NCBI RefSeq assembly: GCF_037076345.1
Contig: NZ_AP024702.1
Coordinates: 4,588,001-4,652,000, forward strand
Direction of reading: 5' to 3'
DNA from: Haloferula helveola
Lineage (GTDB): Bacteria > Verrucomicrobiota > Verrucomicrobiia > Verrucomicrobiales > Akkermansiaceae
Length of the DNA: 64,000 nucleotides
Shown: positions 1 through 64,000 of the stretch, piece after piece
Position numbering within the stretch: position 1 is the stretch's first letter
Layout: the number at the start of each line of letters is the position of its first letter
Position numbers and translations under genes: made by a program
The notes under the pieces: model-generated
What the model was told of the DNA's origin: nothing
What the model saw: the letters and a program-made list of their open reading frames with translations, nothing else
Database searches by the model: none

Positions 1-347
1 TAGCCCGGAGGCCACTCGAGCGGGCGTCCGGCCAGCAGGTGCACGTGCAGGTGAGGGACGGCTTCACCGCCGTCGCGGCCGTTGTTGATCACGAGACGGA
101 AGCCGTTTTCCGCGAAGCCTTCGTCTCGGGCGACCTTCGACGCGATCAGCAGGAGGTGCCCGAGAACCGCCTCGTCGTCCGCGGACGCTTCGGCAACCCG
201 AGGGATCGGCTTGCGGGGAATCACGAGGTAGTGGATCGGCGCCTGTGGGGAGATGTCCTTGAAGCAGATGCAGCGGTCGTCCTCGTGAACGATCGTTGCG
301 GGGATCTCGCGGTCGCAGATTTTTTCGAAGAGCGTCTTTTCAGGCAT
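1..347 (-). CDS. HIT (histidine triad) family protein, cut at window edge
   Basis: Nucleotide-binding hydrolase of the HINT branch of the histidine triad superfamily; such proteins hydrolyse AMP- or GMP-linked substrates in the cytoplasm. The translation starts MPEKTLFEKICDREIP and contains the triad HLHVHLLAG close to the C-terminus. It then runs GRPLEWPPG, which is the usual C-terminal end of bacterial HINT proteins. The last two bases in the window are TA on the coding strand, so the stop codon (TAA or TAG) is probably split by the window edge and the protein is essentially complete at 115 residues. It lies downstream of a hypothetical gene and nrdR on the same strand. Family assignment is secure; the substrate is unknown. 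Confidence 0.9.
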   Translation of the reverse strand, partial: MPEKTLFEKICDREIPATIVHEDDRCICFKDISPQAPIHYLVIPRKPIPRVAEASADDEAVLGHLLLIASKVARDEGFAENGFRLVINNGRDGGEAVPHLHVHLLAGRPLEWPPG

Positions 348-405
348 CGGTTCAGCCGGCGGATGTCGGGAGCTTGGCACGCGAATCCGGGCGTCGCAAG
401 CGGAG

Positions 406-984
406 CTACTCGATCCTCTCGTTCTCGACGCGCATCCTCAGGGGGCGCGGGAGGTCGCGGTGATCCCGATGGTGGTTGTAGAGAAATCCGCGGATGTCGG
501 TCAGCAGGCGCTCGGACTCGTCATCCCAACTGTCCGACTGCCGGAGCAGCGCCACGCATTCGCGCAGGTGGGTGAAGTGGATTTCCTCGGCGCCGGCATC
601 GCGGAGATCGCGCAACTCGCTCCGGAGATACTCGAAGAATGCGAGTTCGAAGCCATTGCCTGCGGTGCGGGCGGCGTGCTCGAGCGACAGCGTGACCGGC
701 GGGGCCAGCGGTTCGAGTTTCGAGGCGATCGGGGAGCAGCCGATCTTTTCGAGCATCATGCGGACCCGTTCGAAGAGGGTCGGGAGCGGGAGCAGTTCGA
801 GGCTGCAGCGGGTTTCCAGATACTCCTCGATTCCCTGACGGATCTCGTCGAGGAAGGGGAAGTCCTGCCGTTCGGCGGCGGCGGCGGCGCGTTCGAGGGC
901 GTCGCCGAGCCAGCGCGTGTCGTAGTCGTGGACCTGGTAGTTGCCGACCTGGATGGCCGGCCGGTTGCCGATCAGTGCGATCAC
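406..984 (-). CDS. hypothetical protein downstream of nrdR
   Basis: A 193-residue protein that I do not recognise. The chosen start is the GTG at 982-984, giving VIALIGNRPAIQVGNYQVHD. An upstream ATG at 1083 would add 33 arginine- and proline-rich residues that overlap the end of nrdR and look non-coding. The protein is mainly helical, acidic, cytoplasmic, and has no signal peptide or membrane segment. It contains an ALERAAAAAERQDFPFLDEI helix and a C-terminal LLTDIRGFLYNHHRDHRD stretch. It follows nrdR by 64 bp and precedes the HIT gene on the same strand, so co-transcription is likely. No function is inferred. Confidence 0.65.
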   Translation of the reverse strand: MIALIGNRPAIQVGNYQVHDYDTRWLGDALERAAAAAERQDFPFLDEIRQGIEEYLETRCSLELLPLPTLFERVRMMLEKIGCSPIASKLEPLAPPVTLSLEHAARTAGNGFELAFFEYLRSELRDLRDAGAEEIHFTHLRECVALLRQSDSWDDESERLLTDIRGFLYNHHRDHRDLPRPLRMRVENERIE

Positions 985-1048
985 GGGGTTCTTTGAGGGG
1001 GCGCGGTATGGGGCGGGGGAGATGCGTTCACGGGGGCGGTGGAAAGTG

Positions 1049-1540
1049 TCAGTCCTTGAACAGGCGGCGCTGCATCGGGTCACGGGCGGCGCGGGTCTCG
1101 AGCGCCTGGATCTCGCGGATGAATTCGCCGACGTCCTCGAACTGCCGGTAGACGGAGACGTAGCGGACGTAGGCGACCGGATCGATCTGGTGCAGCTTGT
1201 CCATCACCTTGGCGCCGATGTTCGACGAGGGGACCTCGGTGACGTGGTCGCGGTGCAGTTCGGAAAGGATTTCTTCGACGGCGCGGTCGATGCGCTCCAT
1301 CGAGACCGGCCGTTTCTCGCAGGCCTTGATCAGGCCGTTGCGCAGCTTCTCGCGGTTGATCGCCTCGCGGGCTCCGTCCCGCTTCACCACCCGGAGCTCG
1401 GTCCGCTCGATCTGCTCGTAGGTCGTGTAGCGGTAGCCGCACGCGGCGCACTCGCGGCGACGGCGGATCGTCGTGCCGTCCTTCGACATCCGGGAGTCGA
1501 GGACCTTGTCCTTGTAGGAGGCACATTGAACGCATCGCAT
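1049..1540 (-). CDS. nrdR: transcriptional repressor NrdR
   Basis: NrdR represses ribonucleotide reductase genes by binding NrdR boxes in response to ATP and dATP. The 163-residue protein has the expected layout. An N-terminal zinc ribbon has paired cysteines at 3 and 6 and at 31 and 34 (CAACGYRYTTYE), and an ATP-cone domain follows from about residue 48, beginning RVVKRDGAREAINREKL. Length matches the family (about 150-165). A good promoter lies immediately upstream (TTGACC and TAGACT spaced by 16 bp at 1561-1588), which implies a very short leader. No ribonucleotide reductase gene is present in the window. Confidence 0.97.
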   Translation of the reverse strand: MRCVQCASYKDKVLDSRMSKDGTTIRRRRECAACGYRYTTYEQIERTELRVVKRDGAREAINREKLRNGLIKACEKRPVSMERIDRAVEEILSELHRDHVTEVPSSNIGAKVMDKLHQIDPVAYVRYVSVYRQFEDVGEFIREIQALETRAARDPMQRRLFKD

Positions 1541-1560
1541 GGAAAAAACCGATGCAAGTC

Positions 1561-1588
1561 AGTCTATTCCGCGATCTAGTAGGGTCAA
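1561..1588 (-). promoter_or_regulatory. sigma-70-type promoter of nrdR
   Basis: Read on the minus strand, TTGACC (1583-1588) and TAGACT (1561-1566) are separated by 16 bp and lie 21 bp before the nrdR ATG. A CCAAATATGG-like dyad occurs a little further upstream, but it is too degenerate to call an NrdR box. Confidence 0.55.
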
Positions 1589-1803
1589 CGTAGAAAAGGT
1601 GCCATATTTGGTGGTTCACCCCGATTGTTAAGGGGCGTGAAACGGTCTTTTTGAGATCCGTCGGGTCGACCCGGCAGCGTGGCAAGACCGGTTCAAAAAC
1701 TCGGGTGTCAGCTCCCGTCGAACTTCCCGAGGCGTTGCGAAAAAGCGGAGAAAGTCCGTCATTTCTCGCCGCAAAGCGGGCCCGGTGCCTCAGGTGGCCG
1801 GCC

Positions 1804-2811
1804 TCAGCGGCGGCACTTCACCAGCAGCGACTCAAGGAAGCGGGTGATCTGGTGCAAGGCGGCGGTGTACTCGTTGTCGGGCAGGATCGCGAGGTCGTCG
1901 CGACACTGGTCGAGCATTCCGATGGCCGTATCGACCGCCGATTCGATGGCTCCCTCGTATTCGGCGATGCCGACGAGCACGGTCAGGTCGAGCGGCTCCT
2001 GCTCGATGATCCGCTTGTTGAGCTTGGTGCGCTGGCTTTCGGATGCCGACTCGAGGAGGTTGAGGATCGGCAGCGTCAGCTTGCCTTTCTCGAGGTCGGT
2101 CCGGAGCGTCTTGCCGACGCTGTCCTCGCTGCCGACGATGTCGAGGCAGTCGTCGTAGATTTGGTAGACCGTGCCGAGGCGCATGCCGTAGTCGAAAAGC
2201 TTGGCTTCGGTCGCCTCGTCCGCACCGGTCAAGGCGGCCGAGATGCCGGTGGCCGCGGCGAACAGAGCGCCGGTCTTCATCTCAATGATCCGGTAGTAGT
2301 CGGCCTTGGTCAGGCTGAGGTCGAAGCGTCGCTGGGTCTGGACGATTTCACCTTCACAGACCTCGCGCGACGCCCGCCCGACCTTGCGGCAGATCGAGAT
2401 GTCGTCGAACTCCGTCGCGAGTGCCAAGGCGTGCGAAAACAGCGCATCCCCCAGCAGGACCGATAGACCGTTGCCCCACTTGGCGTTCGCGGTCGGGACC
2501 ATCCGGCGGGTAACGGCACCATCGATGATGTCATCGTGCACGAGGGTCGCCATGTGGATCAACTCAAGCACGACACCGATCTTCCGCTGCGCCCCACCCG
2601 TCTGGCCGAGCGCGCCGCCCGCGAGGATCGCGAGAGCCGGCCGGATGCGCTTGCCGGACGTGTTGCACACGTAGCTGACGTAGGGCTCGACCGCCGGGTC
2701 GAAGGCACGGACCTGCTCGCGGATCGCGGTCTCGACCATCTCGAGGTGCGGTCGCACCAAATCGAAGGGAAAACGATCGCTGGTGGTCAGAAAGGAGGTG
2801 GGATTCGCCAT
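1804..2811 (-). CDS. ispB: polyprenyl synthetase (long-chain trans-polyprenyl diphosphate synthase)
   Basis: Condenses isopentenyl diphosphate units onto an allylic primer to make the side chain of menaquinone or ubiquinone. The 335-residue protein carries both aspartate-rich motifs: DDIID at about 93-97 and DDCLD at about 220-224. It also has the GKRIRPAL substrate-binding segment (about 53-60) and the GKLTLP segment after the second motif. The start at 2811 (MANPTSFLTTSDRF) is preferred over the ATG at 2862, because the extra 17 residues are not family-like. The exact chain length cannot be read from sequence, so the symbol denotes the family. It stands alone, divergent from the DUF1080 gene. 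Confidence 0.92.
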   Translation of the reverse strand: MANPTSFLTTSDRFPFDLVRPHLEMVETAIREQVRAFDPAVEPYVSYVCNTSGKRIRPALAILAGGALGQTGGAQRKIGVVLELIHMATLVHDDIIDGAVTRRMVPTANAKWGNGLSVLLGDALFSHALALATEFDDISICRKVGRASREVCEGEIVQTQRRFDLSLTKADYYRIIEMKTGALFAAATGISAALTGADEATEAKLFDYGMRLGTVYQIYDDCLDIVGSEDSVGKTLRTDLEKGKLTLPILNLLESASESQRTKLNKRIIEQEPLDLTVLVGIAEYEGAIESAVDTAIGMLDQCRDDLAILPDNEYTAALHQITRFLESLLVKCRR

Positions 2812-2914
2812 GTCAACCGGGAGCGGCGCCAAAATTCCACAGGAGCGCGCCGCCCGCAACACCCGAGTCCCGGATCATGGGAAAGATCGCGTTTCGATGC
2901 CGGGTAGTTCGGGG

Positions 2915-3703
2915 ATGACCAAGGTTTCTCTAACGGTTTCCGCCGCATCGCTGTTTTGGCTGGGTTTCCATGGGCCGGGCATGGCCGACGGGTTCGGCGT
3001 CAAGCCGGACAATCCCCAACTCCCGGGGGTGCCATGGGTGGTGCACGACGGCACCCGGCCGCAGCCGGTCAAGGTCGAGACCAAGGGAGCGGTGGTGGTT
3101 CCCGCTCCGGCGGACGCTAAGGTGCTCTTTGGCGGCAAAGAGACGTCGGCTTGGAACGGAGAGTGGAAGGTCGAGGACGGCGTGCTGTTCGCCTCTCCGG
3201 GGAACCTCGTGACCAAAGACGAGTTCGGTCCGATCCAGTTGCATCTCGAGTGGAGAATCCCCGCCGGACGCAAGGTCGATGGCCAGAAGGGCGGGAATAG
3301 CGGCATTTTCCTCATGGGGCGTTACGAGATCCAGGTGCTCGAGAGTCACGAGAACAAGACCTATCCTGATGGTCAGGCGGGAGCGATGTACGGCCAGTAT
3401 CCGCCGCTGGTAAACGCCAGCGCACCGCAGGGAGAGTGGCAGAGCTACGACATCACTTTCACGCCTCCGGTTTACGGAGACGACGGCCTCAGCGAGCCTG
3501 CTCGGGTCACGGTCGTCCACAACGGTGTCGTCGTGCAGAATGCACAAGCTTACCTCGGTCCGACCCAGCACAAGAAGCTGGCGAGTTATCCGAAGACCCA
3601 TCCGGCGAAGGGGCCGCTGCGTCTGCAATGGCATAACGATCCCATCGAGTTCCGCAACATCTGGGTCCGGGAATTGGGCGAGCGGGACGCCGGAGCGGAG
3701 TAA
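2915..3703 (+). CDS. secreted DUF1080 (3-keto-disaccharide hydrolase-like) protein
   Basis: A 262-residue exported protein. Residues 1 to about 23 form a signal peptide (MTKVSLTVSAASLFWLGF, likely cleavage after GMA). The rest is a concanavalin-like beta-sandwich of the DUF1080 family, with GGKETSAWNGEWKVEDGVL near the start, GGNSGIFLMGRYEIQVLES in the middle, and the signature LQWHNDPIEFRNIWVREL at the C-terminus. DUF1080 proteins are abundant in Verrucomicrobiota and Planctomycetota, and some hydrolyse 3-keto-glycosides in the periplasm. The ATG at 2915 is chosen because it begins the signal peptide. The substrate is not known. Confidence 0.9.
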   Translation: MTKVSLTVSAASLFWLGFHGPGMADGFGVKPDNPQLPGVPWVVHDGTRPQPVKVETKGAVVVPAPADAKVLFGGKETSAWNGEWKVEDGVLFASPGNLVTKDEFGPIQLHLEWRIPAGRKVDGQKGGNSGIFLMGRYEIQVLESHENKTYPDGQAGAMYGQYPPLVNASAPQGEWQSYDITFTPPVYGDDGLSEPARVTVVHNGVVVQNAQAYLGPTQHKKLASYPKTHPAKGPLRLQWHNDPIEFRNIWVRELGERDAGAE

Positions 3704-3789
3704 AACCGGCACCGCTGGCCGGCGTTCGGAAAATACGCAGGAATTGGAATTGCCCGTGCTTCAAACCGGTCGCTAGTGTGCCGTCACGT

Positions 3790-5997
3790 ATGAAAACATC
3801 CCGCTTGTGGGCGCTCGCCCTCCCCCTCCACCTGCTTTTTTACGCTTCTTGCGAGAAAACCGAACCGGTTGTCGAGAAGGCCGGCGAGTCGGTCAAGGAG
3901 GCGGCCGGCGAGGTCGCTGAAGTCATTGAGAAAGCCGTCGATCCGACTCCTGCGCTGAGCGCCGAGGAGCGGGCGAAGATGCTCGGTTTCGCCAGCCACC
4001 TTTCGGCGGATTCCGACACATTCATGGCGATTTACGACGGCGTCGGCATGGTGGACGGCCTCCGCAAGCTCAAGATCTGGGAGTTCATCCGCGAGACCGC
4101 GAAGGAAGAGGAGGGCTTCGATCCCGAGGAGGCGATCGGCGAAGGTGCGGGCGAGGTTCGGCCGTTCCTCGGAGAGGAGTTCTTCCTGGCAACCGGTGAT
4201 GGCTCGGCCGAGCAGTTCGACTCGATGCAGAAACTGCAGAACCGGATGAGCTACTACCAATTCCGGATTCTCTCCAATGCCTTCGCCAAGGGTGCGGCGG
4301 AAGGGGATCTAGAGGGTGCGATGTCCGATATCGATGACGAGGCCTGGCTGATGGAATTCGCCAAGGACATCGGTCAATACATGCCGATCGTGGAGTCGGT
4401 CCAGGTGCCTCCGGTCATGGCCGGTCTGAAGATTAGCGACGCCGAGGCGATGGGCATGGCGGAGGAGCAGGTCCGTTCGTTCCTCGCGATGGCGGGTGAT
4501 GGGGCCGAGCCGCTCGAATTCGAGAAGGCGGGGGCCAAGTTCTCCGGAAGCCTGTTCAAGGGCGAGATGCTCGCCGAGGAACTCGAGGGCGGCCGCGAGG
4601 AAATGGACGGAATGCTCGGCAAGGAGAACGTCGACAAGATCGTCGCCGCGCTGAAGGAAAAGAACCTCGTCCTCGCCGCAGGCAAGATGGGTGACTACCT
4701 GCTGGTTTATATCGGCGGCAGTGCCGAGGCCTGTCCGCTGGCGGACGATCTCTCAGGTTCGCTAGCCGCAAGCGACGCCGTCTCGTTCATCGACGGATTT
4801 GGCGGCAAAAAGGTCCACGGTGTCTTCTACGGCTCCGAGGGATTGCTCAAGAGTTCCGCCACGGCTGGCCTCAAGCCGATCGCCGAAGGCTGCCGCGACG
4901 GTCTGAAAGGTGTCGACGGATTCGGCGACACCCGCGAGATCGCGGCACTGCTGGATATGGTGGGTGAGCGCGAAGCCGAACTTCTGGCCATGTATGATCC
5001 GGCAAGCATCGGTGGTGTGATCAGCGTCGACGAGGGCGTGAAGTTCGACATCATCGGCGGCGGCGACCAAGGCGCCATTGATTACGGCGCCAAGCACCAG
5101 CTCGCCGCCCTCGGCGAAGGCGAGAACGTCCTGCTTTTCGCCGACTGGGTGTCGGACGCCGACTACAGCGAGAAGGCGGCGGGTCTCGTCGAATTGCTGG
5201 CGGAGACCGCCTACGCGGTGACCGGTCATCTCGCCCGGCTCGATGTCGAGAGCGACGAACTCATGGAACTCAAGGGTGGTTACCAGATGTTCGACGGAAT
5301 GTTCCGCGAGGATCTCCTGAAGCTCTGGGCAGCGCTGAGCACAATGAACAACGGCCTCGGAGAGGAGAGTGCGATCGTGGTCGATCTCAATGCGGAGTTC
5401 CCGCCGATCCCGAACGTCCCCAAGGGCGTGGTCGAGGAAGGTCGCTTCATCCGGGCGTCGTACGTGGCGCCGGTCAAGGATCGCAGCAAGCTCAAGGAGT
5501 CATGGGCCGCGGTCGACGAATCGGTGCGGGCGATCCTCGCGACGGTCAAAGAGATGGAAGGTCCCGAGCTCCACATGCTGAAGCCGACCAATTCCGAGAA
5601 GGATGACCTCGTGACCTGGTATTTCGACGCCTTCGCGTTTTCCGACGACGTCAAACCGTCCGTTACGGTGAGTGACGAGTGGTTTGCCGCCTCGACTTCC
5701 AAGACACAGGCCCTCGACCTCGTTGGCAAGGCCGGCGCGGACGGTCCGGCACGGCAGGGATCGTGGATGAAGCTCGATCTCGATGTGCTTCGTGCCTACC
5801 TCGACGAAGCTGTGAAACTGGTCGACAAGAACGGTGAGGAAATCATTCCCGATCCGGATGCGCTGGCCGAGTTCCGCGAGCAGCTTCCCCGTGTGGCCAA
5901 AGGCTTGGCCGCCGCCGAGCAGTTCGAGGCGGTCACTTTCCACGACCGCATGGAGAACGGTTCCCGTCGCATGACGCTGCACGTGAAAGTCCGCTGA
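3790..5997 (+). CDS. large acidic lipoprotein, function unknown
   Basis: A 735-residue envelope protein that I do not recognise. The N-terminus MKTSRLWALALPLHLLFYASC ends in a lipobox-like segment with the lipid-attachment cysteine at residue 21. A charged, probably helical stretch with EKAGESVKEAAGEVAEVIEK follows. The body is strongly acidic and rich in alternating helices, with no catalytic motif seen. It ends with RRMTLHVKVR, suggesting a final beta strand. The ATG at 3790 is preferred over the GTG at 3778 because it begins the signal sequence. It precedes a membrane-anchored vWA protein by 83 bp on the same strand, so the two could form one envelope unit. Confidence 0.75.
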   Translation: MKTSRLWALALPLHLLFYASCEKTEPVVEKAGESVKEAAGEVAEVIEKAVDPTPALSAEERAKMLGFASHLSADSDTFMAIYDGVGMVDGLRKLKIWEFIRETAKEEEGFDPEEAIGEGAGEVRPFLGEEFFLATGDGSAEQFDSMQKLQNRMSYYQFRILSNAFAKGAAEGDLEGAMSDIDDEAWLMEFAKDIGQYMPIVESVQVPPVMAGLKISDAEAMGMAEEQVRSFLAMAGDGAEPLEFEKAGAKFSGSLFKGEMLAEELEGGREEMDGMLGKENVDKIVAALKEKNLVLAAGKMGDYLLVYIGGSAEACPLADDLSGSLAASDAVSFIDGFGGKKVHGVFYGSEGLLKSSATAGLKPIAEGCRDGLKGVDGFGDTREIAALLDMVGEREAELLAMYDPASIGGVISVDEGVKFDIIGGGDQGAIDYGAKHQLAALGEGENVLLFADWVSDADYSEKAAGLVELLAETAYAVTGHLARLDVESDELMELKGGYQMFDGMFREDLLKLWAALSTMNNGLGEESAIVVDLNAEFPPIPNVPKGVVEEGRFIRASYVAPVKDRSKLKESWAAVDESVRAILATVKEMEGPELHMLKPTNSEKDDLVTWYFDAFAFSDDVKPSVTVSDEWFAASTSKTQALDLVGKAGADGPARQGSWMKLDLDVLRAYLDEAVKLVDKNGEEIIPDPDALAEFREQLPRVAKGLAAAEQFEAVTFHDRMENGSRRMTLHVKVR

Positions 5998-6080
5998 TTC
6001 GCCAAAGATTGGCCTAAGGTTTGGCTGGCATCGGGAGTTGGTTCATGGCGTTCTCTTGAAGAAGCCCGAATCGACCCTTG

Positions 6081-7151
6081 ATGCAGCCCAACCTTATCAC
6101 GACCGAGCCGCCTCCGTCCGATTCGACCGCGCAGCTTGAGCTGCTGGTCGCCCGCCAGCGGCGGAACGACACGATCCAGTCGCTGGTCGTGGCGGTCATC
6201 GTGATCGTTCTGATCGGAGCGGTGCTGTGGCTGATCGCGATCCTTCCGCGGCTGAATGACGCGGACACCATCGTGACTTACCAGCCGGTCACTCCGCCGG
6301 AGGAAAATCCGGTGGAGAAGCCCGACATGGCGAATGCGGTCAAGCCGAAGCCGAGCAGTTCGAGTTCGTCGATGGCCCGGGTGATCGCCGCCTCGGTGGA
6401 GGCGCCGGTTGCCGTGCCGATGCCCGAGGAGTCGAATCCGACGGTGCCGTTCGGCACGGACGACGACTTTGCGGCGGGATTCGGCTCCGGTGATGGCGAC
6501 GGCGACGGAGGCGGCGGGTCGTCGTTCTTCGGTACGCCTCGGAAGGGCCGGCGCGTGGTCTATGTCGTCGATTACTCGGAATCGATGATGTCGGATGCGG
6601 AAGGCGGCGGGACTCGGATGGACGCCCTGAAGAAGGAGCTCACCCGCTCGGTCCGCGCGCTGAAGCAGGGCATGAACTTCAATGTCATCTTCTTTTCGCA
6701 GACGGCATGGACGATCGAGACCGACGGCCCGAACCAGGCAAACAACGGCTGGAACGGTCTCAACGAGACGCCGCCGGTCCCGTGGTATCCCGCGAGCGAT
6801 CACATCAAGAAGGTATTCGAGGAGAAGATCGGAGAGATGAAGCCCGGTTTGGGCACGGTGTGGTATTCACCGCTCAAAATGGCGCTCTCGATGAGCCCGC
6901 CGCCGGAAATCATCTATCTGCTCTCGGATGGTGAGCCGTCGGACCTGAACGACGTGCTCAACCGGATCGACGGGATGAACCCGACCGGCGTTCCGATCGA
7001 TACGTTTGCCATGGAAGAACCGGGCGAGGAGGCTCGCGCGATGAGCGAAATGGCCAAGGAGACCGGTGGCCGGTTCACCATGATCTACAAGGGACGCGCC
7101 TATTCCGGAATGGGCGCCGAGAAATACACGACCGGGGAGTTCGACGAGTGA
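6081..7151 (+). CDS. membrane-anchored von Willebrand factor A domain protein
   Basis: A 356-residue protein with one transmembrane helix (about residues 34-55), then a low-complexity linker with a serine run and a Gly/Asp-rich stretch (about 134-148). A vWA domain follows from about residue 158 to the end. The metal-ion-dependent adhesion site begins VVDYSESM, giving an intact DxSxS at 164-168, and YLLSDGEPSD supplies the later conserved aspartate. The vWA domain is predicted to face the periplasm and bind a protein partner in a metal-dependent way. The gene ends 4 bp from the convergent M16 peptidase gene. Family assignment is clear; the partner is unknown. Confidence 0.85.
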   Translation: MQPNLITTEPPPSDSTAQLELLVARQRRNDTIQSLVVAVIVIVLIGAVLWLIAILPRLNDADTIVTYQPVTPPEENPVEKPDMANAVKPKPSSSSSSMARVIAASVEAPVAVPMPEESNPTVPFGTDDDFAAGFGSGDGDGDGGGGSSFFGTPRKGRRVVYVVDYSESMMSDAEGGGTRMDALKKELTRSVRALKQGMNFNVIFFSQTAWTIETDGPNQANNGWNGLNETPPVPWYPASDHIKKVFEEKIGEMKPGLGTVWYSPLKMALSMSPPPEIIYLLSDGEPSDLNDVLNRIDGMNPTGVPIDTFAMEEPGEEARAMSEMAKETGGRFTMIYKGRAYSGMGAEKYTTGEFDE

Positions 7152-7155
7152 AGCG

Positions 7156-8385
7156 TTAGACCGGGTGGATCTCGGCGAGCGCCTCGTTTTCCGGTTGGAT
7201 CAACTCCCGGGCAACATCGCGGACTTCGGTCGCGGCCACCGCCGCTAGCTCGGCGAGCGCCGCTTCCGGTGTGATCACCTCGTCGTGGTGGAGCACGCAA
7301 TCGCCGATCCATGAAGCATGGGCCGCGGTGCTCTCCATGGTGGCCCGGGTTTGGCTCTCGTGGAGGCGTTTGGCGCGGGCGAGTTCGGTCTCGTCGGGGC
7401 CGTTCCTCGCGAGATCGTCGAGTTCCTCGCGAATGCACGCGAGCGCCTCGTCCCGGCTGTCCGGGTCGAGTCCGGCATGGATCTCGAGCGCACCGGTGTC
7501 GGCGAGGAACGTGACGTCGCAGCCGATCTGATAGCAGAGTCCGCGTTCCTCCCGCAGTTTCTGGAAAAGTCGCGAACTCGCGCCGTCTCCGAGGATGGTG
7601 GCGAGCAAGCGTGCCGGGTGCCGCCGCGGGTCCGTTCGCCCGAAAGTGCGGTAGGCGAGCGCAAGTTGCACCTGGGCGGTTTCCCGGGCCTCTAGGAGTT
7701 CCGAAGTCCCGCCCGCCGGTCCGATGTATGGTTGGCAGGGTGGCGCCGGAAGAGCCTGGGGTAGGTGAGGTTCCAGATGTTCGAGCACCTGCTCCATGGT
7801 GAAGGGTCCGGCCACCGAGATGACCACATCTTCCCGGCGATGATGCGAGCTCGTGAAATCGAGCAGGGCCTGACGATCGACCCGGGCGACGCTCTCAAGC
7901 GTTCCCGCGATCGGTTCTCCGAGAGGGTGGGGGGTCCATAAGGCTCCCGAGATGAGATCACCGATGTGGTCGGTCGGAGACTCGTAGTACATCACGATTT
8001 CCTCGGCGATCACGTCGCGCTCCAGTCCGATCTCCGATTCGGGGAAATTCGAGCGCCAGACCATGTCCGAGACGATGTCGGCCAGCAACGGAAGGCAGTC
8101 GGCGTCGCCCCTTCCTTCGTAGACGGTCTGGTCCTCGCTGGTGAAGGCATTCAGGCTGGCGCCGGCGTCCTCGGTTTCGATGCTGATGCACCGCGCGGTC
8201 CGGGAGTCGGTGCCCTTGAAGCTCATGTGCTCGACGAAGTGGGCGAGGCCGGCGAGTCCGGCCGGATCGTCGCGGCCGCCGGCGGGGACATGCACGGAAA
8301 GGGCGGAGCACTCGCTCTCCGGCAACCGCGCGAGGGCGATCCTGAATCCCGCTCTACTACGGCAAGTCTGGTAGTCGGCACGCAT
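7156..8385 (-). CDS. M16 (insulinase/pitrilysin) family zinc peptidase
   Basis: A 409-residue peptidase with the inverted zinc motif HxxEH, seen as HFVEH at residues 49-53, followed by MSFKGTDSR as in the family. The downstream zinc-ligand glutamate region is DVIAEEIVMYYESP (about 130). The C-terminal half is the non-catalytic M16 repeat. No signal peptide is visible, so a cytoplasmic location is likely. Its ATG directly abuts the stop codon of ispD (TGA then ATG), which means tight co-transcription with yqeY and ispD. Only one M16 subunit is encoded here, whereas many bacterial members are adjacent pairs. Confidence 0.92.
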   Translation of the reverse strand: MRADYQTCRSRAGFRIALARLPESECSALSVHVPAGGRDDPAGLAGLAHFVEHMSFKGTDSRTARCISIETEDAGASLNAFTSEDQTVYEGRGDADCLPLLADIVSDMVWRSNFPESEIGLERDVIAEEIVMYYESPTDHIGDLISGALWTPHPLGEPIAGTLESVARVDRQALLDFTSSHHRREDVVISVAGPFTMEQVLEHLEPHLPQALPAPPCQPYIGPAGGTSELLEARETAQVQLALAYRTFGRTDPRRHPARLLATILGDGASSRLFQKLREERGLCYQIGCDVTFLADTGALEIHAGLDPDSRDEALACIREELDDLARNGPDETELARAKRLHESQTRATMESTAAHASWIGDCVLHHDEVITPEAALAELAAVAATEVRDVARELIQPENEALAEIHPV

Positions 8386-9045
8386 TCAGGCAAGCAGGGC
8401 GTGGGCAGCTTCCAGATCCGCCGGGACGGTGATCTTCGGGTTCGGGCGGGTCGATTGGATCATCCGGGTGGCGATTCCCATCGGCTCCATGGCGGAGACC
8501 TCGTCGGTCACAACAAGGCCCTGCTCCCGAACTTGGCGGTAGGCTTCGAGCAACAGATCCGTGCGGAAGACCTGCGGGGTTTCGGTGAACCAGAGATTCG
8601 AGCGATCGAGTCCGCCCAGGACGAGTCCGTCCGCGTCGGTGCGCTTGAGTGTTTCGGTGACGGTGCGGCCGAGCGATGCGGCTCCGTGCTCCCGCGCGGC
8701 GGCGATGCACGCCGAAATGTCCCCGGGGTCGACGAGGGGGCGGGCTCCGTCGTGCACCGCGACGAGTTCTTCTGAAGCCTTAACCGCCGAGAGTCCGGCG
8801 TAGACGGAATCCTGCCGCTCGGCACCCCCATCCACGCGCAGGACCGGCTTCGGGTGATCGCCCCGGAGCAAATCATCGAACCGCTCCTCGCCGCAGACTA
8901 CGATGACCCGGGTGATTTCCGGCACGGCCAGTAGCGCTTCCAGCGAACGCCGGAGCACCGGTTTTCCCGCAAGCGGCGCGGCGAGCTTGTCGAAGCCCAT
9001 CCGACGGCTGCTGCCGGAGGCAACGATGACGCCCGCACAGCCCAT
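8386..9045 (-). CDS. ispD: 2-C-methyl-D-erythritol 4-phosphate cytidylyltransferase
   Basis: Third enzyme of the MEP isoprenoid pathway: transfers CMP to methylerythritol phosphate. The 219-residue protein has the nucleotidyltransferase signature VIVASGSSRRMGFDKL at the N-terminus, then GGAERQDSVYAGL, VAVHDGARPLV, and TDEVSAMEPMG near the C-terminus, all characteristic of IspD. The start codon overlaps the yqeY stop by one base (TGATG) and the stop abuts the M16 gene. The neighbouring ispF gene often found beside ispD is not in this window. Confidence 0.95.
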   Translation of the reverse strand: MGCAGVIVASGSSRRMGFDKLAAPLAGKPVLRRSLEALLAVPEITRVIVVCGEERFDDLLRGDHPKPVLRVDGGAERQDSVYAGLSAVKASEELVAVHDGARPLVDPGDISACIAAAREHGAASLGRTVTETLKRTDADGLVLGGLDRSNLWFTETPQVFRTDLLLEAYRQVREQGLVVTDEVSAMEPMGIATRMIQSTRPNPKITVPADLEAAHALLA

Positions 9046-9500
9046 CAGGAGAGGCGCTTGGCAACTTCCTGGGAGAGCGTCCTGCCGTCGGCACGCCCTT
9101 CGGCCCGTTCCTGAAGAAGCTTCATCACCTTGCCCATGTCGGCCTTGCCGGTGGCGCCGGTCTCGGCGATCGCCTCCTCAACCAGTGCCGTGATTTCCTC
9201 GGCCGACAGCGGTGACGGGAGGTAGGCGTTCAGCAGTTCGATCTCCGCCAGTTCCTTGGCGGCCAGTTCCTCGCGTCCCGCGTCCTGGAACTGCTGGGCG
9301 GAATCCTGCCGTTGCTTGACCTGCTTGCGGACGATCGCCATCGCCTCGGAGTCATCGAGTTCGGTTCCCAGTCCGCCCTTCTCGATCGCGGCATTGGTCA
9401 GGGCGGTTTTCAGAGCCCGGATGACCTGCAACCGGTCGGTGTCCTTCGCCTTCATGGCGGTCTTGAGGTCTTCCTGAACTTTCTGTGCGAACGTGCTCAT
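9045..9500 (-). CDS. yqeY: GatB/YqeY domain protein
   Basis: A 151-residue stand-alone YqeY protein, related to the tail domain of the GatB subunit of the tRNA-dependent amidotransferase. Recognisable segments are KVQEDLKTAMKAKDTDRLQVIR at the N-terminus, VRKQVKQRQDSAQQF in the centre, and LPSPLSAEEITALVEEAI followed by KADMGKVMKLLQERAEGRAD. The function of the free-standing form is not settled. It is first in the yqeY-ispD-M16 operon. A GC-rich inverted repeat (9545-9570) lies between it and the divergent DUF3592 gene. Confidence 0.92.
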   Translation of the reverse strand: MSTFAQKVQEDLKTAMKAKDTDRLQVIRALKTALTNAAIEKGGLGTELDDSEAMAIVRKQVKQRQDSAQQFQDAGREELAAKELAEIELLNAYLPSPLSAEEITALVEEAIAETGATGKADMGKVMKLLQERAEGRADGRTLSQEVAKRLS

Positions 9501-9594
9501 GCCGCTGTCCTAGCGGTGCCCGCTGGCCCGGAAAAGGGGAAATCGCCCGCGCTTCGTCCTTGGCGCGGGCCCGGATCGGCGCCAAATCCCCCGC

Positions 9595-10089
9595 ATGGCC
9601 CAACGCACCACTGGAGCTCGCATCTATCTGACCCTCATCGGGCTGCTGCTGGCCCTCGCGGGTGCGGTCTTCTCGTGGCTGATGTGGAGGAGTTTCTCAC
9701 GCGCCAGCCGGATCGACTCGTGGCCGCAAGTACCGTGCGCGATCCTCGAGTCGGCGGTCGAATCGCGCCGCGATGATCCGGATTGGGGCGACGACATGCC
9801 CCAGGGATTCCGCTTCCGGGTCCGCTACAGCTATGACTTCGAGGAGAAGAACCACGAATCCGACCGCTACCGGCTTCGCGGATCATCGTGGAGTTCGTCG
9901 GAAGCCGGCGCGCGCGAACTGGTCGAGCGCTACCCTGCTGGCTCGGTCGCCGAGTGCCGGGTCAGTCCCGACGACCCGGCGCTGGCCGTGCTCGAGGGCG
10001 AATCCCGCGCGCCAGGCTACTCGCTGTGGTTCCCGTTGCTGTTCTTTGTCGGAGGCATCGGGGTCGTCATCGGAGCTTGGCGGCGCTGA
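9595..10089 (+). CDS. DUF3592 membrane protein
   Basis: A 164-residue protein with transmembrane helices at about residues 10-30 (YLTLIGLLLALAGAVFSWLM) and 141-160 (FPLLFFVGGIGVVIGAW). They flank a beta-rich extracytoplasmic domain with PCAILESAVESRR and FRVRYSYDFEEKNHESDRY. The pattern of an N-terminal helix, a short SH3-like beta domain with 'YPAGSVAECRVSPDDP', and a C-terminal helix is the DUF3592 family. The function is unknown. It converges on pyc with only 6 bp between stop codons. Confidence 0.85.
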   Translation: MAQRTTGARIYLTLIGLLLALAGAVFSWLMWRSFSRASRIDSWPQVPCAILESAVESRRDDPDWGDDMPQGFRFRVRYSYDFEEKNHESDRYRLRGSSWSSSEAGARELVERYPAGSVAECRVSPDDPALAVLEGESRAPGYSLWFPLLFFVGGIGVVIGAWRR

Positions 10090-10095
10090 GGCGGG

Positions 10096-13000
10096 TCACT
10101 CAAGTCGGAGGAGGAGATCGTCGCTGTCGACCTGGTCGCCTTTCGATACGAACGCCTCCTTGACCGTGCCGTCCGCAGTGGCGCTCACCGTGGTCAGCAT
10201 TTTCATGGCCTCGAGTACCACCAGTTTTTCGCCCTCCTTGACTTCCTGTCCGGGCGAGACCGCGATCTCGGTGACCATGCCGGGCATCGGCGCGCAAACC
10301 TGTTTCGGGTCGTTCGCGTCGCCCTTTTGGCGTGCCGGTCCCGCGTCGGCCGCGAGGGCCCGATCGGTTACCACGCTCTCCCGCGGCATTCCGTTGAGCT
10401 CGTAGAAAAGCGTGCGTTGGCCGTCTTTGTCCGCTTCGCCAATCGATACCAGCTTGATGAACAGGGTCTTGCCGGGGTCGATCTCCACCTCGATTTCCTC
10501 GCCGGCCGAAAGGCCGTAGAAGAACGCCGGTGTCGGGAGTCCACTAAGGTTGTCGTACTTGACCCTAACGTCCCGGAAGTCGGCGAAGACCTGGGGATAC
10601 ATCAGGTGGGAATACAGATCGTCATCGGTCGGATCCCGCTTGACGAGGTCGGCGAGGCTTTCGCGGGTCTGGCGGAGGTTGACCGACTCGGCGAGTTCGC
10701 CGGGGCGGCGGGTGGTCGAGGGCTTGTTGTTGAGCACGACCTTCTGCAGGTCGGCGGGCCAGCCGCCGTCGGGTTGACCGAGTCCGCCTGCCAGCATGTC
10801 GATAACACTCTCGGGCCAGTCGATCGAACCGGGCTTCAGCTTGGTCACGTCGGCCGGCTTGATGCCCCGGGTGATCAGGAACATGGCCATGTCGCCGACG
10901 ACCTTCGAAGAGGGGGTGACCTTGACGATGTCTCCGAAGAGTTGGTTCACCTCGGCATAGGTGCGGGCGATCTCGCGCCAACGGTGGCCGAGTCCCATCG
11001 CATTCGCCTGCTCCCGTAGGTTGGTGTACTGGCCGCCGGGCATTTCGTGCTCGTAGACCTCCGCGGTGCCGGCCCGAGGAGCCGAGTCGAAGGGTTCGTA
11101 CTGCTCGAGCGTGGCTTCCCAGTAGTCCGAGACCTCGTTGAGCGTGTCGAAGTCGAGCTGCGGATCGAGCTCGGAGTTGGCGAGCGCCGCGCAGACGGAA
11201 TTCAGGTTCGGTTGTGAGGTCGAGCCGGACATCGAGGCCATCGCGAGGTCGACGATGTCCACGCCCGCTCGCGCGGCCGCGATCACCGATGCTGCGTTCA
11301 GTCCGGACGTGTCGTGGGTGTGGAAGTGGATCGGAATCTCGATCTCCTGTTTGAGCGCGTCGACGAGGTTGTAGGCGGCCTGAGGCTTGCAGAGGCCTGC
11401 CATGTCCTTGATGGCGAGGATGTGCGCTCCCATCTTCTCGAGCTCCTTGGCTTTCGAGATGTAGTAATCGAGCGAGAACTTGGTCCGGGAGTCGTCGAGG
11501 ATGTCACCGGTGTAGCAAATCGCCGCTTCGCACAGCACCTTGCCGTGATCGCGGGCGGCTTCCATCGCCACCTTCATGTTCGGCAGGTAGTTGAGCGAGT
11601 CGAAGATCCGGAAGATGTCCATCCCGGCGTCGGCAGAGTGCTTGACGAAGCCCGCGACGACGTTGTCGGGATAGTTCGAGTAACCGACGGCATTGGAGCC
11701 GCGGAAGAGCATCTGGAACAGGATGTTCGGGATCTTCTCGCGCAGCCGCCGCAGCCTCTCCCAAGGGCATTCCTTGAGGAAGCGCATGGCGGTATCGAAG
11801 GTCGCGCCACCCCACATCTCGAGCGAGAACATCGCGGGCAGCCCGTTCGTGTAGGCGTCCGCGATCCTCAGCATGTCGGTGGTGCGCATCCGCGTCGCGA
11901 TAAGCGACTGGTGCGCGTCGCGCATCGAGGTGTCGGTGATCAGCAGGCGCTTCTGTTCGCGGATCCACTTGCAGAATTCGTCCGGACCCTTTTCCAGCAA
12001 CAGCTCCCTCGATCCGGTGCCCGAGAAGCTGATGTCCTTTTGGGTATGGGGGACGCGGGGAAGGGGGATCGGCTGCTGTGGTTTCCAGCCTTTGGCGGTC
12101 GGGTTGCCGTTGATCGTGACGTCCGAAAGATAGGCAAGCAGCTTGGTGGCGCGGTCCCGGCGGGGCTTGAACTTCAGCAACTCCGGCTTCGAGTCGATCA
12201 GCTTGGTGTGTGCCTGGCCCGAGCGGAAGGTGGGATCCGCGATCACATTCTCGAGGAACGGGATGTTGGTTTTCACGCCGCGGATCCGGAACTCGCGGAG
12301 GGCGCGGTCCATCCGCTGGCAGGCGATATCGAAGCTGCGGCCCATGGTCGTCAGCTTGACGAGCATCGAGTCGTAGAAGGGAGTGATCACCGAACCGGCG
12401 TCTCCCGAGCCGGCATCGAGCCGGACGCCGAAGCCGGCCGCGGAGCGATAGTTGAGGATACGTCCGTAATCGGGCGCGAAGTTGCGGGTCGGATCCTCGG
12501 TCGTGATGCGGCACTGGATCGCGTAGCCGTTGCACGGGATCTCATCCTGAGCGGGAATCGAGATCTCGTCCTCGTGGAGTTTGAAGTCCTTCGCTACCAG
12601 GATCTGAGAGCGGACGAGGTCGATCCCCGTGACGCACTCGGTGACGGTGTGCTCGACCTGGATCCGCGGGTTCATTTCGATGAAGAACCAGTCCTGCCGA
12701 TCCATGTCGTAGAGGAACTCGACGGTGCCGGCATTGTTGTAGCCGATGCCGTTGGCGAGACGCACGGCGGCGTCGCACAGTTCACCACGGACGACCGGGT
12801 CGAGTTCCACCGACGGCGCGATCTCGACGACCTTCTGATAGCGTCGCTGCACCGAGCAGTCGCGCTCGTGGAGATGCACCACGTTGCCGTGCCGGTCACC
12901 AAGGATCTGGACCTCGATGTGCTTGGCGCGAGAAATGTAGCGCTCGAGGAAGACGGCGGGATTTCCGAAAGCCTTCTCGGCCTCGCCCTGTGCTTCCGCA

Positions 13001-13548
13001 AGTAGGCCCCGCAGGTCCGACGGGCGGTCGACCACCCGCATCCCGCGTCCACCACCACCGAAGGCGGCCTTGATGATCAGAGGGAACCCGATCTCTTCGG
13101 CAATCTTCGCGGCTTCATCCGGATCGGTGACCGCGTCCTCGGTTCCGGGTAGAACCGGAACCTCGAACTTCTGGGCTAGCTCCCGGGCTGCGGTCTTGTC
13201 GCCCATCCGCTCGAGCAACTCAGGGGAGGGGCCGATGAAAGTGATGCCCTCCCGTTCGCAGGCGCGGGCGAAGGCGGCGTTCTCCGAGAGAAACCCATAG
13301 CCGGGATGGATCATCGTGACACCCTTGGCTTTCGCGAGAGCAACGATGCCCTCGTAGTCCAGATAGGCGCCGACCGGGCCTTTTTCGGAGTCCAACTGGT
13401 AAGCTTCGTCAGCCTTGAACCGGTGACGGGAGAAGCGGTCTTCCTCGGCGTAGATCGAGACCGTTCGGAGTCCGAGTTCGTTGGCTGCCCGGAAGATCCG
13501 GATGGCGATCTCGCCGCGGTTCGCGGCCATGAGTTTTTCGGGCGTCAT
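10096..13548 (-). CDS. pyc: pyruvate carboxylase
   Basis: Anaplerotic enzyme converting pyruvate and bicarbonate to oxaloacetate with ATP. The 1150-residue chain has all domains in order. The biotin carboxylase half (about 1-460) carries LMAANRGEIAIRIFRAANEL, GGGGRGMRVV and FIEMNPRIQVEHTVTE. The carboxyltransferase domain (about 535-810) has the metal-binding RDAHQS and HTHDTSG segments. The C-terminal biotinyl domain has EAMKM with the biotinyl lysine at about 1116. Length matches the single-chain enzyme (about 1150). It is monocistronic and minus-strand, with 289 bp of upstream sequence containing an unexplained plus-strand hairpin. Confidence 0.98.
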   Translation of the reverse strand: MTPEKLMAANRGEIAIRIFRAANELGLRTVSIYAEEDRFSRHRFKADEAYQLDSEKGPVGAYLDYEGIVALAKAKGVTMIHPGYGFLSENAAFARACEREGITFIGPSPELLERMGDKTAARELAQKFEVPVLPGTEDAVTDPDEAAKIAEEIGFPLIIKAAFGGGGRGMRVVDRPSDLRGLLAEAQGEAEKAFGNPAVFLERYISRAKHIEVQILGDRHGNVVHLHERDCSVQRRYQKVVEIAPSVELDPVVRGELCDAAVRLANGIGYNNAGTVEFLYDMDRQDWFFIEMNPRIQVEHTVTECVTGIDLVRSQILVAKDFKLHEDEISIPAQDEIPCNGYAIQCRITTEDPTRNFAPDYGRILNYRSAAGFGVRLDAGSGDAGSVITPFYDSMLVKLTTMGRSFDIACQRMDRALREFRIRGVKTNIPFLENVIADPTFRSGQAHTKLIDSKPELLKFKPRRDRATKLLAYLSDVTINGNPTAKGWKPQQPIPLPRVPHTQKDISFSGTGSRELLLEKGPDEFCKWIREQKRLLITDTSMRDAHQSLIATRMRTTDMLRIADAYTNGLPAMFSLEMWGGATFDTAMRFLKECPWERLRRLREKIPNILFQMLFRGSNAVGYSNYPDNVVAGFVKHSADAGMDIFRIFDSLNYLPNMKVAMEAARDHGKVLCEAAICYTGDILDDSRTKFSLDYYISKAKELEKMGAHILAIKDMAGLCKPQAAYNLVDALKQEIEIPIHFHTHDTSGLNAASVIAAARAGVDIVDLAMASMSGSTSQPNLNSVCAALANSELDPQLDFDTLNEVSDYWEATLEQYEPFDSAPRAGTAEVYEHEMPGGQYTNLREQANAMGLGHRWREIARTYAEVNQLFGDIVKVTPSSKVVGDMAMFLITRGIKPADVTKLKPGSIDWPESVIDMLAGGLGQPDGGWPADLQKVVLNNKPSTTRRPGELAESVNLRQTRESLADLVKRDPTDDDLYSHLMYPQVFADFRDVRVKYDNLSGLPTPAFFYGLSAGEEIEVEIDPGKTLFIKLVSIGEADKDGQRTLFYELNGMPRESVVTDRALAADAGPARQKGDANDPKQVCAPMPGMVTEIAVSPGQEVKEGEKLVVLEAMKMLTTVSATADGTVKEAFVSKGDQVDSDDLLLRLE

Positions 13549-13683
13549 GCTGCCCCTGTCCTAAATTCCACCGGGGCAAACGGCCAAGGGGAAAGACGGG
13601 CATCTGCTGGGGAGGAGGGAGCCGGGCGGATGGGCTTGCTTCCGGTCGGCGAAAAAAATCGAAGTTGCTACTTGACCGGGGGC

Positions 13684-13793
13684 TAGAATCTGCCATGGTT
13701 CGCGGGTCGCGACAAATAGCAGGCGGCCCGGTTGAAAGCACCTCTGGTTTTTGGGTTTTTCCAGAGGAGGATCGACCGGGCCGCTTCTTTTTT
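13684..13793 (+). ncRNA. candidate small RNA ending in a two-part hairpin terminator
   Basis: Between two minus-strand genes (pyc and the IF-1-like gene), the plus strand shows a TAGAAT box at 13684-13689. About 35 bp later comes a strong structure: GCGGCCCGGT (13723-13732) pairs perfectly with ACCGGGCCGC (13775-13784), and inside it CCTCTGG (13741-13747) pairs with CCAGAGG (13761-13767). The symmetrical loop is TTTTTGGGTTTTT, and an internal loop of 7-8 nt separates the two stems. TTCTTTTTT follows at once. No protein gene on the plus strand ends here, so a transcript of about 100 nt is the simplest explanation. The -35 region is weak, and a lone terminator that blocks antisense read-through is an alternative. 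Confidence 0.4.
13723..13793 (+). terminator. Rho-independent terminator with split stem and U-tract
   Basis: The outer stem is 10 bp and the inner stem 7 bp, both perfect, and the structure is followed by TTCTTTTTT. On the opposite strand the structure is followed by CCTGCTATTTG and lacks a U-run, so termination is predicted for plus-strand transcription only. Confidence 0.7.
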
Positions 13794-13837
13794 GACCACG
13801 GCGGGTGGTGTTCGGTTCCCCCGCCCGAAACTTCGGC

Positions 13838-14059
13838 CTAGCTGGCTGTGTCGATGCTGGCGATGCGGGCCGTGTCGAAGTCGAACGGAGTCATTTCGAG
13901 TCCGACCCGTTGCCCGGCTTCGGGTTGGCCGTCATCTGCGGCGAGCTCCTTGGAAAGATGGGCGCAGGTTCGCTTCCCATTCGGCAGCTCGACCTCGAAT
14001 AGTCCCGGCTTCAATACGCGGATGACCTGGCCTTCTACCGTGATGGGGGTTTCGTACAC
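13838..14059 (-). CDS. IF-1-like S1/OB-fold protein
   Basis: A 73-residue protein starting at GTG (14057-14059) with GGAGG 12 nt upstream. The sequence has EGQVIRVLKPGLFEVELPNG, then CAHLSKELA, and GQRVGLEMTPFDFDTARI. These match the order of IF-1 (E-G-x-V...F-x-V-x-L-x-N-G...H-x-S-x-x...G-D-x-V-x-x-x-x-x-P-Y-D). It differs from canonical IF-1: GQR replaces GDR/GDK, PFD replaces PYD, and the basic R-I-R region is shortened. It could be a divergent second IF-1 or a dedicated RNA-binding OB-fold protein. It is divergent from the downstream plus-strand lipoprotein gene and about 290 bp ahead of pyc on the same strand. Confidence 0.75.
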   Translation of the reverse strand: MYETPITVEGQVIRVLKPGLFEVELPNGKRTCAHLSKELAADDGQPEAGQRVGLEMTPFDFDTARIASIDTAS

Positions 14060-14205
14060 GGCGCTAGGATGCCTCCGGCTGGTTCGAGGGCAAGCTCCGT
14101 GACAGGACGCGTCAGTCCGTGGCTTGACCTTCCGGAAAGCAGGTCCAAAGATATTGCCGGCCCCGGAAATGCGGGGTTTCAACCGACCCCAATCCCTTCT
14201 GATCC

Positions 14206-14622
14206 ATGAAACTTGTCATTCCTGCCTCGGCATCTCTGACTCTGGTGGCGGCGTTCCTCGCCTCGTGCACGCCTTATCCTGAGCAGCCTCCTGTTCCGGG
14301 TCCGGACGTCGCGCAGAACAACCCGGCCGGAACGCCTGGCGATCCCAACCAACCGGACAAGCCGGACGAAGGCACGACGAGCGAGTCCATGGACAAGCCG
14401 GACGAGACGCCGAAGATCACTGAGAACGTGACGGATCCCGAGCCGCCGAAGCCGGCTCCGAAGCCCAACAACCAAGTGGCCCGTCCGGTTCCCGGGAAGC
14501 CCGGCTTCGTCTTCAGCCCTTACAACAACAAGATCATCGATGTGAAGGGCATCCCGAGCGGCACCTTGGTGGCGGATCCGACTTATCCGGCCGCCGAGAA
14601 GAAGTATTTCCGCGTTCCCTGA
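14206..14622 (+). CDS. small proline-rich lipoprotein
   Basis: A 138-residue exported lipoprotein of unknown function. The signal peptide MKLVIPASASLTLVAAFLASC ends in a good lipobox (LASC) with the modified cysteine at 21. A disordered, Pro/Asp/Glu/Lys-rich linker follows to about residue 92 (for example GDPNQPDKPDEGTTSE). A compact C-terminal segment is GKPGFVFSPYNNKIIDVKGI followed by PSGTLVADPTYP. The linker suggests a tether that holds the terminal segment away from the membrane. A 10-bp hairpin lies 28 bp after the stop codon. Confidence 0.8.
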   Translation: MKLVIPASASLTLVAAFLASCTPYPEQPPVPGPDVAQNNPAGTPGDPNQPDKPDEGTTSESMDKPDETPKITENVTDPEPPKPAPKPNNQVARPVPGKPGFVFSPYNNKIIDVKGIPSGTLVADPTYPAAEKKYFRVP

Positions 14623-14649
14623 AGCTAGTCAGGTCCCACTTTCGTTTCG

Positions 14650-14678
14650 ATTGAGCCGGGCCTGGAGTCCGGCTCAAT
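14650..14678 (+). terminator. hairpin terminator after small lipoprotein gene
   Basis: ATTGAGCCGG (14650-14659) and CCGGCTCAAT (14669-14678) form a perfect 10-bp stem with a 9-nt loop, 28 bp after the lipoprotein stop and 9 bp before tyrA. The U-run is poor, so termination may be partial. Confidence 0.5.
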
Positions 14679-14687
14679 TGCATTCCG

Positions 14688-15560
14688 ATGCCATCCATGG
14701 AGTTCAACAAGGTCGCCATTCTCGGCGGCGGTCTGCTCGGCGGCTCACTCGCACTCCGCCTGCAGGGCATGACGGAGGTGACTCTGTGGGCGAGACGGGA
14801 GGAGTCGGTCGAGAAGGCTCGTGAACTTGGAGTGGCCATCTCGACCACCGATCTCAAGGAGGCTGTGGCTGGCGCGGATCTGGTGGTCCTGAGCGTGCCG
14901 GTCGGGGTAATGCCGGAACTGGTGACCCGGGCGATCGACGAGGGTTTGCCGGATGATGCGTTGCTGACGGATGTGGGCAGCGTGAAATCGGCGGTCCACC
15001 AGAGCCTTCGCTCGGTCCTCGAAGGACGGAAATTCAGATTCATCGGCGGACACCCGATGGCTGGCTCCGAGACCCAGGGAATCGGTTCGGCGACCTCGGA
15101 TCTGTTCGATGGGGCGATGTGTCTTCTGACAGATGACGACAAGGTCGGCGATCCATCGGTGGGCCGTCTGGAGTCCTTCTGGAGGGCAGTGGGTTGCCGC
15201 GTGCGTTGGATGGATGCGGCCGCGCACGACGAGTTGGTGGCGAGGATCAGCCACTTTCCCCACGTGATGGCGGCCGCAACCGCGATGGTCGGTCTCGAAA
15301 CTCCCGGCGATGCCCGCTTCGGCGGGGGCGGATTGAGGGATACGACGCGGGTTGCCAGTGGTGACCCGGCGATGTGGGCGGAGATTCTGATGGAAAACGC
15401 GACGGCGGTCTCGGCATCCGTGCGTCAGGCGGGCGAGGCGCTCGGTGAAATGCTTGCCATGCTCGAGCGTGGCGACCATGAAGCGCTCCTCGGTTGGCTG
15501 GAACTTGCCCGCGACAGGCACCAGGCGGGCCGGGAACAACAGCACGATGAGTTCGAATAA
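14688..15560 (+). CDS. tyrA: prephenate dehydrogenase
   Basis: NAD(P)-dependent oxidative decarboxylation of prephenate (or arogenate) in tyrosine synthesis. The 290-residue protein has the dinucleotide-binding loop ILGGGLLGGSLALRL (about 11-25), DVGSVK (95-100) and the substrate motif GGHPMAGSE (120-128). ARISHFPHVMAAA follows in the helical dimerisation domain. No ACT or chorismate mutase domain is attached. ATGs at 14688 and 14697 are both possible starts. The 3' end overlaps aroA by 14 bp, starting the tyrA-aroA-cmk-plsC operon. Confidence 0.94.
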   Translation: MPSMEFNKVAILGGGLLGGSLALRLQGMTEVTLWARREESVEKARELGVAISTTDLKEAVAGADLVVLSVPVGVMPELVTRAIDEGLPDDALLTDVGSVKSAVHQSLRSVLEGRKFRFIGGHPMAGSETQGIGSATSDLFDGAMCLLTDDDKVGDPSVGRLESFWRAVGCRVRWMDAAAHDELVARISHFPHVMAAATAMVGLETPGDARFGGGGLRDTTRVASGDPAMWAEILMENATAVSASVRQAGEALGEMLAMLERGDHEALLGWLELARDRHQAGREQQHDEFE

Positions 15561-16923
15561 GCAGATCAGCGAGTTTCGGGTTCGGCCGATCGGGTCGTTC
15601 GATGCGGATCTCGAAGTCCCCGGAGACAAGAGCATTTCCCACCGGTCGGCGATGATCGCCGGACTGGCGCGGGGCACCTCGACCATCACAGGGTTTCTTC
15701 CGAGCGAGGATTGCCTGAACACGCTCGCGGCGGTGCGTGCTTGCGGGGTTGGCTGCGATATCCTTGAGGAAATGCCCGGATTCGGCCCGACGGCGATGCG
15801 GATCCACGGCAAGGCGATGCAACTGGAGGCTCCTGCGGAGCCGATCGACTGCGGCAATTCCGGTACCGGCATGCGCCTTCTCGCCGGCTTGCTGGCAGGG
15901 CAATCATTCGAGTCGGAACTCTTCGGCGATGAGTCGCTGTCCGGCCGCCCGATGGGTCGCATCACCGACCCGCTCGGCCTGATGGGCGCCCGGATCGAGA
16001 CCCTTGGGGCGAAGCCGGGATGCGCTCCATTGAGAATTCACGCTTCGAAGCTTCAGCCGATCCGCTATGAACTCCCGATGGCCAGCGCGCAGGTCAAGAG
16101 TGCGGTGCTGCTGGCAGGTCTGTTCTGCGAAGGCGAGACGACGGTGGTCCAGCCGGCGGTGACCCGGGATCATACCGAGCGGATGTTCGAAGCCTTCGGG
16201 CTGAGCCTGTCGGAGGCCGACAACGTGATTTCGATCGAGGGCGGACAGGTTCCGGAAGGTCGGGAGTTCAGGGTCCCCGGAGACATCTCGAGCGCGGCAT
16301 TCTGGGTTGTCGCCGCGGCGGCCCGACCGGGTGCGCGTCTGGTGGTCCGCAATGTCGGATTGAATCCCACCCGCACCGCGGTGCTCGACGTTGTCGAGCG
16401 GATGGGTGCGACCGTCATCCGACGGCCGGTGGAGGCCGGAGGCGGGGAACCCTACGGAGATGTCGAGATTCACGGCGCGGAGCTTTCCGGAACGGATCTC
16501 GTGAGGGCTGAGATTCCCAACCTCATCGACGAGATTCCCGTCATCGCGGTAGCCGCCGCTCTGGCGAAGGGCAGGACACGGATCCGTGAAGCGAAGGAGC
16601 TCCGGGTCAAGGAGACCGACCGCGTGGCGACGACCGTGGAGAACCTGCGGGCCATGGGCGGTGTTGTGGAGGAATTCGAAGATGGAATGGAGGTCGAGGG
16701 TGGAGCGCCGCTGAAAGGCGCTGAGGTCCGGAGCTACGGCGACCACCGTATTGCGATGGCCTTCGCGATCGCCGGACTCTTTGCCGATGGGGAGACCCGG
16801 GTGCTCGACACCGCTTGTGTGAATACCTCGTACCCCGGATTCTCCCACCATCTCGACGCCGTTTTGCGCGGTTGCCGGGATGCGGCCGAATACGCCCTGC
16901 CAACGCGACCTACGAATTCATGA
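15547..16923 (+). CDS. aroA: 3-phosphoshikimate 1-carboxyvinyltransferase (EPSP synthase)
   Basis: Sixth step of the shikimate pathway: joins shikimate 3-phosphate and phosphoenolpyruvate. The 458-residue product has PGDKSISHRSAMIAG (25-39), GNSGTGMRL, QVKSAVLLAGL, and ELRVKETDR with EDGMEVEGG near the C-terminus. It ends with a canonical YGDHRIAMAFAI. The ATG at 15547 lies inside tyrA, and the product begins MSSNKQISEFRVRPI. The stop overlaps the cmk start (ATGA). The two overlaps imply translational coupling across tyrA-aroA-cmk. Confidence 0.97.
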   Translation: MSSNKQISEFRVRPIGSFDADLEVPGDKSISHRSAMIAGLARGTSTITGFLPSEDCLNTLAAVRACGVGCDILEEMPGFGPTAMRIHGKAMQLEAPAEPIDCGNSGTGMRLLAGLLAGQSFESELFGDESLSGRPMGRITDPLGLMGARIETLGAKPGCAPLRIHASKLQPIRYELPMASAQVKSAVLLAGLFCEGETTVVQPAVTRDHTERMFEAFGLSLSEADNVISIEGGQVPEGREFRVPGDISSAAFWVVAAAARPGARLVVRNVGLNPTRTAVLDVVERMGATVIRRPVEAGGGEPYGDVEIHGAELSGTDLVRAEIPNLIDEIPVIAVAAALAKGRTRIREAKELRVKETDRVATTVENLRAMGGVVEEFEDGMEVEGGAPLKGAEVRSYGDHRIAMAFAIAGLFADGETRVLDTACVNTSYPGFSHHLDAVLRGCRDAAEYALPTRPTNS

Positions 16924-17570
16924 GCGGACACATTGCCATTGCCATCGACGGACCCGCCGCATCCGGAAAGAGCACGCTGGCGCGGCTGCTTTCCGAAGCA
17001 CTCGGACTGACCATGGTCAATTCCGGCGAGATGTACCGGGCCGTGACCTGGAAGGTTCTGAAGAGTGGCGTGGATCCCTCGGATGCCGAGGCAGTCGCGA
17101 AGGCGTTGGAACAGATGGACATCGAATGCGGAGTCGAGAACCGGCTTTCCACGATCGCGATCGACGGAGTCCGGCTCGGTCCGGAGCTGCGGACCGAAGA
17201 GGTGAATCGCTCGGTGTCACTCGTCTCGGCGGTTCCGGAGGTCAGGGAGAAGCTGGTCGATTTGCAGCGAGGATTCCTCAAGTTCACCGATCTGGTGATG
17301 GAGGGCAGGGACATCGGGACGGTCGTTTTTCCGGATACCCCGTTCAAGATCTACGTCGATGCCGATGCGGATGTCCGTGCGGAGCGCCGGGTTGCGGCCG
17401 GCGAGGTCGATGCAGTTCATGATCGCGACCGCGAGGACAGCAGTCGCAAGACCGCGCCGCTGAAGGTGGCCGAGGGTGCCGCGGTGTTGGATACCTCGAA
17501 GCACACGATCGAGAGTGGCGTCGATGCTGCTCTGGAAATCCTTTCGGAGCAGGGACTGAAACGGGACTGA
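16920..17570 (+). CDS. cmk: cytidylate kinase
   Basis: Phosphorylates CMP and dCMP to the diphosphates. The 216-residue protein has the P-loop IDGPAASGKSTLARLL near residues 9-24, NSGEMYRAVT for nucleotide binding, VMEGRDIGTVVFPD, and a lid segment RDREDSSRKTAPL, all typical of bacterial Cmk. The start at 16920 (MSGHIAIAIDGPAASG) overlaps the aroA stop by 4 bases. Clustering of cmk with aroA is common in bacteria. Confidence 0.96.
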   Translation: MSGHIAIAIDGPAASGKSTLARLLSEALGLTMVNSGEMYRAVTWKVLKSGVDPSDAEAVAKALEQMDIECGVENRLSTIAIDGVRLGPELRTEEVNRSVSLVSAVPEVREKLVDLQRGFLKFTDLVMEGRDIGTVVFPDTPFKIYVDADADVRAERRVAAGEVDAVHDRDREDSSRKTAPLKVAEGAAVLDTSKHTIESGVDAALEILSEQGLKRD

Positions 17571-17573
17571 TCG

Positions 17574-18182
17574 ATGATGCGGTGGATCTACTGGCTGGGT
17601 TGGCTGACATTCCGAAGCGGATTCCGCACCTTGTTCGGTCTCCGGGTGCGCGGTCTTGAGCGGCTGATCCGGACTGGGCCGGTGTTGGTGGTGTCGAATC
17701 ACCAGAGCTTTCTCGATCCTCCGTTGATCGGTGGATTGTACCGGGACGAGATGCATTTCCTCGCCCGGAAGACACTCTTCAGAGGGATCTTCAAGTGGAT
17801 CTACCGCCAGTGGAACGCGGTTCCCGTGGATCAGGAGAAGCCGGACATGAGCAGTCTCAAGACGATTATCCGGACGCTCAAGGAGGGGCATCGGGTTCTG
17901 GTGTTTCCCGAAGGGGCAAGGACGATGGACGGTTCGCTCGGGGAGGCGCAGCCCGGAGTGGGGCTGATCGCGGTGAAGGCAGCGGTGCCGATCCAGCCGA
18001 TCCGGATTCGCGGTGCCCGTGAGGCATTGCCCCGGGGATCCGGTCGCATCCGGCTCGAACGGATCGAACTCCATATCGGCGAACCGATCATCCTGACTCC
18101 GGACGATCTCAAACAGCTCCGCGGAAAGGACGGCTACCAAGAGGCCGCGGATCGTCTGATGCAGGCGATCTCGGAACTGTGA
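17574..18182 (+). CDS. plsC: 1-acyl-sn-glycerol-3-phosphate acyltransferase
   Basis: Transfers the second acyl chain in phosphatidic acid synthesis at the inner membrane. The 202-residue protein has the catalytic HX4D motif NHQSFLD (His43, Asp48), the substrate-binding FPEGARTMDGSLG (about 111-123) and a VPIQPIRI block. The N-terminus is hydrophobic (WIYWLGWLTF). It begins 3 bp after the cmk stop, and is the last gene of the tyrA-aroA-cmk-plsC operon. Its stop codon is 4 bp from the convergent moaE. Confidence 0.93.
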   Translation: MMRWIYWLGWLTFRSGFRTLFGLRVRGLERLIRTGPVLVVSNHQSFLDPPLIGGLYRDEMHFLARKTLFRGIFKWIYRQWNAVPVDQEKPDMSSLKTIIRTLKEGHRVLVFPEGARTMDGSLGEAQPGVGLIAVKAAVPIQPIRIRGAREALPRGSGRIRLERIELHIGEPIILTPDDLKQLRGKDGYQEAADRLMQAISEL

Positions 18183-18186
18183 GCCG

Positions 18187-18621
18187 TCAGTGGTGATGAT
18201 GGGTGGCGCAGTGGTCGCAGCGGACCCAGCCGGCTTCTCCATCACTGAAGTATTCCTTCTTCCAGATCGGAACGCGGGCTTTCACTTCGTCGATGATGTA
18301 GCGGCAGGCGTCGAAGGCGGCATCGCGATGCGACGCCGAAACGCACACGGCGACGGCTAGCCCGCCGATTTCGATGGTGCCGGTACGGTGCACGCAAACC
18401 GCGTGATGGATGTCGAATCGTTCGCTGGCTTCGGCGAGGATCCGCAGTCCCTCCTTTTCGGCGAGCGCGGGATAGGCCTCGTATTCGAGGCGGTCGACCG
18501 AGCGACCCTGATGATGGTTCCTGACCCATCCTTCGAAGGAACAGAAACCGCCCGCGGCAGGGTCGAGAACCCTCTTGCGAATGGCTTCGGGGTCGATCGG
18601 TTGGGCAGTGAGTGCGAACAT
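18187..18621 (-). CDS. moaE: molybdopterin synthase catalytic subunit MoaE, His-rich tail
   Basis: Large subunit of molybdopterin synthase; with thiocarboxylated MoaD it inserts the dithiolene sulfurs. The 144-residue protein starts MFALTAQPIDPEAI at 18621. It shows GWVRNHHQGRSVDRLEYEAY, the VHRTGTIEIG block, and the catalytic-site IWKKEYFSDGEAGWV near the end. The C-terminus is unusual: the last ten residues are CDHCATHHHH, a possible metal-binding tail. It is 17 bp downstream of the mobA-moaD fusion gene and is the last gene of the nitrate/Moco array. Confidence 0.95.
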   Translation of the reverse strand: MFALTAQPIDPEAIRKRVLDPAAGGFCSFEGWVRNHHQGRSVDRLEYEAYPALAEKEGLRILAEASERFDIHHAVCVHRTGTIEIGGLAVAVCVSASHRDAAFDACRYIIDEVKARVPIWKKEYFSDGEAGWVRCDHCATHHHH

Positions 18622-18637
18622 CGGTGGAAATGGAGGA

Positions 18638-19462
18638 TTATCCGCCGGCAACGGGTGGGATGAAGACGATCTCGTCGTCGGGTTCGAGGAGGGTGTCCCA
18701 GTCGCAGAAGTCGCCATTGCGGGCGCAGCGCAGGGAGTCGATATCGAGCGGGAGCCGGTGCCTGAATCGGAGTTCCTCGTAGAGCCCGGCGCAGGTGCAT
18801 GCGAGCGTTTCGACTGCTTCCTCATCCAGTCCGCGAGCCTCTCGCAACTTGGCAAAGTAGAGGATCCGGACCGTTTTGGGAGTCACGCCGTGCGTAAGTT
18901 TCGCGAAGGCCTCGTCCAAGTCGTGCGGGGAGTTGGCGTTGTCGAGAGCGACGGGATTGGGCGGCTGGAGAAGGGTCGGGTTCAGGGATTCGATGAAGTG
19001 CCTCGCGCACTTCCCATCACGTTCAAGGACGACGTTGTCGAGGCGGTCGAGCGCCGCTTCCGAGTAGATCGCGCAAAGCGGTTCGGGACGGCCGTCGATG
19101 CGATTTGAAAAGCACGTGGCGTAAGCGTCCTGCCGATGACCCCCAATGAGGGCTTCCAAGGTTGGTCGATCCAGAAGGAACAAGTCGCAGCCGATGATCA
19201 GAACCGTGCCTGTGTGCTCAACGAGGCTGCCGAAGGTCAACATGGCACCGAGCGGACCGTTCTCCGGAAGTGCGTCGGGGATTGAGTCGATTCCGGGAAG
19301 TTGGACACTCGGGTCGTTGGATGAAAGGGACACGTCGTCGGATACCGACTTCGCCAACTCGAAGATGTAGTCGAGTTGTCGGGTGCCGTCGGGGCGGACG
19401 ATATTCGCCTTGTCTCGGCCCATCCGCTTGCTCCGGCCTCCGGCGAGGATCAGGACTTTCAT
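18638..19462 (-). CDS. MobA-MoaD fusion protein
   Basis: A 274-residue two-domain protein. Residues 1 to about 190 are a MobA-type molybdenum cofactor guanylyltransferase: LILAGGRSKRMGRDKA, LPENGPLGAMLT, a GCDLFLLD aspartate block and NANSPHDLDEA. Residues about 196-274 are MoaD, the small sulfur-carrier subunit of molybdopterin synthase. That part begins VRILYFAKLREARG and ends FIPPVAGG with the free C-terminal Gly-Gly needed for thiocarboxylation. The fusion joins the first Moco dithiolene step to the last nucleotide-addition step in one chain. The partner MoaE is encoded immediately downstream. Confidence 0.92.
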   Translation of the reverse strand: MKVLILAGGRSKRMGRDKANIVRPDGTRQLDYIFELAKSVSDDVSLSSNDPSVQLPGIDSIPDALPENGPLGAMLTFGSLVEHTGTVLIIGCDLFLLDRPTLEALIGGHRQDAYATCFSNRIDGRPEPLCAIYSEAALDRLDNVVLERDGKCARHFIESLNPTLLQPPNPVALDNANSPHDLDEAFAKLTHGVTPKTVRILYFAKLREARGLDEEAVETLACTCAGLYEELRFRHRLPLDIDSLRCARNGDFCDWDTLLEPDDEIVFIPPVAGG

Positions 19463-19492
19463 GATGATTCGCTGCCGATGAATGCGGCGGGC

Positions 19493-19972
19493 TCAAGCTT
19501 GGTAGTCGGACTTCCCTCCGGATTTCTCAAGCAGCCGGACCTGTGAAATCGTGATGCCGGGATCCACTGCCTTGCACATGTCGTAGAGCGTGAGGGCGGC
19601 GACGCTGGCTCCAGTCAGCGCTTCCATTTCGACCCCGGTTTTGCCGGTGGTCTTGGCGGTGCATCGGACGGTTGCGGTTCGGTCGGCGAAGGTGATGTCG
19701 ATCTTCACACTGTCGAGTGGCAGTGGGTGACACAGGGGGATGAGCGAGCTTGTCTGCTTCGCTCCCATGACCCCCGCGAGGATGGCGGTTTGGAAAACCG
19801 GGCCTTTCTTCGAGACCAGCTCGGTTCCGTCGAACTGCGCTGCGACCGCCTCGTTCACGCGGACCTGTGCCTCGGCGGTGGCGATCCGGATGGTTGTCGA
19901 TTTGCCGGAGACGTCGACCATGCTGGCACGGTTGCTCGCATCGATGTGGGACAGCTTCGTTTCTTCGCTCAT
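19493..19972 (-). CDS. moaC: cyclic pyranopterin monophosphate synthase
   Basis: Works after MoaA to make cPMP from 3',8-cyclo-dihydro-GTP. The 159-residue protein has MVDVSGKSTTIRIATA (18-33), SSLIPLCHPLPL (75-86), TGVEMEALTGASVAALTLYD and DMCKAVD (131-137). It ends with the catalytic-lysine segment LLEKSGGKSDYQA. The ATG overlaps the moeA stop codon by 4 bases. Length is normal for the family. Confidence 0.97.
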   Translation of the reverse strand: MSEETKLSHIDASNRASMVDVSGKSTTIRIATAEAQVRVNEAVAAQFDGTELVSKKGPVFQTAILAGVMGAKQTSSLIPLCHPLPLDSVKIDITFADRTATVRCTAKTTGKTGVEMEALTGASVAALTLYDMCKAVDPGITISQVRLLEKSGGKSDYQA

Positions 19973-21135
19973 GAGATGTGGAGAGGATAATGGCGCAGGG
20001 CTTGACCGGCGTCGAACTCCGGCGCGGGAGGTATCTCAAGGAATCCGTCAACGCCGGCAATCGAGATGAAGTCGCCGGAGTTCTTCGGGGGGAGCGGCGT
20101 GCCATCCGCACCAAGGGGCAGTAGCCATGTCAGTCGGGGGAGGGCCTCGATCGATGGCGGACAAGCTAGGTGACGCTCGCTCGGATCCCGTCCTTCGAGT
20201 TGGGCGAGTGAAGGAATCACATATCGGGCGAAGGTCGCGAGCACGGACACCGGGTTTCCAGGAAGAGCGAAGACCGCCGGTGGGCCCGACCAGAAGGCAA
20301 GCGGCTTGCCGGGTCGCTGCGCGACACCATGAAAAGCGGGCGGCCCGAGGATCTCCTCGAGCACCGGCCGGATGAAGTCCCGCTTTCCCTTTGAAATGCC
20401 ACCGCAGACCAGAATGAGATCGGCTTGGTCGATCGCCTGTTTGAGGGTCTTGCTGCAGGATGCCGGATCATCAGGAATGTGGGCGTGCATCACCGGATCG
20501 TTGCCGCCTCTGTTGAGCCAAGCTTCGAGCATGGCCCCGTTGGAGCGCCGGATCTGCCACGGTTCGGGGCGGGTGCTGATCGGAACCGCCTCATCACCAC
20601 TCGAGATCAGTGCCACTTTCGGGCGGATCCCGACATTGAGCTCGGTCAGTCCCACCGACGCCGCGATCGCGATTTCCGCGGGTCCGATGAGCCGGACGTC
20701 GTGTACCAGGGTGTCTCCCGCCTGAGCATCACTGGCGGCGCGATGAATGAACTGCCCGGCCGTTGCTGGCTCGATGACCGAGCGGTGATCGGAGCTGAGG
20801 TGTTCATAGGGGATGACGGTATCGCAGTCTTCGGGGACCATGGCCCCGGTCATGATCTCCCATGCTTCACCGGGCTTCAGAGGGCGGGGAGGCGGCTCGC
20901 CGGCTGCGTGAAGACCGGCGAGTTCAAGGGGTGTTGATAGGTCGGCGGCAGAGAGATCGAGTGCGATCCCGTCCATCATCGCCCGCGAGTAGGGCGGTAG
21001 ATCGCGGTCGGCTACAATCGGACCGTAGAGCGTTCTGCCCAGTGTCTCCGTAAGCGGGACGGTCTCGTGCCCGGGGACGCCCAACGACGTGCTGATCAGC
21101 GCATCCGCCTCGATAGGTGTGATCAAGGCATCCAT
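19969..21135 (-). CDS. moeA: molybdopterin molybdenumtransferase
   Basis: Inserts molybdate into adenylylated molybdopterin. The 388-residue protein has the MoeA N-terminal domain with RDLPPYSRAMMDGIAL, then domain II with GEAWEIMTGAMVPEDCDTV. The MoaB/Mog-like domain III carries VALISSGDEAV and VCGGISKGKRDF, and domain IV has GAGADGTPL-like sequence near the end. The ATG at 21135 (MDALITPIEADALI) is chosen; upstream in-frame codons run into the MOSC gene. It overlaps moaC by 4 bases. No mogA or moaB adenylyltransferase gene is present nearby. Confidence 0.95.
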   Translation of the reverse strand: MDALITPIEADALISTSLGVPGHETVPLTETLGRTLYGPIVADRDLPPYSRAMMDGIALDLSAADLSTPLELAGLHAAGEPPPRPLKPGEAWEIMTGAMVPEDCDTVIPYEHLSSDHRSVIEPATAGQFIHRAASDAQAGDTLVHDVRLIGPAEIAIAASVGLTELNVGIRPKVALISSGDEAVPISTRPEPWQIRRSNGAMLEAWLNRGGNDPVMHAHIPDDPASCSKTLKQAIDQADLILVCGGISKGKRDFIRPVLEEILGPPAFHGVAQRPGKPLAFWSGPPAVFALPGNPVSVLATFARYVIPSLAQLEGRDPSERHLACPPSIEALPRLTWLLPLGADGTPLPPKNSGDFISIAGVDGFLEIPPAPEFDAGQALRHYPLHIS

Positions 21136-21139
21136 CGAA

Positions 21140-21628
21140 TCAGCAGACCGGGGTTTCAAGTGTGGCAGCACCGGGTCTGAGCCGGCCCGACTCCAGAATC
21201 CGGCACCGCAGGCCACCATGGCCTTGCATCAGTTCTTCGGTGCCCGGCTTGCCGCATGCCTCGTCCATCCAGTAGCAGGGGCGGCATTCTTCAGTGCCCT
21301 CGAGGGGGATGCCATTCAGAAGGAAACGCTCTCCGATCAGGGCGTTCAGGTCGATGTCCGAGGTGACGACATTCCTTCGGAATGCGGTCGCAGGCAGATC
21401 CGGATTCCCGGCATGCTCACGGATCCGGTCGATCACGGCCATGTCGATGAAGGTGATCTGACCCTTGTAGTCTTCTTTCCAGCCGAAGAAGCGGTCGCCG
21501 ACGATGCCCTTCCCGGCGACCAGTTCGATCTCGCCATGTTCCTGGATGGGATGGCTGCCTGGTTCCTGCCCGTGGTGGCCGTAGAAGTTGTGGCCCGGAG
21601 ACGTGAACAGGTGGCGGATCATCGGCAT
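21140..21628 (-). CDS. MOSC domain protein
   Basis: A 162-residue protein with a MOSC (Mo-cofactor sulfurase C-terminal) beta-barrel. The recognisable parts are IELVAGKGIVGDRFFG, FRRNVVTSDIDLNAL and the conserved cysteine segment ECRPCYWMDEACGKPGTEEL. MOSC proteins bind Moco and take part in its sulfuration or delivery. Its position 4 bp before moeA and 58 bp after nasA suggests a role in handling Moco for the nitrate reductase. The exact reaction is not established. Confidence 0.88.
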   Translation of the reverse strand: MPMIRHLFTSPGHNFYGHHGQEPGSHPIQEHGEIELVAGKGIVGDRFFGWKEDYKGQITFIDMAVIDRIREHAGNPDLPATAFRRNVVTSDIDLNALIGERFLLNGIPLEGTEECRPCYWMDEACGKPGTEELMQGHGGLRCRILESGRLRPGAATLETPVC

Positions 21629-21686
21629 AACGCGAAAGTCTCGGTTCGCCGCGGCCGAATTTCAACTCCCGGCTGGGTCGTCGGAG

Positions 21687-23909
21687 TCAGCGGTGCCCGG
21701 CACTGGCCGGCCGGATCGTCACCGCGCAAGCCTTGTAATTCGGCTGCCGCGAGTGGGGATCGAAGGACGGATGGGTCAGCCGGTTGACTTCAGGATAGTG
21801 CATCGGGATGAAAATATGGCCGCGCTGCACCGTCGGCGCGAGGTATGCCGAGGCGGTCATGGTGCCTCGCCGCGAGCTCACGTTGACCGCTTGATTCGGC
21901 TCGATGCCGAACTCTGCCGCGTCCTCCGGGTGGATCTCCACATAGGCACCCGCTGGGTAGAGCTTGCGTAGGATGTCGGACTTTGAGGTGCGGGATTGGG
22001 TGTGCCACTGGCTGCTTGTCCCCCGGCCGGTCAGCATCAGGAACGGGTAGCCGGTGTCCGGCGGTTCCGGCAGGGCCGAAGGAGGTGAGAACAGGATCTT
22101 AGCCTTTCCACTATCGGTGTAGTAGTTTTCGTCCTCGAAGAGCCTTCTTTCCGGGGCGGGTTCGGTGTCCGCGTCACCCGTCTCCGTCCGCGCGGGGAAC
22201 GGCCACTGGATTCCACCCATGCGGTCGAGGTGTTCGTAGTCCGTGATACCGGTGATGTCGCAGGGTTGGTCCTCGGTCAGGTCCCGCAGGATGCGGAATG
22301 CGGACTCCGTGTCGGTCCATTCCGAGAACATGTCGGCGCATCCCCACGCATTCGCGATCAGGCGGAAAATCCGGAAGTCGGAGAGAGTCTGGCCGGGAGG
22401 CCAACGGACCGGCTTGATCGTGCCGATCCGGCGTTCGGAATTGATGAAACATCCGGACTTTTCGCCCCATCCGGCGGCCGGGAGGAAGAGGTCGGCCTCG
22501 GTGGCCGATTCGGTCGAGTGATACATGTCCTGCACCACCAGGAACTCCAACTTGTCGCGCAGCGCGGCGAGACGCCCGGAGTCGATCCATGAGTGGAACG
22601 GGTTGGTCGCGACGATCCAGAGGCCCTTGATTTCACCCGCCTCCGCCGCGGCGAGAATCCGGTCGTACTCCAGCGAGGTGTCCTTCGGAATGCGGTCCTC
22701 GCCGATCCCGAGTCGACGGGCGACTTTCTCGCGATGGGCTTGATTGGCGAAGTCGTGGCCACCGACCATCGACGTGGTGTTGGAGAACAGGCGCGATCCC
22801 ATCGCGTTGCATTGTCCCGTGATGGAGTTCGGTCCGGTTCCCGGTCTGCCGATGTTGCCGGTGATCAGGCAGAGATTGATGATCGCCTGTGCGGTCCGGA
22901 CGCCTTCATGGGACTGGTTGACGCCCATCGTCCACCACCACGAGACCCGCTTGCCCGGCTCGGAGACGGTGGCGGCGAGTTGTTCGATGGTCTCGGCGGC
23001 GATCCCGGTGACGTCCGAGACCGATTGCGGGGTGAAGGCCTTCACGAATTCGGCGAACTCCGCGTAGCCCTCGGTCCGCGCGACTGAGGCTTCATCGATT
23101 CGTCCGTCGCGCAGGATGCAGTGGGCGAGCGCGTAGTAGAGCGGCAGGTCGCCCTTCGGGCGAATCGGCAGGTGGAGGTTCGCGGCTTGTGCCGTTTCGG
23201 TTGAGCGGGGATCGATGACGATGATCTTCGGGTTTCGCCGGTTGCGCATGACCCGCTGCCACAGGATCGGATGCGCGATGCAAAGGTTGGCCCCGACGAG
23301 GACAATCACATCGCTTTCCTCGAAGTCGGCATAGGTCGCGGGCGGGGCGTCGAATCCGAACGACTGCTTGTAGGCCGTGACCGCCGTGGCCATGCACTGG
23401 CGGGTGTTGGCGTCGCCGTGGAGGAAGCCCATGCCGAATTTCCAGAGACAGCCGAGGAAAGCCATTTCCTCGAACGGGATCTGTCCGGTGGAGAGAAAGG
23501 CGGCCGCGTCCCGGCCGTGCTTATCTTGGATCGATCTGAAGCCATCGACGAATACTCCCAGTGCCGTTTCCCAATCCACCGGCTTGCGCTGGCCGGTGGC
23601 CGGGTCGCGCAGAAGCGGCACCGTGCCCCGGTCATCGGCGGTCAGCGGGTCGAGCGCCTGCCAGCCCTTGGGGCAGGCCATGCCGAGATTGACCGGATAG
23701 CTGGCCTGCGGGCTGAGGTTGATCGCGTTGCCATCGCGATCGAGGTGGAGCTTCAATTGGCAGCCGGTCGCGCAGTAGCCACAGATCGAGGTGGTGGTGG
23801 CTGCCGGCTTCAGTCGGGCGGGCACCTTTCCCAGACCGAACTCCCCGGGCTCCTGAACGAGATCCTCAGTCAGTGGTCCTTGGCGGGATTTGAGGAGTTC
23901 TTCGATCAT
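21687..23909 (-). CDS. nasA: assimilatory nitrate reductase catalytic subunit (Mo-bisMGD)
   Basis: Reduces nitrate to nitrite. The 740-residue protein belongs to the NasA/NapA branch of molybdopterin oxidoreductases. The [4Fe-4S] cysteines lie at 43, 46, 50 and 79 (CGYCATGC, later MACPKG). The Mo-ligand cysteine is at about 172 in [29 protein letters not shown] and the C-terminal dinucleotide-binding [10 protein letters not shown] block are also typical. There is no twin-arginine signal and no C-terminal [2Fe-2S] domain, so a cytoplasmic assimilatory enzyme is inferred. The ATG at 23909 has a GGAG 10 nt upstream; an ATG at 23930 is possible. Electron donor candidates are the two genes upstream. 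Confidence 0.93.
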
Positions 23910-24038
23910 CGGCGAGGCGCTCCAAATCATCCGCAGGATGCGTACAAAGCTGGAACAAAGTGGTAAGCTCGGGGCGCATCGGGGTCATTGGTGGCATGAG
24001 CACGAGTCATCCTGAGCGTCCGCAAGGCGCTGGTGCGC

Positions 24039-26264
24039 TTACGGAAGGTGCGCTTCGACCCGGTAGAACCCTACAGGGGCCGAGGGCGGGCTCGGATCTG
24101 ACAGCGTCATTTCGGAGCCATCCCCGGTGAGCTCGGGACCGACTTCCGTCCAAGAATCCGGGGACAGATCGGGGGAATACTCGAGCTGGTACTGGATTCC
24201 CGGAAGTCCATGGATGTCAATGGTATGCGAGCTTCCGGTCATTGACATCGAAACGATGCGCGGACGGCTGATCGCGACGGTCATGGCGACCGGTGGACTA
24301 CCTTCGTTGTTCAGCCACAGATCCCAAATCGCGTCACCCCATCCCTTGAGCGTGGAGAAAAAGGGATCGGTCTGGATCAGGTAGGCGCCCGGCACTCCGG
24401 ACGGTGGAGGAACGGCGAGGAGGGTGGTGGCATCACCATTGATCTCGTCGCGCAGGAACTCGATGTAGGGCTTCGATGTCGACTGATAGTAGAGGGTGGC
24501 GGTCCATCCGGCGCTGCCGTCTGGCTCGGGAAGACGAATCTCGTCGAAGCCTCCGGCGTATTCCTCAGCGGTGAAGTAGTCGTGGGCATCGGCGCCATCC
24601 CAGCGGGGCTGGCAAAGGCGGGCGGAGGCGTCGGCAATCCTGAAACCCCGGGGCGGGATCCGGTTGTCCTTGTGGCGGTCCGTGGCGAGAACGAAGTGGA
24701 ACGTCGTCGACTCGGTGGTGAGGGCACTTTCCATTTTTGCCTCATAGACGAGTGGATCGTCGGTGATGGTCAGGTCTCCCCCCGAGATCCACGTGCGGTT
24801 TCCCGACCCGTCGGTTCCCACCACCAACGGGCTGTAGGGGTTGATCTCCGAGACAATGCTCCCGCTGGGGTCGAGATAGCGGACGTTGAGCCACATCCGC
24901 CGGCCTTCGGGAAATCCGGAGATCAGCTTGTGGCCGGTGTGGTTGACGATGCGGAGGACGGCTTCGCCGGGGCCGTCCGAGACGACTTCGATGGTGGCGG
25001 CCTGCTCGAGCATCTCGAGGGCCCGGTCCGCACCGTCGAGCAAAGCGGTTCCTGCGCCTTGAAGTCCGGTGACTTCGATGCCCGAGCCCGGGTGCCGGGT
25101 GCCGTCGAGAATCGACTGGTTGTAGCTGTCGGGGATCGGGCCGGTAGGGTCGCCGCTGGCTAGAATGCGGGTCATCCAGTAGTTGCCGCCGGTGAGTTGG
25201 TGGCTGGCGACATCGGTCCGGGTCTGGATGCCTTGTTTGGCGAAGCCGCCGGGCACGCGCGGCATGTGGCAGTCCTGGCAGTCGGAGGCATTTGCGACGC
25301 CTGCCGCAGCGATGGGTTCGCCGGTTGGCGCTCCGCCGGGATTGGCATAGTCGCTCAACTCGAACTCGCTCGACGTTCGCTCGACGTGGAAATACGAGGC
25401 CGCTGACTGGGTTTCGGCGGTGCCGGGACCGATCAGGACGTGGGCCAACGCGGGGTTGGAGACATCGTGGCAGGTGTGACACATCTGCCGGCTCTTGTGA
25501 TAGCGAGAGTAGTAGAATTTGTGGCTCTTGGTGCTCACATCGATCCTTGGGCCCCGGCGGTTGCGGGTGTCCGGGTCGACAAACATCTGGCCGGCCCCGG
25601 TTTCGATGTAGTTGGTCAGTTCTTCAGTCGTCACCGTGCCGTAGTTGACCGGCAAAGACGTCGTCGTGTTGAAAAACGGACTGCCGTCGAAGAGCGTCAG
25701 TGAGGAAAGAACCCCGATATCGGCGGCATGCGTTGTGGCGGCGGCGCTGATGAGGTCGGGATCGGTTTCCGCGGGGATCTCGGGCTGGAGGTTGAGCCCG
25801 GGGAACGGGTCGAGCATGTGGTGGCAGGCGGCGCACGAGACACCGTCGAAGTCACCGAGGGACACGGACAACGCGGTACCGTTGGTGGGGTCGCTGCGTC
25901 CGCCGAGCCAGCCCGTCGGCGTGTGACAGCGGAGGCAGAGGTCCATGGCGTTGGCATTGCCCAGCGCCCACATCGAGTCCTGTCCGGCGACCGCCATCGT
26001 TGCAAGCCACAACGGGTCACGCGTCGCTTGGGCCATCATCGAACCCTGCCAGGTGTGGTGGGGTTCCGAGACGGGGTTGAAGTCAGCGTGGCAATTCGTG
26101 CACTGCGAAACGGGAGGAAGCACGACTGAGCCCGGTTGAGATCCGGGCATGAAAAGCGCCGGGTCATCGGCGACAGGAGTGGTCTGCCACGCCATCGATG
26201 CACCCGGGAGCAACATCCCGGCGACGGCGGAGGCGACCGCGAGCGGATGGAAGGCGTGTTGCAT
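24039..26264 (-). CDS. secreted pentahaem c-type cytochrome with verrucomicrobial C-terminal domain
   Basis: A 741-residue exported protein. The signal peptide spans about residues 1-26 (LAVASAVAGMLLPGASMAW). Five CxxCH haem motifs lie at about 55-59 (CTNCH), 110-114 (CLRCH), 144-148 (CAACH), 262-266 (CHTCH) and 329-333 (CQDCH), all in the first half. The second half has no haem sites and ends in a domain with YQLEYSPDLSPDSWTEVG and a final FYRVEAHLP, a tail common on secreted Verrucomicrobiota proteins. It is encoded between nasA and the DmsBC-like gene, implying an electron-transfer role, but a direct link to a cytoplasmic NasA is not obvious. Confidence 0.88.
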   Translation of the reverse strand: MQHAFHPLAVASAVAGMLLPGASMAWQTTPVADDPALFMPGSQPGSVVLPPVSQCTNCHADFNPVSEPHHTWQGSMMAQATRDPLWLATMAVAGQDSMWALGNANAMDLCLRCHTPTGWLGGRSDPTNGTALSVSLGDFDGVSCAACHHMLDPFPGLNLQPEIPAETDPDLISAAATTHAADIGVLSSLTLFDGSPFFNTTTSLPVNYGTVTTEELTNYIETGAGQMFVDPDTRNRRGPRIDVSTKSHKFYYSRYHKSRQMCHTCHDVSNPALAHVLIGPGTAETQSAASYFHVERTSSEFELSDYANPGGAPTGEPIAAAGVANASDCQDCHMPRVPGGFAKQGIQTRTDVASHQLTGGNYWMTRILASGDPTGPIPDSYNQSILDGTRHPGSGIEVTGLQGAGTALLDGADRALEMLEQAATIEVVSDGPGEAVLRIVNHTGHKLISGFPEGRRMWLNVRYLDPSGSIVSEINPYSPLVVGTDGSGNRTWISGGDLTITDDPLVYEAKMESALTTESTTFHFVLATDRHKDNRIPPRGFRIADASARLCQPRWDGADAHDYFTAEEYAGGFDEIRLPEPDGSAGWTATLYYQSTSKPYIEFLRDEINGDATTLLAVPPPSGVPGAYLIQTDPFFSTLKGWGDAIWDLWLNNEGSPPVAMTVAISRPRIVSMSMTGSSHTIDIHGLPGIQYQLEYSPDLSPDSWTEVGPELTGDGSEMTLSDPSPPSAPVGFYRVEAHLP

Positions 26265-26399
26265 GGCATCGTTTGGTTGAGGTCCCTGATGGAAGGGGGA
26301 ATCCCATTCCACCGAATGCACGATGCATGCGGCCGCGACACTTCGCAGCCGACCGATTTGCAAGAGCTCCGCGCATCTTGCTGAAGATGCGCAACCTGC

Positions 26400-27992
26400 T
26401 CAGTGCGAGGTTCCTGTGTGCCCCGGCATCTTCGGGGCGTGGACGCTCTGGAAAAACAGCTGTCGCTCGAGAATCTCGGAGGCGAGCAGGATGGGGATGG
26501 CGAGCCAGGGAGCCGGGATGACCAGAATCATGGCGGCGATCGCTAGGCCGAACCGCCACAGAGTGACGGGTTCCAGAGGGCCGAGAAGCAGCCGGCCGCT
26601 GTGACGGAGAGGCGACCACGCCCGCTCCGAGAGCCCGAAGCCGATGGTCAGCAATTCCGGAAGCGTTTTGGCGGCGATCGCAAGGATCGCAAAGAGGCCG
26701 AATGCGGGGTGGATGGTCGCCAGTCCGGTGCCAAGGAAGGCAAAAACTGTACCGAAGAAACGGGGCATGGAGAGCGGGAACAGCCAGAGTGATCTACGGG
26801 TATCGTGGTAGATCATCACGCTGGTGAAGACGGCGGCGAGGCCAACCGGCAGAACCGAAAGGCGTGCGAGGCCGAAGAGTGAATCCTTGTAAGGGAAGTC
26901 CGGAGCTAGCGGCAGCGCGGCGAGCAGCAGTGGGATGGGAGCGAAAAGGGAGCAGGCGAGGATTTCCCGGGAGAGCCAGCTGGTGCGGAGGCCGAGGAAA
27001 AACCGCCAGGCTTTCAGTGGCTGGCCGAGGTGAAGGGTCGCGGCAGCCATGCCGAGGTTGAAGAGGATCGCACCCGCGACGAGGAGGCCGGTGTCCGGAC
27101 GGAGGGAACCACTTCCGAGCAGTCCAATCCCGGCCTGCGTGAGCACCAGCATGAAGACAAGCGGCCAGTGGGCGTGCTGAGGGACAAGGGCCTCGCGATC
27201 GGCTGCGTGCGCCGATGCGGGGACGTTTCGACCGACATAGCGCGTGGTGGGCAGCGTGATGTCGGAACCGGGAAGGGTCGATCGACCATTGAGGATCGCT
27301 GACTCGAAAAGGGTTGAGTGGCCGGGCGGTGCGAGCGTTCCGGTTCTGCCCGTGACCGGCACCTTGACGATCCGGATCGCCTCTGTTGGGCAGGCTTGGA
27401 CGCAGGCCGGAGCCTCGCCGTCGGCCAGGCGCTGATGGCACATGTCACACTTCCGGACGATACCCCGCTTCTTGGAATACTTGGGGACGTCGTAGGGGCA
27501 CTTGAGGATGCAGTACGAGCACCCGATGCATTGGTCGTCGAGGTGGCGGACGATGCCGGTGTCGTCTTCCTTCTCGTAAGCGCCGACGGGGCAGCCGTTC
27601 AGGCAGCCGGGGTCCTCGCAGTGGTGACAGGCCGTAGTGACCGTTTGCTGCCATCCCGGTGAACTCTCTCCGCCGAGGAGGGTTCCGGTGTCGCGCCATG
27701 CCTCGTGGTCATCGAGTCCGTTGAGCGAGTGGCAGGCCGATACGCAGGCCTTGCAGCCGGTGCAACGGTCGAGCGAAACCTCGAAGGCGTACTGCTCGCC
27801 CTGTCCGGGCTTCGACAGCGGAATGAGATTGCGGTAGTGATCCGCGAGATCCGGTAGCCGATCGTGATACTCGGAGAAGCGGGCGACCGGCGTCTGAAGC
27901 TGCTTCTGTTCGTCGATGAGCTGGTCGATCAACGTCCTCAGCTCCGCCGATTCCGGCTTGTCATTCGACGGAGGCTGGAGGGTGCTGACCAC
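26400..27992 (-). CDS. fused DmsB-DmsC type iron-sulfur/membrane-anchor subunit
   Basis: A 530-residue fusion of an electron-transfer ferredoxin domain and a membrane anchor. Residues about 65-250 hold four cysteine clusters: CTGCKACVSAC, CHHCEDPGCLNGCP, CIGCSYCILKCPYDVP, and CDMCHQ followed by ACVQACP. These fit four [4Fe-4S] centres as in DmsB/NrfC. From about residue 275 onward there are some eight hydrophobic helices resembling DmsC/NrfD-type quinol-oxidising anchors. The GTG at 27990-27992 is chosen because it lies 20 bp after the nirA stop. Next to nasA, it may pass quinol electrons to NasA (inference). Confidence 0.85.
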   Translation of the reverse strand: MVSTLQPPSNDKPESAELRTLIDQLIDEQKQLQTPVARFSEYHDRLPDLADHYRNLIPLSKPGQGEQYAFEVSLDRCTGCKACVSACHSLNGLDDHEAWRDTGTLLGGESSPGWQQTVTTACHHCEDPGCLNGCPVGAYEKEDDTGIVRHLDDQCIGCSYCILKCPYDVPKYSKKRGIVRKCDMCHQRLADGEAPACVQACPTEAIRIVKVPVTGRTGTLAPPGHSTLFESAILNGRSTLPGSDITLPTTRYVGRNVPASAHAADREALVPQHAHWPLVFMLVLTQAGIGLLGSGSLRPDTGLLVAGAILFNLGMAAATLHLGQPLKAWRFFLGLRTSWLSREILACSLFAPIPLLLAALPLAPDFPYKDSLFGLARLSVLPVGLAAVFTSVMIYHDTRRSLWLFPLSMPRFFGTVFAFLGTGLATIHPAFGLFAILAIAAKTLPELLTIGFGLSERAWSPLRHSGRLLLGPLEPVTLWRFGLAIAAMILVIPAPWLAIPILLASEILERQLFFQSVHAPKMPGHTGTSH

Positions 27993-28012
27993 GACCTGGG
28001 TTTGCGCTGGAT

Positions 28013-29779
28013 TCAGGCGGCGGCTTCTCCCGTCTTCGCCTCCGCGGTGAGGGACTGGATCTCTTCCGGACTCAGGCGACGGCTGAAGGCGGCGAACGAT
28101 TCGTTTTCCTCTCGATGCGCGAGGTAGGCGCAGAGAAGTTTCTCGACGAGCGAGTCGATCTCGGTTGCCGGAATCGACTTCCAAACCTCACGGGCGATCG
28201 CCTGTTGGTCGTCGACACCACCACCGAGAACGATGTTGTAGCCGTCGACCGATTCACCGTCGTCGGTCTTCACCTTGGTGCCCATCATGCCGATGTCGCC
28301 GATGTAGTGCTGGGCGCAAGAGTGCTGGCAGCCGGTGAGGTGGATGTTCACCGGTTGGTCGAGGATCAGCTTGCTGGCCAGATGGTCGCCCAGCGCGACC
28401 GCGCTGCCCTTGGTGTCGGCGGCCGCGTATTTGCAACCCCTGCTGCCGGTGCATGCGATCAGTCCGCCCTTGATGGTGTTGTTCTTGTGGCTCAGGCCCG
28501 TCGCCTGGATGGCAGTGAGTGCGGCCTGAAGCCTGTCGTCGGAAATACCGGGGATGATCAGGTTCTGCCAGACCGTCAGACGCAGTTCGCCGCGGCCGAA
28601 TTCGTCGGCGATGTCTGCCAGCGCAAGCATCTGTGAAACCGTCATGCGACCCACCGGTGTGAGGACGCCGACATAGTTCTTGCCGTCGGTCTGCGGGTGG
28701 ATGCCGAGGTAGCCCTGCTTGTCCTTCGGCTTCGGTGCATCGCACTTCTCGAGAGGGAAGTAGCGAAGCGGGAAGGTGAGTTTTTTCTCCGTCTCCTCAA
28801 GGGTCTTTTCGAAGCCCCAGTCGTCGACGAGATACTTGAGGCGGGCCTTCTTGCGATTGGTCCGGTCGCCGTTCTCGATGAAGACGCGGATCAGGGCTGC
28901 TGCGACGGGAATCGTCTCGGCCGGGGTGAGCAAGACACCGCAGTCCTTGGCGAACTGCTCATGACCGGTGATCCCGCAAAGTTGCATCCGGAAGTAAACG
29001 CCGGGCTCGACGCCTTGGTCATTTTCGCCGACACGGACCGCGTAAAAGCCGATGTCGTTGGTATCGGCGCAGACCGACACGCCACCTCCGGAGTCGTAAG
29101 AAATGTTGAACTTCCGCGGCAGGCCGTAGAGGTCCCGGTTCTTGAGGATGTAGTGGTGCATCGCCCTCGCGTAGGGCAGGACGTCGATCAGTTCGTCCGG
29201 ATCGAATCCGGTTGTCGGGGTTGCCGTGATGTTGCGCACGTTGTCGGCACCGGAGCCCTGCGATGTCAGTCCGAGGTCCGCGAGTTTCATCAGGACACTC
29301 GCGCAGTTCTTGGGTTCGATCTCACGGATCTGCAGGTTGGCCCGCGTCGTCAGGTCGGCGTGTCCAGGTCCCCAGTCCTGGGCCATTTCCGCAAGCCCGC
29401 GGAACTGGTAGGTGCTCAATGCTCCGCCGGCGATGCGACAGCGGAGCATGAAGCTGTCCTGGGCCGGAGCGACGTAAAACAGGCCGTGAAACTTGTAGCG
29501 GAAGACGTCGTCGGCTTCCGGGAATTGGTTCTCGGAGCCGTTGGCGAGAATCGTGTCGTAGCAATCGAGGCCGTTCTTCGCGTGTTTGATGCGCTCCTCG
29601 CGGCTGAGCTCGTCAACCGGGGTTCCGAAAACCGTCTCTTCCTCCTCGTGGGTGAAGCGGCCTTCAGCGTCCTGACCGAGATGCGGCATCAGGTCGCGGC
29701 CTTCCTTGAGGCCGGCGACGAAGGCCGTCAGATAAACTTCCTGCTCGGTTGTGAAGCCCGAATCGCTGATGAGACGCAT
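28013..29779 (-). CDS. nirA: sirohaem nitrite reductase (NirA/NirB-type, ferredoxin-like)
   Basis: Six-electron reduction of nitrite to ammonium. The 588-residue protein has two ferredoxin-like half domains and sirohaem/[4Fe-4S] cysteines at 443 and 449 (CTGSRGC) and 484 and 488 (CQHSC). These match the C-x5-C...C-x3-C signature of nitrite and sulfite reductases. An [17 protein letters not shown] start at 29779 is preferred to an upstream in-frame ATG. Because it sits in a nitrate cluster, nitrite is the likely substrate rather than sulfite. No NAD(P)H or FAD domain is present, so an external electron donor is needed. Confidence 0.92.
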
Positions 29780-29808
29780 GGCGGAATGAGTGGTGGTTAT
29801 CGTTTCCA

Positions 29809-29824
29809 AGCAGCTGGCATGCGA
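29809..29824 (-). promoter_or_regulatory. degenerate TGGCA-N8-GCT element upstream of nirA
   Basis: On the minus strand, TCGCA-N8-GCT ends about 30 nt before the nirA ATG. It matches the element found before nrtA, the porin gene and the nasS-like/lysR pair, with one mismatch in the GG core. Functional status is doubtful. Confidence 0.25.
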
Positions 29825-29936
29825 TCCGGCCGAAATCGGGCCCCGCGCCACCGGGAACGGGATCATTTCGAAGATGAGGGCGACTCATGGAACCGCCGGG
29901 ATCACCTGAAACCTTCGGTTTGCAGGCCTTGGAGCC

Positions 29937-30845
29937 CTACGCGACCGCCTGCGCGAGGTCGGCGGCCGACTCGAGCTTGCGACCGGTGAAGGTCAGGAGG
30001 CTCGACGAATCGTGGATCCGGGGCTCGGTCCGCAGGTGGGCGCGCTCGGTGAGGAACGACACCAGGTGGTCGAGGCAGCGGAAATAGAGCGGATCATGAA
30101 GCATCGAGGCCCGGTCACGCGGGCGATCGAAGTCGATGCTGAGGATCTCGCCGATCGTCGCCGCCGGGCCGTTGGTCATCATGACGACCCGGTCGCAAAG
30201 GAACACGACCTCGTCGACGTCGTGGGAAACGAGGACCGTGGTGATCTTCTCGCGGTTGAGGATGTCCAGCATCACGTCCTGGAGCTCCATCCGGGTCAGC
30301 GAATCGAGGCGGCCGAACGGCTCGTCGAGCAGGAGGACCTTCGGCTTGAGGGCAATCGCACGCGCGATGCCAACCCGTTGCTGCATGCCTCCCGAGAGTT
30401 CGCGCGGATACTTCTTCATCGAGTCCGCGAGGCCGACCGACGACAGGGCATACTCGACGATCTGCTGGCGTTCCTTCTTCGAGGCATGGGGATAGACGTT
30501 CTTCACGCCCAGCATCACGTTGCCGGCGGCGGTGAGCCACGGCATCAGGCAGGGGGATTGGAAAACCACGGCGCGGTCCGGTCCGGCACCTTCGATCTCG
30601 CGACCATCGACAACCACGCCGCCGTCGGAGATCGGGTTCAGGCCGGCGAGCATCGTGAGCACCGTCGACTTGCCGCAACCGGAGTGGCCGATCAGTCCGA
30701 CAAATTCGCCCTGCTCGATGTTCAGGTTGAAGTCGACGACGGCTTTGAAGTCCTCGCCGTAGGGATTCGGGTAGAGCTTCGCGAGGTTGAAGATTTCGAC
30801 GGATCGCATCGGTTTGGATCGGTTGGGAAATTGGAGCGGGTTCAT
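29937..30845 (-). CDS. nrtD: nitrate ABC transporter ATP-binding protein NrtD-type
   Basis: A 302-residue ATPase of the nitrate/sulfonate/taurine import family. It has Walker [13 protein letters not shown] signature [14 protein letters not shown], Walker B VLLLDEP with FGRLDSLTR, and a normal switch histidine in LVSHDVDEV. The C-terminal extension (about 230-302) carries [13 protein letters not shown]. The start ([13 protein letters not shown]) overlaps the stop of the preceding ATPase gene (ATGA). It probably pairs with the other ATPase as a heterodimer under one permease dimer, as in cyanobacterial NrtCD. Confidence 0.92.
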
Positions 30846-31723
30846 CCGGTGTTCTTCCACTTGAGGCCTCGGATTTTCGACGGCGCCTTGAAGTCGCGCG
30901 GGGCGATATCGGGCATCTCGATGATGTTGCTGCCACGCAGTTCGCGTGCCTCCTTGTTCAGACCGACAAGATAAGAGGTGATGTCGGCCTTGAGGCGCTT
31001 GTATTCAGGCAGTTCGGTGAGGGTTCTCCGGTCGCGCGGTCGCTCGAGCGTCACCGGGAATGCCTCGGCAAGCGTAGCCTTCGGGCCCATCGTGAGGGGC
31101 ACGATGCGGTCGGCCATGATGATCGCCTCATCGACATCGTTGGTAATCATCACCACCGTCTTCTTCTCCTGCTCCCAGATCTGGAGGATCTCGTCCTGCA
31201 GTACCGAGCGGGTCAGTGCGTCGAGGGCGGAAAGGGGTTCATCGAGCAGCAGGACCTCCGGCTGCACCGAAAGGGTGCGGGCGAGCGAAACCCGCTGGCG
31301 CATGCCGCCTGAGAGTTCGTGCGGGCGTTTGTCTCGGGCCGGGGTGAGGTGGACCATGTCGATGTAGCGCTCGACGTGTTCCCGGAGCTCGGCCTTCGAC
31401 TTCTTCGGGAACACCTGCTTCACCGCGAGGTGGATGTTTCCATAGACCGTCAGCCATGGGAGCAGCGAGTAGGACTGGAACATCACGCCGCGGCGCGGGC
31501 TCGGACGGGTAACCTTCTCGCCGGCCATCCGGACCTCGCCGCCGGTCGGCGGAAGGAGCCCGGAAAGCATATTGACCAAGGTCGACTTGCCCGAGCCCGA
31601 GAACCCGATGACCGCCACGAATTCGTTCTCCGCAACCGAGAGGTTGATGTCGGAGAGCACCTCGGTGCGATTGCCGGCGGGGCCGAAGGCGATCGATGCG
31701 TTGTTCAGTTCGAGGAATGACAT
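30842..31723 (-). CDS. nrtC: nitrate ABC transporter ATP-binding protein NrtC-type
   Basis: A 293-residue ATPase. Motifs are Walker [10 protein letters not shown] (40-48), signature [14 protein letters not shown], and Walker B VLLLDEP with LSALDALTR. The switch segment reads MITNDVDEA, with asparagine in place of the usual histidine, so this subunit may be catalytically weaker than its neighbour. Unlike cyanobacterial NrtC it has no fused substrate-binding domain. The ATG at 31723 starts [13 protein letters not shown], 26 bp after the nrtB stop. Nitrate as substrate is inferred from the island. Confidence 0.9.
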
Positions 31724-31749
31724 GGAACTGCGGGTGAGTTGCTGCGGGA

Positions 31750-33399
31750 TCAGGCGGTCGCGCTGCCATCGTCGAACGACACAAGGCGCTGGAGGAAGAT
31801 CATGATGCGATCGAGGAAGAAGCCGATGATCCCTACCACGAAGCATGCCAGGATGATGTTCGCGAACGACTGCGACGAACCGTTCTGGTATTCGTCCCAG
31901 ACGAACTTGCCCAGACCGTCGGAAGACGACAGCGCCTCGGCGGCAATCAGGACCATCCAGCCGACTCCGAGCGAGATCCGCAGGCCGGCGAAGACGAGCG
32001 GCAGCGAGGACGGGATGATGATCTTGAACAGACGCGACCAGAAACCGAGTCGCAGGACGTTGGCGACGTTGAGGTGATCCTTGTCGATCGACGACACGCC
32101 GAGCGCGGTGTTCACCAGCGCGGGCCAGAGGGCGCACATCGCCACCGTGCAGGCGGAGAAGATCATCGCCGGATTCGTCTGCAGGAAGGCGATCGGATTG
32201 ACGATCCAGCCGAACCACTTGTCGTTGTTCAGGGTGACGAAGAGCGGATGAGTCTCCGGATCGGGGAAAAAGGCTCCGATGATGATCTGGAAGATCAGCA
32301 ACCAGACGACGGGAGAAACGGGTCGGAAGATCGAGATGATCGGCGTGAGGCAGGCCATCACGATGCGGTTGAGTCCGCACATGATGCCGATCGGAATCGC
32401 CAGCGCGGCGGCGAGCAGGAAACCGACGAAGACGGTCGCGATCGAGCGCTTGGTCTGCCAGAAGATGGTGGCGGTCCGCGGATACGTCTGGGTCTTGGCG
32501 TCTTCGGCTCGTTCGGCGTTTTTGGCGATCGATTTCGCCTCCCGAACCACTTTCTTCGGGTCCTCCGCCGTAGCGAGCCCGGCGGTGCCTTCCTCGACCT
32601 TGGCGAGGTACTCGGCCTCCTTCACGTTGCGGTTCTCGTTGGTGAGGATGGCGATCCGCTTCTTGTAGTGCTGGACTTCGTCAGCGACGCGGTTGGCCGC
32701 CATCTGGGCCTCCTTCACCTCGCTTGGCGGGTTGGCGAGAACCTCGTCGATCTGGTCCTTGATCAGATCCTCCTTTTCCTTTTCGGCATCTTCGATAGCC
32801 TCGTTTTGGCGAAGAAGGGCCACCAGTTGCTCGGGTTGGGCCTCTTTGGCCACGACGGCTTCCGCGAGCTTCTCCATTTCGGCATCGCGGGTGTCTTCCG
32901 CCGCCTTGTGCACGGCCTTGAGTTCGTCGAGGTTGGCCTTCAGGGGAGAGAGTTTGCTTTCGGTCTCAAGCTTCGCTTCGGCGGCGACGGAAGCTGACTC
33001 TTTCGCAAGCCGCCCTGCTTCCTCTTCAAGTCTCGCAAGTTCGGCCTGGGTTTCGGCGAGGGTTTCCTCCCTCTCCGTGCCAGCGACAATGAAGTCATCG
33101 GCTTTCTCCTGCTGCCTTTCATCGAACCGGACATTGTCCTGATAGGCAGTCATCACCCGGGCCGGTGTCGGCACTTCGCCCGACTTCGTTTTGTGATTCG
33201 GTCCCATCACGGTCCAGACCGCGAGGCAGACGAGGACAAACACGATCGGCAGCAGCATGTACTTCGCGATATCCTGGACCTGCTTGCGCGGCTCTTCGCC
33301 GAAAAGCAGCCGGACGGGCGGGTCGAGGACCTTGAAGCCGCTGACGTCGATGCCCTTCAGCAGCCCGTACTTGATCTTGTCTTTGGTCGAATCAGCCAT
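31750..33399 (-). CDS. nrtB: nitrate ABC transporter permease NrtB-type with long coiled-coil insertion
   Basis: A 549-residue permease, about twice the usual length (about 270-300). The first membrane helix is at about 47-65. Between it and the second helix (about 320-340) lies an inserted charged region, about 95-300, rich in Glu, Lys and Ala and strongly predicted coiled coil (for example [20 protein letters not shown]). The rest is the ordinary binding-protein-dependent permease domain with the EAA-loop region [20 protein letters not shown] second, shorter insertion (about 370-405) has [19 protein letters not shown]. The coiled coil probably projects on one side of the membrane, possibly into the periplasm. 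Confidence 0.88.
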
Positions 33400-33518
33400 G
33401 GTGGTGAGTTGTTGGACGGATTCAGATAAGCCGTGTGCGTGCCAGCTTTGCTCGCCCGTGCAACGGCGGGGTTTATTAATGCGCCTGTTCCGGATGAGCG
33501 GCGCTCATGATGCGAGTG

Positions 33519-33547
33519 GACCCGGAGGCCGCTCGGGCCTCCGGGTC
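33519..33547 (-). promoter_or_regulatory. strong hairpin between nrtA and nrtB
   Basis: GACCCGGAGGCC and GGCCTCCGGGTC form a perfect 12-bp stem with a 5-nt loop in the 174-bp gap after nrtA. There is no U-run, so it more probably acts as an mRNA-end stabiliser or attenuator that keeps nrtA expression above nrtB than as a full terminator. Confidence 0.5.
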
Positions 33548-33573
33548 GTGTTCAAGGGGGTCGGGTGATGAGT

Positions 33574-34935
<1,362 letters not shown>

Positions 34936-34967
34936 GGTAATTGACGGTTCAGAGTCATCCGTCATTC

Positions 34968-34983
34968 AGCGGCTCATGTGCCA
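34968..34983 (-). promoter_or_regulatory. TGGCA-N8-GCT element upstream of nrtA
   Basis: On the minus strand TGGCA-CATGAGCC-GCT gives GG-N10-GC spacing like a sigma-54 -24/-12 promoter, though the -12 half is CCGCT rather than TTGCA. The GC lies 34 nt before the nrtA ATG. A perfect CACGGCCGTG palindrome (34982-34991) overlaps its upstream edge. Confidence 0.45.
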
Positions 34984-35054
34984 CGGCCGTGCGGCGCGGG
35001 GAAATGGCCGCCGCCACTTTCTCATTCCTGCCATGAAGGCGGATCATGCCGCGC

Positions 35055-36083
35055 TCAGGCGGGCAGAAGTGCCTTTTCCGAGGCCCGGAAAAGATCCTGA
35101 CGGTAGAGGCGGGTCAGGGAGCCGCCGGTAATGGTCTCGGGGACCAGGCCGACCGAGCGCATCCCGGAGAGGAACCACGATGCCTTGTCGGTGCTCGGGC
35201 AATTCAGGTCGGTGCCGTAGAAGATGTGGAAGTCGGACGCATCGAGATCGCCGCGGCCGCTGAGGAAGACCGGTCCGAGGCTGTTGTGCAGCGTCTTTTT
35301 CGAGCACCCGGTGTAGCTCGGCCGTGCGAGCAGGTCGACGAGTTCATCGCGGAAGTCCGGGTCCTGGCAAATGCGGCAGGCGTGGAGTAGGGCGGCGCCG
35401 AGCGCGATTGCCTCGTCGCGTCGCTCACCGACAAAGGTGCCGTCAATCAGCAGCACTTTTTCCGGATGGCCAGTGGCAAGCTCGGAAGAGGTTGCCGGAC
35501 ACCAGGCATTGCCGGCGAGGATCGCCTCGGAGTTCCACGGTTCACCGACGCAGTAGCCGTCGATATGGCCGGCCGCGAGGTTCTGGGGCATCAGCGGCGG
35601 CGGCAGGAACACCAGCTCGAGATCGCGGCCCGGTTCGAGTCCGTGCCGACGCAGCCATGCGTGGAGCAGGATGTGGTGGGACGAGAACCGATGGGCGGCG
35701 GCAAAAGTGATCGGGCGGGTCTTCTTCCACCGGTGCTGGACGAATCCGGCCAGGCCCTCGCCATTGCGGATGATGTCCTGCGGAAGCTCGTTTGAGAGCG
35801 TGATCGCGTTGCCGTGCGCGCTCAGGATCAGCGGCACGGAGACTTCGCGGCGAAGCTTGCTGAGACCGAGTGCCAGGTAGAAGGCCAGCCCGGCGATCGA
35901 CTGGGCGGCGTCGAGTTCTCCGTAAAAGAGCATGTCACGGACGGTTGCCCACCCCGGTTGGCGCGAGAGCCGGACGTTGAGGCCGTATTTCTCGAAGATT
36001 CCAAGCTCATGAGCGACCGCGACTGGTGCGCAGTCATTGAGAGGCACGAAGCCGAGACGGATGGGCGAGCGGGAATCCACCAT
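35055..36083 (-). CDS. nasS: NasS-like cytoplasmic nitrate-binding protein
   Basis: A 342-residue NrtA/CmpA-fold protein with no signal peptide. It begins [21 protein letters not shown] and has CVGEPWN and [10 protein letters not shown] like the transport protein, but is about 110 residues shorter. In Proteobacteria such signal-less NrtA homologues (NasS) sense nitrate and nitrite and control the antiterminator NasT. No NasT (ANTAR) gene is adjacent here. Instead the gene is divergent from a LysR regulator across a 93-bp region. Sensing rather than transport is inferred from the missing signal peptide. Confidence 0.78.
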
Positions 36084-36099
36084 GGGAGAGGACGCGTCT

Positions 36100-36115
36100 A
36101 GCTTAAAGAATGCCA
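36100..36115 (-). promoter_or_regulatory. TGGCA-N8-GCT element upstream of nasS-like gene
   Basis: On the minus strand, TGGCA-TTCTTTAA-GCT lies with its GC 18 nt before the ATG. It forms one half of a dyad with the plus-strand element at 36128-36143, so it may be promoter, operator or both. Confidence 0.45.
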
Positions 36116-36133
36116 ACCCTCCGCCTTTGGCAT
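36110..36133. promoter_or_regulatory. inverted repeat (candidate LysR operator)
   Basis: ATGCCAA (36110-36116) and TTGGCAT (36127-36133) are perfect 7-bp arms with a 10-bp spacer in the middle of the divergent nasS-lysR region. The symmetry extends outward to AGC (36100-36102) and GCT (36141-36143), each 7 bp from its arm. A further outer pair, GGACGCGT (36090-36097) and ACGCGTCC (36150-36157), is nearly concentric. This is the expected place for a LysR-type autoregulatory site. Confidence 0.55.
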
Positions 36134-36143
36134 AAACCATGCT
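36128..36143 (+). promoter_or_regulatory. TGGCA-N8-GCT element upstream of lysR gene
   Basis: TGGCA-TAAACCAT-GCT on the plus strand, with its GC 34 nt before the LysR ATG. It has the same spacing as the elements before nrtA and the porin gene and is the mirror image of the nasS-side element. Confidence 0.45.
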
Positions 36144-36176
36144 GGACCCACGCGTCCCTGTGGATGAGTCGAGTTC

Positions 36177-37115
36177 ATGAGTGAGCTGCTTCCGGATCTT
36201 CGTCAGCTGAGGGCCTTTGTGGCAGTCGCCGACGAAGGCAGCTTCACCATGGCTGCGAAAAAGCTGTTTCTGACCCAGTCGGCGATCAGTCACTCGATGA
36301 AGGCGCTGGAGGACAGCATCGGCTGCAAGCTGCTGTCGCGGCTCGGAAAGAAGACCGTTCTGACCGGCGAGGGGGCGGTGCTGCTGAAGCGCTGCAGGAC
36401 CATACTGCAGGAATTGGAGCAGGCCGGACGCGAGCTCGACGGGATGAAGCGGTGGGGCCAGGCGCGGATCCGGATCGGTGCGCCGCATTCATTGTGTCAG
36501 TTTTTGCTGCCGACCGTTCTCCGGGAGTTCCGCGATTGTTTTCCGCGCTGCGAGCCGTCGATCGAGGCGGGTGACACCGCCGGCCTGATCGACCGTCTGG
36601 CCGACCACGAACTCGACGTGGTGCTCGGGCTGAAACCCAAGGAAACGGACGATTACGAGTCCCGCACGATCTTCCGTGACGAAATGGTGTTCGTGCTGCC
36701 ACCGGTCCACCCGTGGCTTGAGACCGGTGAGCCGACACCGTCGGACCTCGAAACGGTCCAGTTCATCATCTACGCCAAGGCCACCGAGACGCATCGTCTT
36801 GTGGAGAGGCACTTCGAGAGAATGGGGGTACGCCCCCGGGCTCCTCTGGTCCTGGGTGACATGGAGGCGATCAAGGAGATGTCGAAGATCGGCATGGGAG
36901 TGGGTGTGGTGGCCCCATGGGTCGCACGACGCGAGCTTCAGGAGGGGACGCTGGTCGCAATGCCGATGGGAGCGGAGTCGCTCGAGAGGGAGTGGGCGGT
37001 CTTCTGGAACAAGGGACGCCCGATGAGTCTCATCGAAGAAACCTTCGCCGGAATCGCGGCGATGGTTGGCGAAGCGCTCGGCGACGCGCCGATCCAATAT
37101 CAGCCGCCGAGGTAG
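36177..37115 (+). CDS. LysR-family transcriptional regulator (nitrate island)
   Basis: A 312-residue LysR-type regulator. The N-terminal winged helix-turn-helix is at about 8-67 (RQLRAFVAVADEGSFTMAAK, then TQSAISHSMKALED). The C-terminal effector domain runs from about 95, with RIGAPHSLCQFLLPTVLREF. It is divergent from the nasS-like gene and surrounded by nitrate genes, so control of the island is inferred. The effector is unknown. Its 3' end overlaps the convergent moaA by 16 bp. Confidence 0.93.
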   Translation: MSELLPDLRQLRAFVAVADEGSFTMAAKKLFLTQSAISHSMKALEDSIGCKLLSRLGKKTVLTGEGAVLLKRCRTILQELEQAGRELDGMKRWGQARIRIGAPHSLCQFLLPTVLREFRDCFPRCEPSIEAGDTAGLIDRLADHELDVVLGLKPKETDDYESRTIFRDEMVFVLPPVHPWLETGEPTPSDLETVQFIIYAKATETHRLVERHFERMGVRPRAPLVLGDMEAIKEMSKIGMGVGVVAPWVARRELQEGTLVAMPMGAESLEREWAVFWNKGRPMSLIEETFAGIAAMVGEALGDAPIQYQPPR

Positions 37116-38116
37116 CTCATCTCGGCCTTCGCCTGTGTGGTTTCGCCACGCAGTTCCGAGTAGCGGTCAGTGCGCTCGCTCCAGATTCCGGCGAATGCCG
37201 CTGCAAGCGTCGAGTCCGGTGCGCCACCCCGAAGTAGGGGCCTGAGATCATGCCCGGTCGGATTGAAGAGGCAGGTGAACGCGTGCCCGTCGGCGGAAAG
37301 CCGGAGTCTGCTACAGCTTTGGCAGAAGGGAGCGGTGACGGATGCGATCACGCCGATCTCGGCGTCGCTGTCGGCGTGGCGCCAACGTGTCGCGGTTTCT
37401 CCCGTGTGATTGGGTGGAAGGGCAACCAGCGGATGGCGCGAGCGGATGCGATCGAGAATCTCGGCGGCGGGGACCACGTGTTCCGTGGACCAACCGTTGG
37501 TCTCACCGACATCCATGAACTCGATGAAACGGAGAGTGACGCCGCTGTCCTTCGCCCAGTCGACGAGCGGAAGGATCTCGGATTCGTTCACATCCTTCTG
37601 CACCACACAGTTCACTTTGACGGGGAGTCCGAAGTTCGCTGCCGTGGAGATGCCCGCGAGCACCCGGTCCACTTTCGCGCCGACGCCGTTCATTCGCGAG
37701 AATACAGTGGGATCGAGCGCGTCGAGGCTGACCGTCACACGGCTGAGTCCCGCCAGCGCCAAGGCCTCGGCATGATGGGCCAACAGAACGCCATTGGTGG
37801 TCAGTGCGATGTCATCGATCCCGTCGACCGTCGCCAGCATCGCCACGAGGTCGGCGAGTCCGCGACGTAGCAACGGTTCGCCGCCGGTCAGGCGGATCTT
37901 GCGAACGCCCAGCTTGGTGGCGATCCGTGAAATCCGGTGGATTTCCTCAAAGCTGAGGATCTCCTCTCGAGGCAGGAATCGGTAACCCGGTCCGAACACT
38001 TCGGCGGGCATGCAGTAGCGGCAGCGGAAGTTGCACCGGTCGGTGACGGAGATCCGCAGATCACGAAGTGGCCGACCTCGTAGATCGCGGGTCGGCTGTG
38101 GCGGGGGATCGGTCAC
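37100..38116 (-). CDS. moaA: GTP 3',8-cyclase
   Basis: Radical SAM enzyme for the first step of molybdopterin synthesis. The 338-residue protein has the SAM [4Fe-4S] motif CNFRCRYC (Cys 28, 32 and 35), RLTGGEPLLR, and SLDALDPTVFSRMN. A second [4Fe-4S] cluster is formed by CQSCSRLRLSADG with a later FTC cysteine. It ends YLGG, the GG tail needed for activity. It lies between the porin and lysR genes, separated from the other Moco genes by the nitrate genes. Confidence 0.97.
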   Translation of the reverse strand: MTDPPPQPTRDLRGRPLRDLRISVTDRCNFRCRYCMPAEVFGPGYRFLPREEILSFEEIHRISRIATKLGVRKIRLTGGEPLLRRGLADLVAMLATVDGIDDIALTTNGVLLAHHAEALALAGLSRVTVSLDALDPTVFSRMNGVGAKVDRVLAGISTAANFGLPVKVNCVVQKDVNESEILPLVDWAKDSGVTLRFIEFMDVGETNGWSTEHVVPAAEILDRIRSRHPLVALPPNHTGETATRWRHADSDAEIGVIASVTAPFCQSCSRLRLSADGHAFTCLFNPTGHDLRPLLRGGAPDSTLAAAFAGIWSERTDRYSELRGETTQAKAEMSYLGG

Positions 38117-38153
38117 GGTCGGAAGATGGAACCGGTGGGGCCGGCGTGCCAGC

Positions 38154-38194
38154 GGGAAAAGAAACGGGTCCGGGAGATGCGCCCCCGGACCCGT
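38154..38194 (-). terminator. Rho-independent terminator of porin gene
   Basis: On the minus strand, ACGGGTCCGGG and CCCGGACCCGT form a perfect 11-bp stem (38164-38174 with 38184-38194), followed by TTTCTTTTCCC. It begins 22 bp after the porin stop codon. Confidence 0.85.
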
Positions 38195-38215
38195 CGAGTG
38201 GCAACCGATGCTGGA

Positions 38216-39478
38216 TTAGAAGGTGTAGTTCAGCTCGATGCTGAAGCGGGTGGTGTCGAAGGGAGCCGGATTGATCACGAGCGGATTGCCGGTCGGGCCT
38301 TCGGAGTCGAAGTAGGCGAACTTGGCGATCGCGAGGAAGTTCTCGCTGAACTTCTTCGCCAGCACCGCGTCGTATTCCCAGCCGTAGTCGAAGCCGGAAC
38401 CGTTGTCACCGAAGACGTGGACGGTCTGGTTGAAGTTCAAGCCCCAGAACGGCAGCGGGGTGGCGTGGGTGAGGTAGAGGTCGCTGATGCCGGGGTTCCG
38501 GGTCAGGCCGATCCGGGTGCCGATGAACGCGTCGGCGAAACCGTTGAAGGCGTGCACCGTGGCGAGCGGCGTGACGAAGTCGGCATCGAGGTATTCGTAA
38601 CCGAGCGTGAACGTGTGGGTGCCTGCCTTGGCCGATGCCTTGAAGTGTGCGTACCAAGCGTCGTCCGGCTTGAAGATCGGCGAGCTGCTGGTGTCGGTCT
38701 GGTAGGCGATTTCGCCATAGAGCGTGACCGGGCCGATCGGGGTCTCACCGCTGATGCCGTAGGTGTTGTTGCTGACGTAGCCGGCGTTGGCCGCCGTCTC
38801 GTCGAAGTCCATCAGGTAGGCGTAGCCGGTGATCGTGGAATCCCCGAAGCCCGAGTAGGAGGCGTTGAAGAGGTGGATGTCGCCGGCGAAGTTGCGCAGG
38901 GGGCCCATCGCGTCGGAGCCGAAGATTCGGTTGGCGCGGTTGGCATACGCGTAGAACAGCGTGAGGTCTTCGATCGACGTGTTCGTGATACTAAACGCAT
39001 CGTAGGTTTGCTCGTTCTGGCGCCATCCGACGTTGCCGATGAAGGCGGCGTTATCGAGGATAATGCGCTGGCGGCCGGCCTTGAACACGGTGTCGAAACC
39101 CTTGTACTGGATGTAGGCCTGGTTGAGCTCGTTGTTCTCGGGGTCGAGGATCGGCGTGCGGCTCGGGTCGTGCGGTGAGGTCGCGGCGCCCGGACCCGAA
39201 TCGTAGGAATCGTCGATGGCCTGGAGGAATTCCCCTTCGACCAAGGCGCTGAATCCGTACCAATCGCGGGTCACCAGTCCGACACGTTCCCGGACCGTGA
39301 AGGCGGTCGAGGAGCGCAGGGCGGGCGAGTCGATCGATCCGTACTCGTAGCGGGCGCGGATGTTGAGGGTCGGCTTGATCCATGGCTCGGCCGGCGGCGG
39401 TTCGACGGCGGGCTCAGGGGTCATTCCGGCGTGGGCCGTGGAGACGGCGACAACTGCGAGGAGGCGGTGTGCTTTCAT
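38216..39478 (-). CDS. outer-membrane beta-barrel porin (alginate-export-like)
   Basis: A 420-residue outer-membrane protein. The signal peptide is at residues 1 to about 17 (MKAHRLLAVVAVSTAHAG), then a proline-rich linker and repeated amphipathic strands (for example LNIRARYEYGSI, DTVFKAGRQRIILDN, HTFTLGYEYLDAD). It ends with an aromatic C-terminal residue (LNYTF), the BAM-recognition signature. The DNELNQAYIQYKG and GRQRI parts recall the alginate-export porin family. It has its own terminator and an upstream TGGCA-N8-GCT element shared with nrtA, so nitrate passage through the outer membrane is a plausible role but is not shown by sequence. Confidence 0.85.
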   Translation of the reverse strand: MKAHRLLAVVAVSTAHAGMTPEPAVEPPPAEPWIKPTLNIRARYEYGSIDSPALRSSTAFTVRERVGLVTRDWYGFSALVEGEFLQAIDDSYDSGPGAATSPHDPSRTPILDPENNELNQAYIQYKGFDTVFKAGRQRIILDNAAFIGNVGWRQNEQTYDAFSITNTSIEDLTLFYAYANRANRIFGSDAMGPLRNFAGDIHLFNASYSGFGDSTITGYAYLMDFDETAANAGYVSNNTYGISGETPIGPVTLYGEIAYQTDTSSSPIFKPDDAWYAHFKASAKAGTHTFTLGYEYLDADFVTPLATVHAFNGFADAFIGTRIGLTRNPGISDLYLTHATPLPFWGLNFNQTVHVFGDNGSGFDYGWEYDAVLAKKFSENFLAIAKFAYFDSEGPTGNPLVINPAPFDTTRFSIELNYTF

Positions 39479-39500
39479 GGCGAGTTACGCCAGAAAGGGA

Positions 39501-39516
39501 AGCGGGTCGCCTGCCA
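39501..39516 (-). promoter_or_regulatory. TGGCA-N8-GCT element upstream of porin gene
   Basis: On the minus strand TGGCA-GGCGACCC-GCT has the GC 24 nt before the porin ATG. It shares TGGCA-N6-CCGCT with the nrtA element. Confidence 0.45.
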
Positions 39517-39598
39517 GACATGCCCGACCGTCAAATTCGGTAGGCGAAACTTTACGCAAGCCGCCGATGAGTTCGGCTCATGGGTGGGGCCGCCGGAT

Positions 39599-39994
39599 TC
39601 AGGGGATGAACCGGATCGATCCCGGGTAGCGGAACCACTCGCCGCGGTTCGCGGCGGTGCAACCAAGGACGGATGCCACGACGGCAAGGACCCAGAGAAC
39701 GAAAAGAACGGGGAGCAGGAGCAGGCCGATGAAGAAGAACATCAGGACGAAGGTGATCGATCCGAGCACGAAAAAGTAGAGCAGTTCCGAGAGCTGGAAA
39801 TTGAGGGCTTCCTTGCCGTGATGGTTGATGTAGGCCGACTCGTCCTTTTTCACGAGCCACAGGATCAACGGTCCGATGAATCCGGTCAGCAGCCCGAGCA
39901 GATGGCAGAGCATCCCGAGCGTGCGCTCCTCCTCGGTCGGCACGGGGGGTGCGACCGGATTGGCGGGAAGCATCGGCGGCGGTTGGTCGATCAT
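39599..39994 (-). CDS. DUF4870 membrane protein
   Basis: A 131-residue inner-membrane protein with a short Pro-rich N-terminus, then ERTLGMLCHLLGLLTGFIGPL, INHHGKEALNFQLS, and two further hydrophobic helices (about 70-110). This layout is the DUF4870 (Tic20-like) family, whose function in bacteria is unknown. It overlaps the S10 peptidase stop by 4 bases (ATGA), so the two genes are co-expressed. Confidence 0.88.
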   Translation of the reverse strand: MIDQPPPMLPANPVAPPVPTEEERTLGMLCHLLGLLTGFIGPLILWLVKKDESAYINHHGKEALNFQLSELLYFFVLGSITFVLMFFFIGLLLLPVLFVLWVLAVVASVLGCTAANRGEWFRYPGSIRFIP

Positions 39995-41493
39995 GGCGCG
40001 GCAGTGATGAAGTCGACGAGGTCGGTCCGGGACTTCTTCAGGTCCGGCGGATTGAGGTAGAACATGTGTCCGGCGTCGTACTCGGTCCGCTCGATTCGCT
40101 TCAGCCCCGACTCGGGAAGCTCGGTCATCTGGCGGATCGAGTATTGGATACCGGCGGGAGGGGTAGCGAGATCGCAGGCTCCTTCCATGACGAGAACCTT
40201 GAGGTAGGGGTTGTCACGCATCGCCTTGGCGAGGTTGCCGGAGAGGTTCACCACCGAATTGTTCGCGCTCCAGTTCCACGGGTGGACCTTGCCGGTGAGG
40301 ATTTCGTACGGAGCCTCCTCTTCCCAGCCGAGCTCTTCGCTCAAATAGGAAAGCATCGCGGTCGAGTAGGCGCCGAAGGCCAGCGAGAACGACGGGTCGT
40401 AGCTCGGATAGTCGTCGGCCGCGCTTTCGGACGGCCACGCGACCCGGGCATCGAAGCGTCCGACCGTCTTGCCTTCGGAACGCAGCAGTTCGGCGCGGAA
40501 GCGAGACGGATCGAGGCGCAGGTCGAGATCGAGCAGCAGTTGCGTGTCGAGCGAGGTGAGTTCGGAGAGCCGCTTGGCGACCTTCTGCTTCTCTTCACTG
40601 CTGATGGCGTTGCCCTTGAGCAAGGCGAGCGCGTAGTCGCCGAACGCGAACTCGTCCGCCTGCTTGATGAGGTCGTCGCGTTCGCCCTTCAGCTTGCCGT
40701 GATAGTGAGCGACCGCAGCGAAGGTCGGCAGGTAGACCGAGTACATTAGCGCATCGCCATCGGCCGGGCGGAGTGTGCGGAAGTCGAGCAGCGAGGAAAG
40801 CAACACCACGCCGTTCAGGGTCATGCCGTAGCGGCTCTGGAGGTGTTCCGACAGGCCGGCCACCCGGATCCCGCCGTAGGACTCGCCGAGGAGATACTTC
40901 GGCGAGGACCAGCGGTCGTTCTCCGTGACCCAGCGACGGACGAAGTCGCCGATCGACTCGACGTCCTCACGGACGCCGTGGAATTCCGACGGCTTGGTGT
41001 CCTTCTCGGCGCGGCTGTAGCCGGTGGATACCGGGTCGACGAACACAAGGTCGGTGACGTCGAGAATCGAGTAGGGATTGGAAATCAGTCGGGCAGGCGG
41101 CTTCGGCGCATCGACGCCGTCGCCGGGCAGATCCACCCGGTAGGGTCCGAGCATGCCGAGGTGGAGCCACACGGCGGATGATCCGGGCCCGCCATTGAAG
41201 GCGAACATCACCGGACGCTTCGACGGATCCTCGGTGCCTTTGCGAATGTAGCTGACGTGGAAGACCGCGGCCCGGGGTGTCCCGTCGTCCTTCTTGATCT
41301 GCAGCTTGGCGGTGGTCACCTCGTAGTCGACCTTGGTGCCGTCGATCTGGACCGTGCCTTCGCGGGTGACGGGCTCGGCCACCGCCTCCTTTTTGTCCTT
41401 TTCCGCAGGGGTGTCCTTCTTCGCGGGTTTCTCGGGCTTGTCCTGGCCGAAGACGGCGAGGCTGGTGATCAGGAGCAGGGTGAGGGTGCGCAT
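39991..41493 (-). CDS. secreted S10-family serine carboxypeptidase-like protein
   Basis: A 500-residue exported protein. The signal peptide (about residues 1-16, MRTLTLLLITSLAVFG) is followed by a Lys/Glu/Pro-rich linker. The alpha/beta-hydrolase core has FNGGPGSSAVWLHLG (about 99-113), the nucleophile Ser in LLGESYGGIR (about 205), the acid in EGACDLATPP, and the histidine in YDAGHMFYL. The family comprises serine carboxypeptidases; bacterial members are often annotated peptidase S10. The start at 41493 begins the signal peptide. It is upstream of, and overlapping with, the DUF4870 gene. Confidence 0.92.
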   Translation of the reverse strand: MRTLTLLLITSLAVFGQDKPEKPAKKDTPAEKDKKEAVAEPVTREGTVQIDGTKVDYEVTTAKLQIKKDDGTPRAAVFHVSYIRKGTEDPSKRPVMFAFNGGPGSSAVWLHLGMLGPYRVDLPGDGVDAPKPPARLISNPYSILDVTDLVFVDPVSTGYSRAEKDTKPSEFHGVREDVESIGDFVRRWVTENDRWSSPKYLLGESYGGIRVAGLSEHLQSRYGMTLNGVVLLSSLLDFRTLRPADGDALMYSVYLPTFAAVAHYHGKLKGERDDLIKQADEFAFGDYALALLKGNAISSEEKQKVAKRLSELTSLDTQLLLDLDLRLDPSRFRAELLRSEGKTVGRFDARVAWPSESAADDYPSYDPSFSLAFGAYSTAMLSYLSEELGWEEEAPYEILTGKVHPWNWSANNSVVNLSGNLAKAMRDNPYLKVLVMEGACDLATPPAGIQYSIRQMTELPESGLKRIERTEYDAGHMFYLNPPDLKKSRTDLVDFITAAP

Positions 41494-41572
41494 GCGTCGG
41501 AAGTTAGCGGTCTGGATTTCGAAGGCAAGAGCGGCACGGGAGGGCGGGAGTGTGCCGGAATCGCCGCATGTA

Positions 41573-41611
41573 CAAAGAAAAAGCCGGGCTCCCATACGGT
41601 GAGCCCGGCTT
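41573..41611 (-). terminator. Rho-independent terminator after small ORF
   Basis: On the minus strand, AAGCCGGGCTC and GAGCCCGGCTT form a perfect 11-bp stem with a 9-nt loop, followed by TTTTCTTTGT. It ends transcription coming from the regulator or the small ORF before the S10 peptidase gene. Confidence 0.9.
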
Positions 41612-41629
41612 GTGATCGAAACGATTCGC

Positions 41630-41701
41630 TTAGCGAGCCGCCCGGGTGGTTCCACCCTTGGTGGTGTTGACCGGGAAGCTGATGGCAGTTGGAACGGACA
41701 T
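41630..41701 (-). CDS. candidate 23-residue peptide
   Basis: A short ATG-to-TAA frame, starting MSVPTAISFP and ending TTRAAR, rich in Thr, Val, Ala and Gly with three basic residues. It sits alone in the 328 bp between the XylR-type regulator and the S10 peptidase, 18 nt before a strong terminator. I see no Shine-Dalgarno sequence. The terminator proves neither translation nor a separate transcript, and the frame could be chance within a regulator 3' region. Confidence 0.35.
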   Translation of the reverse strand: MSVPTAISFPVNTTKGGTTRAAR

Positions 41702-41821
41702 GGTAATTACGGGCAGTTGGTTTTTTGAGCGAGCGACGTGCTCGATGTTGGTAGGACCATACGCCTGTCCTCAACTGCCTGCATTACGAAGAGGGGAACT
41801 CACCTTGTGATTTTGCGAAGG

Positions 41822-42970
41822 CTAGTTTCGCCATGTTTTCCGGTAATCTCCGGGGGTTTGGCCGGTTTCCCTGCGGAAAAGGTGGCTCAGGCGCTCCGAG
41901 TGTTCGAAGCCGAGCACGTCGGCGATATGGGCCAGTGTGTAGTCGGTTTCCTTGAGGAAGCGCTGGATCGACTCGACGAGGCTCTGGCTCAGATGCTGGC
42001 GGGGAGTCTTGCCGGTGGCCGCCTTGACCCGTTGCTCGAGAAGCCGCCGCGAGACGTGGCATGCCTGGGCCAGAATCTCGATCGTCAGGGTGCCGGGACG
42101 CTGCTGGCGAAGAAGTTCGAGGAATCGCCGGACAAGCGGATCGCTGACCGCCTCCAGCGCACTCGACTGGCGGATGACGAGGCCCTTCGGTTGGACGAGG
42201 CGCTCGAGTTCGATCGAGTCCGGCTCGTTACCGTTCATCATTTCCTCGAGCCACGACGCAGAGAGGAAACCCATCCGCGCGATATCGGGATCAATGCTTG
42301 AGAGCGGGATCCGCGCGGTGGCACAGAAAATGGGATCGTTGTCGACACCGACCACCGCGAGGTCTTCGGGAACGGCGATGCCGAGATTGAGCGCGGTATG
42401 GACGGCGCGGTAGGCGACCTCGTCCCAGCAGCAGAAGAGCGCGCACGGCTTCGGCAGGGACTTGATGAAGTTCGCGTCGCCCTTGTGCAGCGTTTCGAAG
42501 CTCCGCTCATCACGCTCCGGCGTGTGGTGAAGGAGTGTCTCGAACCCCTGGCTGGCAAGATACTCGGTGAAACCCGCCTCACGTTCCAGAGAGACCGGAT
42601 GGTCGCTGTAGCCGAGAAAGGCGAAGTCACGGTGGCCCTTGGCAATCATGTGCCGGGCGGCGATCTCGGCAACGATGCGGTGGTCGCTGTCGACCAGCGG
42701 CAGAGGGTTTCCTCCGTGCCCGCTTTCGGTGCCGAGGTTGATAACCGGAATGCCGCGCTTCCGAAGTTTGAGCGAGTGGGTGGGCGACGGGCTGGTGGTA
42801 ATCACTCCGTCGCCTTCGAAGTCCTCCAGCCAGGTCGGCTCGGCGGTGTTCTTGCCACGATACTCGAAAAGCACCTGCCAGTCGTGCAGGCGTCCGAAGC
42901 GGGCGATACCCGAAATCAGGTTCCTGCCGTACTGGGTGGAGGTCTCGATGATGACCGCGACGTGCTTCAC
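41822..42970 (-). CDS. XylR-type regulator (LacI-like sensor plus AraC DNA-binding domain)
   Basis: A 382-residue regulator of the kind common in Verrucomicrobiota. Residues 1 to about 270 form a LacI/ribose-binding-protein-like sensor (HVAVIIETSTQYGRNLISGI, then SLEREAGFTEYL and VVGVDNDPIFCATA). Residues about 285-382 are an AraC helix-turn-helix pair with LAQACHVSRRLLEQRVK and IADVLGFEHSERLSHLFRRE. Unlike LacI there is no N-terminal helix-turn-helix. Effectors of the family are usually sugars; no sugar catabolic gene is next to it, so its target is unclear. Confidence 0.93.
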   Translation of the reverse strand: MKHVAVIIETSTQYGRNLISGIARFGRLHDWQVLFEYRGKNTAEPTWLEDFEGDGVITTSPSPTHSLKLRKRGIPVINLGTESGHGGNPLPLVDSDHRIVAEIAARHMIAKGHRDFAFLGYSDHPVSLEREAGFTEYLASQGFETLLHHTPERDERSFETLHKGDANFIKSLPKPCALFCCWDEVAYRAVHTALNLGIAVPEDLAVVGVDNDPIFCATARIPLSSIDPDIARMGFLSASWLEEMMNGNEPDSIELERLVQPKGLVIRQSSALEAVSDPLVRRFLELLRQQRPGTLTIEILAQACHVSRRLLEQRVKAATGKTPRQHLSQSLVESIQRFLKETDYTLAHIADVLGFEHSERLSHLFRRETGQTPGDYRKTWRN

Positions 42971-43034
42971 TCGGAGGAAGTTGACGGCTCAGGCGTCGCT
43001 CCGCAACGGGCGAGCGTGACTTTCCGGCGGGGGC

Positions 43035-46000
43035 TCAATGGATCGATGCGAGCCACTCCGCCACGCCCGTCACGTAGTCGGGAATCGGGTTCAGTTCCGT
43101 CGCTGCCGCGATCGTGTTCTTACGATACTCCGGTTCGAGAGCCGAGATGGCCGACTTGGCGCGTTCGCGCAGTGACTCGAAAACGGCACCGCTGTGGCGC
43201 TCGGATTCGAACTCGAAGGGATGCGCGACCACGAAGTGGACCCACATGCGGCCGAGCGTCTCGGGATCGTCTTCCGACCAGAGCGCAACGACTTCGCGGG
43301 CGGCGTGGTAGCGCTCGCCCACAGGGCCTTTGAATTTGCCGCCGGAGTAGGAGGCTCCGTCGCCATCGGGGAATCGCGGGCCTTCGCTCGCGAGCGGGCC
43401 GATTTCGGGTGCCAGATTCCGCAGGTCGAGGGCGAGGGCGGAGAAGAAGACGTCATTCATCATGCCATCGCTCTTCTTCAACCGCGGACGGATGAGCCGG
43501 GCGAGTCGCGGGTCCTTCGGAGCGGAGTCCTTGGTCAAGATATGCAGGGCCTCAATGGCCGCCCTGAACGATCCGTAGCGCGCTTCGCCGACGGCAGCGA
43601 TGGCGTCGAGTCCATCGTCTCCTGCGGGCAACTTCGACAGAGCCATGATCGCCGATCCTTGGGTCGTCATGCCATACTTGCCCTCTTGGGGCTCGCGGAC
43701 TTCATCGATCATCCCTCGGGTGAACTCCTTCTCCATCTCGTCCCCGAGTTCCATCAGCGAGAGCACGCGCATCGCCTCACCACGGCGGATGTAGTCGATG
43801 TCCTTGTCGCGGATCAGCTCCATCAGGACCGGTGCGCATCCGGCCGCCTTGCCGTCTTCCTGCTCGAGGTGGAAGTCGGTGATCTCGATGATCAGGTCCC
43901 GGCGTTGCTTGTCGGTCAGCGAGTCGATGAGCTTGGCCGCCGCCTGCGGACGCCCCGCGGCGAGCGTTTCGATCAGCGAGCGCTTCTCTTCGAGTGCCGC
44001 GGCACGGAACTGTTCGGTAAGCAGGCCGGCCCATGCTTCCGGATCGGTTCTCCGGAGTTCGAGAAGTGCCCAGCGCGCGTGGGGCGAGTCGTCCATGACC
44101 GCCTGCATCAGATTGGCGGGGTTGCTGGCGAGTTGAAGTTTCTCGACGGTCCATCCCAAGGGCTCGCGGAGGATGGCCGCACGGTCGAAACGCCGGGCCT
44201 TCCGCAACTCAAGCAGCCGCTCGTGTGCCTGCTTGTGCTCGTCCGGTTCATCTCCCAGCGGCGCTCCGAAGTGGTCGCGCTCGAAGCGCTTCTCGAGTTT
44301 CCTGAACTCTTCGTCCTCCGGGCCGGGTGGGGGCAACGAGGCGAGAATCGCGTCGAGTTCGGGCTTCAGTTCGACCAATGCCTCGTTGCCGGCGGCCTCG
44401 GCGACCTCGTGGATCATCGACGCCGGCAGGCCATCTTGCTCGAGCATTCCGGACAGGGTTTCCTCCAACTGTTGGCGGATGTCGTCGCCTTCGCGTCCCT
44501 TCAGCCGTTCGTCGGTCGGAGTCACGAGCGACTGGGCCTCCAGTTCGGGTGCAACCTCCCATCGATCGCCGAGGTGGTCCGGCAGAGCTTGGCGAAGGAG
44601 GAAGTCGATCAGATTGATCGCGACCGTGCGGTTGTAGTCGGCGTCCCAGTTCTCGGTCAGGCTGCGAGTGGCCCAGACGGTCTCTGAAATGAGCTCGGAG
44701 GGCGCGGCTTCGTCCGGGTGGATCTCAAGTGTCCCGAAGCCGTCGGCTGTCGACATCGAGCCGAAGGTGCGGTCGTCCGATTTCGGATTCCATGAGCGGA
44801 CGCGATCGAGCCAGAAGAGGGTGTCGGCGAGGAAGCGCGCTTCCTTTTCAGAGAGGGGAATCAGGCGGGCACCGTGGGCCGGTTGGTCCGCCCAACGATT
44901 TCGTCCGACGACTCCGATCGAGTTGTATTCGGTGACGGCCAGCAGCGGCTCGTCAGATCCGAAACGGAGGCCGAAGCTGCGCGTGCTGAGGCTGTAGCAA
45001 CCGGCCGACCTCCAGCGGTAGACCAGCCACCCACTTTCCGGGGGTGCGATGTCGCCCCGGTCGTCGATGGCCAGCTTCCACGAGCGGCGGTGGGCCGGAA
45101 GGCGGTTGAGATCGGCGAACGCCAGCGCGGCCGCTTTGGGATCCTTCCCCCAGAAACCGTCGGGAACGGCAGTTTCGGGAGCATCCGGATCGCCGAGGAA
45201 GCTGTCGGCACGTCGCTTGCCGTGGAAAAACTCGGCAAGCGCCTCGTCATCGGCCCCCTTGAGGGACCGGTATTCGAATGCCGCCTGCTTCGGCGCCGGC
45301 GGCCCTTCGTCGTCATCGGCATCGGCGATCTCCGGGTCGTCGACGAGCGGATAGCCGAGGCCTCCGGCTTTCGCGATTTCGGCAAAGGTTTCGCCTTCCT
45401 TCATCACCCGGACGTGAGGGTGGGGCGTGTCGGTGAAGTAGCCGGACTTCTCCTTGTCCCAGCGGAACACGACCTTTCTGGCTTCCTCATCGGACGCGGC
45501 GTCCTCCGGGCCGAAGGCGATCTCGGGAATGCCGTCGTCGTTGTCGTCGTAGCATTCGAAGGTCCAGTCGTTGGCGTCATCCGCGCGGCGGGGATGCCAG
45601 TTGAAGATTACCCGGAACCACTCCCGCGACTCGGTCTCGATGCTGTCGATCGCGAAGGCCTCGACGGAGTCGTCCTCGGCCTCGCGCACGCCGTAGTTGG
45701 TGGATTGCGCGACATCGAGGATGCCGTCGCCATCGAAGTCGAAGACATACCCCGGATCGATGTAGTTGTTGCCGCCGAAAGGCCTCAGCTCGTCGCCGTC
45801 GCCGTCGAACACCATCACGTGGGCGTCGGACAGCGGATCGAGGGTGGCTTCGAAAGATGCCGGAACCGCCGCCTCGTCCGGGTCATCGCTGCCGGCGAAA
45901 AGCGATTCGGTTTCCTCCGCATCGTAGTCCTCGGGCGAAGTGTAGCGGTCGCTGAAGTCGAACCGCCGGTGCGCGAGCAGCAGATGGATGTCAGCCTTCC

Positions 46001-46193
46001 CGTCGGGCTGCGGACAACGCAGGAGCCGGTAGCCGGTGAGGATGTGTTCCTTTCCGTCGCAGCCGCTCAACCGAGCGGCTTCCGCAGCGCCCGTCTCCGG
46101 CTTCCGTAGTAGATCGAGATCCGCGTGGAGGAGCGGTTCGTCGGCCGAGGCCAGTGACGCCGCTACGAGAATGGGAAATACGGCTTTGATCAT
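43035..46193 (-). CDS. large secreted acidic protein with DxDxDG motifs
   Basis: A 1052-residue exported protein with signal peptide MIKAVFPILVAASLASADEP. The N-terminal third has calcium-binding-loop-like repeats (FDGDGDELRP, FDFDGDGILDV, YDDNDDGIPEIAFG), reminiscent of VCBS/FG-GAP units. The C-terminal half is helical, with HEAT-like spacing (for example GAPVLMELIRDKDIDYIRRG). It is strongly acidic. I do not recognise a family for the whole protein. It ends 9 bp before the transglutaminase genes' downstream end and is in the same minus-strand run. Confidence 0.75.
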   Translation of the reverse strand: MIKAVFPILVAASLASADEPLLHADLDLLRKPETGAAEAARLSGCDGKEHILTGYRLLRCPQPDGKADIHLLLAHRRFDFSDRYTSPEDYDAEETESLFAGSDDPDEAAVPASFEATLDPLSDAHVMVFDGDGDELRPFGGNNYIDPGYVFDFDGDGILDVAQSTNYGVREAEDDSVEAFAIDSIETESREWFRVIFNWHPRRADDANDWTFECYDDNDDGIPEIAFGPEDAASDEEARKVVFRWDKEKSGYFTDTPHPHVRVMKEGETFAEIAKAGGLGYPLVDDPEIADADDDEGPPAPKQAAFEYRSLKGADDEALAEFFHGKRRADSFLGDPDAPETAVPDGFWGKDPKAAALAFADLNRLPAHRRSWKLAIDDRGDIAPPESGWLVYRWRSAGCYSLSTRSFGLRFGSDEPLLAVTEYNSIGVVGRNRWADQPAHGARLIPLSEKEARFLADTLFWLDRVRSWNPKSDDRTFGSMSTADGFGTLEIHPDEAAPSELISETVWATRSLTENWDADYNRTVAINLIDFLLRQALPDHLGDRWEVAPELEAQSLVTPTDERLKGREGDDIRQQLEETLSGMLEQDGLPASMIHEVAEAAGNEALVELKPELDAILASLPPPGPEDEEFRKLEKRFERDHFGAPLGDEPDEHKQAHERLLELRKARRFDRAAILREPLGWTVEKLQLASNPANLMQAVMDDSPHARWALLELRRTDPEAWAGLLTEQFRAAALEEKRSLIETLAAGRPQAAAKLIDSLTDKQRRDLIIEITDFHLEQEDGKAAGCAPVLMELIRDKDIDYIRRGEAMRVLSLMELGDEMEKEFTRGMIDEVREPQEGKYGMTTQGSAIMALSKLPAGDDGLDAIAAVGEARYGSFRAAIEALHILTKDSAPKDPRLARLIRPRLKKSDGMMNDVFFSALALDLRNLAPEIGPLASEGPRFPDGDGASYSGGKFKGPVGERYHAAREVVALWSEDDPETLGRMWVHFVVAHPFEFESERHSGAVFESLRERAKSAISALEPEYRKNTIAAATELNPIPDYVTGVAEWLASIH

Positions 46194-46202
46194 TGGGTCA
46201 GG

Positions 46203-47114
46203 CTAGGGGGTGGGATTGGCAGGGGGCAAGTCCGCTTCGGGTGACGAGAACTCCACTCCGACCGTCAGGCTGACGAACGCGTTGGCCGGGCCGAAGAACC
46301 TGCCGCTCACCGGCATAACTCCGCGGGGGTGGTGACTTGTCCCCGTAACGATGTGCCGGTGATCGCAGGACTTGCCCGTCGTCGGGTCGAAACCCCTCCA
46401 GCCGAGCCGGGGGAAGTAGACCTCGGTCCATGCGTGGGTCGATCCCCGTGCGGCCCGGGTGGCCGGGCAATCGAGGTAGCCGCTGGCGAAACGCGCCGCG
46501 ATGCCGAGATGCCGCAGCGCCTCCATCATCAGGGTGGCGAAGTCGCGGCAGGAACCGCTTTTCAGCGACAGCGTGGTATCCGGCGTCTGCACACCCTTCT
46601 GTTCCCGGCGCTGGTAGGCGAAGGACTCGAAGATGATTCCGGCGAGCCGGATGACGAATGACTCGGTGCTCGGGAACGTGCCGGGGTGGGGCAGGGTGGA
46701 GATCCACGAGCGGATCGCATCGGCTTCTTCCGTGTAGACCGGTGTCAGGTAGCCGGTGACGATCCCGTGCTCGAGGGTGTCGTAGGCGAGCGGATAGGTG
46801 CTGGGACTGTGGACCAGATGGGGAGGGGAAGCCGGGTCGAAAAAACGCCGGACGGTCACGTCGGACTCGACGATCAGTTCGGTTGCGGTGTTGGGGAAGG
46901 TCGCGTGGGCGATCGAGTTGCCGAAGATGTCGCGGGTCCAGACGATGGTGGCATCGGGGAATATGTTGAGCGACAGGTTCTCCACCCGCAGATCGTGCCC
47001 CTCACGTGGGCGGAGCACGAGCCGGTGAGGTTCGAAATTGACGGGGTAGGCATACCGGTAACAGGTCCGGTGGCGGATCCGGAGCAGGTGGTCGGTGACG
47101 GCAGGCGGATTCAT
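46203..47114 (-). CDS. transglutaminase-like cysteine protein A
   Basis: A 303-residue papain-fold protein. The catalytic triad is intact: Cys189 in SGSCRDFATL, His227 in THAWTEVYFP, and Asp243 in GFDPT. The N-terminal half is a beta-rich domain (RIRHRTCYRYAYPVNFEPHR) typical of the family with the accompanying bacterial transglutaminase N-domain. No signal peptide is visible. It overlaps the second copy's stop by 4 bases, so the two are translationally coupled. Substrate and reaction (peptidase or cross-linker) are not known. Confidence 0.9.
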   Translation of the reverse strand: MNPPAVTDHLLRIRHRTCYRYAYPVNFEPHRLVLRPREGHDLRVENLSLNIFPDATIVWTRDIFGNSIAHATFPNTATELIVESDVTVRRFFDPASPPHLVHSPSTYPLAYDTLEHGIVTGYLTPVYTEEADAIRSWISTLPHPGTFPSTESFVIRLAGIIFESFAYQRREQKGVQTPDTTLSLKSGSCRDFATLMMEALRHLGIAARFASGYLDCPATRAARGSTHAWTEVYFPRLGWRGFDPTTGKSCDHRHIVTGTSHHPRGVMPVSGRFFGPANAFVSLTVGVEFSSPEADLPPANPTP

Positions 47115-47953
47115 GGCTCAAGCAGGATTGCCTTGCCGTCGAGCTCCGACTGTCCGAGCGGGGTGAAACGGTCGGCCGTGCACGAGACCATCTGCGTCTC
47201 CAGTTGCATCGCCCCGAAGATGGTGGCGACCGCGGCATCGGCGGCGTCGCGGCCGGTCGCGATACGGATCAGTCCGTTCGGGGAGGACAGCCGGGTGGGG
47301 TCGAAGATGAACCACTGGTTTCCGACGCAAGCCTCGAAGCAGGCGTGGAAGTCAGGCGGCTGCATGTTGCAGGCATAGCCGGCGAAATAGCGGGCGGGAA
47401 TTGACAGTGCCCGGCACAGCGCGATCGCGAGGTGGGCGAAGTCGCGGCAGACGCCGGCACGCTGGGTGATGGTGTCGCAGGCCGAAGTGGTGGCATCCGA
47501 GGTGCCGGGGACATACTCGATATTGTCGAACACCCAGTCCGAGATCGCCCGGGCTTGGGCGAGCGGGTGATTGATGTGTCCGAAGCGACGGTTCGCCAGT
47601 CTTCCCAGGCGGTCCGACTGGCAGTAGCGGCTGGGAAAGAGGAACGGAAGGTGGCTGCGCTGCATGCCGCCAACCGGGATGCTGCTGATCTGGCGGATCA
47701 GTCGCGAGCCGGGGTTGGTCTCCGCCTTGACCTCGTAGGTTATGAGCAGATGGTCAAGGTCGCCGGTGTCGAGTCGGGCGAAGCGGCTCTCACCGGGTTG
47801 CTGGGGAAGAAACTCACAGGTCGCACCCTGCGTGATGGTGAATCGCTCGTCCGAGAGGATCTGGTTGGTGGTCGAGAGTGCGTGCAGGTTGAGCAGCATC
47901 GTGCTCCGCTGCTGGATTGTGTAGCGGAGCTCCGCCTGGATATGGAATGCCAT
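47111..47953 (-). CDS. transglutaminase-like cysteine protein B
   Basis: A 280-residue paralogue-like protein beginning MAFHIQAELRYTIQQ at 47953. It has Cys169 in RAGVCRDFAHLAI, His203 in DFHACFEACVG, and Asp218 in FIFDPTRL, so its triad is complete, but with HACFEA instead of the HAW of copy A. Its N-terminal half is a beta domain similar to copy A. The pair are tandem, overlapping genes, as often seen for bacterial transglutaminase-like proteins. An upstream in-frame ATG at 47998 is possible. Confidence 0.9.
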   Translation of the reverse strand: MAFHIQAELRYTIQQRSTMLLNLHALSTTNQILSDERFTITQGATCEFLPQQPGESRFARLDTGDLDHLLITYEVKAETNPGSRLIRQISSIPVGGMQRSHLPFLFPSRYCQSDRLGRLANRRFGHINHPLAQARAISDWVFDNIEYVPGTSDATTSACDTITQRAGVCRDFAHLAIALCRALSIPARYFAGYACNMQPPDFHACFEACVGNQWFIFDPTRLSSPNGLIRIATGRDAADAAVATIFGAMQLETQMVSCTADRFTPLGQSELDGKAILLEP

Positions 47954-48044
47954 CGCTGGCGACCATCGCCCAGAATGCACACCTGTGAAAGGCAGCAAAC
48001 TTCCGGCCGCTTCAGTCGCGGGCCCGGATCATGCCGGCGACCGC

Positions 48045-49331
48045 CTAGTTCTGCCGCTGCTGCTGTTCTTCGATCCGGCGGTTGAGGTGGTTGCTCACGT
48101 CCTCGGGGAGTTGGGCGCTACCGATCCACGCGGAGGCTGCATCGAAGTCGCGACGCAGCCAGCCGTCGAGCATGCGGCGGTAGGTCGAGTCGCGTTCCTC
48201 GACGTCCTGGATGCGGCCGATGTAGTTGGCCGCCAGCGAGGGGTCCTCGCGGAAGGAGTGCCACGCGAACTGCTGGTAAACGCGGTCATCGGCATCGGCG
48301 GCATTGGCATCGAGGAACGCGGCGGCGGCCTGCGGGTCATTGGTCGCCATCTGGTTGGTCAGGCCACGCAGCGCGCTGGTCCGGAGGTCGCCTTGCGGGA
48401 GGTCGTAATAGTAGGAAGTCGCGGCATCGACATCACTGCGCGCCCAGGTCGAAAGCACGTCATCCATTGAGCGACGGGCAGCTTCGCCCGGATTGGAGGC
48501 GAGCCACTGGGCGGTGCCTTCCGGATCCTGACGGGCAAGCTCGTCGGCGAGGCGGCCGATCGCTCCGTCGCGGAGTCGTTCATCGGCCAGGGAGTTCACC
48601 CAGTCCTTCGCGGCATCGGCACCTTGGGCCAGAATCTGCGGCATGATCGCACCGAGCGCTTCGCCGCGTTCGCGGGAGTAAGGCAGATCGTTCATCAACT
48701 CGGTCGCGCGCACCGGATCATAGGCGGCGAGCCCGTTGATCACGCCGACCATCCAGGGGTTCGCGCCATCACCGTCGTGATTGGCTCCGGCCCACATGAT
48801 CGCCGCCTCTGGATCGGTGGCCGCCCATGCCGCGAGGATCGTGTTGCGGGCGAACGGGCTGCCGGTGTTCTCGCTGGCGTAGTCGAGGGCGGCCAGCGGG
48901 TCGACTTTGGCCCAGGCGGTCAGGAGCATGCCGTACTCGGACATGTTCGACTGCTGCAGACCGGCTCCGCGCAGTTCCGCCACCACCGATTCGAACTGGT
49001 CGGCGTCGAGCGTGTTGATGAAGTCCAGCCAAGCCTGCGCTTTCAGGAGCGGATCCTTGCCTTGGATGATGCGCATCATCTCCTCGCCGGGGCGCTCCAT
49101 GCGGCTGCCGACGGTCGTGTCGCGCTCGGTGCGTTCGCTGCGTGGCCGGGTCCGTTCTCCACCCGCCAAGGATCCAGAGGAGCCGGGACGGTCGGGACGT
49201 TGCGGGATGGCGGAGGCGTCCGCGGTCGGGTCGTCGGAGCCGGGTGCCGGCGATGACATGCGGCCGGCGAAGAAGGCGCCGACGGCCACAGTGGCCACGG
49301 CGGCAGCGGTGATGAGGTTTCTGGAGTTCAT
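48045..49331 (-). CDS. membrane-anchored nine-repeat helical protein
   Basis: A 428-residue protein with an N-terminal hydrophobic segment (ITAAAVATVAVGAFFAGRM, about 7-25) and an Arg/Pro/Ser-rich linker (to about 85). A repeat array then runs to the end. Nine copies of a roughly 31-residue unit with consensus (W/L)A-x-x-DP-x-AA-x-x-W begin at about residues 140, 169, 201, 234, 266, 296, 328, 359 and 391, for example WAKVDPLAALDYA and WAATDPEAAIMWA. The array should form an alpha-solenoid. Such arrays occur in other Verrucomicrobiota proteins, but I cannot name a function. It lies upstream of the transglutaminase pair on the same strand. Confidence 0.8.
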   Translation of the reverse strand: MNSRNLITAAAVATVAVGAFFAGRMSSPAPGSDDPTADASAIPQRPDRPGSSGSLAGGERTRPRSERTERDTTVGSRMERPGEEMMRIIQGKDPLLKAQAWLDFINTLDADQFESVVAELRGAGLQQSNMSEYGMLLTAWAKVDPLAALDYASENTGSPFARNTILAAWAATDPEAAIMWAGANHDGDGANPWMVGVINGLAAYDPVRATELMNDLPYSRERGEALGAIMPQILAQGADAAKDWVNSLADERLRDGAIGRLADELARQDPEGTAQWLASNPGEAARRSMDDVLSTWARSDVDAATSYYYDLPQGDLRTSALRGLTNQMATNDPQAAAAFLDANAADADDRVYQQFAWHSFREDPSLAANYIGRIQDVEERDSTYRRMLDGWLRRDFDAASAWIGSAQLPEDVSNHLNRRIEEQQQRQN

Positions 49332-49361
49332 GGAGAAATACGGTCTGAGGTGGGAGATGGT

Positions 49362-50672
49362 TTAGTTCGCCACCTCGGTAGGAGGGTGAACAATGATTCG
49401 GGCGCCGGGGTTGTTCCGAATGTAAGCGAAGGCCCAGCCGAGCAGGACCGCCAGCTTGTTCCGGAAGCCGATCAGGAAAAGAATGTGCACAAGCAGCCAC
49501 GCGGTCCATGCGGGGAAGCCCTGCAGACGCAGCTTGCCCGATTTCACCACGGCGGCGTTCTTTCCGATGATGGCCATCAATCCCTTGTCGAAGTAGCGGA
49601 ACCCGGGGCGGAGTTCGTGTTTCTTTGAGGCATAGCGCGTCGTTTCGAGCCGGAGCTCCTCTTTGAGCACCGCGGCGATGTGCTCGCCCATCTGCACCGC
49701 CGCAGGAGCCACGCCCGGAACCGGCTTGCCGTCGAGATCGGTCATCCGCACGAGATCGCCTGCGACAAAAATTTTGGGATACTCCGGAAGCGACAGGTCG
49801 GGCTTCGGTGCAAGCCGGCCGGCGCGGTCGGCCGGCTCGACTCCGATGGCCCGGGTCAGCGGGGTCGCCTCGATTCCTGCCGCCCAGATGATGGCGGCCG
49901 ACTCCAAGGTTCCGCCGTCGGTGAAGTGCAGCAGCTCCGGGTCGATTCCGTTCACCCGGCGACCGATCATGACCTCTACCCCGAGCGATTCGAGCCGTTC
50001 CTTGGCGTAGGCGCTCTGGTCTTCGTCATAGGCTTCGAGGATGCGCTCCGATCCCTCGATCAGCACCACTCTGAGTTCGGATGTGTCGATGTGCCGGAAC
50101 TCGTGGCGCATCGAGTGCCGCACCAGATCGGCGAAGGCTCCGGAGAGTTCCACCCCGGTCGGTCCGCCGCCGACGATGGCGACAGTCATCAGTCGCCTGC
50201 GCTCGTCCGGGTCGTCCGTGCGTTCGGCGCGCTCAAGGTTGGCGAGCACGGTCCGGCGGACGGCTTGAGCATCGGCGAGTGTCTTGAGTCCGAGCGTGTG
50301 CTCTTCCCAGTCGTCATTGCCGAAAAACGAAGTCCGGGCCCCCGTCGCGAGCACGAGGTAGTCCCACGGATACGATTTGCCGGAGCGCCCGGTCGCCGTC
50401 TTGCCATTCGAGTCGATCGAACGGATCTCATCCATGATGACCGAGATGTTCGGCGCCTTTTCCACCACTTGGCGGATCGAGCGGGCGATGTCCGGAGCGG
50501 CCAGTGACGCGGTGGCGACTTGGTAGAGAAGGGGCTGAAAGAGGTGATGATTGGTTCGGTCGACGAGCGTGACGCTGAAATTTGGATTTTTCGCGAGCTT
50601 CCTGGCGCAAGAGAGGCCGGCGAAACCGGCCCCGAGGATGAGGACGCGGCGGGGTGCTTTGGGGTCGGGCAT
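49362..50672 (-). CDS. ndh: type II NADH dehydrogenase
   Basis: A 436-residue single-subunit quinone-reducing NADH oxidase. It has the FAD-binding VLILGAGFAGLSCARKL (about 9-25), the NADH-binding VAIVGGGPTGVELSG and a third conserved DLVRMT...PAAVQMG region. A C-terminal hydrophobic stretch, TAWLLVHILFLIGFRNKLAV, attaches it to the membrane. No calcium-binding EF-hand is present. The start at 50672 (MPDPKAPRRVLILGAG) is preferred over an ATG at 50687. It is divergent from the TetR-RND operon across 176 bp. Confidence 0.93.
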   Translation of the reverse strand: MPDPKAPRRVLILGAGFAGLSCARKLAKNPNFSVTLVDRTNHHLFQPLLYQVATASLAAPDIARSIRQVVEKAPNISVIMDEIRSIDSNGKTATGRSGKSYPWDYLVLATGARTSFFGNDDWEEHTLGLKTLADAQAVRRTVLANLERAERTDDPDERRRLMTVAIVGGGPTGVELSGAFADLVRHSMRHEFRHIDTSELRVVLIEGSERILEAYDEDQSAYAKERLESLGVEVMIGRRVNGIDPELLHFTDGGTLESAAIIWAAGIEATPLTRAIGVEPADRAGRLAPKPDLSLPEYPKIFVAGDLVRMTDLDGKPVPGVAPAAVQMGEHIAAVLKEELRLETTRYASKKHELRPGFRYFDKGLMAIIGKNAAVVKSGKLRLQGFPAWTAWLLVHILFLIGFRNKLAVLLGWAFAYIRNNPGARIIVHPPTEVAN

Positions 50673-50782
50673 GCCCCAGACTCGCATGATTCACCCGAGG
50701 AGCAAGTGAGCCTCCGCCCGCGTTGCAGCGCGGAGAACTGGGGCTGAGTGGGCCGCGCGAACCCTTGAGTTTCCAAGAACCG

Positions 50783-50811
50783 TTTCGTTTAAATGAAAGA
50801 TTGAATCAATC
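50783..50811. promoter_or_regulatory. tandem palindromes upstream of tetR (candidate operators)
   Basis: TTTCGTTT/AAATGAAA at 50783-50798 (one mismatch) is followed at once by GATTGA-A-TCAATC at 50799-50811 (perfect). They lie upstream of the TTGACA box at 50814, in the expected position for TetR autorepression. Confidence 0.55.
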
Positions 50812-50813
50812 GT

Positions 50814-50841
50814 TTGACACGATGATTTCGCTCCCTAGCTT
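50814..50841 (+). promoter_or_regulatory. promoter of tetR-RND operon
   Basis: TTGACA (50814-50819) and TAGCTT (50836-50841) are 16 bp apart. The predicted start of transcription (about 50848) coincides with the tetR ATG at 50849, which has no Shine-Dalgarno sequence, so a leaderless mRNA is possible. Confidence 0.5.
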
Positions 50842-50848
50842 CACGCGC

Positions 50849-51556
50849 ATGAGCTCGACGAAAACGAGGGTGGAGAGTGGTGCGGCAACGCGCCAACGCT
50901 TGTTGGATGCTGCGGAGGATCTGTTTTCCGAACGGGGGTTTGAGAGGGTTTCGGTGCGTGACATCACCGAAAAGGCGGACGCCAACGTGGCGGCGGTGAA
51001 CTACCATTTCGGCAATCGCGAGGGGTTGGTGGAGCAGGTGATGGCTCGCTACATCAATCCGATCAATGAGGAGCGGGTGGCGCGACTGGATGTCTTGGAG
51101 CGTCGATCGGGAAGCAAGCCGGTGCCGCTCGAAGAGTTGCTCGACGCCTTCGTTCGGCCGTTTGCGACCCAGGTCCGGCGCAGCGAGTTGTCGGAACGGA
51201 TGTTTTACAAGCTGATGGGGCGGATTTTCGGGGACGAGATGCCCCGATTGCCGGACGTGGTGTTGCGGGGTTTCGAGGTCATGCTCGGGCGTTTCCGCAA
51301 GGCCTTCGCGAAGGCGCTTCCCGAGGTCTCGTCCGAGGAGTTGCTGTGGCGGATTCACTTCACCGTGGGGGCGATGATTCACACCATGGCGCACTCGGAA
51401 ACGCTCAATCACCTGTCGAATGGTGACTCCGGCCAGCCTTCGATGGAGGTGACCTTGTCCCGCTTCATCCGCTACGCCGCTGCCGGTATGCGAGAGGGAG
51501 TTCAAATAGCAGAAGTTGCTAAGCCCAAAGGTAATCAAGACGAATTTCTGTTTTGA
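50849..51556 (+). CDS. TetR-family repressor of the RND efflux operon
   Basis: A 235-residue TetR regulator. The helix-turn-helix is at about 16-62, with TRQRLLDAAEDLFSERGFER and TEKADANVAAVNYHFGNREG. The C-terminal ligand domain resembles the DUF1956/CecR group (PFATQVRRSELSERMFYKLM). It starts the tetR-outer-membrane factor-adaptor-pump operon and overlaps the next gene, so autorepression with the pump is likely. The ATG at 50849 (MSSTKTRV) is chosen because the TTGACA promoter ends just upstream; an ATG at 50822 is also in frame. Confidence 0.92.
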   Translation: MSSTKTRVESGAATRQRLLDAAEDLFSERGFERVSVRDITEKADANVAAVNYHFGNREGLVEQVMARYINPINEERVARLDVLERRSGSKPVPLEELLDAFVRPFATQVRRSELSERMFYKLMGRIFGDEMPRLPDVVLRGFEVMLGRFRKAFAKALPEVSSEELLWRIHFTVGAMIHTMAHSETLNHLSNGDSGQPSMEVTLSRFIRYAAAGMREGVQIAEVAKPKGNQDEFLF

Positions 51557-52971
51557 ACGTGAGCGAGTTCAGATGGACGGTCGGCCTCTTGGTCCTGCTG
51601 ATTCCGGCCTGCACGCTGGCTCCTCCGGGCAGCCGGATGGACGAGGCGGGCGGTGCGCCGGGGTCGTGGACCGCCACCCGTGAAGGGAAGGCCGGGATCG
51701 ATGATCGCTGGGTGGATCGCTTCGGGGATCGCAAGCTCAGCCGTTTGGTCGCGGAAGGCTACGAGTCGAATCGCGACCTCCGGGCCGCGGCGGCGCGTGT
51801 CGAGCGTGCCGCGGCGGTCGCGAAAGGTGCCGGTGCGGCGGCTCGACCGCAGGTGAATGCCGCGCTTGATGCCAGCCGTCGGGGGCAGAATTTCATCGGC
51901 CTGCCGGTCGGAGGCGGTGGTGGCGTGCTGAGTTCGATCACCAACACCTATGGCGCGCAACTGAATCTTTCCTGGGAGATCGACCTGTGGGGCAAGATCC
52001 GCGCCGGCGAGCAGGCCGCGCTCGCCGACCTCCAGTCCCAAGGCTACGCCTATCGGGGCGCCCGTGCCTCGCTGGCGGCGCAGATCGTCCGCAGCTGGTT
52101 GCTGGTGGCGGAAACCAACGAGCAGATCGCCCTCGCCGAGAAGGTGCTGAAGGTCCGCAAGGATACCGCCGAGCTCGTTCGCGGACGTTTCGAGCTCGCT
52201 GCCGGCGGGCAGGAGGCGAGCGCGTCGCAGCTACGGTTGGCGGAGACGGATGTCGCCACGGCCGAGGCCGCGCTCGCGCAGCGGAAGGGAGATCGCGATC
52301 AGGCGATCCGGCAGTTGGAAATCCTGCTGGGCCGATATCCGTCGGCCGAGCTGGTCGGCGCGGCGGAGCTTCCGGGGCTTTCCTCGATGCCGCCGTCCGG
52401 ATTGCCTTCCGAGCTTCTTTTGCGTCGGCCGGATATCCTGACGGCCGAGCGTCAGCTGGCGGCGGCGGGCAAGCGCATCGATGAGGCCCGCCGTGCGTTC
52501 TATCCGAGCTTCAAGCTGACGGCGGGTGGCGGCCAGAGTACGGACCAGCTGCAGAATATTTTCGACAGTGACTTCGGTGTCTGGTCGATCGCCGGACAGG
52601 TCGTCCAGCCGATCCTTTCGGGCGGGCAGTTGAAGTCCCAGCTTGAGGCGCGGAATGCCGAGGAGCGGGAGGCGCTGGCCAATCTCCAGCAGACGGTGCT
52701 GGGTGGTTTCGGTGAGGTCGAGACGGCGCTTGCGGCCGACCGGTTTCTCGCCGCGCGGGCGAAGTCGATCGAGGACGCCTTCGAGCTGGCTGATGAAAGT
52801 GCCAAATCGGCGGAGCGCGACTTCTCGCTCGGCACCGGCGATGTGCTCACCTTGCTGGCCGCGCAGAGCCGGCGGATCGAACTCGCGACCCAGCGGGTCA
52901 CGCTCAAGCGGCTGCGTCTCGACAACCGTGTGAATCTTCATCTCGCCCTCGGAGGCGACTACCGGATCTGA
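51553..52971 (+). CDS. RND efflux outer-membrane factor (NodT/OprM-type lipoprotein)
   Basis: A 472-residue TolC-superfamily channel. The N-terminus has a lipobox LIPAC with the modified cysteine at 20. Two outer-membrane-efflux repeats follow, with YGAQLNLSWEIDLWGKIRA and ELLLRRPDILTAERQLAAAG, and a final FSLGTGDVLTLLAAQSRR. The start codon is TTG at 51553 (overlapping the tetR stop) or GTG at 51559. It is the outer-membrane part of a tripartite pump with the two following genes. Confidence 0.93.
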   Translation: MNVSEFRWTVGLLVLLIPACTLAPPGSRMDEAGGAPGSWTATREGKAGIDDRWVDRFGDRKLSRLVAEGYESNRDLRAAAARVERAAAVAKGAGAAARPQVNAALDASRRGQNFIGLPVGGGGGVLSSITNTYGAQLNLSWEIDLWGKIRAGEQAALADLQSQGYAYRGARASLAAQIVRSWLLVAETNEQIALAEKVLKVRKDTAELVRGRFELAAGGQEASASQLRLAETDVATAEAALAQRKGDRDQAIRQLEILLGRYPSAELVGAAELPGLSSMPPSGLPSELLLRRPDILTAERQLAAAGKRIDEARRAFYPSFKLTAGGGQSTDQLQNIFDSDFGVWSIAGQVVQPILSGGQLKSQLEARNAEEREALANLQQTVLGGFGEVETALAADRFLAARAKSIEDAFELADESAKSAERDFSLGTGDVLTLLAAQSRRIELATQRVTLKRLRLDNRVNLHLALGGDYRI

Positions 52972-52972
52972 C

Positions 52973-54205
52973 ATGAACGACGAATCGACCGAAACACCCG
53001 AGCAGGAGGAAGCCGAACGCAAGGGCGCGATCCACGCTGTCACTTCGTTCGTTGTGGCACTCCTGATCGTCCTCGCGGGGGCGGGGATCATGATCTTCTT
53101 CGTGGTGAACAAGGTGAAGGTGGATCCGGAGGCCCGGGAGGATTCGGACCCTACGGTTGCTGTCTCACCGGTCGAGGTGGTGGATCATGAGGTGAAGCTC
53201 AAGACGCAGGGGGTCGTGATCAGCCGGCAGGAGGTGGTGCTGTCGAGCGAGGTCGGTGGGAAAGTGGTCTTTGTTTCCCCTGAGCTCGTCGAGGGAGGAA
53301 AGGTCGTTAAGGGTGAGGTGCTCGCCCGGGTCGATGACGCCAACTACCTCGCGGCGGTCGAGGCGGCCAAGGCGGCGGTGGCTGATGCCGAACTCATGCT
53401 CGAGCAGGAGGAGGCGAAGAAGATGCAAGCCCAGCGTGACTGGGAGAAACTGGGTCAGGGAAAGGCTCCGCCGTTGGTCAGACGCGAGCCGCAGATTCGC
53501 AGTGCCAAGGCGCGGGTGGCCTCCGCCGAGTCCGAACTCGCACGCGCGGAGCGGGATCTGAAGCGGACCACCATCGTGGCGCCTTTCGACGGCCGGGTGA
53601 GGCGGGCCGACATCGAGATCGGCGCGTTGGTCTCACCGGGTTCGCGGGTGGCGGAGATCTTTGCCGACCAGAATCTGGAGGTCCGGCTGCCGTTTCCGCT
53701 GCGGGACTTCGGATTCCTGCAGGATGGAGTCCGGCCGGAGTTCGAGCTGACCGCCACCATCGGGGCCGAGACGCGTTCGTGGCCGGCCGTCCTCGACCGG
53801 ATCGAAGGCGAGGTCGAGCGTGCGACCCTTTCGGGCTACGGCATCGCAAAAGTGCTGCCGGCTGAGGGCACGGGAGATTATCCGCCCGTCGGTCTTTTTG
53901 TGGATGCGGTCGTGCCTGCGGGGACGCTGGAGAATGTGGTCGAGGTACCGCGTGAGGTAGTACGGGGACGCGACGACGTATGGGTGGTGAACGATGGTGA
54001 GCTGTGGAAGCGCCAGCCGGAAGTCCTTCGTTCCGAGCGTGAATTCCTGATCACCCGTGGCGGGTTCGAGCCGGGAGACCAGCTCGTCCGCACGCGTCTT
54101 GAAGCGCCGCTCGACGGAATGAAAGTGGAGGTGAAAACCACCGAAGCCGAGTCTGCCGAAGGCGCTCCGAAAGAGGCCATGGTTGAGCCCGAATCCGCCC
54201 GCTGA
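52973..54205 (+). CDS. RND efflux periplasmic adaptor (HlyD/MFP family)
   Basis: A 410-residue membrane-fusion protein anchored by one N-terminal helix (about 24-46). It has the lipoyl/barrel halves VVLSSEVGGKVVFVSPELVE and RTTIVAPFDGRVRRADIEIG, separated by a coiled-coil hairpin with YLAAVEAAKAAVADAELMLE and ASAESELARAERDL. The C-terminal membrane-proximal region has VPREVVRGRDDVWVV. It begins 1 bp after the outer-membrane factor stop and ends 2 bp before the pump gene. Confidence 0.93.
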   Translation: MNDESTETPEQEEAERKGAIHAVTSFVVALLIVLAGAGIMIFFVVNKVKVDPEAREDSDPTVAVSPVEVVDHEVKLKTQGVVISRQEVVLSSEVGGKVVFVSPELVEGGKVVKGEVLARVDDANYLAAVEAAKAAVADAELMLEQEEAKKMQAQRDWEKLGQGKAPPLVRREPQIRSAKARVASAESELARAERDLKRTTIVAPFDGRVRRADIEIGALVSPGSRVAEIFADQNLEVRLPFPLRDFGFLQDGVRPEFELTATIGAETRSWPAVLDRIEGEVERATLSGYGIAKVLPAEGTGDYPPVGLFVDAVVPAGTLENVVEVPREVVRGRDDVWVVNDGELWKRQPEVLRSEREFLITRGGFEPGDQLVRTRLEAPLDGMKVEVKTTEAESAEGAPKEAMVEPESAR

Positions 54206-54207
54206 CG

Positions 54208-57200
54208 ATGGAAGCTGCGATCAGATGGTTCAGCCGGAACCACGTGGCGGGCAACTTCCTGATGCTCGCCCTGCTGCTTGCCGGGTTCTCGACCTGGTTC
54301 AAGTTGCGGAAGGAGATCTTTCCGGAGCTCGCGATCGATGCGGTCCAGGTGCAGATCCCTTACCCGAATGCGACACCGGTCGAGGTCGAGCGCGGCGTGA
54401 ACGTGCCGGTCGAGGAGGCCGTGGCGGATCTGGTCGGTATCAAGAAGATCCGCTCGACCGCCGCGCAGAATGTCGGGGTGGTGAGTATCGAGGTCGAGAC
54501 CGGCTACGACGTTCGCGAAGTGCTCGACGATGTGAAGAGCCGGGTCGACGCGATCGATAACTTTCCCGATGAAGCCGAGAAGCCGCTGATCGAGGAGATC
54601 ATCGCCAAGAGTCCGGTGATGAGTCTGGCGGTGACGACCGACGGTCCGGTGGACGAGAAGACGCTCAACCGGATCGCCGAGCAGATCCGTGACGACCTCT
54701 TGGTCTACGAGTCACCGAAACCCGACACGGTGATGGAGTGGCTGGCGGAGAAGCTTTCCGGCAAGGCGAAGGTTTCGCAGATCGAACTGGCGGGCACGCG
54801 GGAGTACGAGCTTTCGATCGAGGTCTCTGAGGAACGGCTGCGGGAGCTCGGTCTTTCCCACGGTCAGATTGCCCAGGCGGTCCGTCAGACGTCGGTCGAC
54901 CTGCCGGGCGGATCGATCCGTACGGAAGGGGGCGAGCTGCTTCTCCGCGCCCTCGGCAAGCGATTCACCGCGGATGAATTCCGCAGCATCCCGGTGGCGG
55001 CACGGGAAGACGGATCGGAAATCCTCCTCGAGGATGTGGCGACGGTGATCGACGCTTTCGAGGATGTGGACTTGTCGACCCGCTTCGATGGCAAACCTGC
55101 GGTGCTGGTGAATGTCTTCCGGGTCGGTGAGGAGGATACGCTGCGGTTGGTGCGGTTGATCGATGACTACGTCGCGCATGCCGACCAGCGTCTGCCGACC
55201 GGAGTGCATATCGCGAAGTGGAATGACCAGAGCTCTTACCTCCAAGGCCGGCTCGACTTGCTGTTCCGCAATGCCGGGCTCGGTCTGGTTCTGGTGCTGG
55301 CGGTTCTCGCCCTGTTCCTCCGCCCGTCGCTCGCCTTTCTCGTCGCCCTCGGGATTCCGGTGTCGTTCGCCGGCGGCCTGTGGCTGATGCCGCACGTCGA
55401 CATCTCGATCAACATGATCTCCCTGTTCTCGTTCATCCTGGTGCTCGGAATCGTGGTCGATGACGCGATCGTGACCGGGGAAAATGTGTACTCGCGGATC
55501 CAGCGCGGCGAGCATCCGCGCGAGGCGTCGTGGAAGGGAACTCACGAGGTGGGAACCGTGGTGGTCTTCGGCGTTCTGACGACCATGGTCGCCTTCACTC
55601 CGATGCTCGGCCTCAGCGGGGTCAGCGGCAAGATCTGGCCGAACATCCCGCTGATCGTCATTCCGACACTCGCGTTCTCGCTGCTCCAGTCGAAGTTCGT
55701 CCTGCCCGCGCACCTTTCGTTGCTGGCGCCCCATCGGAAGGAGAAGCCGAGCAATCCGCTTTTCCGTCTCCAACGGACCATTGCCGACGGTCTCGAGCGC
55801 TTCGTGAAGAAGGTTTACAAGCCGGCCCTCGATACGTGCCTGCGCTGGCGCTACGTGACCGGAGCCGCATTCCTGGCGCTGCTGCTGGCCACGCTCGGCT
55901 TCGTGGGCGGCGGTCACATCAAGTTCAACTTCTTCCCCGATGTCGAAGGCGACATCGTCTCGGCCAAGTTCGAGCTGAGCCAGGGGGTGCCGTTCAGCGC
56001 GTCGCAGGAGGTGTCGCAGCGTCTCGAGGATGCCGCCGTCCGGGTGGCGTCGCAGATCGAGGCGGAAACCGGCGAGTCGATCCTTCGCCACTACCTGACC
56101 AGTGCGGGCACACAGCCGTTCCTGACCAGTATTTCGCCCACCGGTCCGCCCAAGGCGACCCATCTCGGCGAGGTGACCTTGGAGTTGATTCCCGCGGTCG
56201 AAAGGACCACGGCGGCGTCGAAGTTCATCGACATGTGGCGCAAGGAGGCCGGGAAGATTCCCGGGCTGGTCGAGCTGACCATGAGCTCGGAAACCGCGGG
56301 TGGCGGGAACGCGATCGACCTGTCGCTCACGGGCTCGGATCTCGACCGGCTGCGTGCCGCGACCGAGCACGTCAAGGAGGCGCTTGGCGAATATGATGGA
56401 GTGGTTGAAATCTCCGACTCGGACCGCGAGGGCAAGGACGAGCTGCGGCTGATCCGCGTGACATCCGCCGGCCGGGCGGCCGGGCTGAAACTCGAGGATG
56501 TCGCCCGCCAGGTGCGCGACGCGTTCTACGGAAACGAGGCCCAGCGTCTGCAGCGCGGTCGCGACGAGGTGAAGGTGATGATCCGCTTTCCGCAGAGCGA
56601 CCGGCGCCAGCTCGATGCGCTGGAGGAGATGAAGATCCGGACCGCGGCGGGCGAGGAGATCCCGTTCCGCCAGGCGGTCGAGTATGAATTCGGCCGAGGC
56701 TCCTCGGTGATCAGCCGGACGGACCGGCGCCGGTCGATCAAAATTACGGCAGATACCGTAGGTGAGACGAATGGAGGCGAGGTCGCGGCTTCGTTGGTGG
56801 AGAAGACCCTGTCCGGGCTCGGTGCTCGCTATCCCGGTGTCAGCTTTGCCTTCGAGGGCGAACAGAAGGACCGGGCCGACAGTGTCCGTGAAATCGGCAC
56901 CGGATTCATCGGCGCGCTGGTGATCATGTACGTCCTGATCGCGATTCCGCTGCGCTCCTACTGGCAGCCGCTGATCATCATGTCGGTCATTCCCTTCGGC
57001 ATCATCGGTGCGATCGGCGGTCACCTGGTGATGGGGCTGAACTTGTCGATCATGTCGATGTGCGGATTGGTCGCGCTGGCCGGGGTGGTCGTGAACGACT
57101 CCCTGGTGCTGGTCGACTACGTGAACCGCCATCGCGACGACCGCCCGATGCGCGAGGCCGCGGTGGCCGCCGGTGGCAAACGCTTCCGCGCGATCATGCT

Positions 57201-57447
57201 GACCTCCCTGACGACCTTCGCCGGTCTGATTCCGATGGTGCTTGAGACCGACATGCAGGCCCGCTTTCTGATTCCGATGGCGGTATCGCTCGGTTTCGGG
57301 ATCCTTTTCGCGACGGTGATCACGCTGTTCCTGGTCCCCAGCATCTACCTGATGCTCGAGGACGTGCAGCGGCTGGTCCGGCGGATTCGGGGAGTCCGGC
57401 CGGTGGCGGTGGAACCGACTGCGGAACCGGGTGCCGCGAGCTCGTGA
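54208..57447 (+). CDS. RND efflux transporter permease (HAE-type)
   Basis: A 1079-residue inner-membrane proton/drug antiporter, the usual length of RND pumps. It shows the 12-helix RND layout with two large periplasmic loops. The N-terminal signature is FSRNHVAGNFLMLALLLAGF. TM4 has the proton-relay pair in LGIVVDDAIVTGEN (about 412-425), and TM10-12 have FGIIGAIGGHLVMGLNLSIM. Substrates are not predictable. It is the last gene of the tetR-OMF-adaptor-pump operon; a weak GC-stem with a TTTTT run (57500-57530) may end transcription. Confidence 0.95.
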   Translation: MEAAIRWFSRNHVAGNFLMLALLLAGFSTWFKLRKEIFPELAIDAVQVQIPYPNATPVEVERGVNVPVEEAVADLVGIKKIRSTAAQNVGVVSIEVETGYDVREVLDDVKSRVDAIDNFPDEAEKPLIEEIIAKSPVMSLAVTTDGPVDEKTLNRIAEQIRDDLLVYESPKPDTVMEWLAEKLSGKAKVSQIELAGTREYELSIEVSEERLRELGLSHGQIAQAVRQTSVDLPGGSIRTEGGELLLRALGKRFTADEFRSIPVAAREDGSEILLEDVATVIDAFEDVDLSTRFDGKPAVLVNVFRVGEEDTLRLVRLIDDYVAHADQRLPTGVHIAKWNDQSSYLQGRLDLLFRNAGLGLVLVLAVLALFLRPSLAFLVALGIPVSFAGGLWLMPHVDISINMISLFSFILVLGIVVDDAIVTGENVYSRIQRGEHPREASWKGTHEVGTVVVFGVLTTMVAFTPMLGLSGVSGKIWPNIPLIVIPTLAFSLLQSKFVLPAHLSLLAPHRKEKPSNPLFRLQRTIADGLERFVKKVYKPALDTCLRWRYVTGAAFLALLLATLGFVGGGHIKFNFFPDVEGDIVSAKFELSQGVPFSASQEVSQRLEDAAVRVASQIEAETGESILRHYLTSAGTQPFLTSISPTGPPKATHLGEVTLELIPAVERTTAASKFIDMWRKEAGKIPGLVELTMSSETAGGGNAIDLSLTGSDLDRLRAATEHVKEALGEYDGVVEISDSDREGKDELRLIRVTSAGRAAGLKLEDVARQVRDAFYGNEAQRLQRGRDEVKVMIRFPQSDRRQLDALEEMKIRTAAGEEIPFRQAVEYEFGRGSSVISRTDRRRSIKITADTVGETNGGEVAASLVEKTLSGLGARYPGVSFAFEGEQKDRADSVREIGTGFIGALVIMYVLIAIPLRSYWQPLIIMSVIPFGIIGAIGGHLVMGLNLSIMSMCGLVALAGVVVNDSLVLVDYVNRHRDDRPMREAAVAAGGKRFRAIMLTSLTTFAGLIPMVLETDMQARFLIPMAVSLGFGILFATVITLFLVPSIYLMLEDVQRLVRRIRGVRPVAVEPTAEPGAASS

Positions 57448-57533
57448 GCCATCGCATGCGGGCAGGATTCGGGATTGCTTGATGGGGGGATCACCCCTGA
57501 AATGCCGCGCCCGGCGGCTGTCGGGTTTTTCGA

Positions 57534-58703
57534 ATGAATTACGAGGACAAGATCGCCCGGCAGGTCGCGGCCATTCCCAGATCGGGGATCCGCGACTTCT
57601 TCGAGCTGGTGCAGGGACGCGAGGGGATCATTTCCCTCGGCGTCGGCGAACCGGATTTCGTGACTCCATGGCACATTCGGGAAGCCGCGATCTACTCGCT
57701 TGAAAAAGGTCAGACGAGCTACACGTCGAATCTCGGCCTGCTCTCGCTGCGTCGGGCGATTTCGGAATACGTGAGCGACTTCTTCGAGGTCGACTACGAT
57801 CCGGCGACCGAGGTGCTGGTGACCGTCGGCGTCTCGGAGGCGATCGATCTCGCTTTGCGTGCGCTGCTGAATCCCGGCGAGGAGGTGATCTACCACGAGC
57901 CGTGCTACGTCTCGTACTCGCCGAGCATCGTCATGGCCTACGGCTCTGCCGTCGCGGTCGAGACGACCAAGGAGGACGGCTTCTCTTTGAAACCCGAGGC
58001 GCTGGCCGCAGCGATCACGCCGAAGAGTCGCGTGGTGATGCTGAATTTCCCGACCAACCCGACCGGGGCTACGGCAAGCCGTGAGGATCTCGAAGGAATC
58101 GCCAAGCTCTGCGTCGAGCACGACCTGATGGTCCTCAGCGACGAGATCTACAGCGAACTCCGCTACGATGCCGACGACGCGCACGTGTCGATCGCATCGC
58201 TTCCGGGCATGCGCGAGCGCACGGTGCTGCTTCACGGGTTTTCGAAAGCTTTCGCGATGACCGGCTTCCGACTCGGTTACGCCTGTGCGCCGCAGCCGGT
58301 GATCGAGGCGATGATGAAGATTCACCAGTACTCGATGCTGTGTGCTCCGATCACCAGCCAGGTGGCGGCGGTGGAGGCTTTGCAGAACGGCCAGGGCGCG
58401 GTTCTGAAAATGCGCGAGAGCTATCATCAGCGTCGCGACTTCCTGGTGAAGCGATTGAACGCGATGGGACTCGATTGCCACACGCCCGGAGGCGCCTTCT
58501 ACGTCTTCCCGGACATTCGGAAGACCGGGCTGACGAGCAAGGACTTCGCGATGCGCCTGTTGGAGGAAGAGGGAGTCGCGGCAGTGCCGGGAACGGCTTT
58601 CGGTCCCTCGGGCGAGGGGTTCCTCCGTTGCTGCTACGCGACCGCCTTCGACGACCTGCGGAAGGCGATGGACAAGATGGAGGCCTTTGTCGGCCGGCTC
58701 TGA
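57534..58703 (+). CDS. class I/II pyridoxal-phosphate aminotransferase
   Basis: A 389-residue PLP aminotransferase of the aspartate-aminotransferase fold. It has SLGVGEPDFVTPWHI, the NFPTNPTGA motif (171-179), LSDEIYSELRYD, and the Schiff-base lysine at 238 in HGFSKAFAMTGFR. GGAFYVFPDI and RCCYATAFDDL follow. Sequence suggests an aspartate, aromatic or alanine aminotransferase, but the substrate cannot be fixed. It may be read with the following CAAX-protease-related gene (15 bp apart). Confidence 0.92.
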   Translation: MNYEDKIARQVAAIPRSGIRDFFELVQGREGIISLGVGEPDFVTPWHIREAAIYSLEKGQTSYTSNLGLLSLRRAISEYVSDFFEVDYDPATEVLVTVGVSEAIDLALRALLNPGEEVIYHEPCYVSYSPSIVMAYGSAVAVETTKEDGFSLKPEALAAAITPKSRVVMLNFPTNPTGATASREDLEGIAKLCVEHDLMVLSDEIYSELRYDADDAHVSIASLPGMRERTVLLHGFSKAFAMTGFRLGYACAPQPVIEAMMKIHQYSMLCAPITSQVAAVEALQNGQGAVLKMRESYHQRRDFLVKRLNAMGLDCHTPGGAFYVFPDIRKTGLTSKDFAMRLLEEEGVAAVPGTAFGPSGEGFLRCCYATAFDDLRKAMDKMEAFVGRL

Positions 58704-58718
58704 CCCGAGGACCTTCCG

Positions 58719-59522
58719 ATGGCGGCCGACCCACCAGCTCCGAAGTCCGGTTCCTCGGCGGACCGGCTGCGACTGGAAGAGCCGTCGCTTTGGATCCGGC
58801 GGCAGGTGGTGCCGTTCGCGATCTTCATGTTGTTCCTGATGCTGCTGTCGGCAGCGGGCAGCTTCTTCAAGGTCGACCTGCCGAGCCAGCCGTGGTGGCG
58901 CAGGGCACCGGAGTACTGGATCTATCCACTGCAGACGATCGCATGCCTTGTCGTGCTGGTGCGTTGGTGGAAAAGCTACGAGTTCAACTGGTCGCTGAAA
59001 TGGGTGCTCATCGGAGCGTGCTTCGGCGCGGTGGGTATCGGCTTCTGGCTGCTGCCGACTTACCTTTACGACTCGCTCGGTCTTCAGAGCGAGGGGTGGT
59101 GGAATTGGCTCGGTCTGGCCTCGCGGCGCGACGGCTTCAATCCGGCGGAGCATTTTGAAGAGGGCGGCGCTGCCTACTGGTTCGCGCTGGTGATGCGCTT
59201 TGTCCGTGCGGCGGTCGTCGTCGCCTTGGTCGAGGAGATCTTCTGGCGATCGTTCCTGATGCGGATGGTCCTCGATTTCGATGGCGACTATTGGAAGCAA
59301 CCCTTCGGCAAGCCGTCGTGGCTTTCGTTTCTCGTCGTGACCGGACTGTTCGTGCTCGCCCACCTCCCGGTCGATTACGCCGGAGCGCTCATCTATGGCT
59401 CTCTGACCTACGCTCTCTGCGTCTGGTCGCGGAATCTCGGGGCCTGCGTGGTGATGCACTTCGTGGCCAATTTGCTGATGGGACTCTACGCGGTGGGCTT
59501 CGGCAAATACGGGCTCTGGTAA
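58719..59522 (+). CDS. CAAX prenyl protease-related membrane protein
   Basis: A 267-residue polytopic membrane protein of the CPBP/Abi family, in the subgroup annotated 'CAAX prenyl protease-related', which often accompanies exosortase systems. It has the EExxxR motif EEIFWR (Glu172, Glu173, Arg177), a FVLAH histidine (215) and HFVANLLMG (His247, Asn251), which together form the family's zinc-binding active site. About seven hydrophobic helices are present. No exosortase gene is seen in the window. A role in processing secreted proteins is inferred from the family only. Confidence 0.85.
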   Translation: MAADPPAPKSGSSADRLRLEEPSLWIRRQVVPFAIFMLFLMLLSAAGSFFKVDLPSQPWWRRAPEYWIYPLQTIACLVVLVRWWKSYEFNWSLKWVLIGACFGAVGIGFWLLPTYLYDSLGLQSEGWWNWLGLASRRDGFNPAEHFEEGGAAYWFALVMRFVRAAVVVALVEEIFWRSFLMRMVLDFDGDYWKQPFGKPSWLSFLVVTGLFVLAHLPVDYAGALIYGSLTYALCVWSRNLGACVVMHFVANLLMGLYAVGFGKYGLW

Positions 59523-59692
59523 CGGGCCGACGCGTCCGAAAGTCAAAAATCGTAAGGTGCGACGCTCGGGAGCGGGGGGATCGATGGCTTGCGACGTGCG
59601 CTCTCTCCTCCGCGCTGCGAGAATCGGAGGCTGGGTCGATACCGGCTCGGTCGGCTAGGTTACGTAAATTTAGGGAATTTTTTGGGCCATAA

Positions 59693-59705
59693 ACAGAACT
59701 TCTGT
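59693..59705. promoter_or_regulatory. perfect 13-bp palindrome upstream of Verru_Chthon protein A
   Basis: ACAGAA-C-TTCTGT lies just before a TTGAGG-17-TATTTA promoter (59708-59736). It is a candidate operator; no known consensus is matched. Confidence 0.35.
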
Positions 59706-59707
59706 CC

Positions 59708-59736
59708 TTGAGGTATCCCGTCTTCGCGCGTATTTA
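59708..59736 (+). promoter_or_regulatory. promoter of Verru_Chthon cassette protein A gene
   Basis: TTGAGG (59708-59713) and TATTTA (59731-59736) with a 17-bp spacer, in the AT-rich 288-bp gap, 75 bp before the ATG. Confidence 0.4.
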
Positions 59737-59810
59737 CATCGTCAATCGAGCCCGTCGGTTAACATTATCCGGTGATTTGGCCTAATAACGTCATCACCCA
59801 AAAAATTCCC

Positions 59811-62800
59811 ATGTCCATGATCCGAGTTCCTCTCAAGAGGCGAAAGCGTCGCGGTTTCGCACTGATTGTGACGGTGTCTTTGATGCTCCTGCTGACCTTG
59901 CTGGCAGTGGGGCTCCTGAGTCTGTCGACCATCAGCGTTCGCTCGTCTTCCCAGTCGAACGCGATGCAGGCGGCGCGTGCGAACGCGCGGGTGGCGTTGA
60001 CGATCGCAATCGGCGAACTTCAGCGCGCGGTTGGGCCGGACCAGAGAGTCACCGCGACCGCCGACTTCGCGGGTGCCGCCGACGGCTCGCCGATCAGCTC
60101 CGGCGAGGCTCCGAGAAACGATACCTCGCTGGATCGCACGGCGAAGGGACTGACCAGCTTCGTGTCGGGCACTCGCCACTGGACGGGGGTGTTCGTCAAC
60201 AACGACACGCCTGACGAGATTTACACCAAGACGCCTTCGGCGAGGGCCCAACGGTGGCTCGTCAGCGGTGCCGAGAATTCCGGAGATGGCGATCTCGATG
60301 TGACGCCTGCTTATCCCGACTGCGCGGTGGATCCTGCCGGTGGCGTGACGGATCCGACCAAGGCCGCGGTGCTCGTTGGCGAGAACACGGTCGGTTCGGG
60401 CAACGATCGCGACTTTGTCGCAGCTCCCCTGATTCCGATCCGGGCCAACGCGGATCGGGAGTTCTACGGTTCCTACGCCTACTGGGTTGCGGACGAAGGC
60501 GTGAAGGCGCGGATCGACATGGAGCGGGAGAACGAGGATCCGACCACCTACGCATCCCTGCCGGCGCAGCGTCGCGGCTGGGAAACGGTGGAGGGTTTTG
60601 AGAACTACCCGCCGGCACTGGCCGATGCCGACTCGATCCTGCCGGCGATGGCATCGATCCAGACCGCCGATCTGGTTTTGCCGGTCGGTGGTGGACTCTA
60701 CCCGCGGCAACTCGCGTTTCACTCGGCGACCACGGACAGCATGGGCGTGCTCGCCAACACGCTGGAGAGCGGACTGCGGGTCGATCTTTCCACAGCTCTC
60801 GCGGGTGAACTTCCCACGACAGCTCCGGCGGACGCTTACGACAACTACCCCCGCGCCGGTGCGAGGGTGATTCCGCGGACCGCCTTCCGGGAATTGCAGC
60901 ACCTCAAGTGGGACCACATCGCGGACTTCTTCAATCGGGGTCGCCAGATCACCAGCGACGCACTTCAGGTCACGGAAAACTCCGGCCCCGACTCGGCGGC
61001 GATCGCACCGACCATCGTCGATTTCCGGATCCTGTTCGGCGTGAGAATGGAAAAGGAGGGACGCGGGAACAATTACGAGGTGTCGCCCACCGCGAAGATC
61101 GCCGTTTCCCTCGGCAACCCTTATCCGGTTCCGCTCGAGTGGGATCAGGATATCGAACTCGAGATCAAGAACCAGACGCCCCTCGGTAATCGCCCTTCGC
61201 GAATCTGGCAGATCAACAACACCTGCGTTTACATCCCGAGGGATGGAACGCTTGAGAGCGGTGGCAGCGAAAAGGCGGTGCTCAACCAGGCGGTGTTCCG
61301 CATCGAGAAAGGCCGCCTCGAGCCGGGCGAGTGCCGGGCCTACACGATCGCCCGCAACGTGGTTCGTCCGTATGACTCCGCGAATCGCAGGACCGTAGTC
61401 GACATGGCGCCCTTCACCGATGTCTCGCCCTTCGACTTCAATCGCTGCGTGGAGATGACCACCCCGACGACCGTCACGCTGCCGAAGACGCTCGATGTCC
61501 GCGAAAGCTGGCAGACAACGCTGGTCGCATTGGAGATGCGCCTCGCAAGCCGTGGTCGGGGCTACAACTGGCTGCGTCGGATCGAAGGCTTCGAACTCGA
61601 TAACGGCTACTTCGGTCCGAACCAGAGGCGCTTCGACGACAGGAATGCCGCCCGTCTCCGCGGGCCGGTGCCGATGATGCTCTACAGCTTCCAGATCAGC
61701 CAGCCGGGGATGAACTACCTGCAGCTCATGCCGAATGGCTACGAGATGGGGCAGCGCGCGTCGACGCTCCGGACCTTCGCCGACTTCAACCTGCAGGCGA
61801 CCAACATCCACGCGCCGATCGCCAGTTACAACCCTCCGCCGTATTTCATGGAAAGCAACGACAGCCAGGCGCTGCTTCCATTCGAGCCCGGCGGCAACAC
61901 CGGCACCGGATTCACGAGGAACCTTGCCTTTGATCCGGTGAACTGGGGTCACAGTTCGGTTCGTGGCAGTTCCAAGACGGTGCTGTTCGCGGTGCCTCGC
62001 GAGTTCACCTCCATGGCGCAGCTCCAGCACGCCGATCTCACGAGTGATGCGGTGACGCTTTCGGTCGGTCACCAACCCGGCAATGCCTTCGGAAATTCGT
62101 ATGCGACGCCTTTCGTGCGGCGGGCCCAGGTCGAGCAAAGCCGTACCGACTACGTCCTGATGGGTTCCCTGAATCACTCGGGGGCATTTCAGACGAAGCG
62201 CATCTACTACGACATGGCCCACATCCTTAACAGCAGCCTGTGGGACCGCTACTTCTTCTCAAGCATCCCTTACGGCGGGGGCATCCCCGAGAACCCGACC
62301 ATGGTGGTCGACCCGGGCACGCAGAGTTCGCAGCTCAACAATCCGTCAACCGTGGCGGCCTCACTGATGGTCGACGGTGCGTTCAACATTCACAGCACCG
62401 ACAAGAACGCATGGAAGGCGATGCTGGCGTCGTCGAAGTACTTCAAGCACCAGGCCGAGCGGGGTGATCTTCCGGATGCGGCATTCCCTCGGAGTCTTGA
62501 ACAGCCGTCCGCATCGGCCCTGCCTCCGACCGGCATGAATGACGATTCCTTCGGTGGCTACCGCCGTCTGACCGACGAGGAAATCGATCTACTGGCCGAG
62601 GAGATCGTCAAGCAGGTGCGGATCCGCGGCCCGTTCGTTTCGCTGTCGCACTTCGTCAACCGGGCGCTCGCTGATTTCCCCCGCGAGCGCGAACTCAACC
62701 GCTGCGGAGCCCTGCAGATGGCGCTCGACGAGTCCGGCGTGAACATCAGCATGGACGGGCGGCGCAATGGCTTCAAGGACCTCGATGCCCGAGAGGAACG

Positions 62801-63314
62801 GGTGAGGCTTCCGGAGAAGCAGGGCGCACCGCGGGCCGATCTCGACGGAGGTGACCTCGGCGGTCGGCCGCAGGATGCGGAGCGCGGCTACAAGGATTGG
62901 GCAGTGACCTCCCGGGACAACAACTTCGGTGCCGTGGCGAGTATCCTCGCCGACCGCGACATGTTGAGCAAAGGCGGCTCCGGTCGTGGCGCTCAGTCGG
63001 AGATGGAGCAGGGATACCGCTCGACGGGTATCCCGTCGTGGGTCACGCAGGCCGACGTGCTGCAAGTCATCGGTCCGGCGATCTCGACCCGTTCCGATAC
63101 CTTCAAAGTACGCGCTTGTGGGCAGGCTCTTGATGCCGACGGCAACCTCCTTGCCTCTGCCTACTGCGAGGCGGTCGTGCAACGCCATCCCGAGTATCTC
63201 GACCCGGTGGATCCTCCGGAAGCACGCGGCGGGAGTCTCTCCAACATCAACCAGCTGTTCGGTCGCAAGTTCGAACTCGTCTCCTTCCGCTGGCTTTCTC
63301 CCGATGAAATCTAA
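59811..63314 (+). CDS. Verru_Chthon cassette protein A
   Basis: A 1167-residue protein of the Verru_Chthon cassette A family, a lineage-specific group usually found with cassette proteins B, C and D and with pilin-like features. The N-terminus MSMIRVPLKRRKRRGFALIV continues into a hydrophobic helix with LMLLLTLLAVGLLSLST, a pseudopilin-type signal. The long mature part has many beta segments and no catalytic motif. The ATG at 59811 is preferred. It overlaps the next gene by 11 bp. Cassette proteins B-D are not in the window to the left; the next gene may be another cassette member or lie to the right. Confidence 0.85.
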   Translation: MSMIRVPLKRRKRRGFALIVTVSLMLLLTLLAVGLLSLSTISVRSSSQSNAMQAARANARVALTIAIGELQRAVGPDQRVTATADFAGAADGSPISSGEAPRNDTSLDRTAKGLTSFVSGTRHWTGVFVNNDTPDEIYTKTPSARAQRWLVSGAENSGDGDLDVTPAYPDCAVDPAGGVTDPTKAAVLVGENTVGSGNDRDFVAAPLIPIRANADREFYGSYAYWVADEGVKARIDMERENEDPTTYASLPAQRRGWETVEGFENYPPALADADSILPAMASIQTADLVLPVGGGLYPRQLAFHSATTDSMGVLANTLESGLRVDLSTALAGELPTTAPADAYDNYPRAGARVIPRTAFRELQHLKWDHIADFFNRGRQITSDALQVTENSGPDSAAIAPTIVDFRILFGVRMEKEGRGNNYEVSPTAKIAVSLGNPYPVPLEWDQDIELEIKNQTPLGNRPSRIWQINNTCVYIPRDGTLESGGSEKAVLNQAVFRIEKGRLEPGECRAYTIARNVVRPYDSANRRTVVDMAPFTDVSPFDFNRCVEMTTPTTVTLPKTLDVRESWQTTLVALEMRLASRGRGYNWLRRIEGFELDNGYFGPNQRRFDDRNAARLRGPVPMMLYSFQISQPGMNYLQLMPNGYEMGQRASTLRTFADFNLQATNIHAPIASYNPPPYFMESNDSQALLPFEPGGNTGTGFTRNLAFDPVNWGHSSVRGSSKTVLFAVPREFTSMAQLQHADLTSDAVTLSVGHQPGNAFGNSYATPFVRRAQVEQSRTDYVLMGSLNHSGAFQTKRIYYDMAHILNSSLWDRYFFSSIPYGGGIPENPTMVVDPGTQSSQLNNPSTVAASLMVDGAFNIHSTDKNAWKAMLASSKYFKHQAERGDLPDAAFPRSLEQPSASALPPTGMNDDSFGGYRRLTDEEIDLLAEEIVKQVRIRGPFVSLSHFVNRALADFPRERELNRCGALQMALDESGVNISMDGRRNGFKDLDAREERVRLPEKQGAPRADLDGGDLGGRPQDAERGYKDWAVTSRDNNFGAVASILADRDMLSKGGSGRGAQSEMEQGYRSTGIPSWVTQADVLQVIGPAISTRSDTFKVRACGQALDADGNLLASAYCEAVVQRHPEYLDPVDPPEARGGSLSNINQLFGRKFELVSFRWLSPDEI

Positions 63315-64000
63315 GCTGTTCCTCACCGCTCTGTTCGGTGCCGTCTGCAGCGGTTCTCTCGTCGCCCAGGACGAGGACCGTGTCTCGATGAAGATCGACG
63401 TCGTCGCCTGGGGCGATGAGATCCGCGGCCTGTCGTTCAAGTCAGCCGACAAGGAGGGCAAGATCGTTGCCCGGGCCTTCCGCTACTCCGAGCCGGTCAA
63501 CTACAACGGCCCGCGCATTCTCAAGATCCACAAGTCCGGCAATGGCGGCGAGACGGTCGAGCGGACCGTCACCGAGGAGGACAAGGAGCACGAGTCGGTG
63601 CCCCTGCAGATCGTGCGGGAGAAAAACGACGGCGACGATTCCCCGGTTCCGGAGGCACTCGCGAAGCTCCGCGAGGAGGACCCGACGCTGGTATCGCTGG
63701 TGGCGCTCCCGGCATCGGCGAGGCGGGTCACGGTGTTGCTCGCCCCTGCCGCGGAGGGCACCTACAAGGGCTACGTCATCAATGACGATCCATCGAAACT
63801 GCCGGTCGGCCGGCTGCGGGTTCACAATCTCTCGCCGCACACGATCGCGATGCAGTTCTCCGGCGGCGCCGGCCAGAAAACGATGAAGTCCGGCGACACG
63901 GTGCTGGTTCCGGCTCCGCAGGGGCAAGTCGCCTACCGCCTGGCCTACGAACAGGGCGGCGAATGGACGGTGCAGGAGAACAACATGATCCCGGTGATGC
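63304..64000 (+). CDS. secreted hypothetical protein, 3' end beyond window
   Basis: The first 232 codons of an exported protein starting MKSKLFLTALFGAVCSGSLV, with a signal peptide cleaved near VAQ (about residue 22). The mature part is beta-rich, with ALAKLREEDPTLVSLVALPA, VGRLRVHNLSPHTIAMQFSG and VLVPAPQGQVAYRLA. The frame stays open to the window end. It overlaps the Verru_Chthon A gene by 11 bp, so the two are translationally coupled and probably functionally linked. I do not recognise a family. Confidence 0.75.
   Translation, partial: MKSKLFLTALFGAVCSGSLVAQDEDRVSMKIDVVAWGDEIRGLSFKSADKEGKIVARAFRYSEPVNYNGPRILKIHKSGNGGETVERTVTEEDKEHESVPLQIVREKNDGDDSPVPEALAKLREEDPTLVSLVALPASARRVTVLLAPAAEGTYKGYVINDDPSKLPVGRLRVHNLSPHTIAMQFSGGAGQKTMKSGDTVLVPAPQGQVAYRLAYEQGGEWTVQENNMIPVM

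Follow-up and report, generated by a model that had tools for sequence, protein, structure and literature searches.

The nitrate island and its repeated promoter-like element

The window analysed here, a stretch of 64,000 nt from Haloferula helveola (NZ_AP024702.1, positions 4,588,001 to 4,652,000, forward strand), carries a nitrate island with the following genes, among which the nasS-like gene is divergent from lysR. All positions are those of the window.

21690..23930, minus strand: nasA-like molybdopterin nitrate reductase (best match NasA, under the cut-off)
28013..29779, minus strand: nirA, assimilatory nitrite reductase (above the NirA-family cut-off)
29940..30860, minus strand: nitrate ABC ATPase, ntrCD subfamily
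30842..31723, minus strand: nitrate ABC ATPase, ntrCD subfamily
31750..33399, minus strand: nrtB-like permease (best NCBIfam match ntrB, under its cut-off)
33574..34935, minus strand: nrtA-like nitrate-binding protein (NMT1_2)
35055..36083, minus strand: nasS-like gene, an NMT1_2 protein whose N-terminus, by eye, has no signal peptide
36177..37115, plus strand: lysR, LysR-type regulator (HTH_1 and LysR_substrate domains)
38216..39478, minus strand: outer-membrane porin-like protein (weak Alginate_exp and opr_proin_2 matches, under the cut-off)

Upstream of several of these genes lies a TGGCA-N8-GCT element, exact or in variant form, which we list as a candidate -24/-12 element.

23932..23947, minus strand: nasA, degenerate -24/-12-like TTGTACGCATCCTGCG, recognised by eye and not selected by the strict rule
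29809..29824, minus strand: nirA, -24/-12-like TCGCATGCCAGCTGCT, one mismatch at the first G of GG, with the -12 half TGCT unaltered
33429..33444, minus strand: nrtB, TGGCACGCACACGGCT, exact, 31 nt before the ATG
34968..34983, minus strand: nrtA, TGGCACATGAGCCGCT, exact
36100..36115, minus strand: nasS-like gene, TGGCATTCTTTAAGCT, exact
36128..36143, plus strand: lysR, TGGCATAAACCATGCT, exact, back to back with the nasS element and 12 bp from it
39501..39516, minus strand: porin gene, TGGCAGGCGACCCGCT, exact

A preliminary description of this DNA had reported the exact sites before nrtA, the porin gene, the nasS-like gene and lysR, together with the one-mismatch copy before nirA; all were recovered on the strands given above, and the list proved right but incomplete, the nrtB copy having been overlooked. 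From the C of the GC to the start codon, the distances are 34 nt for nrtA, 18 nt for nasS, 35 nt for lysR and 24 nt for the porin gene, as given before except for lysR, which had been placed at 34 nt.

Six exact copies fall within the 9.7 kb between 29809 and 39516, five of them before genes and one, at 32445, inside nrtB, where 0.28 are expected (Poisson P = 5e-7), which bears out the earlier claim of clustering beyond chance. The whole window contains eight exact copies, compared with 1.53 ± 1.06 in shuffled sequences, and eight was reached in none of 100 shuffles. The genome holds 163 copies, or 1.84 per 64 kb (Poisson P = 6e-4 for the eight in the window), a little above the chance rate of one per 64 kb assumed previously. 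The shuffle, genome-rate and 9.7-kb cluster statistics together rule out a chance motif. Genome-wide, the pattern is not enriched (163 copies versus 503 of the reversed pattern), and the signal lies in the clustering of the copies. No convincing gene start was found behind the remaining copies in the window: those at 20544 and 32445 sit inside same-strand ORFs, and the copy at 16923 is antisense to two plus-strand ORFs. Of the 163 genome copies, the first 30 were compared with ORFs: 25 are located within one of at least 300 codons on either strand, an upper estimate because the loci span 3 kb and are GC-rich, and none of the 30 has an ATGA-N7-TCAT box (described below) within 75 nt upstream.

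Conservation of the element and its probable relation to σ54

The GG-N10-GC core recurs before the nrtA, nrtB, lysR and porin orthologues of related genomes. Within 125 nt upstream, and counting the copies of the H. helveola window itself, the exact motif was found before 19 of 41 nrtA, 6 of 26 nrtB, 1 of 14 nirA, 21 of 28 lysR and 17 of 23 porin genes, and is missing from the other 22 nrtA, 20 nrtB and 13 nirA regions. It was found before none of the control genes (ABC ATPases, 0/35 and 0/35; moaA, 0/5; nrfCD, 0/19), and 403 of 40,000 random windows contain it. The nirA sites, that of H. helveola included, follow an xG/TGC form in 12 of 14 cases. In several relatives, no convincing element precedes nrtA or nrtB. 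Among the named LysR loci (80 kept from 423, of which 78 were scanned, with nasS promoters located relative to lysR), a lysR-side element is present in 72 and a nasS-side element in 56. Site choice in relatives scored GG, GC and their flanks, so base frequencies lean towards the consensus; the sequences also share descent, and the counts are thus not independent.

The preliminary description had recognised GG-N10-GC as the -24/-12 geometry of σ54, and the spacing is indeed kept in relatives, with flanks that are incomplete in the boxed promoters of H. helveola and with the first G missing at nirA. For Desulfovibrio, the accessible text of one source gives the σ54 consensus as tGGcacg / tTGCt (PMC4641369), and in several AT-rich relatives the -12 half reads TTGCT. 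The rpoN gene, for which a search had been proposed, is present in the H. helveola genome (8.2e-56), as it is in 182 of the 195 genomes of the family; with rpoN nearly universal, its absence was dropped as a test of the σ54 reading. Other nitrogen genes, likewise suggested for inspection, carry the element too: the genome holds four copies of TGGCAYG-N5-TGCW, one before glnK (P-II) and one before amtB, a stricter form that shows no genome-wide enrichment (4 versus 15 for the reversed control). A promoter element common to glnK and amtB is a mark of an NtrC-type nitrogen regulon. In relatives, where 30 of 35 amtB loci were covered, 28 amtB regions have GG-N10-GC with a near-consensus core, and 8 have the full TGGCAYG-N4-TTGCT.

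σ54 promoters are described in the same source as requiring an enhancer-binding ATPase without exception (PMC4641369), and the genome encodes three such AAA+ proteins, NtrC-like activators of the response-regulator type, two of them with a Fis HTH. Activators of one type (L102) occur in 53 of 60 genomes; a Pfam HTH was detected in none of the 20 members scanned, whose tails nevertheless look like those of Fis. The two amtB regions without the element belong to G004 and G017, genomes of one genus that have no L102-type activator.

The kept GG/GC spacing, the TTGCT of AT-rich relatives and of some amtB promoters, and the copies at glnK and amtB all fit an RpoN reading of the motif. Between the two options offered earlier, RpoN promoters or LysR sites, the first agrees with TGGCA-N8-GCT; the second was rejected for this element, as the dyad of LysR type forms a separate ATGA-N7-TCAT box. 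Judged from sequence, the GG-N10-GC elements of nrtA, nrtB, nasS, lysR and the porin gene, with the nirA variant, are most likely RpoN -24/-12 promoters of a nitrate regulon.

ATGA-N7-TCAT boxes in phase with the elements

The six exact boxes of the window are given below; distances run from the centre of the box to the element.

23996..24010: nasA box, 56 bp from the degenerate TTGTACGCATCCTGCG
29874..29888: nirA box, 57 bp between its centre and the element's T
33494..33508: nrtB box, 57 bp from the element
35033..35047: nrtA box, 57 bp from the element
36164..36178: box overlapping the start codon of lysR; relative to the nasS element it is 56 bp upstream, relative to that of lysR 43 bp downstream
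39567..39581: porin gene box, 58 bp from the element

ATGA-N7-TCAT, a 4-N7-4 dyad with T-N11-A, is present at target genes and beside the divergent lysR. Its six exact occurrences in 64 kb compare with 0.9 expected, and five lie 56-58 bp upstream of elements; only lysR, of the six element-bearing genes, has no box at this distance upstream of its own element. As a composite, box plus element has five matches in 5.68 Mb, four of them in the island, and the reversed control has none. The nirA box recurs with at most one mismatch in 14 of 14 nirA regions, that of H. helveola included, and a second TGA half-site lies 22 bp downstream in 11 of the 27 boxes at 54-59 bp, including all 8 of nirA. The pairing of box and σ54-like element extends across Akkermansiaceae and, in part, to three Spartobacteria and one Opitutales locus. 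Cultured bacteria with the island include Haloferula luteola, H. rosea and Luteolibacter marinus (loci L122, L123 and L126). A suggestive case is genus g5, a single lineage: within the regions covered, G017 shows neither a LysR relative at threshold nor composite elements nor an amtB element, and G004 neither a LysR relative nor an amtB element.

Across relatives, the distance between box and element steps for the most part by about 10.7 bp, with values chiefly of 14, 24, 36, 46 and 57 bp. In the discovery set, which excludes the H. helveola window itself, 43 of 46 exact boxes fall inside the five distance windows, and the periodicity of the 23 boxes outside 54-59 bp was matched by none of 20,000 simulations; both the box motif and the windows were picked after looking at these data. 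A replication set of 67 loci (13 of 80 were dropped for sharing 60-mers with the discovery set), in which the palindromic box was scanned on both strands, yielded 67 box-element pairs, 58 of them at 54-58 bp, against 2 in the reversed control. Outside 53-60 bp there were 9 pairs, 5 of which fell in the windows (P = 0.003). Off-step distances were 53, 72 and 83 bp in the discovery set, and 31 bp and three cases of 43 bp in the replication. All seven boxes near amtB elements stand at 14-15 bp.

At five of the six elements, the box that lies 56-58 bp upstream is likely an operator of the neighbouring LysR-type regulator. These boxes could instead be enhancers of an NtrC-family activator at genuine σ54 promoters, with LysR uninvolved, an arrangement that we consider unlikely. 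Such an enhancer would suit box centres near -83, a distance usual for enhancers, and the three NtrC-like activators of the genome, a Fis HTH being present in two of them. σ54 promoters need a protein of this kind, as stated in the source cited above (PMC4641369). However, the box is not common to other σ54 nitrogen promoters: of the 30 amtB regions, 28 have the element but only 8 an exact box. At lysR, 47 of the 78 named loci have an exact box with its centre 6-18 nt ahead of the start, and in 20 of these it covers the start codon. Moreover, for two of the three activators (L102 and L103 as queries) no relatives were found in 1.74 Mb of island sequence, comprising 120 loci with some overlap, while a LysR relative is found at E <= 1e-55 in 50 of 53 nrtA genomes, with identities of only 37-42% in some of them.

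The promoter halves themselves differ between boxed and unboxed genes. In the window, the T before GC is absent from four of six elements and the first G from that of nirA, with -12 halves as poor as CCGCT, CGGCT and AAGCT; the weak -12 half remarked on earlier is real, and in GC-rich relatives it is a regular trait of boxed promoters. At an upstream GC of 50% or more, all 24 boxed promoters lack either the first G or the T preceding GC, and both bases are present in all 21 lysR promoters. Among 44 distinct divergent pairs, the nasS side is weakened in 41 and the lysR side intact in 43. In AT-rich upstream regions, weakening affects only 11 of the 23 boxed promoters. Among nrtA promoters lacking an exact box, 16 of 20 are weakened as well, many of these having a one-mismatch box. 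These weakening counts include the window's own copies. The weakened unboxed nrtA promoters and the intact AT-rich boxed ones indicate that weakening is not strictly tied to the box.

These patterns also bear on a purely negative role, in which LysR, bound in phase, would only block the NtrC-like activator or bend it away until nitrate arrives. The same geometry would suffice for this, and at lysR the box follows the element, a position from which binding should repress, but weakened boxed promoters beside intact, unboxed lysR promoters in GC-rich relatives suit help better than hindrance, and we rate such a role a little less probable still. Finally, a site for some other transcription factor, working with LysR at σ70 promoters, would accommodate the poor -12 half in H. 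helveola and the unenriched stricter consensus, but is very improbable given the GG-N10-GC spacing, the TTGCT of several AT-rich relatives, the full consensus in 8 of 30 amtB regions, the element at glnK and amtB, and a nearly universal rpoN.

A candidate dual control of nitrate genes and its relation to known systems

With an element that fits RpoN and a box that fits LysR, both proteins are probably involved, each at its own site. On balance we favour, from sequence patterns, a nitrate regulon of σ54 promoters with LysR operator boxes phased to them, at which LysR would aid the polymerase. Bound on the same helix face as the promoter, LysR may contact and steady the σ54 polymerase where the -24 or -12 half is weakened, and an NtrC-like ATPase would still have to open the DNA. 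Nitrate genes would then need both nitrogen shortage (RpoN and the NtrC-like ATPase) and a nitrate signal (LysR, perhaps via NasS), and through the box over its start codon LysR would activate nasS while restraining expression of lysR itself. A bolder version is tentative and, in our judgement, rather doubtful: LysR would replace the DNA-bound half of σ54 activation, at whole-turn distances, bringing polymerase to deliberately weakened promoters, an NtrC-like ATPase with no recognisable DNA-binding helix (457 aa, G000:C1:3817827-3819197) would open the DNA from solution, and NasS, in the absence of NasT, would relay the nitrate signal to LysR.

RpoN promoters normally depend on activators of another class, which would make the pairing of a LysR operator with an RpoN promoter unusual. 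The literature searched yielded no example of a LysR protein activating a σ54 promoter. If true, the pairing would represent a new route to signal-specific σ54 promoters, and the natural spacing series from 14 to 57 bp offers material for testing contact between LysR and polymerase. Akkermansiaceae would also gain a reconstructed nitrate/ammonium regulon, none having been found for this family in a title-level search that covered subscription journals thinly.

In cyanobacteria, the LysR-type NtcB aids the global nitrogen activator NtcA. The likeness lies in a LysR-type nitrate regulator, and the difference in NtcA being CRP-like and working with σ70-type polymerase. For Borreliella, one study in the context of BosR reportedly concerns, by its title, an enhancer-independent activator. 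BosR, a non-AAA regulator, was long proposed to act beside the NtrC-like Rrp2 at the σ54 rpoS promoter, and its reassignment to RNA binding, as presented in the accessible text, removes a clear precedent; unlike there, the box described here is conserved in phase with the promoter (PMC11109971). A further parallel is the Burkholderia cenocepacia porin BCAL3473, on which both a LysR-type regulator and nitrogen depletion have an effect and which, like the porin gene here, is preceded by -24/-12-like sequences; its spacer is too long for a normal σ54 promoter, and the portion of that report consulted describes no phased LysR site (PMC10117139).

In Paracoccus denitrificans, NtrC, of a family described as usually σ54-dependent, controls the nas genes, and NasS senses nitrate with the ANTAR antiterminator NasT, a layering of general nitrogen control and a nitrate-specific switch that resembles our proposal (PMC5424462, available part). 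Unlike that system, NasS is here encoded divergently from lysR, whose likely operator sits at the promoters (PMC5424462), and ANTAR proteins, the class of NasT, were found 0 times in the H. helveola genome and in only 4 of 195 family genomes, 3 of them above the cut-off. The box itself resembles the BenM/CatM operator, given as T-N11-A with ATAC-N7-GTAT in the text available, in its 4-N7-4 dyad, second TGA half-site, divergent gene and likely autoregulation (PMC6628147). Whereas BenM and CatM act at σ70 promoters, the candidate LysR operator faces a σ54-like promoter, at a distance that slides by helical turns (PMC6628147).

Probable promoter elements of the nitrate island

The H. helveola genome (G000) is a single contig of 5.68 Mb, with the window at G000:C1:4588001-4652000. 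Read from right to left, the nitrate island comprises a porin gene, moaA, the divergent lysR, a nasS-like gene, nrtA, nrtB, two nitrate ABC ATPase genes and nirA, and continues with genes for a Fe-S/DmsC-like protein and a multihaem cytochrome-like protein, followed by nasA. Further ORFs were noted in the window:
below 21.2 kb: molybdenum-cofactor-like ORFs, recognized by eye only

All the copies of the TGGCA-N8-GCT element listed in the preliminary description (nrtA, nasS, lysR and porin, with a variant at nirA) are present, and nrtB carries a further one. The window holds 8 exact copies, compared with 1.53 in shuffled sequence and 1.84 from the genome-wide rate; 6 lie in the island, 5 of them before genes, where 0.28 were expected. 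Across the genome the motif shows no enrichment, 163 copies comparing with 503 of the pattern read backwards; 25 of the first 30 genome copies examined fall within long ORFs. The stricter form TGGCAYG-N5-TGCW likewise shows no enrichment in this genome (4 copies against 15 of its reversed control). One of these 4 copies precedes a P-II gene and another an ammonium transporter gene, the remaining two being unassigned to a gene. The genome contains rpoN.

Comparison with relatives points to a promoter function. The gene nrtA occurs in 53 of 195 family genomes, and 40 stretches around it were extracted. The exact motif precedes nrtA in 46%, nrtB in 23%, lysR in 75% and the porin gene in 74% of cases, compared with 1.0% of random windows from the same loci, an excess of approximately 20 to 75 times. 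None of 94 regions preceding the two ATPases, moaA and nrfCD contains it. For nirA, only 1 of 14 regions has the exact motif, but a variant in which the first G is replaced preserves the spacing. Several AT-rich relatives show ATTGCT or TTTGCT as the -12 half. The amtB element, found in 28 of 30 relatives, takes the full form TGGCAYG-N4-TTGCT in 8. A σ54 consensus published from Desulfovibrio is tGGcacg/tTGCt (PMC4641369). The element is thus very probably a σ54 promoter, judging from sequence comparison.

At window 36083-36115, the GC of the nasS element lies just 18 nt ahead of the start codon; transcription beginning about 12 nt past the GC would leave a leader of about 6 nt, so that the message would be nearly leaderless. 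In the nrtB-like permease (window 31750-33399; 549 aa), PF00528 covers residues 334-532 only, and a long charged stretch resembling a coiled coil was seen by eye ahead of the permease domain.

An operator-like box at stepped distances

Promoters with a scored site also carry the dyad ATGA-N7-TCAT, with at most one mismatch, before nrtA (25/34; 1.9 expected from shuffles), nrtB (15/16; 1.0), nirA (14/14; 0.5) and porin genes (21/22; 0.8), and upstream of the lysR element in only 4 of 27 (0.8). The window has 6 exact boxes where 0.9 were expected, and a distance of 56-58 bp separates 5 of them from the elements of nirA, nrtB, nrtA, nasS and the porin gene. The sixth precedes nasA:
23996-24010: exact box before nasA
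23932-23947: degenerate TTGTACG-N5-TGCG, 56 bp from the nasA box, identified by eye

By eye, a similar nasA arrangement is seen in two relatives (loci L093 and L095). L077 has a strict one, with a distance of 14 bp. Of 13 scanned nasA regions, 9 have no box. Of the 46 exact boxes found beyond the window, 23 are 56-58 bp away from the element and another 20 sit at 13-15, 23-26, 34-37 or 45-48 bp; distances of 53, 72 and 83 bp fall off these steps. In the H. helveola genome, box and element with a 26-56 bp gap matched 5 times, 4 of them in the island, and the reversed pattern 0 times.

To replicate this, 80 of 423 LysR relatives from named genomes were kept and 78 loci scanned. The element stands on the lysR side in 72 and on the nasS side in 56, with 51 loci having both; an exact box occurs in 52. 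Of 47 box-to-nasS distances, 43 are 53-58 bp. In 67 of these loci, no sampled 60-mer is shared with the discovery set (the loci that gave the 46 boxes); their 94 exact boxes form 67 pairs with an element, and in 58 pairs the distance is 54-58 bp, compared with 2 pairs for the reversed element. Nine pairs fall outside 53-60 bp: five match the predicted windows (P 0.003), and four have distances of 31 or 43 bp. At amtB, inspected after the distance steps had been seen, 7 boxes lie 14-15 bp from the element, all from genomes with a LysR relative by our own tally, and one lies 149 bp away. Upstream of lysR in locus L172, the back-to-back -24/-12 elements are identical, with TGGCACATGACATGCT on both strands forming an inverted repeat.

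Weakened promoters and candidate regulators

With upstream GC of at least 50%, all 24 boxed promoters are weakened, missing either the leading G of the GG or the T that precedes GC, and all 21 of lysR's own promoters keep both bases. In AT-rich regions, weakening affects 11 of 23 boxed promoters, and all 6 lysR promoters are intact. Of 44 distinct divergent pairs, 41 have a weakened nasS side and 43 an intact lysR side. Because our site rules favour intact cores, they should not produce this contrast, which would fit a proposed role of LysR in making up for a poor polymerase fit. The weakening is not strictly tied to the box, since nrtA promoters lacking an exact box are also weakened in 16 of 20 cases, many of these having a one-mismatch box.

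The box is probably an operator of LysR. LysR relatives, some just 37-42% identical, occur in 50 of 53 nrtA genomes compared with 89 of 195 overall. In 47 of 78 named loci the centre of an exact box falls 6-18 nt ahead of the start of lysR; in 20 of these the box overlaps the start codon, as in the window. A second TGA half-site lies 22 bp further on in 11 of 27 boxes. Three NtrC-like proteins are encoded in the genome, and relatives of two are absent from 120 island loci.

The best candidate for a partner needing no fixed enhancer is an NtrC-like activator, relatives of which occur in 53 of 60 genomes of the family:
L102:1072-2442 (G000:C1:3817827-3819197): the activator gene, encoding receiver and AAA+ domains

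None of 20 members of this type scanned matched a Pfam HTH, and its tail still resembles a Fis helix pair. Its sole tie to these promoters is that one genus (g5; G004 and G017) lacks both it and the amtB element. There neither genome has that element or a relative of this activator or of LysR over thresholds, and G017, which carries nrtA, yielded no composite elements; this may represent a natural loss of the system. RpoN matches in this genus are weaker (about 1e-36 compared with about 1e-56).

The usual partner of a NasS-like protein is NasT, as described in PMC5424462. No ANTAR protein of this kind was found in the H. helveola genome, and just 4 of the 195 genomes in the family have one. 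The NasS-like protein often adjoins LysR in relatives. Given this near-absence and the divergent layout, it is plausible that NasS and LysR work as a pair.

The promoter architecture is real and conserved at the sequence level, combining σ54 elements with a phased, predicted LysR-type operator. With T-N11-A in a 4-N7-4 dyad, the box has the LTTR form of the BenM/CatM operators described in PMC6628147, and its phasing with a σ54 element would represent a new variation on known nitrogen control.
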